Below, in pieces: positions 1 through 43,203 of a DNA stretch of 43,203 nucleotides. The position numbers were made by a program, and so were the translations under genes. Source of the DNA: Meiothermus sp. (GTDB lineage: Bacteria; Deinococcota; Deinococci; Deinococcales; Thermaceae); NCBI RefSeq assembly GCF_026004115.1, contig NZ_BPIM01000002.1, forward strand, positions 5,001-48,203, written 5' to 3'. The first letter of the stretch is position 1. The number at the start of each line of letters is the position of its first letter. The notes below the pieces were generated by a model that was given only the letters and a program-made list of their open reading frames with translations, was not told the DNA's origin and made no database searches.

Positions 1-115
1 CGGATATCCCGGTATCAAAGCTTACTACCAGCTCCACCGGGCTTTTCGCAGGTAATCACGTCCTTCATCGGCTTAGGTGCCAGGGCATCCACCGTGTGCC
101 CGTTCTATCTTGACC
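1..115 (-). rRNA. rrl: 23S ribosomal RNA, 5' end (partial, runs off the window)
   Basis: The reverse complement of this stretch reads as the conserved start of bacterial 23S rRNA: it begins GGTCAAGATAGAACGGGCAC and continues with CACGGTGGATGCCCTGGCAC and GATGAAGGACGTG, all hallmarks of domain I. The mature 5' end is placed near 115 by similarity to known 23S starts; the exact base is an estimate. The rest of the gene lies to the left of the window. No 16S rRNA or spacer tRNA is found upstream. Instead a strong promoter lies about 170 nt away, which fits the known Thermus/Meiothermus arrangement in which 16S is unlinked from 23S-5S. Confidence 0.95.
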
Positions 116-193
116 TTTATTCCCTCTCTAGAGTCACCCCCAGAGATTAGGTCTATTCACACCCACCCTGAATCCCCTCTATCGCTCGCACAA

Positions 194-230
194 TAGATAA
201 CGTCCAGGATGGACTTCCTTCCCTTATCTA
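194..230 (-). other. rRNA leader hairpin
   Basis: In the predicted 23S leader, TAGATAA and TTATCTA (194-200 and 224-230) form a perfect 7-bp outer stem. Inside it GTCCA and TGGAC (202-206, 210-214) form a second 5-bp stem. The structure could serve processing or antitermination of the rRNA precursor; that role is inference. Confidence 0.5.
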
Positions 231-283
231 CTACCCCTTTGTCATGATCCTCGCGCCAGCCTTCGTATTGGGGCGCAACGAGA

Positions 284-312
284 AGAATATCAAAGGTGTT
301 TGGATGTGTCAA
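284..312 (-). promoter_or_regulatory. 23S rRNA promoter
   Basis: On the minus strand a TTGACA -35 box (312 to 307) is followed by a 17-bp spacer and a TATTCT -10 box (289 to 284). It points at the 23S gene, with a predicted start near 277 and a leader of about 160 nt. It is one of the best sigma70-like promoters in the window, as expected for rRNA. Confidence 0.8.
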
Positions 313-354
313 TAGGGGGGACGTCCTTGTATCACGAAGATAACCCCAACTGGA

Positions 355-360
355 TAGGAT
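355..360 (+). promoter_or_regulatory. -10 box of moeA
   Basis: TAGGAT ends 7 nt before the moeA ATG and no Shine-Dalgarno sequence lies between, so the message is probably leaderless. The -35 match is poor. Confidence 0.5.
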
Positions 361-367
361 AGAAGCT

Positions 368-1585
368 ATGAAGCAGAACATTACCGTCGAAGCAGCCCTT
401 GAGATTGTATTGCAACAGGCCAAACCCCTGGAAAGCATTGAGCTATTGCCCCTGACCGCTGCCTACGGCGGCATTTTGGGCGCAGAACTAAGTGCTAAGG
501 TTAACCACCCCTACACCGACGATACGGCAGTAGACGGCTATGCCTGCCTCGAGGCCGACACCAGGGGCGCCTCGTTGGGTAACCCGGTCAAGCTCAAAGT
601 GGTCGGTCAATCACCCGCCGGCAAACCATTCACCGGAAAGCTGGAGCCCGGAGAAGCCGTGCAGGTTTTTACCGGCGCCCCCATCCCCAGAGGGGCCAAT
701 GCGGTGATTCGGGTGGAAGACACCCTGCGGGAGGGCGATTATGTCTGGCTGATGAAACCGGCCTCGGCTGCCGACATTCGCCGCAAGGGCGACGACCTGG
801 TGCTGGGGCAGACGTATTTGCACAAGGGCGATTTACTCACCCCCGGCCGGGTGGGGCTGGCAGCGGCCATGGGCTACGACCAACTGCCGGTGGTTCGGCG
901 GCCCAGGGTGGGTATTCTGTCCACCGGCGACGAGGTGGTTGAGCCAGGGGAGCCGCTACCCTATGGCGGGGTCTACAACTCCAATAGCTACTCGGTGGCG
1001 GGCCTGGTATTGGAGGCAGGCGGTGAGCCCGTCATCTTACCCAAAGCGTCGGACAGTGTAGAGGGAGTTCGGGCCCAGCTACAGCGAGCTGGCAAACTTG
1101 ACCTGCTCCTCACGACGGGTGGGGTTTCGATGGGCGAGTACGACATCGTGCGGCAGATGCTGGAGCGCGAAGGTGAGATCCATTTCTGGAAGGTCAAGTT
1201 GCAGCCGGGGGGCCCCTTGCTCTTTGCGACCTGGAACGGGCTACCCCTGATGGGCCTGCCGGGCAATCCGGTCTCGGCGATGGTGACGTTTTTGCTCTTC
1301 GGGCGGCCTTTTCTCTTCAAACTATTAGGCCGCACCGATGCGCCTTACAGCCTGCTGAGGGCTGTGGCCGATACCCCTTTCGAGGCCAACCCTACCCGGC
1401 GGGCCTACCGGCGGGCCGTACTGCGCTGGGAAAACGACCGCTACCGCGTGGCCAGCACCGGCAACCAGTCCAGCGGCGTGCTGAACTCGATGGCGGTGGG
1501 GAATGCGCTGGTGGTGCTCGAGGCCGGCCTCTTGGCGCAGCCTGGCGATTCGGTAGATGTAATTCCCTTTCCGGGGGCTTCTTAG
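368..1585 (+). CDS. moeA: Molybdopterin molybdenumtransferase MoeA
   Basis: A 405-aa protein of normal MoeA length. MoeA inserts molybdate into adenylylated molybdopterin, the last step of molybdenum cofactor synthesis in the cytoplasm. Visible family motifs are DTAVDGYA (52-59), FTGAPIPRGANAV (101-113), the MoaB/Mog-like segment GILSTGDEV (182-190), TTGGVSMGEYD (249-259) and GLPGNPVS (296-303). The C-terminal part resembles MoeA domain IV. The start is an ATG 7 nt after a TAGGAT box. It is divergent from the 23S rRNA gene, and its stop overlaps by 4 nt the stop of the convergent gene at 1582. No other Mo-cofactor gene is in the window, so its partners must lie elsewhere. Confidence 0.95.
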   Translation: MKQNITVEAALEIVLQQAKPLESIELLPLTAAYGGILGAELSAKVNHPYTDDTAVDGYACLEADTRGASLGNPVKLKVVGQSPAGKPFTGKLEPGEAVQVFTGAPIPRGANAVIRVEDTLREGDYVWLMKPASAADIRRKGDDLVLGQTYLHKGDLLTPGRVGLAAAMGYDQLPVVRRPRVGILSTGDEVVEPGEPLPYGGVYNSNSYSVAGLVLEAGGEPVILPKASDSVEGVRAQLQRAGKLDLLLTTGGVSMGEYDIVRQMLEREGEIHFWKVKLQPGGPLLFATWNGLPLMGLPGNPVSAMVTFLLFGRPFLFKLLGRTDAPYSLLRAVADTPFEANPTRRAYRRAVLRWENDRYRVASTGNQSSGVLNSMAVGNALVVLEAGLLAQPGDSVDVIPFPGAS

Positions 1586-3285
1586 GGCCGGGTGGCCTCT
1601 AGTGGCTGCAGTCGGTACACCACCAGATTCACCGGCAGATACGAACCGGAAGCCGGTATGAGCTCGATGGTAACCTGATCATTCTGGGTTTCGCGGAAGA
1701 AAATCAGGGGGTTGTCCGGGCGCAAAAGCACCCCATTGGACGGCACAGGCTGCAAGAGGCCGTTGACCCGGATGGCACCCGCATAAGCCCCCCCGCGGGG
1801 AGAGAAAGCGCCCACAGTGTTGAGTGCCCCGTCCAGCACAACCCGGTAGGTAAGGCCGTAGTGGCCCCGAAGGCGCACAAGCTGACCCGTGAGGGCATCC
1901 ATGCCGGCAGGCGTTGGGTCAAAAACCCCATCACCAATCACGATGCGGCCCACCATGCCTTCCAGTCGCACCCGCAGGGTACGCAGCGCCGATGGAAAAG
2001 TACCGCGCACATGGATACCATCGGGCTCGAGGTTGGGCAGCAAGGGCAGCAGAGAAGCCAGCCCCTCTTTGCTGAGCGCAGGCAGCAAGCTCTCCTCGAT
2101 CATCGCCACCGTCAGGTTGACCTGACCACTGGCCTGGAGATCGACCATCAGGTTGAGGCCCTGTCCGGTAGCCAGCGGGTCCGATCGGTAGAGCGCCGCC
2201 GTCTGGCCAGGCTCAAGGCGCACCTGCTCGCCTGCCTGAGCCAGCAAGAAGTCCATCAGGCTCACCTGCCCCAGCACCGCCACTACCCGGGTAGCCGCCG
2301 TCTCGCCCAGCCGCTCGACTTTAAGTTGAACCGGCACTATGTCCACGTTGCTCACCAGCACCACCAGCCGGGCCGGAGTCGGTAGGGCGTTCTGGTGATA
2401 GGCCAGGAGGCGAGCCGATCCGCTTATTGCGTCGGCATAAAGCACCCCCGAGCGCGCGACCTGTTCGGGGGAGTTGGAGACCAGCAGGGGTATGTCCCCG
2501 TCCTGCTTATCGGTCGCAAGAACCGGATAGCTCAGTATCTCGGAGTCGAGAAAGAGGCGCCCCAAACTGTAAAAGCGCAGGGCATAATCGCGCGCACTGT
2601 ACATAACCTCGGGCCGCACCACGATGCGCCGGGAAAAAGGCTCGCTGCTGCGCCCTGCGCGATTGGTGACCACCAGGGTAATCAGTTTCTCGCCAGGGGT
2701 GAAGTAGGCTTCTTCGCGTCCGGTAAAGCTCAGGGAAAGCGGCTGCCCGTCGGGGTCATAGGAGTACTCGATGATACGCACCGGCTCCCCGATTTTGTAC
2801 TCCTGCTTGTCGGTAGCAAAACGCGCAACCGGACGGGTGGTGTCCCGCGCAATGGCACCGTGGGTATAGGTCAGGGTGAGCATGCGCTGTAGCGGATCGA
2901 ACACCACGGTAGCCCCCAGGGCCGCTTCCAGGGCGCGGGCCGAAACGTACATCACCCCATCCTGCAACTGCCCCACCTCGTTCAAACCCAAAGGCCGTCC
3001 GTCCAGGCGGGCCTGGCCCAAAGCGGGGTAAAGTTCCAGCTTACCCAGCCGCACCCCCTGGGTGCCATGGTTCAGGTTCTCCAGGCTGACCCCCAGTACC
3101 CGGGCCACCTCCCGCACCGGAATAAGGGCCCGCCCCTCCACCACACGGGCAGGGGGGTTCAGGGTGATGGGCGAACCATTAAGGTAGGCCAGCCCCCCCT
3201 CGAAGTCCAGTACCAACTGACGGGTGGCAAGCTGCTGCGCAGAAGCACCGACAGCAATCCACAAAAGCAACACAAACCAGCGCAC
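1582..3285 (-). CDS. Exported protein with copper amine oxidase N-terminal-like (stalk) domain
   Basis: A 567-aa protein if it starts at the GTG at 3285, which has GAGGTGA just upstream and gives a good signal peptide (RWFVLLLWIAVGASAQ). A longer frame begins at a TTG at 3387 but has no ribosome site and adds an odd N-terminus. After the signal, residues about 20-140 hold two stalk-domain repeats typical of the copper amine oxidase N-terminal-like family: G-S-P-I-T-L, RALIPVREVARVLG, then YVSARALEAALGA. These domains usually sit on cell-wall or extracellular proteins. The rest is beta-rich with Ig-like character (DTTRPVARFATDKQEY) and I do not recognise an enzyme in it. A cell-surface or envelope role is inference. 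Confidence 0.8.
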   Translation of the reverse strand: MRWFVLLLWIAVGASAQQLATRQLVLDFEGGLAYLNGSPITLNPPARVVEGRALIPVREVARVLGVSLENLNHGTQGVRLGKLELYPALGQARLDGRPLGLNEVGQLQDGVMYVSARALEAALGATVVFDPLQRMLTLTYTHGAIARDTTRPVARFATDKQEYKIGEPVRIIEYSYDPDGQPLSLSFTGREEAYFTPGEKLITLVVTNRAGRSSEPFSRRIVVRPEVMYSARDYALRFYSLGRLFLDSEILSYPVLATDKQDGDIPLLVSNSPEQVARSGVLYADAISGSARLLAYHQNALPTPARLVVLVSNVDIVPVQLKVERLGETAATRVVAVLGQVSLMDFLLAQAGEQVRLEPGQTAALYRSDPLATGQGLNLMVDLQASGQVNLTVAMIEESLLPALSKEGLASLLPLLPNLEPDGIHVRGTFPSALRTLRVRLEGMVGRIVIGDGVFDPTPAGMDALTGQLVRLRGHYGLTYRVVLDGALNTVGAFSPRGGAYAGAIRVNGLLQPVPSNGVLLRPDNPLIFFRETQNDQVTIELIPASGSYLPVNLVVYRLQPLEATRP

Positions 3286-3647
3286 AATCACCTCGAGGGC
3301 CAAGGATAACAGAAGCCGTGTAAAGAAGTATCCTAAAGCCCCAAAGCTGATAGCCAAAAAATCGGTAATAGTCTGATTTTTAGGCAATATTCATACGCTT
3401 TGGGCCTTTGGCTTCGGGCTTTCAACCAATAACCCTTGACAAAACCCACACCATCCCCCACACTGCAAGGGTTGCGCTTACTTTCCCGCAGGGTGCGGCC
3501 AAGCGCATGGTTCAACAAAGCCGTACATCCTATACCTCGGTACAGTTTGGACATTCGGTTCTTTCTGGGATGAGCGGCTCGAACCCTACAGGGTTGGATT
3601 CGCCTCGAAGGCTTTTCAGCCCACCACCCAAAAAGGACGTTTGAAAC
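3286..3647 (+). other. Intergenic region and probable long hera 5' leader
   Basis: This 362-bp stretch has no convincing gene. It holds a TTGACA at 3437-3442 without a good -10 box 16-18 bp away, a perfect hairpin AACCC-TACA-GGGTT (3582-3595) and, right after it, GCC-TCGAA-GGC followed by TTTT (3602-3616). The two hairpins lie within 70 nt of the helicase start, so they may form a regulatory leader. The TTTT-tailed hairpin is too short to call a terminator with confidence. Confidence 0.35.
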
Positions 3648-5318
3648 ATGGAGTTTTCTGCATTTACGTTAAGGTCTGAAGTTGCCAGGGCCCTCGAAGC
3701 CAAAGGTTTTACCACCGCCACCCCCATCCAGGCTGCGGCCATCCCACTGGCCCTGGAGGGCAAGGACGTACTGGGCCAGGCCCGCACCGGCACCGGCAAA
3801 ACCCTGGCTTTTGGTATCCCCATCGCCCATCGGCTGGATGCCGCCCGTGAGCGCGGACGCGCCCCCCGGGCTTTTATCCTCACCCCCACCCGCGAGCTGG
3901 CCTTGCAGGTCGCCAAGGAACTCGAGTGGCTGGCGCCGCACCTCAGCATCACGCCCATCTACGGTGGCACCGGCTACGGCAAGCAGGCCGAGGCCCTCAA
4001 ACGCGGCACCGACGTGGTAGTAGCCACCCCGGGGCGGGCCATTGACTACATGGAGCAGCGCGTTCTCGAGCTATCCAGGGTCGAGATTGTGGTGCTCGAC
4101 GAAGCCGATGAGATGCTCTCGATGGGCTTTGAGGAAGCGGTCGAGCAACTGCTGGAGGCCACGCCTGCCACCCGGCAGACCCTGTTGTTCTCGGCTACTC
4201 TACCCACCTGGGCGCGTCGCCTTTCGGAGCGCTTTCAACGGGGGGCTACCCTTATCAATGTCATCAAAGACGAGGCCATCTCCTACGAGGAAGTCGCCAT
4301 TCAGGCCCCCATCCATGGCCGCATCTCGGTGCTCTCGGATCTGCTCTTTGCCTATGCACCCGAGCGCACCATCGTCTTTACAAGTACCAAGGCCGAGTGC
4401 AACGACCTGGCCCTGGGCCTGGAAAGCCGGGCCCACAGCGCGGCCCCCATTCACGGCGACATGGGCCAGATTGACCGCGAGCGCGTAATGGAGCGCTTCC
4501 GCAGCGGGGCCGTAAGCGTGCTGGTCGCAACCGATGTAGCGGCCCGGGGCCTGGACATCCCCGAGGTCGATCTGGTAGTACACTACCGCCTGCCGGATCA
4601 AAGCGAATCTTATCTGCACCGCTCGGGCCGCACGGGTCGGGCGGGGCGCTCGGGCAAGGTGGTAATTCTGTATGGCCCCCGCGAGAAGCGCGAACTGGAG
4701 ACCCTCGAGCGCGAGGTCAAACGCAGCTTCAAGCGGGTCAACCCCCCCACCCCCGAAGAGGTCATGGAGGCCAAGTGGGCCGTGCTGGCCCGCCGGATTG
4801 CCAGGCAGCCCGAGGCCGACAAGAAGCTCTGGCGCGAACAGGCCGAGCGCCTGATTGCCGAAGGAGGCGTGGACGCCGTGGCCGGCATGCTGGCCCTGAT
4901 TCTGGGCGGAGCCCCCACCCCCAAGAGCCTGATTACCGGCGAGGAGAACTGGGTCACCCTCAAGCTTTCGGGCTCGCGCCTCAGCGTGAACCGTGTGGTT
5001 GCAGTGCTGAAAGGCGCGGGCGCAGGCGAGATCGGGCGCATTCGCCTGGACGGCGAGGTGGCCGCTTATGTGGATATTCGGCCTGAGGACGTGAGCAAGC
5101 TCGACCATTCGGTGCTACGCGACCTGCGCCTGATGAAAGCCACCGAGGTGCCTGCGGAGTCCCGGCTGCCTGAACGCCAGGGCTTCCGTAGTCAAGGCAG
5201 TCGTCAGAGCCAGGGCCGTTCACAGGGTGGAGGGCAGCGCCGCAGCCAGGGTGAGCGCCGTCTCGAAGGATTTGAAGAGCGGCGCGAGGGTGAGCGTCGG
5301 CGCATTGTGTACCGATAA
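3648..5318 (+). CDS. hera: DEAD-box ATP-dependent RNA helicase, Hera-like
   Basis: A 556-aa DEAD-box helicase closely resembling Thermus Hera, which unwinds and remodels RNA such as 23S rRNA hairpins and RNase P RNA. All core motifs are present: the Q motif TPIQ (25-28), Walker A ARTGTGKT (45-52), PTRELA (80-85), DEAD (151-154), SAT (182-184) and motif VI HRSGRTGRAG (324-333). After the two RecA-like domains comes a region matching Hera's dimerisation and RNA-binding modules (about 370-510), then a tail rich in Arg, Gln and Gly. The ATG follows AAGGAC by about 9 nt. The gene is single and ends in a strong terminator. The long structured leader could mean RNA-level or cold control, which is inference. 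Confidence 0.93.
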   Translation: MEFSAFTLRSEVARALEAKGFTTATPIQAAAIPLALEGKDVLGQARTGTGKTLAFGIPIAHRLDAARERGRAPRAFILTPTRELALQVAKELEWLAPHLSITPIYGGTGYGKQAEALKRGTDVVVATPGRAIDYMEQRVLELSRVEIVVLDEADEMLSMGFEEAVEQLLEATPATRQTLLFSATLPTWARRLSERFQRGATLINVIKDEAISYEEVAIQAPIHGRISVLSDLLFAYAPERTIVFTSTKAECNDLALGLESRAHSAAPIHGDMGQIDRERVMERFRSGAVSVLVATDVAARGLDIPEVDLVVHYRLPDQSESYLHRSGRTGRAGRSGKVVILYGPREKRELETLEREVKRSFKRVNPPTPEEVMEAKWAVLARRIARQPEADKKLWREQAERLIAEGGVDAVAGMLALILGGAPTPKSLITGEENWVTLKLSGSRLSVNRVVAVLKGAGAGEIGRIRLDGEVAAYVDIRPEDVSKLDHSVLRDLRLMKATEVPAESRLPERQGFRSQGSRQSQGRSQGGGQRRSQGERRLEGFEERREGERRRIVYR

Positions 5319-5335
5319 ATAGCACACTACTTAGA

Positions 5336-5363
5336 GCCCCCTCGCTCGAGGGGGCTTTTTTTT
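5336..5363 (+). terminator. Rho-independent terminator of hera
   Basis: A 9-bp perfect stem, GCCCCCTCG (5336-5344) with CGAGGGGGC (5347-5355), is followed by eight T residues (5356-5363). There is no matching A run on the other side, so it serves the plus strand only. Its T run overlaps the stop codon of the convergent gene. Confidence 0.93.
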
Positions 5364-5667
5364 AGGCTTGCAAGCGCGGATGTCGCTTTCTGGTGAGTAG
5401 CCAGATACCCGCTCCCAGAAGCAGGAGAGGTAGCCCCCACTGGAGCAAAAACCCCAGCAAGCCCGCCGCCACCCCCAGGGCGCTGCCCACCACCCACAGC
5501 ACCAGGCCCAGAACCAGCAGCACCAGCAGCAGGGGGAACAGCACCACACCCAGCACGGCCAGTACCGGCAGGGCGGCAATGGCCAGCACCACCCCCAGAA
5601 GGGGCCCCAACCAACCCGTGAGCAGCAGCACCGCCAGAATGACCAGCGACCACCCGAGGAGTTCCAT
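5362..5667 (-). CDS. Small, very hydrophobic membrane protein
   Basis: A 101-aa protein made almost wholly of Leu, Val, Ala and Gly. It has about four hydrophobic stretches and a short basic tail (LTRKRHPRLQA), so it should lie in the cytoplasmic membrane with its C-terminus inside. The ATG at 5667 was chosen because TACCCT ends 6 nt upstream, like other starts in the window; a TTG six codons upstream has no support. I recognise no family. Runs of GC-rich codons also keep other frames open here, so coding status rests on the clean hydrophobic pattern and the terminator-to-promoter spacing. Confidence 0.6.
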   Translation of the reverse strand: MELLGWSLVILAVLLLTGWLGPLLGVVLAIAALPVLAVLGVVLFPLLLVLLVLGLVLWVVGSALGVAAGLLGFLLQWGLPLLLLGAGIWLLTRKRHPRLQA

Positions 5668-5673
5668 GCCCTG

Positions 5674-5679
5674 AGGGTA
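5674..5679 (-). promoter_or_regulatory. -10 box of the 101-aa membrane protein gene
   Basis: TACCCT on the minus strand ends 6 nt before the ATG at 5667, with no Shine-Dalgarno between. No clear -35 box. Confidence 0.4.
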
Positions 5680-5881
5680 GCGCAACCGGGGGTGGAGGTC
5701 GTAAGGAGGGTCACGATTGCCACTACTCGGCCCGCCAATCCGTTGCTAGCGAAATCGTGTGACGGTGTCAGACGCTAACAACAGTCCGACCGAAATCCAC
5801 AAACCGATTACCAATCGTGCAGACGTCTACATAACGCTTAAATAACGCTGGGTTGACTATATTGCCCTCAAAGGAGGAACC

Positions 5882-6490
5882 ATGAACGGAAAGAACCTCA
5901 AATACTTCGTTTTAGGTGTATCCATCGTAGCGGCGGGGTTAAGCGCGTTGGCAGTGACAATTCCCAACAGTTTTTCGGCCGGGCAAGTTATTAGTGCGGC
6001 AGCCTTGAACGCCAATTTTACAGCCCTGAAGACAGCCGTGGACACCCTCGAGGCCAAACCCACCACCGGGCTGTTGCGAAGCACAGCAATTCCAGTGTCC
6101 TGCGAAACCGTTGCAGCCTTCACAAACACCTACACCAAAATCGCAGACCTGGGAACCTTCAACAAGCAAGACGCAAACTCAACCATCGAACTGACCTTCA
6201 CCGGGCGGCTGTACGTCCAGTCCCTGACCAGCTCAAATGGGGCCATTTTCGAGTTACGGGTCGACAACAACCCCACAGCAACCGGGAGAATCCGCGCCCT
6301 GGTGCTCAGCAATGAAGTCGGGGGGACAGGGGTCAACGCAACAATGAACGGTGTGGTGACGGGCCTGCCGACAGGTACCCACACCGTAAGCATTTGGGTA
6401 AGAGCTGCCAACAACGGCTCAGGGACCGAAGCTTTTACCGATCCCGGATGCTTTGGTACTGCACAGGTTCTGGTAAAGGAAATGCGCTAA
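5882..6490 (+). CDS. Exported hypothetical protein
   Basis: A 202-aa protein with a strong ribosome site (AAAGGAGG, 4 nt before the ATG). The N-terminus (KNLKYFVLGVSIVAAGLSALA) is a signal peptide or single anchor. The next segment, PNSFSAGQVISAAALNANFTALKTAVDTLE, has the form of a short motif found at the N-terminus of many otherwise unrelated bacterial exported proteins. The remainder is rich in Thr, Asn and Gly and is likely a beta-sandwich, with two Cys (in PVSCETV and DPGCFG) that could pair outside the cell. I do not know its function. The 200 bp upstream holds no clear promoter. Confidence 0.75.
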   Translation: MNGKNLKYFVLGVSIVAAGLSALAVTIPNSFSAGQVISAAALNANFTALKTAVDTLEAKPTTGLLRSTAIPVSCETVAAFTNTYTKIADLGTFNKQDANSTIELTFTGRLYVQSLTSSNGAIFELRVDNNPTATGRIRALVLSNEVGGTGVNATMNGVVTGLPTGTHTVSIWVRAANNGSGTEAFTDPGCFGTAQVLVKEMR

Positions 6491-6523
6491 AAGCTTCCTC
6501 TAGAACAGCGGTTGCTAACCTGC

Positions 6524-8035
6524 CTACAACTCCTCATCGCCCTGCCCCAAGCCCTGCTTGCGGAAGCGGGCGATTATCACAGGCGCGAACAGCGAGAGTG
6601 CAGCCAGTACCCACAGCGCGACGGCAATGGGGCTGCTGAACAGATAGCCCACATCGCCGTTGCTGATGGTCATGGCCCGGCGCAGGTTAATCTCCATCAG
6701 ATAGCCCAGCACCAGGCCCAACAACACCGGAGCCAGGGGAAACTCGAGCTTGCGCATCAGGTAGCCCACCAGGCCAAACGCCGCCATCAGGAGCAGGTCG
6801 AAGGGGTTGTTGTTGACTGCATACACGCCTATGAAGCTGATGGCCAGCACCGCCGGAATCAAGAACCAGGCGGGCACGGCTAAAAGCCTTACAAAAAGGC
6901 CCACCAGGGGCAGGTTCAAGAGCAGCAGCACCGCGTTGCCCACGTACATCGAGGCGATCAGGCCCCAGACCACCTCGGGGTTCTTCTGGAACATCTGCGG
7001 CCCCGGCGTGACCCCCAGGCTGATCAGGGCCCCCAGCATGATGGCAGTCGTACCGCTGCCAGGCAGGCCCAGGGTCAGGAGGGGAATCATGGCCCCGCCC
7101 GCCGCCGCGTTGTTGGCCGACTCTGGCGCCGCCACCCCGCGCAGGTCGCCCTCGCCAAAGCGGGCTCTGGCGCCCAGCAGGCGCTTCTCGGTGGTGTAGG
7201 CCACGAAGCTGGCAATGGAGGCTCCGGCCCCCGGCAGAACCCCTATCAGGAAGCCCAGCACGCTGCTACGCAAAATGGTGAGCAGCGAGGCCATGAAGTC
7301 CCGCAAGGAAAGGTAGATGCGCCCCACCTGGGCCCGCATGGCGCCGGGGGTCTTCTCCTCCAGAAGCATGAGCACCTCGCTGACCGCGAAAAGCCCGATG
7401 GCCACCACCAGAAAGTCCATGCCGTCCTCGAGCTGCAAGAGCCCAAAGGTATAGCGCGATATGCCCGACTGGGGGTCCTGGCCCACCGTGGCCAGCATCA
7501 GGCCAAAGCCGGTAGCGATCAGGGCCTTGAACATGTTTTTGCCCGCCAGGGCCGAGAGGGTGGAGAAGCCAAAAACCATCAGGGCAAAGTATTCGGCAGG
7601 CCCAAAGCGGATGGCCCACTGGGCCAGCAAGGGGCCCAGGGTCATCAGGCCCACCACCGAGAGGGTGCCGGCAATGAACGAGCCCCAGGCCGCCATGGCC
7701 AGTGCGGGGCCGGCCCGGCCCTGCTTGGCCAGCTTGTTGCCGTCCAGCGCCGTGACCACCGAGGAGGTCTCGCCGGGGATGTTGAGCAGGATGCTGGTGG
7801 TGGAGCCGCCGTACATGGCCCCGTAGTAGATGCCCGCCAGCAAAATGAGGGCCGACTCGGGCGGCATCTTGAGGGCAAAGGTGAGGGGCACCAAAAGGGC
7901 CACCCCGCTGATAGGGCCAATACCTGGCAAAACCCCAATCAGCGTACCCACCAGGCAGCCCAGCACCACCAGGAACAGGTTGAGGGGCTGGAAAGCGACC
8001 CCAAAACCATTAAGGAGGGCTTGCAGGATGTCCAC
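6524..8035 (-). CDS. tctA: Tripartite tricarboxylate transporter, large membrane subunit TctA
   Basis: A 503-aa polytopic protein of usual TctA size with about ten to twelve membrane segments. The two signature loops of the family are visible: GVLPGIGPISG near residue 35 and GVLPGAGASIASF near residue 262, along with GLPGSGTTAIMLGA near 325. TctA forms the transport channel of a secondary system that takes up carboxylates using a periplasmic binding protein. Its GTG start lies 9 nt after the tctB stop, with GGGAG in front. It is last in the order gntR, tctC, tctB, tctA. The substrate cannot be read from sequence; citrate and other organic acids are known for relatives. Confidence 0.93.
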   Translation of the reverse strand: MDILQALLNGFGVAFQPLNLFLVVLGCLVGTLIGVLPGIGPISGVALLVPLTFALKMPPESALILLAGIYYGAMYGGSTTSILLNIPGETSSVVTALDGNKLAKQGRAGPALAMAAWGSFIAGTLSVVGLMTLGPLLAQWAIRFGPAEYFALMVFGFSTLSALAGKNMFKALIATGFGLMLATVGQDPQSGISRYTFGLLQLEDGMDFLVVAIGLFAVSEVLMLLEEKTPGAMRAQVGRIYLSLRDFMASLLTILRSSVLGFLIGVLPGAGASIASFVAYTTEKRLLGARARFGEGDLRGVAAPESANNAAAGGAMIPLLTLGLPGSGTTAIMLGALISLGVTPGPQMFQKNPEVVWGLIASMYVGNAVLLLLNLPLVGLFVRLLAVPAWFLIPAVLAISFIGVYAVNNNPFDLLLMAAFGLVGYLMRKLEFPLAPVLLGLVLGYLMEINLRRAMTISNGDVGYLFSSPIAVALWVLAALSLFAPVIIARFRKQGLGQGDEEL

Positions 8036-8044
8036 CGGTCTCCC

Positions 8045-8476
8045 CTATCCGAAAATCCGGCCTACCGGCAGGGTCACACCCAACCCTTCGGTGAACAAGA
8101 AGTAGACGGCCAGGGTGAAGGCCAGCGCAGCCCCCAGCCCCTGCCACCAGCGGGCGCCAAACAGCAGCGAGAGCAAGGTCATCTCGAGGGTAGTGGTGAG
8201 TATAAAACCCAGCGGCACCACCAAATAGGCATACGCCACCAGGCTCAAGAGCACCAGCCCCAGCACCGGCCAGAAGCGCGCGGGCGGCCAGGTGGGGCTG
8301 GGGTCAGGTTTGAAGATGAGCCATAGGGCCGAAAGCCCCATCAATACAGCAATGATGTAGGGGAAAGGCCGGGGGCCCAAAGGGTCGGAAAGGAAGCCTA
8401 CCTGCATGCGGCTGGCCTCGAGGCCATACCCCAGGGCCAGCAGCAAGACCAGGACGCCTACGATGCGGTCGGCCAT
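8045..8476 (-). CDS. tctB: Tripartite tricarboxylate transporter, small membrane subunit TctB
   Basis: A 143-aa protein with four predicted membrane segments: residues about 3-18, 38-54, 68-90 and 113-130. This is the standard TctB topology. TctB partners TctA in the membrane; its sequence is weakly conserved in the family, so position between tctC and tctA is the main support. The ATG follows the tctC stop by 10 nt, pointing to one polycistronic message. Confidence 0.88.
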   Translation of the reverse strand: MADRIVGVLVLLLALGYGLEASRMQVGFLSDPLGPRPFPYIIAVLMGLSALWLIFKPDPSPTWPPARFWPVLGLVLLSLVAYAYLVVPLGFILTTTLEMTLLSLLFGARWWQGLGAALAFTLAVYFLFTEGLGVTLPVGRIFG

Positions 8477-8486
8477 CGGCTGGGGT

Positions 8487-9455
8487 CTAGCGGATGATGC
8501 CCAGTTCGCGGGAGAGGTTGCGGAACTGGTTGACCTGCCGGTCGATGAAGACCTGGAACTCGGCCCCGGTCATGAAGAACTGACCCAGGCTGTTCTGCTC
8601 GCGCACTTTGGCCCACTCCTGGCTGCGCTCCACCTGCCGCAAAGCCCTGGCCCAAAACTCGTAGGCTTCGGTGGGCATATTCTTAGGCACATAGAAGCCG
8701 CGCCAGACCACCCAGTCTACGTTGTAGCCCAGCTCCCGAAGGGTCGGCACGTTGGCATAGGGCGCAGGGAGGCGACGGGGCGACATCATCGCAAGCACCC
8801 GCACCGTACCGGACTCCACCTGGGCCCGAAGCTCCGAAGCATCTCCGGCGAATACCTGGATAAAGCCCCCCAGCAAGGAGGTCAGGGCCTGGCCACCGCC
8901 ATCGAAGGGTACATATTTGATGGAACGCGGCTCAATACCTGCCGCCCGGCCCAGAAGCAACACCTTCATGTGGTCCTGGCCGCCCACCGCGCTGCCCCCG
9001 CCCACCGCTATTTTGGAGGGGTCGGCTTTCCAGGCCGCCACCAGCTCTTGCATGGTTTTCCAGGGCGCGTCGGCCTTGACCGCCACCAGGCCAAAGTCGG
9101 CCGCCACAGCGCCCAGCCAGCGCACATCTCGCTCGGTAAAGCGGCTGAACTGCCCCTGGGCCAGCCGCACCGTGGTGGCCGGGCTGGCCGCCACAATCAG
9201 GTTGGCATCGTTGTTACGCTGAGTAACCACGTTGGCATAAGCCACCCCACCACCACCCCCGGTTAGGTTGGTGGTTTTGATGGGTTGGGACACAATCTTC
9301 AGGTCTTGCATCACCTGGGCCACGCTGCGGCAGGTGAAGTCCCAGCCGCCGCCTGCCCCGGCAGGGGCGATGCACTCGGGGTTGCGCGGGGTGAACTGGG
9401 CCAGCCCCCCTCCAGCAGCCAGCAAAACTACAGCTAAAGTTGCCAATCGCATCAT
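8487..9455 (-). CDS. tctC: Tripartite tricarboxylate transporter substrate-binding protein TctC
   Basis: A 322-aa exported binding protein of the Bug/TctC family. The chosen ATG at 9455 (or the adjacent one at 9452) follows AGGAGG and gives a clean signal peptide (MRLATLAVVLLAAGGGLAQ). The mature N-terminus NPECIAPAGAGGGWDFTCR contains the family's glycine-rich ligand loop. The segment DAPWKTMQELVAAWKADPSKIAVGGG and later GFIQVFAGDASEL are also typical. It captures the substrate outside the membrane and hands it to TctAB. It is first in the transporter operon, behind its own promoter whose -35 box overlaps the gntR stop codon. Confidence 0.93.
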   Translation of the reverse strand: MMRLATLAVVLLAAGGGLAQFTPRNPECIAPAGAGGGWDFTCRSVAQVMQDLKIVSQPIKTTNLTGGGGGVAYANVVTQRNNDANLIVAASPATTVRLAQGQFSRFTERDVRWLGAVAADFGLVAVKADAPWKTMQELVAAWKADPSKIAVGGGSAVGGQDHMKVLLLGRAAGIEPRSIKYVPFDGGGQALTSLLGGFIQVFAGDASELRAQVESGTVRVLAMMSPRRLPAPYANVPTLRELGYNVDWVVWRGFYVPKNMPTEAYEFWARALRQVERSQEWAKVREQNSLGQFFMTGAEFQVFIDRQVNQFRNLSRELGIIR

Positions 9456-9484
9456 GGTTCCTCCTATCTCCAACAGGCAAAAAT

Positions 9485-9532
9485 CGCCCAAGGTATAGCG
9501 TGTCATTGATTCTATCCGGCCCACCTTGGGCG
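9485..9532. repeat. Perfect 10-bp inverted repeat bracketing the tctC promoter
   Basis: CGCCCAAGGT (9485-9494) and ACCTTGGGCG (9523-9532) are exact inverted copies 28 bp apart. One arm lies in the -35/spacer region and the other just after the predicted start, with the -10 box between. On transcripts reading through from gntR the arms could pair, and the second arm is followed by ATTTTT. It may be an operator pair, a read-through terminator, or both. Confidence 0.6.
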
Positions 9533-9536
9533 TCAA
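9509..9536 (-). promoter_or_regulatory. tctCBA promoter
   Basis: TTGACG (9536 to 9531), a 16-bp spacer and TAGAAT (9514 to 9509) point at tctC. The -35 box shares bases with the gntR stop codon TGA. Predicted start near 9502, giving a leader of about 47 nt that carries AGGAGG. Confidence 0.75.
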
Positions 9537-10180
9537 GATGAGCGTACGCCCAGCAAAATGGAGCCCTCGAGGCTTTCTAATAAGGCCTCCCGGGAACGCT
9601 CGAGGTGCCTCTGCAAAAAGGCTGCTGCCGCCTCGGCCTGCCCCTGCTGCAGCAGTTCGATCAAGTGCAGGTGGTCGCTCAGGGCCTGGTCGGCCCCCTG
9701 GGGGCGGGTAATTTCCAGGTAGCGGGCCCGGTAGATGCGTTGCAAAACCTGGGCCAGCGAGGCCACCACAAAGCGGTTGCCGGTAAGCTTGGCCAGGGCC
9801 AGGTGGAAATCGGTGGCTTTTTCCAGTTCGATCTCGGGGTCGAGGTCGGCTTCTACCGAGGCCAGCAGTTCCCGAAGCTGGCGGGCGTTGGGCCGGCGCG
9901 AGGCAGCCACCCGCACCACGTAGGTCTCGAGCCAGGTACGAAACTCAAAAGCCTCCTCGAGTTCCGCCAGATCCAGGGGGGCTACGGTGTAGACCCGGCC
10001 CGTGCGCTGTACCAGCCCCTCACGGAAAAGCTGTTGAATGGCGGCCCGGATGGGGGTTCGGGAAACCGCCAGCAGTTCTTCCAGTTTGCGCTCAACCAGG
10101 GGCTCGCCAGGCCTCAGTTCCAGCGACAAAATCATCCGGCGCAGGCGGCGGTAAGCCTCTTCGGTTTGCGGAGCCAGCAT
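9533..10180 (-). CDS. GntR-family (FCD/FadR-type) transcriptional regulator
   Basis: A 215-aa regulator. Residues about 5-70 form a winged helix-turn-helix with the typical GntR sequence LEELLAVSRTPIRAAIQQLFREGLVQR. Residues about 75-205 are the all-helical FCD ligand domain, which in relatives binds organic acids through a metal site. It sits directly upstream of tctCBA on the same strand, so it most likely controls uptake of the transported carboxylate. Its promoter spacer carries TGGTATACCA, which fits the FCD-type operator core GT-N2-AC, so autoregulation is likely. The ATG lies 8 nt from the -10 box with no ribosome site. The ligand is unknown. Confidence 0.92.
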   Translation of the reverse strand: MLAPQTEEAYRRLRRMILSLELRPGEPLVERKLEELLAVSRTPIRAAIQQLFREGLVQRTGRVYTVAPLDLAELEEAFEFRTWLETYVVRVAASRRPNARQLRELLASVEADLDPEIELEKATDFHLALAKLTGNRFVVASLAQVLQRIYRARYLEITRPQGADQALSDHLHLIELLQQGQAEAAAAFLQRHLERSREALLESLEGSILLGVRSS

Positions 10181-10188
10181 GGAAGGAT

Positions 10189-10217
10189 ATGCTACCCTTT
10201 TTGGTATACCAGCTCAA
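10189..10217 (-). promoter_or_regulatory. gntR promoter with GntR operator
   Basis: TTGAGC (10217 to 10212), a 17-bp spacer and TAGCAT (10194 to 10189) lie 8 nt before the ATG. The palindrome TGGTATACCA (10202-10211) abuts the -35 box inside the spacer. It matches the known FadR/FCD half-site core GTAxTAC-like pattern, so the GntR protein could block its own promoter. Confidence 0.78.
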
Positions 10218-10364
10218 CTCGAGGTTCAGGAAAAGGTGCAAACCTTTCGCCGATGGCAGGAAAAAAACGTCTGCAGTCAATGGTCTATGGCCGATGGGGT
10301 TTGTCGGACTGCAAACGTGGCCCTTGAAGCCCTAAACCTTTGACCCGGGGCGCCAGCACACCTA
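10218..10364. other. Non-coding stretch left of repeat copy A
   Basis: No gene is seen. It holds an inverted pair TGCAGTC / GACTGCA (10272-10278, 10307-10313) and nothing else I can name. Together with repeat copy A it makes a 425-bp gap between gntR and the sulfur amino acid enzyme gene. Confidence 0.4.
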
Positions 10365-10561
10365 ATACCGGATTCAAAAAGACAGTTTACAAAACCAAAA
10401 ACACCAGAGGCTGTCTTTTTGAATCCTAGAGCACACCTCTCCCTGTCGGTCGGCGAAAAAAGCCTCACCCTTCCAAGGGGCGGTATCGCCCTCCGCTACG
10501 CGGATAACTTCGGTCGGGTTAGTTCGTCACCAAAGGGTGACGAACTAACCGAATCTGGTAT
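10365..10561 (+). repeat. Structured dispersed repeat, copy A
   Basis: A 197-bp element with near-perfect inverted ends (ATACCGGATTC and GAATCTGGTAT, one mismatch in 11). In order it has a 16-bp hairpin stem (10370-10385 with 10411-10426), a linker, a 41-bp core identical in the second copy (about 10473-10513) holding two small hairpins, and a terminal 15-bp perfect hairpin (10517-10531 with 10536-10550, loop AAAG). Copy B lies in inverse orientation at 12385-12582. No open frame explains it. It looks like a MITE-type element or a structured RNA. Confidence 0.9.
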
Positions 10562-10605
10562 AAAAACCGGCGTCTCGCCACAAATACTCATCCCTGGAGC
10601 AAAGG

Positions 10606-11790
10606 CTACCTCGAGGCCGCCGTAGCCCGCGTTACCTGGGCAAGGGCTTGCTCGAGGTCGGCAATTAAATCCTCGGGGTCCTCGATGCCTACCGAAAGGC
10701 GCACCAGCGCATCGCTGACGCCGTGGGCAGCCCGAATCTCGGGCGGCAGAAGCTGGTGAGTGGTGGAGGCCGGGTGGGTGGCCAGCGACTCCACATCGCC
10801 CAGGCTTACGGCCTGGGTGAAAAGCTTCAGGCTATCCAGGAAAATGGCCGCCGCCTGTTTGGATTCCAGCTCAATGGAGACCAGCCCCCCAAAGCCCCGC
10901 ATCTGCCGCCGGGCCGTCTCGTGGCCGGGGTGGGAGGGCAGGCCGGGGTAATAGACCCGCCGCACGGCAGGGTGCCGGGAGAGGTATTCGGCTACCTGAT
11001 TTGCACCCGCGCAGTGGGCCTCCATGCGCAGGGGCAGGGTCTTGAGGCCCCGCAGCATCAGGTAGCCCTCGAAGGCCCCCAAGGTACCGCCGATATGCCG
11101 CAGCCCCTCGGCCCGCACTGCCTCCATGGGCTCCCTGGGGCCGGCCAGCACCCCTGCCAGGCAGTCGCCGTGGCCGCCCAGGTATTTGGTGGCCGAGTGC
11201 AGCACCAGGTCAATACCGTGCTGCAGGGGGCGGGTCAGGTAGGGGGTGGCAAAGGTGTTATCCACCACCGTCAGCACTCCTCTTGCGCGGGCAAGCTGGG
11301 CCACCGCCGCTAGGTCGTAGATGCGCAGGGTGGGATTGGTGGGGGTCTCGAGGTAGATCAGCCGGGTGGCAGGCGAAAGGACCTGGGGCAGGTTCTCCAC
11401 ACTCCCCGCGTCGGTTACCCGCACCCCAAATTTGGTCAGGGTCTCCAGAAAGTAGCCCTCGGTGCCGCCGTACAGAGGGGCCAGATACACGATTTCGTCG
11501 CCGGGGGCCAGCAGGGTGTTGCACAGCGCGCTGATGGCGGCCATTCCGCTGGCAAAGGCCACTGCATCTTCGGCCCCCTCGAGGCTGGCCAGCTTCTCCT
11601 CGAAGGCCCGCACGGTGGGGTTACCGACGCGCCCGTAGATATAGCCCGCCTCCTCCCCGGCAAAAAGCCGCTCTCCCCTGGCAAACGAACCATAGGCGAA
11701 GGTAGAGGTGCTGTAGATGGGCACCACATGGGCTCCGGTCATGGGGTCGGGGTGGTGTCCGGCGTGCACGGCCTGGGTTCTGATTTTCAT
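10606..11790 (-). CDS. PLP-dependent Cys/Met metabolism enzyme (methionine gamma-lyase / cystathionine gamma-synthase type)
   Basis: A 394-aa enzyme of the gamma family of PLP enzymes. Visible residues are the phosphate-binding YGR (52-54) followed by GNPT, the substrate-face LYGGT (106-110), DNTFATPYL (177-185) and the PLP lysine in SATKYLGGHGD (Lys202). Methionine gamma-lyases usually carry Cys in the position of the second Gly of YGGT, so the exact reaction (gamma-lyase, cystathionine synthase or sulfhydrylase) is open. The second ATG (11790) is preferred because GAGGT sits 6 nt before it. The divergent Lrp-type regulator next door suggests induction by an amino acid and a catabolic role, which is inference. 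Both genes lie between two inverted structured repeats. Confidence 0.88.
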   Translation of the reverse strand: MKIRTQAVHAGHHPDPMTGAHVVPIYSTSTFAYGSFARGERLFAGEEAGYIYGRVGNPTVRAFEEKLASLEGAEDAVAFASGMAAISALCNTLLAPGDEIVYLAPLYGGTEGYFLETLTKFGVRVTDAGSVENLPQVLSPATRLIYLETPTNPTLRIYDLAAVAQLARARGVLTVVDNTFATPYLTRPLQHGIDLVLHSATKYLGGHGDCLAGVLAGPREPMEAVRAEGLRHIGGTLGAFEGYLMLRGLKTLPLRMEAHCAGANQVAEYLSRHPAVRRVYYPGLPSHPGHETARRQMRGFGGLVSIELESKQAAAIFLDSLKLFTQAVSLGDVESLATHPASTTHQLLPPEIRAAHGVSDALVRLSVGIEDPEDLIADLEQALAQVTRATAASR

Positions 11791-11872
11791 AAGCATACCT
11801 CGGATTTACTTTTAGCGTAGCACCATTTGGACGGCAAAAGTTTGCGATAACGCCCGATTTTTCGCTCTTTGA

Positions 11873-11887
11873 TGCAATCAAATTGCA
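11873..11887. promoter_or_regulatory. Candidate Lrp/AsnC operator
   Basis: TGCAAT-CAA-ATTGCA is a perfect 15-bp palindrome in the 122-bp divergent region, 26 bp before the regulator start. Size and position suit an Lrp/AsnC dimer site that could serve both genes. Confidence 0.6.
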
Positions 11888-11912
11888 CAAAATGCTAAGA
11901 TGGAGCAATCTC

Positions 11913-12380
11913 ATGGCAACTATTGAACTGGACAAAAAAGACCGCAAAATTTTGAGCATCCTCCAGCGCCAGGCCCACATCCCCAACAGCGAACTCGCCG
12001 AGCAGGTTCACCTTTCCCCCTCAACCTGCCTGCGCCGGGTTCGGCGACTGGAGGAACTGGGGGTGATTCGGGGCTATGTGGCCCTCCTGGACAAGGACAA
12101 AATCGGCCGCAGCCTGTGCGTATTTGTGCGGGTCAAGCTCGACCACAAAAGCCGCGCCGATGTGGAGCGTTTTGAGCAGGAGGTGCTTAAATACCCCGAG
12201 GTCACCGAATGCCACGTGGTGATGGGCGAGGACGACTTTTTGCTCAAGATTATGGTGGCCGACCTGAACGAGTTTCAGAAATTTTTACTGGATCACCTCA
12301 CCGCCATTCCGGGCCTGAGCACGGTAATCTCCTCGGCGGTGCTGCGGCAGGTTAAGAGCACCACCGAGTTGCCAGTGTGA
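11913..12380 (+). CDS. Lrp/AsnC-family transcriptional regulator
   Basis: A 155-aa protein with the full Lrp/AsnC layout: an N-terminal helix-turn-helix (about 5-65, LDKKDRKILSILQRQAHIPNSELAEQVHLSPSTCLRRVRRLE) and a C-terminal RAM ligand and oligomerisation domain (about 70-150, with VTECHVVMGEDDFLLKI). The ATG at 11913 has GGAG 7 nt upstream; a TTG in frame further upstream lies inside the palindrome and is unlikely. It is transcribed away from the sulfur amino acid enzyme gene and probably controls it, with methionine, cysteine or a relative as likely ligand (inference from position). Its stop is 4 nt from repeat copy B. Confidence 0.92.
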   Translation: MATIELDKKDRKILSILQRQAHIPNSELAEQVHLSPSTCLRRVRRLEELGVIRGYVALLDKDKIGRSLCVFVRVKLDHKSRADVERFEQEVLKYPEVTECHVVMGEDDFLLKIMVADLNEFQKFLLDHLTAIPGLSTVISSAVLRQVKSTTELPV

Positions 12381-12384
12381 ACAC

Positions 12385-12582
12385 ATACCAGGTGCGGTTG
12401 ATTCGTTACCGAACGGTAACGAATCAACAGGGCCGAAGTTATCCGCGTAGCGGAGGGCGATACCGCCCCTTGGAAAGGGAGATGCTTTTTTCGCCGACCG
12501 TTCGGGAGGGGTGTGCTCCAGGATTCAAAAAGACGACCTTTGGGGTTTTTGGTTTCCTAGCCAGTCTTTTTGAATCCGGTAT
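12385..12582 (-). repeat. Structured dispersed repeat, copy B (inverted)
   Basis: A 198-bp inverted copy of the element at 10365-10561. In its own orientation it starts ATACCGGATTC and ends CACCTGGTAT. The first hairpin stem is 14 bp (12521-12534 with 12564-12577). The terminal hairpin stem is 14 bp (12397-12410 with 12415-12428) and differs from copy A at three positions, each compensated in the opposite arm. Its left end follows the asnC stop by 4 nt and its right end touches the hisZ stop codon, so it fills the whole convergent intergenic space. Confidence 0.9.
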
Positions 12583-13688
12583 TACCCGATGGGCTCGAGC
12601 CGCCCCTCTACCGCCAGCCAGCGGATTCCTTTTTCCAAAGCGTACTCCTTCAGGTCGCGCAGGTTGGCTGTCCAGGCCAGTTCTACCCGCTTGCCCTCCG
12701 AGCGCAGCTTTCGGGCCAGAGCCCGATCCAGCGCCAGTACCTCTGGCGGGACCTCGGACAACGGCAGGCGTAGCGCCTCCATGACCCGCTCGAGCCCCAG
12801 AGCAAAGCCCGCCGCATAAGGCAGCAAAGCCCCATCGTAGCGGCCCCCGCCCAGCAGGGGCAGGCCAAAGTCGGGGGTGTAGGCCTGGAAGTTGAGGCCG
12901 GTGTAGAAGGTCAGGAGCCGGGCCCGGCCAAGGTCAAGAAGCAACGGTACTTCGGGCAGCAGGGCCAGGACGGCCTCGAGCCAGTCCAGGTCGGCCTGGG
13001 CTTTGCCCGAGAGGGGCAGCCTGCGGGCTTCTTCCAGCACCTCCCGCCCGCCGTACAGGTCGGGCAGGGCCAGCAGGGCCTTTTGCAAGCTGGGGTGTAC
13101 CAGATAGTCCTTCAGCAAGGACTCCAGCTCAGGGCTGTTCTTGCGGTGGATGGCCTGGCGCAAGCGCTCCTTTTTTTCTTCGGGCAAGCCCGTGGCGTCC
13201 AGCAAATCCCGCACCAGGGCGGGCAGCCCCACCTCGATCTTAGCCTCGGGGAAGCCAATGAGTTGCAAAGCTTCCCAGGCCAGCTCGAGCACCTCGGCGT
13301 CGGCCTGGGGGCTGCTCACCCCCACCAGCTCGGCCCCCACCTGGCTAAACTCGCGGCTGCGCCCCAGTTCGGCGTTGGCCTCGCGCAGCCAGAGGGTTCC
13401 GGCATACTGCATGCGCACCGGCTGGCCCGACACCAACCGCCCGTTGCTACGCAGAAGCCCTGCTACCGCGGTGGTAAACTCCGAGCGCAAAGCCAGTACC
13501 TCGCCGGTTTTGTCTACGAGCTTGAAAGCGCGCTCGGCCAGGGTGTGTTGTGGGTCGTAGATTTCCAGTGAGGGCAGCTCTACCGGCTCGTACCCCCAGC
13601 CATACAAGAGCCCTGCCAGCCGCTCCAGCAGTTCGCGGCGCTGGCGGGCCTCGGGGGGCAGAAAGTAGCGGGTGCCTTCGGGAATCAT
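12582..13688 (-). CDS. hisZ: ATP phosphoribosyltransferase regulatory subunit HisZ
   Basis: A 368-aa class II histidyl-tRNA synthetase paralogue. HisZ assembles with the short HisG to make active ATP phosphoribosyltransferase, the first step of histidine synthesis. The HisRS-like fold shows in [14 protein letters not shown] (motif 1 region), [14 protein letters not shown], motif 2-like [15 protein letters not shown] and the motif 3-like [23 protein letters not shown] near residue 290. The anticodon-binding domain of true HisRS is absent or much shortened, which separates HisZ from HisRS. The ATG at 13688 matches the start expected for the family; the frame continues 9 codons upstream. hisG is not in the window. 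It is 44 nt behind the cyclophilin gene. Confidence 0.88.
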
Positions 13689-13732
13689 GCAGGTACCGGA
13701 TAGCCCAAAAGCCATCGGCTCGGAGCTAAAGC

Positions 13733-14380
13733 CTATTTGCTCTTCGCAAATATCTTCACCGACAAAATCTTGTCGCGTTCCCGGCGGGCCTGGGGGCCTT
13801 CGGTGGGGTTGATATTTTCCACCACATCCATTCCCTGTACCACCTGCCCAAAAATGGTGTACTGCTGGTTGAGGTTGGGGGTGGGGCCGTAGGTGATGAA
13901 GAACTGGCTGCCGTTGGAGTTTGGATCCATGGTGCGGGCCATACCCAGCACGCCTTTTTTGTCGTAGTTGAGCTTGGGGGTCACTTCCAGCCCAAACTGG
14001 TAGCCGGGGCCGCCCATGCCGGTGCCGGTGGGGTCGCCGGTCTGGGCCACAAACCCCGGAATGACCCGGTGAAACACAATGCCCTCAAAGTATCGGTGGA
14101 GGGCCAAAAATACAAACGAGTTGACCGTGTTGGGCGCTTCTGTTTCATATAAATCTATACCGATTTTTCCCTTGCTGGTTTCAATTTCGGCGTAGTAGTC
14201 GAATTTGGCAGGGTCAATCACCTGCTCGGCTTTAGCAAACTTGGTCACGGGCTTGTCGGACTTGTAGGGCAGGGCTTCCATGTTTCCTCCAAAACTGCGG
14301 TCTGCTCCACTCCCCTGCCACAAGAAAAAGGCGGCAGCGGCCAGGGCCACCAGAACGGCAACGATCAAAGCAACGCGCAT
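13733..14380 (-). CDS. Membrane-anchored peptidyl-prolyl cis-trans isomerase, cyclophilin type
   Basis: A 215-aa protein with one N-terminal hydrophobic segment (residues 3-21) and a cyclophilin domain (about 63-212). Key motifs are [15 protein letters not shown] with the catalytic Arg, [11 protein letters not shown] and [26 protein letters not shown]. The enzyme speeds proline isomerisation during folding and, given the anchor, acts on the outer face of the cytoplasmic membrane. TAAACT lies 7 nt before the ATG with no ribosome site. It sits between dcd and hisZ on the same strand. Confidence 0.93.
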
Positions 14381-14387
14381 CTGGAAC

Positions 14388-14393
14388 AGTTTA
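14388..14393 (-). promoter_or_regulatory. -10 box of the cyclophilin gene
   Basis: TAAACT on the minus strand ends 7 nt before the ATG at 14380. No consensus -35 box seen. Confidence 0.45.
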
Positions 14394-14492
14394 CTTACCC
14401 AGATGAGAACACGCCAGAAGGGTTCAGGGCCAGGTGTCGAGGGCAGTGAAGGTTTTGCTTTTCGGGGTTGAGCCTTCAGCTTTGGGCTTCAC

Positions 14493-15041
14493 TCAAATCC
14501 TGGGCAGGGTAATGCCCTGCTGGCCCTGGTATTTGCCCTTGCGGTCGCTGTAGGTTACCTCCGGGCGCTCCCCCTCGAAGAACACCAGTTGCACCACGCC
14601 CTCCCCGGCATACATCTTGGCCGGCAGGGGGGTGGTGTTGGAGAACTCGAGGGTCACATGCCCCTCCCAGCCTGGCTCCAGGGGGGTGATGTTGGCCACG
14701 ATGCCCACCCGGGCGTAGGTGCTTTTGCCGATGGCGATGGCCAGAACGTTATCGGGCATGCGGATATATTCCATGCTGCGGGCCAGCACAAAGGAATTGG
14801 GTGGGATGATCACCTCGTCGCCTTCGTAGTCCACAAAGCTCTTGGGATCCAGGCCTTTGGGGTCGGCAATGGTGTGAAACACGTTGGCGAAAATTTTCCA
14901 CTCGCGGGCCGCCCGCAGGTCATAGCCGAAGCTCGAGAGCCCGTAGCTGATCACCCCATCGCGCACCAGGCGCTCCTCGAAGGGCTCAATCATGCCTTGC
15001 TTGGCTTTTTCACGTATCCACCAGTCGGGCTTAACACTCAT
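14493..15041 (-). CDS. dcd: dCTP deaminase
   Basis: A 182-aa trimeric nucleotide deaminase family member. It converts dCTP to dUTP (or, in bifunctional forms, straight to dUMP) to feed thymidylate synthesis. Family motifs are [13 protein letters not shown] (31-43), GKSTYARVG (105-113), [14 protein letters not shown] with catalytic Glu132, and the C-terminal [14 protein letters not shown] lid. Start at the ATG at 15041 agrees with the family N-terminus ([10 protein letters not shown]) and with a TATAGT box 7 nt upstream. Dcd and the bifunctional deaminase-dUTPase are hard to tell apart from sequence alone. Confidence 0.95.
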
Positions 15042-15048
15042 GCCCCAC

Positions 15049-15054
15049 ACTATA
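15049..15054 (-). promoter_or_regulatory. -10 box of dcd
   Basis: TATAGT ends 7 nt before the dcd ATG, and there is no Shine-Dalgarno. One of the better leaderless-type boxes in the window. Confidence 0.55.
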
Positions 15055-15167
15055 CAAGCCCCAAACGCTGAAGGCATGCCCCATCACGCTTATCGTGGAG
15101 GCCCCATTGTTGTACCCGCATGAGTAATAGCCAGGCCATTTTCACAACCAGGCTTCATCCGGCGGTC

Positions 15168-15173
15168 TAAACT
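15168..15173 (+). promoter_or_regulatory. -10 box of the lipoprotein gene
   Basis: TAAACT ends 6 nt before the ATG at 15180; no ribosome site lies between. Confidence 0.45.
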
Positions 15174-15179
15174 GGACTC

Positions 15180-16571
15180 ATGCGCGGGTTACCGGTATTG
15201 AGCAGGGTTCTTTGGGCGAGTTTACCCGTATTCTTAGGTATTCTGCTGGCCTCCTGCGGTTCGGACAGCCAAAACAACCAAAGCCGTCAACCCCTTCGTC
15301 TGACACTTCGAATCGACACGGGTTATGTAGATGAACCCTACAGCACCACCCTCACCGCAGACGGCGGCATCCGGCCCTACAAGTTCAGCCTCGAGGGCAA
15401 CCTGCCCAAAGGCCTCACCTACAGCAACGGGCGCATCAGCGGCACGCCCCAGGAAAAGGGCAACTTCGAGCTCACGGTGAGCGTAGAGGACGCCAACCTT
15501 TCCAATCGCACCCAAAAAGTAACCCTGGTCATAGGGGAAACCCCGCCCCCCCGGCTCGACCAGGTCTTCCCCCTGGCCGAGGTATCCGACCCCTTCCCCT
15601 ACCTGTTCCGGGTGCGCGACCGCGAGGCCAGGGGCTTTCAGGCACAAATTCCCCTAAAAGACCTCAAAGCTACCCTGGATACCTTCAAGGCCGATGCCGG
15701 CGTACTCTATGTGCTTCGCTACGATGAGGAAAAGGGCCTGGTGGATATTGATGCCGCCTTTATCGGCCCACGCAAAGATTTCGAAGTTTTTCGCTTCACC
15801 GCCGCCCCCTTGCCCGACAAAAAGGTGCGGCCCGAAGCCAGCTTCCGCGAAACCCGGGTGGCCTTCTACGACAAAAACGGCAAACTGGCCGGCAACGCCC
15901 AGGCCATCGAGCGGGTAAGCACTCAGGGGCGCTACAAGTACAGCGACCTCGAGGCCCTTGCCCGCAACTGGGGCCGCCGCCTGACTACCACCGCTCCCCA
16001 AGCGCCTGCGGCCAACACCCCCCAAGCCCCTGAAAACAGCTCCCCTCAAGGCCAGACCGAAGCACAAGCGACCCCGCCCGCTTCCTCCGAAAACCAGGCC
16101 GCCAACCCCCCCAGCGCTGCCGAGAACACCCCCCCCAGCGAACCCGTACCCCCCAGCCCCGCGCAGCCCGCCCAACCTGGTCAAGCGCAGCCCGCCCAAC
16201 CTGGTCAAGCGCAGCCCGCCCAACCCGAACCAGTCCAGCCCACCTCCACACCGACCCCACCAGGCCCCCCCTCACCCCCTAAGGATTCGGCCACGCCAGT
16301 ACCCCAGGCATCAGCCCCCGTCACCCCAAAACTGGAAGGCGACCTCAACAGCGATGGCGTAGTAGACCAGAAAGACCTGGACATGCTGCGCGCCTCTTAT
16401 GCCTGGGCCAGCGTAAACGCCGGACAAGCCCCGCCGCCCCCCAATCAGCGCACCCCTGCGCCCCCCACACCGCCTGCCGGAACCCCACCCGGCAGTGGGA
16501 CACCTGGTTCGGGTTCAGGGGACTCCAGCCCCGGCGACGAGGAAAACCCCGACAACTCAGATGGCAAGTGA
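15180..16571 (+). CDS. Proline-rich lipoprotein with Ig-like and EF-hand/dockerin-like segments
   Basis: A 463-aa protein. The signal ends in the lipobox LLASC (Cys26), so it should be a lipoprotein on the outer face of a membrane. Residues about 40-120 (PYSTTLTADGGIRPYKFSLEG, ISGTPQEKGNFELTVSVED) match the putative Ig (He_PIG) domain, a cadherin-like fold. A middle domain (about 125-260) is unrecognised. Residues about 265-380 are a low-complexity Pro/Ala/Gln/Ser linker that includes short tandem repeats. Near residue 385 DLNSDGVVDQKDLDML matches one calcium-binding loop of a dockerin or EF-hand. The tail is again Pro/Gly-rich and acidic. A surface or adhesion role is inference. The single loop suggests calcium binding rather than a true cellulosomal dockerin. 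Confidence 0.82.
   Translation: MRGLPVLSRVLWASLPVFLGILLASCGSDSQNNQSRQPLRLTLRIDTGYVDEPYSTTLTADGGIRPYKFSLEGNLPKGLTYSNGRISGTPQEKGNFELTVSVEDANLSNRTQKVTLVIGETPPPRLDQVFPLAEVSDPFPYLFRVRDREARGFQAQIPLKDLKATLDTFKADAGVLYVLRYDEEKGLVDIDAAFIGPRKDFEVFRFTAAPLPDKKVRPEASFRETRVAFYDKNGKLAGNAQAIERVSTQGRYKYSDLEALARNWGRRLTTTAPQAPAANTPQAPENSSPQGQTEAQATPPASSENQAANPPSAAENTPPSEPVPPSPAQPAQPGQAQPAQPGQAQPAQPEPVQPTSTPTPPGPPSPPKDSATPVPQASAPVTPKLEGDLNSDGVVDQKDLDMLRASYAWASVNAGQAPPPPNQRTPAPPTPPAGTPPGSGTPGSGSGDSSPGDEENPDNSDGK
16161..16225 (+). repeat. 24-bp in-frame tandem repeat
   Basis: Two perfect copies and a partial third copy (16161-16184, 16185-16208, 16209-16225) of a unit starting GCGCAGCCCGCCCAACC encode repeated AQPAQPGQ in the lipoprotein linker. 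Copy number may vary between strains. Confidence 0.9.
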
Positions 16572-16656
16572 AGCAGCCTGTACTCCTGTAGAACGCACGC
16601 ATGTAGCGTTTGGCGCAATGGTGGGAACTGTGCTATTTGGAATTGGGTTGGGCTGT

Positions 16657-16662
16657 TATCCT
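16657..16662 (+). promoter_or_regulatory. -10 box of the small membrane protein gene
   Basis: TATCCT ends 8 nt before the GTG at 16671; no clear ribosome site. Confidence 0.4.
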
Positions 16663-16670
16663 AAAAAGCT

Positions 16671-16889
16671 GTGGGCAGAGCGCTGGTGGTTCTGGCGTTT
16701 TTGTGGGTTATTACCCTGACAGGGTTTTTGCTACTGCGCCAAACCCCCAAAACCTCTCCCTTGTGGGGTCTGCGGGACTTTTTCTGGATGCTTTTACAGG
16801 CCCTGAGCATCGTTAGCCTGCTGGCTATAGTGGCCCTGGTCACCGGCATCATCACCCTGCAGCGCAACCCCTTCGCACCCGGAAACTGA
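16671..16889 (+). CDS. Small two-helix membrane protein
   Basis: A 72-aa protein starting at GTG with two hydrophobic segments (about 4-22 and 38-61) separated by a short charged loop (RQTPKTSPLWGLRDF). It ends 2 nt before the ATG of the phosphoesterase gene, so the two are probably co-transcribed. I recognise no family. Coding status rests on the hydrophobic pattern and tight spacing. Confidence 0.65.
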   Translation: MGRALVVLAFLWVITLTGFLLLRQTPKTSPLWGLRDFFWMLLQALSIVSLLAIVALVTGIITLQRNPFAPGN

Positions 16890-16891
16890 GT

Positions 16892-17806
16892 ATGCGCGTT
16901 GCCATCTTGTCGGATATTCACGGCAATCTTCCGGCGCTCGAGGCCGTCCTGGCCGACCTGCAGGAAGTCCGGCCCCGGCTGGTGGTAGTCAATGGCGATA
17001 TCGTGAACCGGGGGCCTTCCAACCGCGAGGTACTGGAACGTCTGCTGGACCTGTCGTCTTCCAAACAAGGCCGCGCCCTGGCCCCCGAGGGCTTCTGGTT
17101 TACCCTGGGCAACCACGACGACTTGTTGGTCAAATGGGCCCAGCGCGACCCTTCGCTCAACGACCTTTACACCGACCCCTTGTTCGAGCCCACGGCCTGG
17201 TCGGTGGCCCAGCTCTCTCGGGACCATCTGGACTGGCTGGGCAGCCTGCCTTTTCAAGTGGTAATCGAGGAAGCACCCCGGCGGGCCCTGGGCCTGGATA
17301 AAGCCGAAGGCCTGGGTGAAAGCGTGCTGGTGCGGGCTACCCATGGCTCGCCCCGTCACTACCGTGAAGGCTACGACGAACACCAAACCCTGAGCACCCT
17401 GGTGGAAATCAGCGAGGACTACCCGGCCCGCCTGCTGGTGGGGTCACATACCCACCGCCCCTTCATGTACCAGTTGGGCGAGGCCCTGGTGCTCAACAGC
17501 GGGGCCGTGGGGGCGCCCTTCAACGGCGACGTAAGGGCTCAGTATGTGGTGGTGGAAATCGGGGAAAACCACGTGCAGGTGGACTTTCGCCAGATTCCCT
17601 ACAACCTGCAAGTCGCCCTGCAGGCCTATTACGACTCGGGCCTGATGGAAGCAGGCGGGCTGGGGGCCGACATCTTCTACCACGAAACCCGCACGGCGCG
17701 CTCTATGCTAATGCACTTCTGGCAGTGGGCCGAAGCTCAAACCAGACCCCGAGACTGGGACTCCTGGCGGCTCTACCAGGTCACCCACCCCGAGCGGTTT
17801 GTCTAG
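16892..17806 (+). CDS. Calcineurin-like metallophosphoesterase
   Basis: A 304-aa protein with the full metal-binding set of the calcineurin-like family: SDIHGN (7-12), NGDIVNRGPSN (30-40), LGNHDD (72-77) and the late GSHTHRP. It likely hydrolyses phosphoesters with two metal ions. The pattern resembles MJ0936/YfcE-type phosphodiesterases with an extra C-terminal part (HFWQWAEAQTRPRDWDSWRLYQVTHPERFV). Substrate is unknown. It follows the 72-aa membrane protein gene by 2 nt, and the ankyrin gene begins 34 nt after it with its own -10 box. Confidence 0.88.
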   Translation: MRVAILSDIHGNLPALEAVLADLQEVRPRLVVVNGDIVNRGPSNREVLERLLDLSSSKQGRALAPEGFWFTLGNHDDLLVKWAQRDPSLNDLYTDPLFEPTAWSVAQLSRDHLDWLGSLPFQVVIEEAPRRALGLDKAEGLGESVLVRATHGSPRHYREGYDEHQTLSTLVEISEDYPARLLVGSHTHRPFMYQLGEALVLNSGAVGAPFNGDVRAQYVVVEIGENHVQVDFRQIPYNLQVALQAYYDSGLMEAGGLGADIFYHETRTARSMLMHFWQWAEAQTRPRDWDSWRLYQVTHPERFV

Positions 17807-17828
17807 CCGGACTGCCGATGGCCTGCTG

Positions 17829-17834
17829 TAAGCT
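17829..17834 (+). promoter_or_regulatory. -10 box of the ankyrin gene
   Basis: TAAGCT ends 6 nt before the ATG at 17841, with only ACCCCC between. Confidence 0.4.
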
Positions 17835-17840
17835 ACCCCC

Positions 17841-18419
17841 ATGAGCCTCTCCCTCGAGCGCATCCGTGAGTTTGTGATTGCTGGACATGGCGATCTGGCA
17901 AAAGTGCAGGCTATGCTGGATGAAACCCCGGAGTTGCTAAATCTGGCCCACGAATGGCGGCCCGGCGATACCGAAACAGCCATTCAAGGGGCCGCCCATG
18001 TGGGGAGTCGAGCCATTGTGGCGTTTCTGCTATCCAGAGGAGCCCCTCTGGAAATCTCCACCGCAGCCATGCTGGGGCAGGTAGAAACCGTTCAGGCCAT
18101 GTTGAAGCGTGACCCCTCACGCGCAAAGCACAAAAGCGCCCACGGCATACCCTTGCTGCCCCACGCAGCGCTCTCGGGGCTGCCGGAAATGCTCGAGCTG
18201 GTCTGGAGGTATGGAGCCAGAGAAGGGGTTGAGCAGGCTTTGCAGCTGGCGGTCATGCAAGGCCATACTGAGGCCGTGCGCTGGCTCCTGACCAACGCTC
18301 ACCCCGACCTGAGCCTGCCAAATTTTCAGGGTAAAACCCCCTTGCAGGTAGCCCAGGAAGCCGGCTTTACCGAGATCATCGAACTTTTGAATGGAGGCCT
18401 GGGTGGAAAATCTGCGTGA
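17841..18419 (+). CDS. Ankyrin-repeat protein
   Basis: A 192-aa soluble protein with four to five ankyrin-like repeats. Clear ones are AIQGAAHVGSRAIVAFLLSRGAPLE (48-72), AAMLGQVETVQAMLKRDPS (75-93), ALQLAVMQGHTEAVRWLLTN (132-151) and TPLQVAQEAGFTEIIELLN (166-184). Such proteins bind partners; no enzyme domain is present. Its last 17 nt overlap the CoA-binding protein gene, so the two are likely translated together. What it binds is unknown. Confidence 0.88.
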   Translation: MSLSLERIREFVIAGHGDLAKVQAMLDETPELLNLAHEWRPGDTETAIQGAAHVGSRAIVAFLLSRGAPLEISTAAMLGQVETVQAMLKRDPSRAKHKSAHGIPLLPHAALSGLPEMLELVWRYGAREGVEQALQLAVMQGHTEAVRWLLTNAHPDLSLPNFQGKTPLQVAQEAGFTEIIELLNGGLGGKSA

Positions 18420-18816
18420 GTTCTTGCTCCAGGCCCGCACCATTGCGGTGCTGGGTGCCCATCCCAACCCCGCCAAAGCGGCCTTCTATGTACCGGACTA
18501 TCTGACCCAAAGCGGCTACAGCGTGCTGCCGGTGAATCCTGCCTATGCGGGGCAGGAACTCTGGGGGCGTACCATTGTGGCCACGCTGAGCGAACTCGAG
18601 CCACCCATCGACATTGTGAACGTGTTCCGGCGGAGCGAGGCCCTGCCGGGCCACCTGGAGGAGATTCTGGCCGTCAAGCCCAGGCTGGTCTGGCTACAAT
18701 CGGGGATTGTGCACGAGGCCTTTGCCGAAACCCTGCGACAGGCCGGCATACCGGTCGTGCAGGATCGCTGCTTGATGGTTGTGCATCGGCAGCTTTTCGG
18801 CCAGGCCTTTTGCTGA
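18403..18816 (+). CDS. CoA-binding domain protein
   Basis: A 137-aa single Rossmann-fold protein of the CoA-binding (YccU-like) family, resembling the Thermus CoA-binding protein of known structure. Motifs are TIAVLGAHPNPAKAAFYVPDYL, YSVLPVNPAYAGQELWG, DIVNVFRRSEALPGHLEEI and VVQDRCLMVVH. The GTG at 18403 is preferred over the ATG at 18391 because GGAGG (18393-18397) sits 5 nt before it and the resulting N-terminus fits the family. It overlaps the ankyrin gene by 17 nt. Its cellular role is not established; binding of CoA or acyl-CoA is known for relatives. Confidence 0.88.
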   Translation: MENLREFLLQARTIAVLGAHPNPAKAAFYVPDYLTQSGYSVLPVNPAYAGQELWGRTIVATLSELEPPIDIVNVFRRSEALPGHLEEILAVKPRLVWLQSGIVHEAFAETLRQAGIPVVQDRCLMVVHRQLFGQAFC

Positions 18817-18838
18817 ACCGCTCAACCACGGCTTTTCC

Positions 18839-19837
18839 ATGCCCAGCAACCTCCATAAAGCCCTGCTTACTTGGTACCAGCACCACAAGCGCAAGCTGCC
18901 GTGGCGGGGGGAATCTGACGCATACAGAATTTTGCTATCGGAGATGCTCTTGCAGCAGACCCGGGTCGAGCAGGCCATTCCCTACTACCAGCGCTTCTTG
19001 CAGCAATTTCCCAACCTGGAAACCCTAGCCCAAGCCAGCCAGGAAGATGTTTTGAAGGCCTGGCAGGGCTGTGGTTACTACGCCCGGGCCCGCAACCTGC
19101 ACAAGCTGGCCCAACAGCTTGTTTTCGCTGGCCAGGCGCTTCCCTGCTCGTCCGTTGAACTGCTCGCCCTGCCCGGTATCGGCCCCTACACCGCCGCCGC
19201 AGTGGCCTCGATGGCCTTTGGGGAGCCCGTCGCAACGGTAGACGGCAATGTGCGGCGGGTGTTGTCGCGCCTGTTTGCCTGGGAAAAGCCAAGCCCCAAA
19301 CAGGTGCAGGAGACCGCCGATACCCTGATGGCCCAGCTGGTGAACCGCAGAGGCGATAGAGACACACCCGGCAACTGGAATCAGGCCCTGATGGAGCTGG
19401 GGGCCACGGTTTGCACCCCCAAAAACCCAAGCTGCGGGGCCTGCCCGGTAGCCCCGTTCTGCCAGGGAAAGAACCACCCCGAGCGCTACCCTGCCGCCCA
19501 AAAACGCCTGCAGAAAAGCCTCGAGATGGTAGCGCTGGTCTTGCAGGGGCCTGCGGGCGTCCACCTGGAACTGCGCCAGGGCCCCGTGCTGGGCGGGCTT
19601 TGGGGGGTTCCGATGGAGGAAGACCCAGGGGCTTTAGAGCGCTTGCTGGCCCGCTTTGGGCTGGACAAAGCTGAGCCAGTGGGCGCGGTTCGCCACGACT
19701 TCACGCACCGCAAACTGAACATCCAGGTCTACAAAGCCCCCTACGAGGCCAAAGAAAACCCCGGGCAGCGCCCTTTATCGCGGCTGGATCGCAAGATACT
19801 AAAGTTGGTTGAAACCAAGTCTCTACGGCTTTTGTAG
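18839..19837 (+). CDS. mutY: A/G-specific adenine DNA glycosylase MutY
   Basis: A 332-aa base excision repair enzyme that removes adenine paired with 8-oxoguanine. It has the catalytic Glu35 in LLSEMLLQQTRVEQ, the helix-hairpin-helix LPGIGPYTAAAVASMAFG (111-128), catalytic Asp135 in VDGNVRRV, and the [4Fe-4S] cysteines Cys192, 199, 202 and 208 with X6-X2-X5 spacing. The C-terminal part (about 225-330) is a NUDIX-like 8-oxoG recognition domain with GLWGVPMEE and the HDFTHRKLNI segment. The frame extends upstream, but the ATG at 18839 fits the family N-terminus. It is 22 nt after the CoA-binding gene and probably in the same operon. Confidence 0.94.
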   Translation: MPSNLHKALLTWYQHHKRKLPWRGESDAYRILLSEMLLQQTRVEQAIPYYQRFLQQFPNLETLAQASQEDVLKAWQGCGYYARARNLHKLAQQLVFAGQALPCSSVELLALPGIGPYTAAAVASMAFGEPVATVDGNVRRVLSRLFAWEKPSPKQVQETADTLMAQLVNRRGDRDTPGNWNQALMELGATVCTPKNPSCGACPVAPFCQGKNHPERYPAAQKRLQKSLEMVALVLQGPAGVHLELRQGPVLGGLWGVPMEEDPGALERLLARFGLDKAEPVGAVRHDFTHRKLNIQVYKAPYEAKENPGQRPLSRLDRKILKLVETKSLRLL

Positions 19838-19875
19838 TTGCAAGTTGCGTGGTCTATAGGTCTATGGTCATTCAA

Positions 19876-20589
19876 CTATCGACGATTGACTGTAGTCTGC
19901 AGGCTTTCCGCAAGCCGCATCCCTTCCTCGGCCATCTGGGCATAGGTCCCCTGCCCCAGCACACACAGCCCCACTGCGTACAACCCCCCCAGGCGATGCA
20001 GACGGAAGGTCGCTGAGTCCCACTCGCCGGGCGCGAAAACCTGGTACTCCACCCGGTAACCAGGCGTTCCGCTCTGCTCAGCAACCTGGGCCCCCTGGGT
20101 AATAAAGGCAAAACCCAACTGCTGAAGGTACTGGTACAGGTCGGGGTAAGCCACCTCCGAGAGCCGCCCGGCCTCCTCGGCCACGCTGCCAATATAGAGC
20201 CTGGGCAAAAGAAAACTGCCCACCGCCAGCACCACTACTGGCGCGGTTTTGCGTGGCCCCTCCCAGCTTCGGATGCCCGCCACGGCCTGCCCTTCCAGCA
20301 GCAAGCCGGTCACGGAGAGTTGCAGGAGGTGCAGGTTGGGCTGGTTTTCCAGGCGATACTTGGCCCTGCTGTGGAGTTCCCAACCCTTCAGGCCCTCCTG
20401 ACCCACCTCGGCCAGCAAAGAGCCGCTGGGAAAGGGGGCCTGGATAGGCGTGAAGGGCAGAAACACCGAGTCCAGACTGGTGGTCACAAGCCCCACCCGC
20501 ACCCCACGTTTAGCCAGGGCGTAGGCGGCCTCGGAACCGGCAAAGCCAGCACCCACAATCAGTACGTCGTAGTCAGCGATTGGCGTCAT
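19876..20589 (-). CDS. Short MnmG/GidA-like FAD-binding protein
   Basis: A 237-aa protein starting with a dinucleotide-binding fold (DYDVLIVGAGFAGSEAAYALAKRGVRVGLVTTSLDS, 7-42) like that of the tRNA-modifying enzyme MnmG/GidA. A later VVVLAVGSFL and the C-terminal RLGGLYAVGLCVLGQGTYAQMAEEG also resemble MnmG's FAD-binding parts. It is about one third of MnmG's length and lacks the C-terminal tRNA and MnmE-binding domain, so it is not MnmG itself. It follows speA by 14 nt on the same strand. A flavin-dependent role is likely; the substrate is unknown. Confidence 0.78.
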   Translation of the reverse strand: MTPIADYDVLIVGAGFAGSEAAYALAKRGVRVGLVTTSLDSVFLPFTPIQAPFPSGSLLAEVGQEGLKGWELHSRAKYRLENQPNLHLLQLSVTGLLLEGQAVAGIRSWEGPRKTAPVVVLAVGSFLLPRLYIGSVAEEAGRLSEVAYPDLYQYLQQLGFAFITQGAQVAEQSGTPGYRVEYQVFAPGEWDSATFRLHRLGGLYAVGLCVLGQGTYAQMAEEGMRLAESLQTTVNRR

Positions 20590-20603
20590 TGGTACGATTA
20601 GGG

Positions 20604-22517
20604 CTAGTCTTCCAGGTATGTATATCCCACCAGTTCCCGCGCGTACAGTTCCATGAAAGATCCCTTCTCAGCCGGGGTAAGTTTCTTGGAGGAGCGCACC
20701 AGCTTTTCTACGGCCTCGGCCAGTTCACCCTCCTCGTAGCCCATCTTTTCGATTACCTTGCGGGCTTTCTCTCCTATTATGAAGCGCTCGATGTCGTAGC
20801 CATCTTCATCCACGACCACGTGAGCCTCGCCGATGCGGCCAAACAAGTTATGACTCATGCCCAGCACGTCCTGGTAGGCCCCGGTCAGGAAAACCCCCAG
20901 ATAGTAAGGTTCTCCCGGACGAATTTCGTGTACAGGCAAGGTGTTGCGCACGTCGTGGGTGTCTATGAAACGGTCGATCTTGCCATCGGAGTCGCAGGTG
21001 ATGTCGACCAGGGTGGCCTCGCGGGTGGGGCGCTCGTTCAGGCGAGAGAGCGGCACGATGGGGAACATCTGCTTGATGGCCCAGGTGTCGGGCAGGCTCT
21101 GGAAAAGGCTAAAATTGCAGACCAGCTTGTCGGCCAGCATCTTTTGCAGGTCCTCGAGCTCGTCGGCAGGGTAGTCGAGCTCCAGGGCCAGCTTCAGGGT
21201 TTTGCGGGCAATCTGGTAGAAGAGCGCCTCGGCAGCGGCCCGGTCGCGCAGCGAGATGAGGCCCAGGTCATAGAGGTTCTGGATGGTGTCCTTGTTGGCG
21301 AAGGCGTCGTGGTAGACCTCGCGGTAATTTTTGGCCGAGATCCCCCTGGCCAGGTCGAACATGTCCTTCACCACCGGGTGGGCATCCTTGGGCTGCTCGA
21401 GCTTTTCTTCGCCTGGAGGACGGATGGTATCCACCACTTCCAAAATCAGCACGCTGTGGTAGGCGGTCACGGCCCGCCCCGACTCGGTCACCAGGATGGC
21501 GTGCGGTTCTCCGTGGCCATCGCAGATTTCCTTGGTCACGTACACCAGGTCTTCGGCGTATTCCTCCAGGGTGTAGTTGGCCGAGGCGTAGAAGGCAGTC
21601 TTGGAGCCGTCGTAGTCTACGGCCAGGCCGCCCCCCAGGTTCAGGTAGCGCACCGGAGCCCCCAGCTTGCGAAGCTGTACGTAGGTCTGGGCTATTTCGC
21701 GAACGGCCTGCTTGATGCGGCGGATATCCGTTACCTGGCTGCCGATATGCGAGTGCAGCATGGCAATGGTGCCCAGCATCCCGGCTTCAGCCAGGATGTC
21801 CACGGCCCGGATAATTTCAGGGGTGGTAAAGCCAAACTTGGCCGCCTCGCCCCCAGACTCCTCCCAGGCCCCCGAACCCTTGGTCTTGAGCTTGTAGCGG
21901 ATGCCAATCTGGGGCTCCACCCCCAGCTCCTGCGCAATGCGAATAACCCGCCCCAGCTCGGCAAATTTCTCCAGAGTAATCACCACGTTTTTGCCCAGCT
22001 TTTTGCCCATCAGGGCCAGGCGGATGAAGTCGTCATCTTTAAAGCCATTGCAGGCAATGATGGACTCGGGGTGCAAATCCTGGGCCAGAATCAGGGCCAA
22101 CTCGGCTTTGGAACCGGCCTCGAGGCCGTAGGCGTACTGCTTGCCGGCTCGAGCCACCGTTTCGACCACCATACGCCGCTGGTTCACCTTGACCGGGAAA
22201 AGCCCCTGATAACCGGCGTGGTAGTGGTACTTCTTGATGGCCCGCTTGAAGGCTTCGTTGAGCGCCAGGACCCGGGCTTCTAAAATCTGCGGGAAACGCA
22301 GCATCACCGGCAGCGGGCGGCCTTCATCGCGCAGATCCTGCACAATTTCGTACAGCGAAGCGCTGGGGCCATCCGGCCCTTCAGGGGTGACCTCGAGCTC
22401 GCCATCCTCCCCTACCCGAAAAAACCCCGCCGCCCAGTGGGGGACGAGGTAGGTTTCTTCGGCATCCTTGGCAGTGTAACGTTTGAGCTTCTCCAACTTG
22501 AATCCGGGTCTCCTCAC
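20604..22517 (-). CDS. speA: Biosynthetic arginine decarboxylase SpeA
   Basis: About 637 aa from the GTG at 22517; the frame stays open to 22616, and a TTG at 22496 would give 630 aa. No candidate has a well-placed ribosome site. The enzyme makes agmatine from arginine, feeding the agmatine-based polyamine route known in Thermus. Features are the PLP lysine region GLFPVKVNQRR, the phosphate loop HSHIGSQVTD, YLNLGGGLAVDYDGS, TESGRAVTAYHS and the C-terminal GAYQDVLGMSHNLFG. Length and domain order (alanine-racemase-like barrel, helical insert, beta domain) are those of bacterial SpeA. The leader holds a small hairpin GGGCA-AAC-TGCCC (22578-22590). Confidence 0.93.
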   Translation of the reverse strand: MRRPGFKLEKLKRYTAKDAEETYLVPHWAAGFFRVGEDGELEVTPEGPDGPSASLYEIVQDLRDEGRPLPVMLRFPQILEARVLALNEAFKRAIKKYHYHAGYQGLFPVKVNQRRMVVETVARAGKQYAYGLEAGSKAELALILAQDLHPESIIACNGFKDDDFIRLALMGKKLGKNVVITLEKFAELGRVIRIAQELGVEPQIGIRYKLKTKGSGAWEESGGEAAKFGFTTPEIIRAVDILAEAGMLGTIAMLHSHIGSQVTDIRRIKQAVREIAQTYVQLRKLGAPVRYLNLGGGLAVDYDGSKTAFYASANYTLEEYAEDLVYVTKEICDGHGEPHAILVTESGRAVTAYHSVLILEVVDTIRPPGEEKLEQPKDAHPVVKDMFDLARGISAKNYREVYHDAFANKDTIQNLYDLGLISLRDRAAAEALFYQIARKTLKLALELDYPADELEDLQKMLADKLVCNFSLFQSLPDTWAIKQMFPIVPLSRLNERPTREATLVDITCDSDGKIDRFIDTHDVRNTLPVHEIRPGEPYYLGVFLTGAYQDVLGMSHNLFGRIGEAHVVVDEDGYDIERFIIGEKARKVIEKMGYEEGELAEAVEKLVRSSKKLTPAEKGSFMELYARELVGYTYLED

Positions 22518-22660
22518 ACAGGCTACGGGTGGAATGTCAGAGGGGCATTCGCCGTGCGCTGTCCAGAAGAGAGTGTAGGGCAAACTGCCCCCCAATGCTA
22601 TAGCCACCCCGCACAAACATGAACAGCCTGTAGGCGCAACGCGCTTTTATGTCGAGGGCC

Positions 22661-23176
22661 TCAAAACCTAGGCAAGAACCACAGCAAGTCCAGGGCGGGC
22701 GGCTTAATGCCCTGGATACGCAACAGCAAAGCTATCTGCGCGGTATGCCGCACTTCGTGCAGCATCACGTGCCACAGGATGCTCTCCACCGTGTAGCGCT
22801 GCTCGAGGTCGTCGTGCGGGCTCAGCACCCGCTTTAATTCGGTATCGGTGAGCGCGGTGAGATAGGCCCGGGTGCTCTGCTCGACAGCCTTCCAGTAGTC
22901 CAGCAGGGCGTGCAGGGCAAAGCCCGCGTACGCCGGTCCGCCGGTGGTGTTCCTCAGGGCCGGCATGTTCATCAACACCGGCTCCGTACGCATTATGTCC
23001 TCATGCAGCCAGGAGTCCTCCACGCTGGCCAGGTGAAACACCAGGTCTTTGATGCAGTGGAAGCGCTCGCCAGCCAGCAGGGGGCGCGACAGCACATCGT
23101 CTGGGACAGCCTCGAGTACCCCCCACAACTCGCGGCGCGCGCGAACCAGGTAGTTGTACATCTCGGGGATGTTCAT
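22661..23176 (-). CDS. DinB-family protein (second in operon)
   Basis: A 171-aa four-helix-bundle protein of the DinB/YfiT superfamily. The metal-binding histidines expected for the family are present: one in KDLVFHLASVEDSWLHE (about residue 45) and two in ILWHVMLHEVRHTAQIALLLR (about 133-145). AGGAAG precedes the ATG, which overlaps the stop of the DUF1905 gene as ATGA. DinB proteins include thiol transferases and metal-dependent hydrolases; the reaction here cannot be read from sequence. It ends the three-gene coupled operon. Confidence 0.88.
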   Translation of the reverse strand: MNIPEMYNYLVRARRELWGVLEAVPDDVLSRPLLAGERFHCIKDLVFHLASVEDSWLHEDIMRTEPVLMNMPALRNTTGGPAYAGFALHALLDYWKAVEQSTRAYLTALTDTELKRVLSPHDDLEQRYTVESILWHVMLHEVRHTAQIALLLRIQGIKPPALDLLWFLPRF

Positions 23177-23481
23177 CGCTTCCTGTTCCGCTCTGGGCTG
23201 ACCTCGAGCTTCGCCGTGATCGTCTGACCCACTTCCAGGCGCTCGGCCTGGCGCACCTGGTCTTTGAGCGGAAGCACATACCGACCGTCCTTGGGCCAAA
23301 GCGAGGTCCTCCACTCGGTCTTTCCGATGCGCACCTTCACTGGAATCATGCCCCAGCCGTAGGTCAGCAACCGTTCGGCACTCTTGATGGCCTGGCTTTG
23401 CTCCTCGGGAACGGTCACAAAGTAGAACGGCGCAGGCCCGCGCCACTCCCAGATTTCACCGCTGAACTGCAGGCCCATCAT
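23173..23481 (-). CDS. DUF1905 domain protein
   Basis: A 102-aa protein covering one DUF1905 domain (FSGEIWEWRGPAPFYFVTVPEE, SLWPKDGRYVLPLKDQVRQAERLEVGQTITAKLEV), a small beta-barrel of unknown function. It starts at the first of two ATGs, overlapping the upstream stop as TGATG, with GGAGG 7 nt before. It ends in ATGA overlap with the next gene. Such domains are often fused to or placed beside a bacteriocin-protection (OmdA/YdeI-like) domain; no such domain is here, so its placement between two DinB genes is noteworthy. Confidence 0.85.
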   Translation of the reverse strand: MMGLQFSGEIWEWRGPAPFYFVTVPEEQSQAIKSAERLLTYGWGMIPVKVRIGKTEWRTSLWPKDGRYVLPLKDQVRQAERLEVGQTITAKLEVSPERNRKR

Positions 23482-23996
23482 CACCAAACCTCCGTTCGCC
23501 ACTGGCTCCAGATGGCTTTTTCTTCCACTTCCTCCGGCATGCTGTAGCCAGTAGCCTTAAGGGCTAGCTTGATCTGCCCCACATGGTAGCCCTCGTGCCA
23601 GAGCAGGTGTTGAAGCAAAAGAATAGGGTGATCGTAGGAAGCGTGTGGCCCCTGCATGGCCTGGCCGGTATGTAGCCGATCCCGTACCGCCTCACACACG
23701 GCGTGGGCGCTCTGGTTCAGTGCTTGCTCGATGCAGGCAGTTTCACGTTCGGCCACCCATTCCTCCCCGGCCTGGCGGAAGAGTTGGTTCATACCCGTAG
23801 CAAACTCGGGCGCGACCTGGCCCAGCCAGAACAGACGGGTTTGCTGCATGTGCGCGTACTGCTGCGCAATGCTCGGGCTGCCCTCGAGTACCTGTGCATC
23901 CAGACCCCCTTCAGGCAGTGCCTGAAGCAGATTCAGCAAGATGGCGTTGTTGCGCGCATAAGAGTCCAGCAGGGCCTCCAAAATAGAATCATTCAT
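23481..23996 (-). CDS. DinB-family protein (first in operon)
   Basis: A 171-aa DinB-type four-helix bundle with candidate metal ligands in QQYAHMQQTRLFWLG (about residue 49) and LLQHLLWHEGYHVGQIKLALK (about 130-143). AAGGAA lies 6 nt before the ATG. It leads the operon. A weak promoter (CTGACA, 17 bp, TATTTA near 24030-24058) is possible. It is only distantly similar to the second DinB protein, although both are 171 aa, so they may be old paralogues. Confidence 0.88.
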   Translation of the reverse strand: MNDSILEALLDSYARNNAILLNLLQALPEGGLDAQVLEGSPSIAQQYAHMQQTRLFWLGQVAPEFATGMNQLFRQAGEEWVAERETACIEQALNQSAHAVCEAVRDRLHTGQAMQGPHASYDHPILLLQHLLWHEGYHVGQIKLALKATGYSMPEEVEEKAIWSQWRTEVW

Positions 23997-24066
23997 ACGT
24001 TTTCCTTACGCACAACCCGGCTATAAATATGATTTTAGCGTATTTATGTCAGTCTGCATAGGCAGG

Positions 24067-24075
24067 GACGTACTG
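24067..24075 (+). repeat. Left target-site duplication of the insertion sequence
   Basis: GACGTACTG directly precedes the left inverted repeat and is repeated exactly at 25218-25226. Confidence 0.92.
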
Positions 24076-24116
24076 GAGTCATATAAAAAATTCGGTTGAG
24101 CAAAGGAAGGGGCTTC

Positions 24117-24122
24117 TAAACT
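24117..24122 (+). promoter_or_regulatory. -10 box of the transposase gene
   Basis: TAAACT ends 6 nt before the GTG start. A TTGAGC lies 15 bp upstream, inside the left inverted repeat, so transposase binding to the end could repress its own transcription. Confidence 0.4.
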
Positions 24123-24128
24123 GGATTT

Positions 24129-25214
24129 GTGAATAACCCAGAGAAGCCCAAAGATAGTGTAGCTTGCCAGAACTGCGGAAGTGTGAAAGTCGAATGTGGC
24201 GGCTATCGCAAGCGGAAGCTTCGAACCCTGAATGGCATAGAAGAAACCCGACTCAAACGCCTGCGCTGTGCTGCGTGCAAACGGCAGATAAGGGTGGAAT
24301 ATACCCCAGAATGCCAACGTTATCGCTGGTATAGCCGCCTGGTGCAGGGTTTATTTGTCATCCTTGACAGCTATCGGGTTACCGAGGCGGTCAAAGCGGA
24401 TATCGCTGCCTTGCTGGGTTATCCGATTGTGCTGGCCACCCGACTGGATTGGGCAGAAAGCGGTGGTTACCGGGGACAGACCTTGCTCAAAGCAGAGAAC
24501 GCACAGATCAAAGGGCTTATCCGCAAGGTTTGTGTGGATGACTGGGTGTATGGGCGGGATAGCCGGGGCCAGGGTTATGGGGTCTGGGAAGCCCAGAGCG
24601 GCTGTCCTATATCGGCTGATCTGGCCGAGGAGCGGGGGTTTGAACGGGTACGGGATTTGCTCAGCGATGGGTCGCTTGATTATGTGGTTTCCGATGGGGC
24701 GCCCGAGATCGCAGAGGCTTTGAACTGGCTGGGGTCTAAAGTGCAACAGGTCAGGTGCTGGTTCCACCTGAGCAGGGATATCCTGGGCAAGACCACCAAA
24801 GATCAAAGGAATCGGCTGCAGCTGGAACTGCAAGTGCTGTTGGAGATGAAGACCTTGGGGGAGGCGGAAGCCTATTTCTGGCAAGTGCTGCTACCCCGCT
24901 GGAAGGGCTGTCTGGAACCCCTCATGCGGGCTTGGAATCAGGTCAAAAGTTACTGGCTTGAACCCCGGCTCCCCAAAACCAACAACACCGCCGAAGTGGG
25001 GAATGGCAGGCTGTGGCGACGGCAAAAACGGAGAAACATCCGGTCTATTCCTAGAGCTAAGGACTGGCTGCAGATTGCCCTTTACCGTACTCGTCACCGT
25101 CCAATACAACATTCCCTCTCTGCTTGGCAACGGCTTTCAAACCAATCCTCTCCAAAATGTTGGTTTTTACCCATCATCACACCACTTCGTTACTCAACCG
25201 AATTCTTTAGATGA
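24129..25214 (+). CDS. DDE transposase with N-terminal zinc ribbon
   Basis: A 361-aa protein starting at GTG. The N-terminus has a four-cysteine zinc ribbon (CQNCGS at 13-18, LRCAACK at 45-51) for DNA binding. The catalytic core resembles the MULE/IS256 group: first Asp in CVDDWVYGRD (about 138), second Asp in VVSDGAPEI (about 180), then VQQVRCWFHLSRDI, and the Glu in NNTAEVGNGRLWRRQKRRN (about 283). It catalyses cut-and-paste or copy-out transposition of the element. The stop codon lies 3 nt from the right inner edge, so the end of the gene runs through the right inverted repeat, a compact arrangement. An ISL3 or IS1595 origin was considered, but the motifs fit less well. Confidence 0.88.
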   Translation: MNNPEKPKDSVACQNCGSVKVECGGYRKRKLRTLNGIEETRLKRLRCAACKRQIRVEYTPECQRYRWYSRLVQGLFVILDSYRVTEAVKADIAALLGYPIVLATRLDWAESGGYRGQTLLKAENAQIKGLIRKVCVDDWVYGRDSRGQGYGVWEAQSGCPISADLAEERGFERVRDLLSDGSLDYVVSDGAPEIAEALNWLGSKVQQVRCWFHLSRDILGKTTKDQRNRLQLELQVLLEMKTLGEAEAYFWQVLLPRWKGCLEPLMRAWNQVKSYWLEPRLPKTNNTAEVGNGRLWRRQKRRNIRSIPRAKDWLQIALYRTRHRPIQHSLSAWQRLSNQSSPKCWFLPIITPLRYSTEFFR

Positions 25215-25217
25215 GTC

Positions 25218-25226
25218 GACGTACTG
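25218..25226 (+). repeat. Right target-site duplication of the insertion sequence
   Basis: GACGTACTG directly follows the right inverted repeat; it is the exact copy of 24067-24075. Confidence 0.92.
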
Positions 25227-25562
25227 AAGCCCACCGCGCACAAAGTTACCTACCGATTGCCGACTATCGGGCTGTTTCAGACAGCGCCAGGCCCTCAATA
25301 AAACAGCTACAGGGTTGACCAGATAACTCCGCGGAGGTCGGCAGACAGGTTTATCGCGCTCCTAAAAGACGTGGCCGCCCACGAAAACGAGAATGCGTCT
25401 GCGCCCAGACGATTGTTACGCGCCCACGAGTGCTTGGGTTTCGAGTTTCCGGGCGGCAACTGTTCTGTCTGGGATAGAGGATTCTTGATTCTCGGGAGGC
25501 TCATTCTATGTAAAGAGCGCTCTAACCCGGATGGCTCGATGTTCGTGAAGCTGGCCCTGGAG
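25227..25562. other. Non-coding or decayed region
   Basis: No supported gene. A 64-codon frame (25371-25565, GTG start) has no ribosome site or recognisable product, and the antisense frame is no better. Two hairpins lie back to back at 25253-25285: CCGAT with ATCGG, then GCTGT with ACAGC. The stretch may be a gene remnant. Confidence 0.4.
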
Positions 25563-25592
25563 TAAAAAAACACCCCCCGTAAAGGGAGGTGT
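25563..25592 (-). terminator. Rho-independent terminator of the glutamine synthetase gene
   Basis: On the minus strand ACACCTCCC pairs with GGGGGGTGT (one T-G pair) around a short TTTAC loop, followed by seven T residues (25570 down to 25564). It lies 20 nt after the glutamine synthetase stop. Confidence 0.9.
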
Positions 25593-25611
25593 CGGAGGCA
25601 GAGGCAGGTTC

Positions 25612-27762
<2,151 letters not shown>

Positions 27763-27808
27763 GGGGCCTCCTGGGGCGGTGCCAGGTCGCTGGTTGACAT
27801 TTAGATGC

Positions 27809-27836
27809 TTTATATATCTAACTTTTTCAACCTCAA
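27809..27836 (-). promoter_or_regulatory. glnN promoter
   Basis: TTGAGG (27836 to 27831), 16 bp, TATAAA (27814 to 27809). Predicted start near 27802 gives a 40-nt leader with AGGAGG. A second possible promoter (TTGATG, 18 bp, TAACGT) lies about 60 bp upstream and is weaker. Confidence 0.65.
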
Positions 27837-27985
27837 AGCGTATCGCCAGCAACCGCTTGAAGAGACACGTTAGCACAAATTGATAAACTTCATCAAGACC
27901 CTTAGGCAAAAACTGGCTAAACGTCATTTATTTTGTGTACATTTTGCAAGAATACTGGCGCAACAAAGCGCTAGGCCGGAACGAC

Positions 27986-28025
27986 TTGACTTATCTAGAT
28001 ACTAGATATATGCTTATTGCATATA
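27986..28025 (+). promoter_or_regulatory. nrtR-nadM-nadV promoter with candidate NrtR operator
   Basis: TTGACT (27986-27991), a 17-bp spacer and TATGCT (28009-28014) form a good promoter. A perfect palindrome TATATGC-TTATT-GCATATA (28007-28025) covers the -10 box and the predicted start near 28021. A dimeric repressor bound here would block initiation. NrtR is the obvious candidate because it is the first gene of the operon; the site is inferred. Confidence 0.78.
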
Positions 28026-28049
28026 AGTTTTTCTATCCTGGAGGGCCCG

Positions 28050-28808
28050 GTGCATCAACGCAGCCACGAAGAACAGCGCTACCTGGACTCCTACAATGCC
28101 AGCGCATTTGACCGGCCTTCCGTTACGGTAGATGTGGTTATTCTGACCCTGCGCGACGGGCATCTGGAGGCCCTGCTGATCAAGCGCAAAGAGCATCCTT
28201 TCCTTAACTACTGGAGCCTGCCGGGCGGGTTCGTGCAAATGCAGGAGTCGCTCGACGAAGCCGCTGCGCGGGTGCTACGACAAAAAGCCGGCCTCGAGGG
28301 GGTAGCGGGCATGGAGCGGGAGGGTCCCCTGCGCCACCCCATCTACCTCGAGCAGCTCTACACTTTTGGTCACCCTGAACGCGACCCCCGCACGCGGGTA
28401 ATCAGCGTGGCCTATTACGCCCTGGTGGAAGCCAGCCACATCCGCGAGATGGGCGAGGAGAAGGCCCTCTTCAGGCTGCGCATCCCGGAGGGGGAAAGCG
28501 CGGTGGAGATCTTCGATAGCAAGTTCAAAAAGTACTCGCTGGCCTTCGATCATGCCGAGATTCTTGGGGTAGCCATCCAGCGCATCCGGGGCAAACTCGG
28601 CTACACCCCCATCGGCTTTGAGCTGCTGCCAGAGCGCTTTACGTTACGCCAACTGCAGACCGTACACGAAACCATCCTGCAAAAAAGGCTCAACAAAGAC
28701 TCCTTCCGCCGCAAGATGCTGGCCTCGGGGATGCTCGAGCCCACCGGCGAGCTCGAGCGCGGCCTGGGTCGGCCTGCGGAACTTTACCGCTTTCGGAGGG
28801 AGCTATGA
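28050..28808 (+). CDS. nrtR: NrtR-type Nudix-related transcriptional regulator of NAD metabolism
   Basis: A 252-aa two-domain protein. Residues about 15-150 form a Nudix fold whose signature is broken (GGFVQMQESLDEAAARVLRQKAGL): the catalytic REUXEE has become RVLRQK, so it should bind but not cleave its ligand. Residues about 160-240 form a winged helix (GFELLPERFTLRQLQTVHETILQKRLNKDSFRRKML) for DNA binding. In studied NrtR proteins, ADP-ribose or related nucleotides release the repressor. The GTG at 28050 follows GGAGG by 5 nt. It overlaps nadM by 4 nt (ATGA) and so opens an NAD salvage operon. Confidence 0.92.
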   Translation: MHQRSHEEQRYLDSYNASAFDRPSVTVDVVILTLRDGHLEALLIKRKEHPFLNYWSLPGGFVQMQESLDEAAARVLRQKAGLEGVAGMEREGPLRHPIYLEQLYTFGHPERDPRTRVISVAYYALVEASHIREMGEEKALFRLRIPEGESAVEIFDSKFKKYSLAFDHAEILGVAIQRIRGKLGYTPIGFELLPERFTLRQLQTVHETILQKRLNKDSFRRKMLASGMLEPTGELERGLGRPAELYRFRREL

Positions 28809-29836
28809 AAACGGCGGTGTTCATCGGGCGCTTCCAGCCGCCCCACCACGCCCACCTCGAGACCATTACCCGTGCCCTGGCCCGCTTTGACCGGCTGATT
28901 GTGGTGCTGGGCAGTGCTTTTTGCTATCCCACCCCCAAAAACCCTTTTAGCGCCGACGAACGCGAGGCCATGATCAGGGCGAGCCTGGACGCCGTGGCCG
29001 CCCAGCGGCTTCACTTCGTAGCCGTCGCGGATGACTTCTACGACGACCCCCGCTGGTTTCGCACGGTGCGGGCCGCCGTGGAGGGCCTTGCAGGCCCAGG
29101 GGCCGAGATCTACATCACCGGCTACCACAAGGACGAGAGCAGCTACTACCTGCACGGCTTTGGCAACTGGCCCTTTGAGCCCAGTGGGGTGGCGAGCACC
29201 CTCAACGCCACCGATGTGCGCAATAGCTATTTTGCCGGGAACGCCGACTGGAAGGCCATGGTACCCGAGGCCGTACTGCGTTTCATGGAGCAGTTTGCCG
29301 CCACGGCAGAGTTTGGCCGTTTGCAGGCCGAATGGAAAACCCTGCAGTACTATCGCTCTCTCGACCAGCGCTACCCCTATCCCCTGCTTCATGTGGCTAC
29401 CGACGCAACGGTGCTGGCCCAGGCACACGTGCTACTGGTCGAGCGGGCAGGGGCCCTGAGCAAAGGGGCCTGGGCTTTGCCGGGGGGCTATGTGGAGATT
29501 AAGGAGACCCTGCTCGAGGCCGCCCTGCGCGAGTTACGCGAAGAAACCGGCCTGCAACTGAAGCCCTCCCTGCTCAAAGCCACCAAAGCCTTCGACTACC
29601 CGGGCCGAAGCCTGCGGGGCAGGGTGATTAGCTTCGGACACTACTTCGACCTCGGGAGCGCCCCACCCCCGGCCGTCCAAGGGCAAGACGACGCAGCCCG
29701 GGCTTTCTGGCTGCCCTTAGACGAGTTCGAGCCCCACCAGGCTCGCTTCTTTGAAGACCACTATCAGCAGATTTGTTGGTTTTTGGGGCGGGCGCCGCAA
29801 AAACCGGTCAAGCCCCAAAGAAAGGAGCTCCCATGA
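28805..29836 (+). CDS. nadM: Bifunctional NMN adenylyltransferase / Nudix hydrolase
   Basis: A 343-aa fusion. The N-terminal half (about 1-180) is a nucleotidyltransferase with GRFQPPHHAH (8-17) and the late NATDVRNSYF segment that plays the ISSTxxR role; it makes NAD from NMN and ATP. The C-terminal half (about 200-330) is an intact Nudix domain with a full box (GYVEIKETLLEAALRELREETGL), expected to cleave ADP-ribose or a similar nucleotide to AMP plus ribose phosphate. This NadM-Nudix fusion is a known type. Its ATG overlaps the nrtR stop, with GGAGG before it; its own stop overlaps nadV. Product of the Nudix half may set the level of the NrtR ligand. Confidence 0.94.
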   Translation: MKTAVFIGRFQPPHHAHLETITRALARFDRLIVVLGSAFCYPTPKNPFSADEREAMIRASLDAVAAQRLHFVAVADDFYDDPRWFRTVRAAVEGLAGPGAEIYITGYHKDESSYYLHGFGNWPFEPSGVASTLNATDVRNSYFAGNADWKAMVPEAVLRFMEQFAATAEFGRLQAEWKTLQYYRSLDQRYPYPLLHVATDATVLAQAHVLLVERAGALSKGAWALPGGYVEIKETLLEAALRELREETGLQLKPSLLKATKAFDYPGRSLRGRVISFGHYFDLGSAPPPAVQGQDDAARAFWLPLDEFEPHQARFFEDHYQQICWFLGRAPQKPVKPQRKELP

Positions 29837-31224
29837 AACCCCTCAACCCCCACAACCTGATTCTCAACACCGACAGCTACAAGGCCAGCCACTTCGCCCA
29901 GTTTCCCAAGAACATGACCTACGCGAGCTGGTACATTGAGAGCCGGGGGGGCGACTCCAACTTTGTGCGCTTTTTTGGCCTGCAGGCCTTTCTGATGGAG
30001 TACCTGTCCAAAGGGGTCAGTATGGCCGATGTGGAGGAGGCCCGAGAGGTCTTTCTGACCCACGGCCTGCCCTTTCCCACCGACGGCTGGCGCTACATTG
30101 CCGAGGAGCTGGGCGGCAGGCTCCCCGTGCGCATCCGGGCCGTGCCGGAAGGAGCGGTAATTCCCGTGCATAACCCGCTGGTGATTATCGAAAGCACCGA
30201 CCCCCGGGTGCCCTGGCTGCCGGGCTGGCTCGAGACTGCCCTGCTGCGGGCAGTCTGGTATCCCACCACGGTCTGCACCATCTCCTGGAACATCCGCAAC
30301 ATCCTTCAGGCCTACCTGGAGAAGACCGCCGACGACCCTGAGGCCGAGCTGCCTTTCAAGCTGCACGACTTTGGCGCGCGGGGGGTGAGCAGCCTGGAGA
30401 GCGCCGGGCTGGGCGGCATGGCCCACCTGGTCAACTTCCAGGGCACCGACACCGTCACTGCCCTCATTTACGCCCGCAACTACTACGGGGCCGAGATGGC
30501 CGGCTACTCCATTCCGGCCATGGAGCACGCCACCGTAACCAGCTTTGGCCGCGAGGGCGAGGTCCAGGCCTACCGGCAGATGATCGAGACCTACGGCAAG
30601 CCGGGGGCACTTTTTGCCATGGTGATCGACTCTTACAACCGCGAGCACGCCGTAGGCCAGATTATCGGAGAGGACCTGCGCGAGCTCATTCAGCAGTCCG
30701 GAGCCACCGTGGTCATCCGGCCCGACTCGGGCGACCCGCCTTTTGTGGTACTGCGCACTGTGCAAACCCTCGAGGCCAGGTTTGGAGCCACCCTCAACCG
30801 AAAGGGCTACAAGGTCTTGAACGGGGTACGGGTCATCCAGGGCGATGGGGTAAACGCCGACACCATCCGCAAGGTATTGTTTTTGCTCGAGCAGTGGGGC
30901 TACAGCGCCTCCAACGTGGCCTTCGGCATGGGCGGGGCCCTCTTGCAGCACCCCCACCGCGACACCCAGAAGTTCGCCCAGAAGCTGCACCTGGTTAGCG
31001 TGAACGGCGAGACCTACGGGGTAGGCAAAAGCCCGATAGACGACCCCAGCAAACTCTCCAAAAAGGGCCGCCTGGACGTCATCAAGGACGAGCGGGGTAT
31101 CCGCACGGTAGAGCTGCCGCTGGAAGAGACCCAGCCCCATCCCCAGAGCATCCTGCAGACGGTTTTTGAAAACGGCGAGATCATGCGGCGCTACACCTTT
31201 GAAGAGGTGCGCCAAAACACCTAG
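29833..31224 (+). CDS. nadV: Nicotinamide phosphoribosyltransferase NadV
   Basis: A 463-aa NAMPT-type enzyme that converts nicotinamide and PRPP to NMN, which nadM then turns into NAD. Motifs are [18 protein letters not shown] (8-25), [35 protein letters not shown] and [19 protein letters not shown], all typical of NadV rather than of nicotinate phosphoribosyltransferase PncB. The ATG overlaps the nadM stop by 4 nt, with AAGGAG upstream. Its stop overlaps by 4 nt that of convergent deoB, with no terminator visible between. Confidence 0.95.
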
Positions 31225-32369
31225 ATAACACTTGTACCAGGCCCCGTCCACCGGAGGCCGAAGCCCCTGGCCAGGCTGGCCGCCAGGTCGGCAAAGGTGG
31301 CGCGGGTGCCCAGGTCTTTGCCGGCCATTCCGGGCCCCACCACCAGCAGCAACCCGTACTCGCGGGTGTGGTCGGTGCCGCGGTAGGTGGGGTCGTTGCC
31401 ATGGTCGGAGACGATGAAAAGGTAATCCTCCGGCCCCAATGCAGCGAGCAACTCGGGCAGCCGGGCATCGAAGGCAGCCAGGGCCTCAGCGTAGCCCTGG
31501 GGGTTGCGGCGGTGGCCGTACCTGGCGTCGAAGTCCACCAGGTTGGTAAAGACCAGGCCGGAGAAAGGCTCGCGCATCAGTTCCAGGGTGCGTTCCAGGC
31601 CAAGGGCGTTGCTGCCGGCCTTGACCTCGCGGGTGAAGCCCCGGTGAGCGTAGATGTCGGGGATTTTGCCCACCCCCACCACCTCCAATCCGCCGGCTTT
31701 GATGAGATCCAGCACGTTGGGCGGGGGTTCCAGGGCAAAGTCTTTGCGCAGGTCTTCTCGGCGGTAGTAGTGGCCCGGCTCACCCTCGAAGGGGCGGGCA
31801 ATCACCCGGGCGCAGGCCAGCGGCCCCACCAGCATCTCGCGGGCAGTCTGGCACCAAGCATAGAGCGTTTCCAGGGGCACCTTGCCGATGTGCGCGGCTA
31901 CCTGAAAAACCGAGTCCGCCGAGGTATACACGATGGGCCAACCGGTGCGCAGGTGTTCGTCGCCAAAGTCGCGGATGGCGTCGGTGCCCGAGTAGGGTTG
32001 GTTGAGCAGGTAGCCTTCCACCCCGATGCGCTGGATGTACTGTGCCAGGAAATCCTGTGGATAACCCTGTGGAAAAACCTGAAAAGGGTGCTCGAGGCGA
32101 ATCCCCACAAACTCCCAGTGGCCGGTGGAGGTGTCCTTGCCGGGGTTCACCTCCATCATGCGCCCAAAGGCGCCTAAAGGCTCTGCAACCCTGGGCAGGG
32201 TGTGCACCCCCGGTACATGGCCCAGCCCCAGCGAGGCCAGGTGGGGGAGCTCGAGGCCGGTTTTGAGCACGGTGTGGTCGAGGGTATCGGCTCCTTCATC
32301 GCCGAACTGTGCGGCATCGGGCAGATAGCCCAGTCCCACCGAGTCCAGCACGATGGTGGTTATCTTCAT
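31221..32369 (-). CDS. deoB: Phosphopentomutase
   Basis: A 382-aa alkaline-phosphatase-superfamily enzyme that interconverts ribose-1-phosphate and ribose-5-phosphate (and the deoxy forms) in nucleoside salvage. The two metal sites are visible in VLDSVGLG (7-14), VSDHGND and GTDHTRE near the C-terminus, and the phosphorylated Thr lies in [10 protein letters not shown] (about 77-86). TATGCT lies 6 nt before the ATG with no ribosome site. Its tail-to-tail overlap with nadV places two PRPP- or ribose-phosphate-linked salvage functions together, though on opposite strands. Confidence 0.95.
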
Positions 32370-32375
32370 GCCCCA

Positions 32376-32381
32376 AGCATA
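32376..32381 (-). promoter_or_regulatory. -10 box of deoB
   Basis: TATGCT on the minus strand ends 6 nt before the deoB ATG; no clear -35 box. Confidence 0.45.
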
Positions 32382-32524
32382 CCGGAGAGGGAACCGGAAG
32401 AGAGGAAGACGCTCTGCACTCAGTCCACAATGCTTTCAGGCGCCAGGGAAGATAGTTGTCTTTGTGGCCCGGAGGAATAGCCTAAGAAGAAGCAATTCAG
32501 AAACCCTCATAAGATAAGGCCGGA

Positions 32525-33007
32525 TTATTGCTTGTAGCATTTCAATCTAGCCAATGCATCTGCTAGACCTGATACTCGGAATTGATACGTAAACGCCTCA
32601 TTTTCGAGAAATCCAAATCGAACTGCGAAAATATTTTTTGTACCCAAGACGGCTTGGGTAAACATTTTATGATCCGAGTTATTGATAAAAACCGCTCGCC
32701 TATTGGTAGACAAACTACCAACTATCACTGCTGCCGCACCTTTATCACTTCTGAAAAACAACCGATTTGAATTACTATCTAGTATTTCTCCAGCAAATAC
32801 CAACACCTCTAAACGATCTCCTCTACACCGCCAAATCAACGTTGCATTTGGTTGTGCTGCTAACTCAGAGATGACCACGGAAGAACGGTCTTCGTCAGTC
32901 ATAACATCCTGTCGTTCAACAAATCTGGCATCTCCAAAAACTTGAGGCTGTTCTTGCGCAAAACCAAGCATAAAGACAAGAGAAATAGGTATGATCAACT
33001 TTTTCAT
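32525..33007 (-). CDS. Exported hypothetical protein in an AT-rich patch
   Basis: A 160-aa protein with a signal peptide (MKKLIIPISLVFMLGFAQ) and a strong ribosome site (GGAGGAG, about 7 nt before ATG). The mature part has two Cys (in IWRCRGDR and RLKCYKQ), which may form a disulfide, and is likely all-beta (LEVLVFAGEIL, AAVIVGSL, FAVRFGFLENEAFTYQFRVSGL). I do not recognise the family. The gene and its flanks are clearly richer in A and T than neighbours on both sides, suggesting horizontal gain. No operon partners. Confidence 0.75.
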   Translation of the reverse strand: MKKLIIPISLVFMLGFAQEQPQVFGDARFVERQDVMTDEDRSSVVISELAAQPNATLIWRCRGDRLEVLVFAGEILDSNSNRLFFRSDKGAAAVIVGSLSTNRRAVFINNSDHKMFTQAVLGTKNIFAVRFGFLENEAFTYQFRVSGLADALARLKCYKQ

Positions 33008-33082
33008 GAGCTACTCCTCCAGAAGATCAACTACAGGAACCTATGGTTGAATGCCCTAAAACTTACTTCGCTAACCTCCACG

Positions 33083-33119
33083 TACCCAAAGCACCTCAAA
33101 CTGTGAATTCGTTTGGGTA
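33083..33119. repeat. 8-bp inverted repeat upstream of the AT-rich gene
   Basis: TACCCAAA (33083-33090) and TTTGGGTA (33112-33119) are exact inverted copies around a 21-nt loop, in the 244-bp gap between two minus-strand genes. It could be a hairpin in the leader of the 32525-33007 gene or an operator. No other feature is seen in this gap. Confidence 0.45.
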
Positions 33120-33251
33120 TTGCATTCTGGATTGATTCGTCAGCTTGGGACTGCCTAGCAACTGCATCCGGTTACCACATAGTTAGGGCCGCTCGATAAA
33201 CATTAAGGAGTCTGATTTGGCTCTCTGGCTTCTTCAGTTAGCCTGCATTCG

Positions 33252-34784
33252 CTAGCGGCTCAGGGTAGCAGTACAGGTCCCCACATCCTTGAGGTCGCTA
33301 ATCTGACCGTTGGCATCGGTGCGGAAGGTCTGGAGGGTTCCCTTGAGACTGGCCGCATTGCCCTGCTGCTCGAAGTGGCAGCGGAACCAGGCACGGTGGC
33401 TATCTGCCCCGCTGGGAACGGTCATGTCGAGGAAAGCAGCTCCGCTGCGGCTCATGTAGAAGTAAGCCACCATTGAGAAGTTATTGCCGAAGACCGCAGT
33501 TCCCTTGGGGTCGCCATCGCTGTCGCGCTCGGAGAGGGTCACGATTCCGGCGTCCTCGAGATCTTTACCCGTCACACTGAGCTGCCAGCGCTGCCCCACG
33601 GCCAGCCTGGGGGGCCAGGCGGCCTGGGGTTGCTGGGGCTGCACCGGCTGTACAGCCTGGGCGCCTCGCTGGCTGGCCACACAGGTACCAATTTCTTCGG
33701 CATCGGAGTTGGCATCCTTGAACACGAACAGCTTGCCCTGGATGACCCCGCTCACGTTTTGAGGGTCGAAGCGGCAGCGGGCCAGCGGATACCGGTCGCC
33801 AATGTTCAGGCGCAGGATATTGTCTTGCAGGAAAAACAAGGCCTCGGTGCGGCGGCTGCCCAGGCTGGCAGTCGCCTCAAAGTCGCCGTCTGCATCCTTC
33901 TGGCCCACCACCACCGACCACTCGCCCGTCCACTGGCCGCCCTGAATCCGCACCTGCCAGGTCTGGCCGGTGCCAAGGGCCGGGGGCCAGGCGGTGCTGG
34001 TGGCTGTCTGCGGCTGGGGTTGGGGGTTGGACACAGCGGGGGCCCGGTTAACCAACCCCGCCACATTGGGGCCAATCAGACCCCAGGCCAGGGCCAAAGG
34101 GCGCATAAAGGCGGTGCGGGAGTTGCCCTGCCCCGACAACCCACGGGTGTGGATACCGATGAGTTCGCCATCCTGGTTGAAAATGCCGCCCCCCGAGTTG
34201 CCGGGGCCGGTCTGGGCATCGTGCTTGATCCACTGCTTGCCACCGCTCACCATGTCTTCACCGGTAAAACCGCCCACCACGCCGGTAGAAATGGTAATGG
34301 TGTTACCGCCGGTGCCCTGAAAGCCAAACACATAGATGGGGTCACCCACAATCAGCTTATTGGAGTCGCCAATGGGAACCGCCGGAAAGGTGACATTCCC
34401 GATGGGCTGACCATTAGAAGTGCGGGTGATGCGCAAAATGGCCAGATCGAGGTTGGGGTCGCTGGCCACCACATCGGCCTGGTAGCGTACCTCCGGCGGC
34501 TGATCCACAAAGCGAATGGTACCCACGAAAAGGCGTGGGGCAATGCGCCGGTTCTCCAGGTCGCCGATCACGTGGTAGTTGGTCAGGATGAAGCCCTGGG
34601 GGCTAATCAGTGTCCCCGAACCCACACTAGCGGTGTTGGTGCCGGTGGGGTAGGTGATGAACACTGTGGCGGCAATAATGCGCTCACGTACATCGCGTGG
34701 CAGGGTTTGGGCCAGGGCTGTCCCCCCCATCCCCCAGACCAGCAAACAAAACAAGCTTAAGAGACCCAAACCCCTAGGTTTCAT
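33252..34784 (-). CDS. Exported trypsin-like serine protease with duplicated C-terminal domain
   Basis: A 510-aa protein. The signal peptide ends near LAQ (26). Residues about 30-245 form an HtrA-like protease with His71 (TNYHV), Asp113 (DLAIL) and Ser197 (GPGNSGGG). There is no PDZ domain. Instead the C-terminal half has two related modules (about 270-370 and 395-510). Each opens with AWPP-L--GQ-WQ, contains a D-DGD segment, has a conserved RC-F- pair and ends in GTC, so each may hold one disulfide. A Gln/Pro linker joins them. The ATG at 34784 follows GGAGG by 6 nt. It likely acts outside the membrane in protein quality control or processing; the modules may bind substrate or surface, which is inference. 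Confidence 0.9.
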   Translation of the reverse strand: MKPRGLGLLSLFCLLVWGMGGTALAQTLPRDVRERIIAATVFITYPTGTNTASVGSGTLISPQGFILTNYHVIGDLENRRIAPRLFVGTIRFVDQPPEVRYQADVVASDPNLDLAILRITRTSNGQPIGNVTFPAVPIGDSNKLIVGDPIYVFGFQGTGGNTITISTGVVGGFTGEDMVSGGKQWIKHDAQTGPGNSGGGIFNQDGELIGIHTRGLSGQGNSRTAFMRPLALAWGLIGPNVAGLVNRAPAVSNPQPQPQTATSTAWPPALGTGQTWQVRIQGGQWTGEWSVVVGQKDADGDFEATASLGSRRTEALFFLQDNILRLNIGDRYPLARCRFDPQNVSGVIQGKLFVFKDANSDAEEIGTCVASQRGAQAVQPVQPQQPQAAWPPRLAVGQRWQLSVTGKDLEDAGIVTLSERDSDGDPKGTAVFGNNFSMVAYFYMSRSGAAFLDMTVPSGADSHRAWFRCHFEQQGNAASLKGTLQTFRTDANGQISDLKDVGTCTATLSR

Positions 34785-34802
34785 AGTCAACCTCCACGGT
34801 TT

Positions 34803-34819
34803 AACGCATGCATTGCGTT
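34803..34819. promoter_or_regulatory. Palindrome upstream of the protease gene
   Basis: AACGCA-TGCAT-TGCGTT is a 17-bp palindrome 18 bp before the protease ATG. TATATT (minus, about 34835) lies further upstream but lacks a good -35. The site may be an operator; its protein is unknown. Confidence 0.45.
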
Positions 34820-34986
34820 GTAACTCCGAATATAGAGGATCTTAAGCCCAAACCCGGTTCATTTGCACCACCAATACACGCCAAGTCCTCCCGAAGCAGT
34901 TTGCACAAGCCACCCAGCTCTGCAAAGTCAAGGCGCCTCCACAGAACTTTCATAACCCTCAGGCTGGGTTCTGTTTACCTGGGGGC

Positions 34987-35493
34987 ATGACCAGACTATG
35001 GGTAATGGGACTGATGTTGGCAGCCTTGGCCCTGGCGCAAGCCGGGCTTACCCCGGCCACCGGCGGCAGTTTCCGGCTTCAGGTGCGCGGATTGGATCTG
35101 GGCAGGTTACCCGCCAAACCCCAAATTCGGGTGACCGGGGACGCATTCAAGGACTCGGCTCGAGTGAGCCTGCACTTTTTTGCCGACCCCAACAGCAATC
35201 CACCCCCCTACGCGCCACGTATTCTTTCGGTTGACCTCAAAGGGCCGCTCAAACAGGGCCAGACCTACCGCATAGGCGATCCCCTGAACTCCCAGGTGCG
35301 GGGCACCCTGAGCTACGTGGATGACCGCAACCCCAACAACCGCAAGAGTTGGGGCGGCAGCGGGAACGTGACCATCACCACCCTCACCCCTACCAGCCTC
35401 ACCTTGCAGGGCAACAGCATCCAGATGAAGAGCCCCAAACACGGCAGCTTCGTGCTGAGCTTTGTGCTCAAGGTAGATCGTCTGCGTCGCTGA
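34987..35493 (+). CDS. Exported hypothetical protein
   Basis: A 168-aa protein with a signal peptide (MTRLWVMGLMLAALALAQA) and a beta-rich mature part (FRLQVRGLDLG, RVSLHFFADP, VTITTLTPTSLTLQGNSIQMK). No Cys in the mature region and no known catalytic motif. I do not recognise the family. It is divergent from the protease gene. GGGGG just before the ATG may act as a weak ribosome site. Confidence 0.72.
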   Translation: MTRLWVMGLMLAALALAQAGLTPATGGSFRLQVRGLDLGRLPAKPQIRVTGDAFKDSARVSLHFFADPNSNPPPYAPRILSVDLKGPLKQGQTYRIGDPLNSQVRGTLSYVDDRNPNNRKSWGGSGNVTITTLTPTSLTLQGNSIQMKSPKHGSFVLSFVLKVDRLRR

Positions 35494-35509
35494 ACACTTT
35501 TTGCTGCAC

Positions 35510-35531
35510 AACCAGGGGCTTTGCCGGTTTT
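35510..35531 (+). terminator. Possible weak terminator
   Basis: AACC pairs with GGTT and GG with CC around a bulged A, followed by TTTT, 17 nt after the preceding stop. The stem is short and the call is tentative. Confidence 0.3.
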
Positions 35532-35705
35532 CCGAAATTCTCGTCCAGGTCATATTTTTTGGTCAAAATCCCGGTAGCGTCCCCATCCGCCAAAGCCAGC
35601 CGCTCAGGGTCAGGCAGCGTGGCAAACGATCAAGGCCTTGGCTTCGCCCAACTTGCACACCTTATCTACAGACTTCCCGCTAAGATAGATAGGTTGAGGT
35701 GGCCC

Positions 35706-36548
35706 ATGGCGGCAACATCCCCTGTGCGCGTTCCCAAAGGTTCGATTCGACAACAACTGGTACAGCTCTTTGGTGCCTTGCTCAAGCCGCTTTACTGGTG
35801 GTACGAAAAACGGATCGAGGCCGAGGTGCGCCGGGGCCAGGCGCCCAAGCACCTGGGGATGATTCTGGACGGCAACCGGCGTTTTGCCAGGGAGCTGGGC
35901 CTGGAGGGACATCAGGGTCACGAATTTGGGGTACAGAAAGCCTATGAAGTGCTCGAGTGGTGCCTCGAGCTCAAAATTCCTACCGTGACCATCTGGGTCT
36001 TTTCCACCGACAACTTTAACCGCAGCCAGACCGAGGTCGAGACCCTCATGCAGCTCTTTGTTCAGGAAGCGAAGCGAATGGCCCAAGACCCCCGCATCCA
36101 CGCCAACGAGGTGCGGGTCAAGGTAATTGGCCGGCACGACCGCTTCCCACCCAAGGTGCTGGAGGCCCTGGAAGAGCTAGAAAAAGCCACCGAGCACCAC
36201 AGCGGAATGCTCCTCAATATCGCCATGGGCTATGGGGGGCGGGAAGAAATTGTGGATGCCGTCAAGAGCCTGCTGCTCGAGGCCGCCCAGACCGGCAAAT
36301 CACCGGAAGAGCTGGCCGCCGAGCTGGACATGGAACACATCTCCGAGCGGCTCTACACCGCGGGTGTACCCGACCCCGACTTCATTATTCGCACCTCGGG
36401 CGAAATTCGGCTCTCGGGCTTTTTGCTGTGGCAGGCCGCCTACAGCGAGTACTACTTCTTCGACGCCTTCTGGCCTGCCTTCCGCAAGGTGGACTTCCTG
36501 AGGGCAGTGCGCGACTACCAGAAACGGGAGCGGCGTTTTGGGAAGTGA
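35706..36548 (+). CDS. uppS: cis-Prenyltransferase (isoprenyl transferase, UppS family)
   Basis: A 280-aa enzyme that chains isopentenyl units into the polyprenyl phosphate carrier used for wall and envelope polysaccharides. It has the DGN motif in HLGMILDGNRRFA (catalytic Asp55), FSTDNFNR (99-106), NIAMGYGGREEI (171-182), RTSGE (229-233) and SEYYFFDAFWPAF (247-259). An N-terminal extension of about 45 residues precedes the domain, and the usual DGNGRWA reads DGNRRFA, a variant that makes chain length hard to predict. The ATG follows GAGG by 6 nt; upstream codons in frame are not supported. The 212-bp gap before it holds no gene. Confidence 0.92.
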   Translation: MAATSPVRVPKGSIRQQLVQLFGALLKPLYWWYEKRIEAEVRRGQAPKHLGMILDGNRRFARELGLEGHQGHEFGVQKAYEVLEWCLELKIPTVTIWVFSTDNFNRSQTEVETLMQLFVQEAKRMAQDPRIHANEVRVKVIGRHDRFPPKVLEALEELEKATEHHSGMLLNIAMGYGGREEIVDAVKSLLLEAAQTGKSPEELAAELDMEHISERLYTAGVPDPDFIIRTSGEIRLSGFLLWQAAYSEYYFFDAFWPAFRKVDFLRAVRDYQKRERRFGK

Positions 36549-36557
36549 AGCAAGCGT

Positions 36558-37760
36558 TTAGCGACCCAGCATCGTCAGCAAAGCCAACAATCCACCCGGC
36601 AACAGCCCCAGGGCCACGTAAACCCCCAGCCGCCCGGCGCCAAACGACAGCATGGTTTTGAACAGGGTGTTGCTCAAAGCCGCAATCAGGATGGCGATGG
36701 CCGCGACCTGCAAGATCAGCTGTTCGCTGGCCGTCAGGCGCGCCAGCGAAAGCGAGATGGCGTCCACATCGGCCACACCCGAGAGGGCGCTCACCACAAA
36801 CACCCCCGCACTCCCGAAGACCTCGAGGCCCACCCTGGTCAGCAGCTTGACCAGCGCATAAACCCCGGCAAAAAGCAAAGCACTCTGAAGTTGCAAGGGG
36901 TTTTGCACGGGTATGCTTTCCGACACATTCCGGTCGCGCCGGGCCAGCCAGGCCGCCGTCAGCAAGCCCCACAGCAGCCACACCGCAATCGGCAACCAGA
37001 GTATCTGCAAAAGGGCCGGAGCGGTGGCGCTCCAGACCAGAATCCGCCCCAGCATCATCTGCGAGGCCAGCACAGCCCCGCTGGCCCACAGCGGGTTGCG
37101 GCTTGGGTTAGCCCGTCCCTGGGCCACCATCGAAAGGGTAACGGCCGTGGACGAAACCAGGCCGCCCATCAAGGCCGCTGCCCACAGGCCTTTGGAACCC
37201 AGCAAGCGCAAGGCCAGATAGCCCACAAAGTTGACCCCGGCCACCAGCAGGACCACCTGCCAGATTTCCCGGGGGTTCCAGACCCCATAGGGGCCATAGT
37301 TGGCATCGGGAAGCAGTGGGTAGACCACCCCCAGCAGCAAGGCCAGCAAGACCGCCGCCTCCACTTCGCTGCGCTGAATCCCCCCTGCAAAAGCATGGAG
37401 TTCGTCGTGAAAAGCCAGGAACCCCAGCAGCAAGGCCCCGGCAAACAGGGCCGGCAGCACGGTGCCCAGGCCGCACAACACCCCCAGCACGTATACGGTC
37501 AGGGCGGCTACCTGGCTGGTGGCATCGCGGCTATTTCTGAGCGAGTACACCGCCAGTCCGGCCACCGCCAAAAGACCTGCCGCCGGCAACCACAAATTCG
37601 GCCCAAGGGCGCTCACTCCGCCCAGCAATCCCAGCAGGGTGAAGGTACGTACCCCCCCGATGGCCGAGCCCTGGCGCTCCACTTTGGCCCGTTCGCGCTC
37701 GAGGCCCACCGCAAACCCAATCAGGGTGGCGGCCAGTAAATGCCACAGCAGCGTCTGCAC
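36558..37760 (-). CDS. MgtC/SapB and DUF4010 membrane protein
   Basis: A 400-aa protein with about ten to twelve membrane segments. The N-terminal third has the MgtC/SapB form (LIGFAVGLERERAKVERQGSAIGGVRTFTLLGLLGG, 13-48), with the conserved GLERE and R-FTLLG. The rest matches the DUF4010 type (HDELHAFAGGIQRSEVEAAVLLALLLGVVYPLLPD, GLVSSTAVTLSMV, SGVADVDAISLSLARL). Relatives are uncharacterised or linked to magnesium and membrane homeostasis. It starts at GTG; GGAG lies about 12 nt upstream, which is far. It is convergent with uppS. Confidence 0.85.
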   Translation of the reverse strand: MQTLLWHLLAATLIGFAVGLERERAKVERQGSAIGGVRTFTLLGLLGGVSALGPNLWLPAAGLLAVAGLAVYSLRNSRDATSQVAALTVYVLGVLCGLGTVLPALFAGALLLGFLAFHDELHAFAGGIQRSEVEAAVLLALLLGVVYPLLPDANYGPYGVWNPREIWQVVLLVAGVNFVGYLALRLLGSKGLWAAALMGGLVSSTAVTLSMVAQGRANPSRNPLWASGAVLASQMMLGRILVWSATAPALLQILWLPIAVWLLWGLLTAAWLARRDRNVSESIPVQNPLQLQSALLFAGVYALVKLLTRVGLEVFGSAGVFVVSALSGVADVDAISLSLARLTASEQLILQVAAIAILIAALSNTLFKTMLSFGAGRLGVYVALGLLPGGLLALLTMLGR

Positions 37761-37806
37761 ATCATTACGCTACTCCTTTTGCCGCAGGACAAAGCCCCCA
37801 CCCCCA

Positions 37807-39540
37807 TCAACCCCCCGGAAGAGGCAGGTTTGCCCGCACCGTTGTACCGGCACCGGGGCTGCTGACAACCTCAAAGCGACCCCCCAGGCGCTCGATGCGC
37901 TCCCGCATGGAAACCAGACCCAGGTGGCCCGAATACTCGCGCTGGCTATCAAACCCCACCCCATCGTCGCAAATCTCGAGCTGTACCATACCGTTTGCCT
38001 GCTGCAAGCGCAGGTGCGCTTTGTGGGCTTTGGCGTGCTTGGCAATGTTGTTGAGGGCTTCCTGGGCCACGCGGTAGAGGGCTTCTTTGGCTTCCAGGCT
38101 CAGGGCGGGTTCGGGGCATAGACTGGCCTCGAGGCGAAGACCATGACGGGCCCTGGCCGCTGCGACCTGCTTGGACAGGGCTGCGACCAATCCCTCTTGC
38201 TTAAGCGACTCCGGGCGCAACTCGAAGATCAGGGCCCGCATCTCGGCGATGGCCCCCTCGGCCAGGTTCAACACGAAATCCAGCGCAGCGGGGGCCTGTT
38301 CGGGGTTGCGGGCCAGTTGGGTTTTGGCGGTGCGTACCCCCAGCACAATGCCGTAGATGGCCTGAGAAACCGAATCGTGCAGGTTGCGGGCCAGTTTCTG
38401 GCGCTCCTCGAGAGCCGCCTTGCCCTGGGCCTCGGCGTAGAGGCGGGCGTTGCGAATGGCCACGGCGGCCCGCCGGGCCAGCGAGGTAAAAGCCCGCTGC
38501 TCCTCGGGGCCCAGGGTGTGGGGAAGCAAGTTATTAATGCTAAAAACCCCAAACACCTCGCCATCGAGGCGTATGGGGATGTGCATGAAGGCCCGAATGC
38601 CCTCGGGGTCGGTCACGTGGCGGTCTACGCGTTCATCCTGGTAGGTGTCCTGTACCACCACCGTATCGCCGCTCTGGGCTGCGTAGGCCAGCAGGCCCCG
38701 CCCGGCGTACTCGCTCATGACCTGTACGAACTGCGAGGCAAACCCCCGCTGAGCGCGGGTGATGAGGTGCTGGTGGGTTTCATCCCAGATCAGGATGCAG
38801 CTTTTGTCGGCCCCCAGCAGATCCACGCACACATCTACCAGCGCCTGCAAGACCTGATCGAGCTCGAGGGAGGCATAGAGCTTTTCGTCGGCCTGGTAGA
38901 GGGCCTCGAGACGCTTATTTGCGAGGCGCACCTCCTCCACCATGTCCTGAGCCGTATCCCGCCCGTTCGCGTCCGTAGTGGGCGCCTCGAGACGCTTATT
39001 TGCGAGGCGCACCTCCTCCACCATGTCCTGAGCCGTATCCCGCCCGTTCGCGTCCGTAGTGGGCGCCTCGAGACGCTTATTTGCGAGGCGCACCTCCTCC
39101 ACCATGTCCTGAGCCGTATCCCGCCCGTTCGCGTCCGTAGTGGGCGCCTCGTGGCGGCGCAGGGTCTGGGGTGAGGTGAGGTCGTGGACTATGACCGCTC
39201 CGTACAACTGGCCCTCAATCTCCAGATACAAGATGGAGCAGCGTACATACCGCCAGCTTCCGTCCTTTCGTACCAGGGCTATCTCGAAGAAGCCGGGCAG
39301 GGCGCTGCGGTTGTGCTGGATGCGCTCAACCACCCGTGTGCGGTAGGGCAGCGCAATCCAGTCCAGGATGTCCACGGCTTGCAGTTCCTCCAGGCTATAG
39401 CCCAGCAAGTCCTGGGCTGCCCGGTTGGCGTACACCAGCCTGCGCTCAGCGGAGGCAATCAGAATCGCGTCGCGGGTGGCCTCCAAAAACCCCGCCAGGG
39501 TTCGGGGGTCAAGCCTGAGCAGGAAGTCACTCGAGCCCAA
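37807..39540 (-). CDS. Two-component sensor histidine kinase (PAS-GAF-HisKA_3)
   Basis: A 577-aa soluble kinase of the NarL-partner type. Order of parts: PAS domain (about 15-125), three exact 27-residue repeats (131-211, each EAPTTDANGRD...RLANKRL) forming a linker or coiled coil, GAF domain (about 220-365), HisKA_3 dimerisation helix with the phosphorylated His388 in ARNLHDSVSQAI, and a HATPase domain with EALNNIAKHAKAH, DDGVGFD and HLGLVSMRERIERLGG. No membrane segment, so it senses an internal signal, perhaps redox or a small ligand through PAS or GAF. The TTG start lies inside the end of the response regulator gene, with GGAGG 6 nt before it, so the pair is translationally coupled. The signal is unknown. 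Confidence 0.92.
   Translation of the reverse strand: MGSSDFLLRLDPRTLAGFLEATRDAILIASAERRLVYANRAAQDLLGYSLEELQAVDILDWIALPYRTRVVERIQHNRSALPGFFEIALVRKDGSWRYVRCSILYLEIEGQLYGAVIVHDLTSPQTLRRHEAPTTDANGRDTAQDMVEEVRLANKRLEAPTTDANGRDTAQDMVEEVRLANKRLEAPTTDANGRDTAQDMVEEVRLANKRLEALYQADEKLYASLELDQVLQALVDVCVDLLGADKSCILIWDETHQHLITRAQRGFASQFVQVMSEYAGRGLLAYAAQSGDTVVVQDTYQDERVDRHVTDPEGIRAFMHIPIRLDGEVFGVFSINNLLPHTLGPEEQRAFTSLARRAAVAIRNARLYAEAQGKAALEERQKLARNLHDSVSQAIYGIVLGVRTAKTQLARNPEQAPAALDFVLNLAEGAIAEMRALIFELRPESLKQEGLVAALSKQVAAARARHGLRLEASLCPEPALSLEAKEALYRVAQEALNNIAKHAKAHKAHLRLQQANGMVQLEICDDGVGFDSQREYSGHLGLVSMRERIERLGGRFEVVSSPGAGTTVRANLPLPGG
38903..39145 (-). repeat. Three perfect 81-bp tandem repeats inside the kinase gene
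   Basis: Units at 38903-38983, 38984-39064 and 39065-39145 are identical base for base; a further 6 bases of the unit follow. Each adds exactly 27 codons. Perfect identity implies a very recent expansion, or ongoing homogenisation, and copy number can change without breaking the frame. Confidence 0.96.
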
Positions 39541-40180
39541 CCAGCCCCTCCCGAATAGCGAACAAAGCCGCCTGGGTGCGCGAAGACAGCCCCAGTTTGG
39601 ACAGCAGGTTAGAAACGTGGGTCTTGACGGTCAGCTCGGACAGGTTGAGCTGCTGGGCGATGCGCTTGTTGGATAGCCCATGCGCAATCAAACGCAGGAT
39701 TTCAGTCTCCCGGGGGGTGAGGGCCTCGCGCATCTCGGCGGTGCGCACTTCCTGGGCCAGCCGCTTCGCGGCCTCGGGGTGCAGCCGCACCTCCCCCCGG
39801 CCCGCTGCATGGATAGCTTCCACCAGTTCTTCGGGGTGGGTATCCTTGAGCAAATAACCCGTTGCCCCGGCGTGCATGGCTTCAACCACCAATTGGTCTT
39901 CCAATACGCTGGTCAGAGCAATTACCTCTACTTCGGGAAAGCGCGCCTTAATCTCGCGGGTCGCACGAACCCCATCCATCACCGGCATCAGCAAGTCCAT
40001 CAACACCACGTCGGGGTGCAAAAGGGCCACCTTCTCCAGGGCCTCCTGCCCGTTTTCGGCCTCACCCACCACATAAAGCCCCTCATCGGTGGCCAGAAAC
40101 ATCCGCAACCCCTGGCGCACGACCGCATGGTCGTCTACCAGCAATACCCCCAGGCTTGCCTTTGGGCCGGGATGGCTCAT
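39527..40180 (-). CDS. NarL/LuxR-type response regulator
   Basis: A 217-aa regulator with a receiver domain (VLLVDDHAVVRQG, phosphorylated Asp in DVVLMDLLMPVMDG, Thr/Ser switch in VIALTS, Lys in YLLKD) and a C-terminal LuxR helix-turn-helix (LTPRETEILRLIAHGLSNKRIAQQLNLSELTVKTHVSNLLSKLGL). It is the partner of the downstream kinase; the two genes overlap by 14 nt. The ATG at 40180 is favoured by TACCCT 6 nt upstream; an in-frame GTG 11 codons earlier is possible. Targets are unknown. Confidence 0.93.
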   Translation of the reverse strand: MSHPGPKASLGVLLVDDHAVVRQGLRMFLATDEGLYVVGEAENGQEALEKVALLHPDVVLMDLLMPVMDGVRATREIKARFPEVEVIALTSVLEDQLVVEAMHAGATGYLLKDTHPEELVEAIHAAGRGEVRLHPEAAKRLAQEVRTAEMREALTPRETEILRLIAHGLSNKRIAQQLNLSELTVKTHVSNLLSKLGLSSRTQAALFAIREGLVGLE

Positions 40181-40186
40181 AGTTTT

Positions 40187-40192
40187 AGGGTA
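40187..40192 (-). promoter_or_regulatory. -10 box of the response regulator gene
   Basis: TACCCT on the minus strand ends 6 nt before the ATG at 40180; no Shine-Dalgarno. Confidence 0.4.
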
Positions 40193-40325
40193 CACCGTGG
40201 TTGTCAGGCTCACCAGAGAAATATGTTTACTGCGTCAGAAACGAAAATTTCGCTTCTTTAGCGGAAGTCCACTGGCGGGTTGAGGGCTAAAGACCCTTGC
40301 CCTGAAACCCCAACCGACGGATAAG

Positions 40326-41609
40326 ATGGCCTTTGTGCAAAACAGTACTCCCAACACCCAAATTCCCATCCTGGGCCCGGCCCGCTTTCAGAGCCCTCTG
40401 CAAAACCAGCGGGATGTATTTGTGGAGGACGGTAGCCGGGTGTTGCTGGCTTCCATGCTGGATGAGCTGCAAAATCCACCCGCTACCTTTGAGCTAGCGG
40501 GCCCCCGCCGCCAGATTTTTTTCAACCCTACCGAAATTGCCTGCGGAATCGTGACCTGTGGCGGGCTCTGCCCGGGCCTGAACGACGTGATTCGTTCGGT
40601 AGTGATGACCCTCAGCTACAGCTATGGGGTGAGGCGCATCTATGGGTTCCGCTATGGCTACGCCGGGCTGGCTGCCAGCCAGGGCATCGAGCCCCTGCTC
40701 CTGACCCCCGAGATGGTGCAGGACATCCACGACGACGGCGGCACCCTGCTGGGCTCCTCGAGGGGCCCCCAGGAACCCGCCGATATGATCGAGCGCTTGC
40801 AGCAACTGGGGGTACAAGTTCTGTTTGCAGTAGGCGGTGACGGTACCCTGCGCGGGGCCTCGGCCCTGGTTCAGGAGCTACAGAAGCGGAACCTGGCGAT
40901 TAGCGTGATTGGCATCCCCAAAACCATTGACAACGACATCGAATGGATCGAACGCAGCTTTGGCGTGGCTACCGCGGTCGAGGAGGCCACCAGGGCGCTG
41001 GAAGCTGCCCACGCCGAGGCCCGTGGGGCCTACAACGGCATCGGGCTGGTCAAGCTGATGGGCCGCTACAGCGGCTTCATCACCGCCCACGCTACCTTAG
41101 CCAACGCCGATGTGAATTTCTGCCTGGTGCCCGAGGTGCCTTTTAGCCTGGCGGGTTTTCTGGCCGCTCTAGAAGAGCGCCTTCTGACCCGCCACCATGC
41201 GGTTATCGCCCTGGCCGAAGGCGCCGGCCAGGACTTGATCGAAGGAGAAGTAGCTACAGACGCCTCGGGCAACGTCAAGCTCAAGGACATCGGGCTTTTC
41301 CTCAAGGAGGCCATGGCTCGCTATTTCGACCAGAAAGGCCTGGAAGCCACCATCAAATACATTGACCCCAGCTACATCATCCGGAGCGTACCAGCCAACG
41401 CAGTGGACTCGGAGTATTGTCTGGCCCTGGGGCAACATGCTGTCCATGCCGGCATGAGCGGGCGCACCGACATGATGGTAGGCTACTGGAACCAGCACTT
41501 CACCCATGTGCCTATTTCGATGGCTACGCAAAAACGCAAGCAGATTGACCCTCAGAGCGAACTCTGGCAGCAGGTTTTAGGAGCTACCGGGCAGCCCAGA
41601 GGGATGTGA
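40326..41609 (+). CDS. 6-Phosphofructokinase, TP0108-type
   Basis: A 427-aa phosphofructokinase, longer than the 320-aa EcoPfkA type. It phosphorylates fructose-6-phosphate in glycolysis. It has the nucleotide loop ITCGGLCPGLNDVIR-like segment (GIVTCGGLCPGLNDVIR, 74-90), GGDGT (170-174), PKTIDND (198-204) and MGRYSGFITAHA. GGDG (not GGDD) points to ATP as phosphoryl donor, while PKTIDND is the form common in pyrophosphate-type enzymes; this mix is typical of the long TP0108-like ATP-dependent group. The start is the ATG at 40326 in GATAAGATG, with weak ribosome support. It is divergent from the response regulator gene. Confidence 0.9.
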   Translation: MAFVQNSTPNTQIPILGPARFQSPLQNQRDVFVEDGSRVLLASMLDELQNPPATFELAGPRRQIFFNPTEIACGIVTCGGLCPGLNDVIRSVVMTLSYSYGVRRIYGFRYGYAGLAASQGIEPLLLTPEMVQDIHDDGGTLLGSSRGPQEPADMIERLQQLGVQVLFAVGGDGTLRGASALVQELQKRNLAISVIGIPKTIDNDIEWIERSFGVATAVEEATRALEAAHAEARGAYNGIGLVKLMGRYSGFITAHATLANADVNFCLVPEVPFSLAGFLAALEERLLTRHHAVIALAEGAGQDLIEGEVATDASGNVKLKDIGLFLKEAMARYFDQKGLEATIKYIDPSYIIRSVPANAVDSEYCLALGQHAVHAGMSGRTDMMVGYWNQHFTHVPISMATQKRKQIDPQSELWQQVLGATGQPRGM

Positions 41610-41651
41610 CCTGGAAGACGACCTGCCCAACATGGCGGTGAAGGTCTGGAG

Positions 41652-41975
41652 TCAGGGCCTCGAGGCCAGGTTCAAAACCACCACCCCCACAATAATGAGC
41701 CCAATTCCCAGGGCAATCGGAAGGTTCATGGGCTCCTTGAGCACCAGCCAGCCCAATACCGCAATTAGCGCGGTGCCCAGCCCCGACCAGACCGCATAGG
41801 CGGTGTTGAGCGGAATGGTTTTGAGCGCCAGGCTCAGAAAGTAGAAGGCGCTGGCATAGCCCACCACTACCACTACAGAGGGCCCAAGCTTACTAAAGCC
41901 CTGCGTGGCCTTGAGACCGGTCGAACCGATCACTTCCGACACAATTGCCAGCAGCAGCAATACCCAGCCGTTCAC
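41652..41975 (-). CDS. SMR-family transporter, EmrE/Qac type (third in operon)
   Basis: A 107-aa four-helix small multidrug resistance protein. The essential membrane Glu lies in LLLAIVSEVIGSTGLKATQGF (Glu14), and TAYAVWSGLGTALIAVLGWLVLKEP and the C-terminal GVVVLNLASRP match the EmrE/Qac branch. It exports cationic compounds in exchange for protons as a dual-topology or hetero dimer. It starts at GTG, overlapping the previous stop as GTGA, with AAGGAGG in front. Confidence 0.93.
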   Translation of the reverse strand: MNGWVLLLLAIVSEVIGSTGLKATQGFSKLGPSVVVVVGYASAFYFLSLALKTIPLNTAYAVWSGLGTALIAVLGWLVLKEPMNLPIALGIGLIIVGVVVLNLASRP

Positions 41976-42325
41976 GAAGCCTCCTTGACCTGTGTAGGTT
42001 TCCTTTCGTCTGGTGAGACCAGTTTGAGGCCGATAATCGAACCAATCAGCAGCACCAGAAAGACGATGCGGCCCACGGTGGCGGGATCGCCAAAAAAGAG
42101 AATCCCCACCAGCACGGTACCAAAGGCCCCAATACCCGTCCAGACAGCGTAGGCAGTGCCCAGGGGGATATGCTTGATAGCCACTACCAACAGCCCAAAG
42201 CTGATGGCTGCGCAGACGAAAAAGCCGATGGTGTAGGGCCAGTTGCTAAAGTTTTCCGAAAGCTTGAGGCTGGTAGCGAACCCCACCTCAAAGATTCCAG
42301 CGATGACCAGATAGACCCAGGCCAC
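41972..42325 (-). CDS. SMR-family transporter, SugE/Gdx type (second in operon)
   Basis: A 117-aa protein with four membrane segments and the SugE/Gdx form: YLVIAGIFEVGFATSLKLSENF with the key Glu (residue 13), and GTAYAVWTGIGAFGTVLVGILFFGDP. It has a 12-residue hydrophilic C-terminal tail (DERKPTQVKEAS) its neighbours lack. It starts at GTG inside the previous stop (TAGTG). Gdx proteins export guanidinium, though two-gene pairs of this type may act as heterodimers with other substrates. Confidence 0.92.
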   Translation of the reverse strand: MAWVYLVIAGIFEVGFATSLKLSENFSNWPYTIGFFVCAAISFGLLVVAIKHIPLGTAYAVWTGIGAFGTVLVGILFFGDPATVGRIVFLVLLIGSIIGLKLVSPDERKPTQVKEAS

Positions 42326-42645
42326 TACGCACCCCCGAATACCCGCAGCCCGATCACCGAAAGAATCAGGTTGGTGAGAAAAAACAGACGCCCCCGGTTC
42401 ACCGGGTCTTTGAAGAAGAAAATGCCCACCAGCGCTGTGCCGAAAGCGCCTATCCCGGCCCAGACTGCGTAGGCAGTGCCAACCGGGATAGTCAACATAA
42501 CGTGTGAGAGAATCTCCAGGCTCAAGAACGCAAAAACGCAAAACCCCAGGGTGGGCAGCGGTTTCTTGAAGCCATCGGAGAGCTTCATCAGGGTGGTAAA
42601 GGCCACCTCGAAAAGCCCGGATAAAATCAATAAGGCCCAGGCCAT
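42325..42645 (-). CDS. SMR-family transporter, SugE-like (first in operon)
   Basis: A 106-aa four-helix SMR protein: LILSGLFEVAFTTLMKLSDGF with the key Glu13, and GTAYAVWAGIGAFGTALVGIFFFKDP. It is closest to the SugE-type neighbour and the two may form a YkkCD-like heterodimer, which is inference. Its ATG overlaps the tetR stop as TGATG, so translation of all four genes is coupled. Confidence 0.92.
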   Translation of the reverse strand: MAWALLILSGLFEVAFTTLMKLSDGFKKPLPTLGFCVFAFLSLEILSHVMLTIPVGTAYAVWAGIGAFGTALVGIFFFKDPVNRGRLFFLTNLILSVIGLRVFGGA

Positions 42646-43154
42646 CAGCCACCTGCCAGTTCCAGCATTCGCTGCAAAACTTTTCGCTTATAGTCACCCT
42701 CTGGCACGCCCAACTTAAGGACATCGGTCATGAAGATGCCATCGGTGGCCAGGATTGCTACCATTACATCGGGGTTCTGAGGAATCCGGGCGTACCAGCG
42801 CTGCCAGCGTTCACGCACGACTTCCAGCAAACTAGGGTTCAGGGCCAGGGCCGCCAGCATGCCCAACAGCAGGCCCCGCGAGCCATCGTAGGAGCCGAGC
42901 TTGACATAGGCCTCGGCAAAAGGCAGACCGCTGGCTCGCAGGCTCTCTTCAAAAGTATCCAGCTGATATTCCAACAACCCCTGCACCAGTGCATCTTTGC
43001 TTGGGAAATGGTAGAGCAGCCCCCCTTTGCTGACCCCAGCTCCCCTTGCTACCGCATCCAGCGTTAGGGCCATCGCGCCTTCCTGCCGTATCACCTCCGC
43101 AGCGGCCTGTAAAATCCGCGTCCTGGCTTCTATGGTTGGGTACTTAATCTCCAT
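42645..43154 (-). CDS. TetR-family transcriptional regulator
   Basis: A 169-aa regulator with an N-terminal TetR helix-turn-helix (about 8-55, RILQAAAEVIRQEGAMALTLDAVARGAGVSKGGLLYHFPSKDALVQGLL) and a C-terminal ligand domain of the TetR_C type. It is the first gene of the operon and very likely represses itself and the three SMR genes until a toxic cation binds. A perfect palindrome overlaps its -10 box. The ATG at 43154 lies 17 nt from the -10 box, with no clear ribosome site. Confidence 0.93.
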   Translation of the reverse strand: MEIKYPTIEARTRILQAAAEVIRQEGAMALTLDAVARGAGVSKGGLLYHFPSKDALVQGLLEYQLDTFEESLRASGLPFAEAYVKLGSYDGSRGLLLGMLAALALNPSLLEVVRERWQRWYARIPQNPDVMVAILATDGIFMTDVLKLGVPEGDYKRKVLQRMLELAGG

Positions 43155-43171
43155 ACCGATACCCGCAACAT

Positions 43172-43201
43172 ACTGTACCGTCTGGACGGTATAAACGTCA
43201 A
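43172..43201 (-). promoter_or_regulatory. tetR-SMR operon promoter with TetR operator
   Basis: TTGACG (43201 to 43196), 18 bp, TACAGT (43177 to 43172). The 16-bp palindrome TACCGTC-TG-GACGGTA (43176-43191) fills most of the spacer and touches the -10 box, an ideal position for a TetR-type repressor. Confidence 0.8.
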
Positions 43202-43203
43202 GT

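Follow-up and report, generated by a model that had tools for sequence, protein, structure and literature searches.

The stretch of DNA analysed (the window) comprises 43,203 nucleotides of a Meiothermus contig, and the end of a 23S rRNA gene (Rfam RF02541) lies at its edge, at positions 1-115 of the minus strand. Two copies of one element were found in the window. Copy 1 occupies positions 10366-10560 of the plus strand, with a GntR/FCD regulator gene and a gene for a Cys/Met-metabolism PLP enzyme as its neighbours (Pfam). It is 195 bp long, has the inverted ends TACCGGATTC...GAATCTGGTA and is bordered by a TAA target-site duplication at 10363-10365 on the left and 10561-10563 on the right. 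Along the plus strand, it consists of a left hairpin at 10370-10426, whose arms are GGATTCAAAAAGACAG (10370-10385) and CTGTCTTTTTGAATCC (10411-10426); a spacer module at 10427-10472 (ACCCCTCCC...CGGTCGGCGAA...CTT), which short forms of the element lack; a core at 10473-10510, made of one 38-bp unit of what we read as a minisatellite; and a right hairpin at 10517-10550 (GGTTAGTTCGTCACC-AAAG-GGTGACGAACTAACC).

Copy 2 (12386-12581, minus strand) is 196 bp long and also holds one core unit. Its neighbours are convergent (Pfam), an Lrp/AsnC regulator gene at 11883-12380 on the plus strand and a histidyl-tRNA synthetase-like gene at 12582-13715 on the minus strand, and its insertion point is the TAA stop codon of the latter. 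On the plus strand, the target reads TTA at 12582-12584 and the other duplicate reads ACA (12383-12385). The first-pass annotation had described 41 bp as identical in both copies, and this base-for-base match was confirmed between 10473-10513 on the plus strand and 12433-12473 on the minus strand. The match consists of the 38-bp core unit, CCAAGGGGCGGTATCGCCCTCCGCTACGCGGATAACTT, and the first three bases of the following sequence (CGG, 10511-10513 in copy 1). Both small hairpins proposed within it are also real, GGGCG-GTAT-CGCCC at 10478-10491 and TCCGC-TAC-GCGGA at 10492-10504 (plus strand). A search with the leading 18 bp of the core matched the window twice, against 0.07 matches expected from shuffles. 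The two copies are about 84% identical outside the core or overall and are different sequence variants, with GTCACC versus GTTACC in the right hairpins and GACAG versus GACTGG in the left arms.

Window positions 9540-13700 correspond to G000:C2:14540-18700, and this contig, C2, shares 99% identity with G007, a genome resembling M. hypogaeus. A MITE-free version of the window locus, 95-98% identical, lies on the chromosome contig of the assembly, C1 (C1:1679466-1683135). Contig C2 could derive from a second strain or represent a duplicated region.

Empty sites for both window copies were read in contig C1. For copy 1, the site (L356) has CACACC-TAA-AAACC, compared with CACACC-TAA-[element]-TAA-AAACC in the window, and L340 likewise lacks the insertion. 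For copy 2, the site reads GTGTGAAC[TTA]CCCGATGGG, and the far duplicate was changed to ACA after insertion. Further empty sites were found for other copies (L207, L270, L049 and L192). These sites prove that the elements were inserted, and together with the target duplications described below they bear out the earlier suggestion that the core lies within something mobile.

The element is a MITE: it carries no gene, its ends are inverted repeats, each end forms a large hairpin, and its TNA target is duplicated over 3 bp. Aligned copies begin with TACCGGATTC and finish with GAATCTGGTA, with a consensus frequency of about 0.97 at both ends. Element length ranged from 125 to 310 bp, and 177 left ends were found at two mismatches or fewer. 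The TNA duplication was perfect in 48 of 83 copies in the window's own genome. Its middle base agreed in 58 of these 83, compared with 25 expected from shuffles and a maximum of 43 in 10,000 shuffles. Among 169 perfect duplications in all genomes read, 167 were TTA (57), TAA (53), TCA (36) or TGA (21), and there were two others.

The whole element folds far better than shuffled sequences (z about -8, as RNA or DNA). In the left hairpin, covariation was seen within the family, GACAG/CTGTC in some copies and GATA/TATC in others. In the right hairpin, 58 double-change cells were counted, and standard pairs made up 0.907 compared with 0.865 in shuffles (maximum 0.877). The drift that the first-pass annotation saw in the stems is thus not free in the right hairpin. 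An extra hairpin module, TTGAGTACCGGCGCTAGCCGGGGGCCGATGGCCCTTCACTG, was present in the spacer of L037, L214, L188, L314, L092 and L104, from at least three genomes. At L331 (G001:C1:167982), a core unit is split by a module resembling the spacer module, CACCCCTCGCTTCGCTCGGCGAAACTACGCC, so that modules nest within one another.

In the own genome (3.35 Mb), the opening 18 bp of the core matched at about 160 places, clustered at 38-bp intervals. There, 111 core-bearing elements were read, along with many core-less copies. At all 111 core sites, MITE sequence could be recognised in one flank or both (both in 105); no core lay outside a MITE. One unit was present in 50 of these elements, two in 35, three in 18, four in 4 and five in 4, with a unit spacing of 38 bp (86 cases), 36 bp (7) or 37 bp (6). 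An element can therefore hold from zero to five core units, arranged head-to-tail at 36 to 38 bp.

Unit number also differed at a single insertion. The copy 1 insertion has one unit in the window and two in G007 (L126), with flanks identical at 150 of 150 positions, and the G007 element is otherwise the same as copy 1 except for the one additional 38-bp unit. Identical unit pairs were more frequent within arrays than between arrays (64% versus 29%), and private unit variants recurred inside single arrays (L019, L239 and L237). Slipped replication across short direct repeats would produce just such a within-array pattern. At L224/L092, one insertion has flanks that are 98% identical and the same last bases with a different element body, which suggests gene conversion between dispersed MITE copies. 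Two other pairs, L268/L104 and L218/L173, were rejected as unit-number changes, as they are separate insertions a few bases apart in related genomes; such neighbouring insertions suggest insertion hot spots. L038/L096 was not counted as a unit-number change because its flank matches are weaker.

In core-less elements, which include the 125-bp forms, GAGCACTCCCTT joins directly onto CGGTCGGG. Their target duplications were intact in 19 of 26 cases in the own genome and 25 of 31 in other genomes; for core-bearing elements, the counts were 52 of 84 and 73 of 96. For one core-less element, L270, the empty site was seen in a relative (L270/L101). The intact duplications and this empty site indicate that the core is dispensable for transposition. 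The family thereby provides a clean natural experiment, in which one element occurs both with its minisatellite and without it.

For the insertion statistics, flanks were joined and genes were predicted by a simple home-made caller based on a codon model; on this basis, 127 of 135 insertions lay outside genes, compared with 32% of nearby TNA triplets, and 21 of 135 fell on a stop codon, compared with about 2% of nearby triplets. Two of the four TNA triplets, TAA and TGA, are stop codons, and the other two, TTA and TCA, read as stops on the opposite strand; duplication of TNA at a stop codon therefore recreates the stop. Between genes of the same direction, elements were oriented with the genes in 16 cases and against them in 17 in the own genome, and in 20 and 24 cases, respectively, elsewhere. 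This absence of orientation bias argues against a strand-specific RNA role.

We consider it highly probable (roughly 0.85) that the core is the unit of a 38-bp, two-hairpin minisatellite, a module that the interior of a non-autonomous DNA transposon (MITE) may contain or lack. In all likelihood the core is merely carried along and does not itself move the element. A transposase supplied in trans would recognise the ends only, and slippage during replication, between the CTTC repeats on either side of a unit, would change the unit number. The uniformity of the core would be maintained by recent spread together with slippage and inter-copy conversion. The elements that survive would be those that landed between genes. 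Every TNA target is a stop codon in one of its two readings, and an element landing on a stop would recreate it and leave the gene intact, which provides a simple reason why the target can be harmless.

The stronger constraint on the core that the first-pass annotation had claimed was borne out in part. Across the elements, mean pairwise identity was highest in the core (0.927), followed by the spacer (0.908), the left hairpin (0.866) and the right hairpin (0.783), and the core ranked 3rd of 156 segments of 41 nt. By consensus-base frequency, the core (0.944) was hardly more conserved than the left half (0.933) and less so than the inverted ends (0.97), and the best 41-nt segment lay outside it; on this measure the result comes close to the one that the first-pass annotation had named as refuting its claim. 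Only the second half of the core stands out. The first 18 bases (0.865) were as variable as the left hairpin, and the second half reached 0.97 even in diverged pairs, a value biased upward because the elements were gathered by a match to that very half, the search bait. The uniformity of this half might reflect selection. A considerable proportion of units have a shorter hairpin, GGGC-TTAC-GCCC, in place of GGGCG-GTAT-CGCCC.

That the identity of the window copies reflects recent common descent alone, one copy deriving from the other with an unremarkable core, is unlikely. The consensus-base frequency of the core, close to that of the left half and under that of the inverted ends, is in keeping with it, but the window copies are different sequence variants, so that neither can be newly derived from the other. 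In addition, among pairs that are 78-88% identical overall, identity in the core (0.921) exceeded that in the left hairpin (0.797), spacer (0.884) and right hairpin (0.673). The 41-bp core was identical in 15% of such pairs, indicating that the perfect core of the window pair is common and not exceptional. Slippage and probable conversion homogenise the copies, so that no bound protein need be invoked to explain why the cores are identical; spread, slippage and conversion can by themselves leave a pair of repeat copies perfectly alike.

The proposal that the core is a protein-binding site or RNA motif found no positive support. In a fuller version, the core would be a cis-acting site, bound by a protein or acting as a motif in read-through transcripts, and unit number would tune the neighbouring genes. 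Each unit does carry two adjoining inverted repeats with nearly invariant stems, unit number varies, and loop changes in Calidithermus spare the stems (GGCG-CTAC-CGCC and TCCGC-CAC-GCGGA). The core is also kept in three Thermaceae genera, which counts against a passenger. Promoters and binding sites borne by MITEs are known in other bacteria (PMC10969869). However, the core was never found without a MITE, the orientation of elements between same-direction genes was unbiased, and the region showed no promoter- or terminator-like excess. No Rfam 15 match was obtained for 10300-12700 at E values up to 5. The core alone folded only slightly better than shuffles (z -1.6), and its hairpins showed no compensatory double changes; as they had no double changes at all in the family, covariation is uninformative for them. 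We therefore regard a cis-acting role as improbable, and it is similarly doubtful that the family spreads ready-made, adjustable regulatory cassettes of zero to five units that insert harmlessly at stop codons.

The further proposal, which casts the core as the recognition site of the transposase, is very improbable and was rejected: the core is among the most uniform 41-nt regions by pairwise identity and lies inside a mobile element, but intact duplications were as frequent in core-less as in core-bearing elements (44 of 57 versus 125 of 180), core-less L270 has its empty site, and genome G005 is dominated by core-less copies (80 left ends, 2 cores).

As a minisatellite carried in a MITE, the core belongs to a known kind of element; no published description of this Meiothermus family, a large modular one with members in related genera, was found in the literature searched. 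In BrickBuilt of Porphyromonas gingivalis, a minisatellite with a 23-nt unit and variable duplications lies inside a MITE present in 19 copies, with no match reported outside P. gingivalis (PMC4596501). The same source describes the 464/PgRS repeats, which are 41-nt tandem repeats (PMC4596501). BrickBuilt is the closest precedent found for the Meiothermus element. Both have a spacer-free minisatellite interior, leader and tail flanks, small inverted ends, an intergenic location and many copies per genome. The Meiothermus element differs in its 38-bp unit, its sequence and host and its copy number (more than 110 versus 19), as well as in its long hairpin at each end, constant TNA duplication and common core-less forms. 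With head-to-tail units whose number varies between copies and strains, it can be called a BrickBuilt-like, MITE-borne minisatellite; it is not BrickBuilt proper, having neither the 23-nt unit nor the BrickBuilt leader and tail sequence.

Correia elements of Neisseria and ERIC are short, hairpin-forming intergenic repeats of bacteria, with a TA target and without a tandem inner unit. Compared by description, the Meiothermus element is likewise short, hairpin-forming and intergenic, and its TNA target and tandem unit set it apart. REP/BIME sequences are small palindromes repeated between genes, and REPs lack inverted ends combined with a constant target duplication, both of which the Meiothermus element has. 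IS5-type elements (IS1031 and ISL2 groups) and the Tourist/PIF-Harbinger MITEs of plants have short inverted ends and a 3-bp duplication of TNA (TWA in plants). The Meiothermus element resembles them in its TNA duplication and short inverted ends, but the ends TACCGGATTC match none of those of the IS5-type elements found here, such as that in the own genome with ends GAGGCTGTCG and a TGA duplication.

Searches of the IS5-type transposase loci in five genomes, and of the 1.67 Mb examined, turned up no autonomous transposon with the family ends; we infer the enzyme for that reason. The IS5-type loci of G005, G003, G007 and G020 likewise yielded no autonomous parent, and no ends were shared between the MITE and an IS5-type transposase gene, the loci examined having other or unrecognised ends. 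The transposase in L303 (G000:C1:2993600-2995200) was rejected as an autonomous parent, since it belongs to the IS5-type element with ends GAGGCTGTCG and duplication TGA and is nested in a MITE. That element, at about 427-1332 of the locus, encodes DUF4096 and DDE_Tnp_1 domains, is apparently frameshifted, has the ends GAGGCTGTCGTAAAAG and sits in a MITE fusion. The inner arm of the MITE left hairpin also contains the outer bases of this element, AGAGGCTGTC. The transposases in L290 and L223 were also rejected, as they are nested in or between MITE copies. Five transposase genes with identical DDE_Tnp_1 scores and a 380-aa open frame lie at L289-L293 (G000:C1:137966, 1746822, 1813226, 2531922 and 2555288); of these, the L290 gene interrupts a MITE.

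The core and the left end were both absent from a Thermus-like genus (g4), and no phage match to the element was found. Both occur in three Thermaceae genera, including Meiothermus (M. hypogaeus and M. taiwanensis) and Calidithermus (C. chliarophilus). The element is also carried by two plasmids, one of M. taiwanensis and one of Allomeiothermus silvanus.
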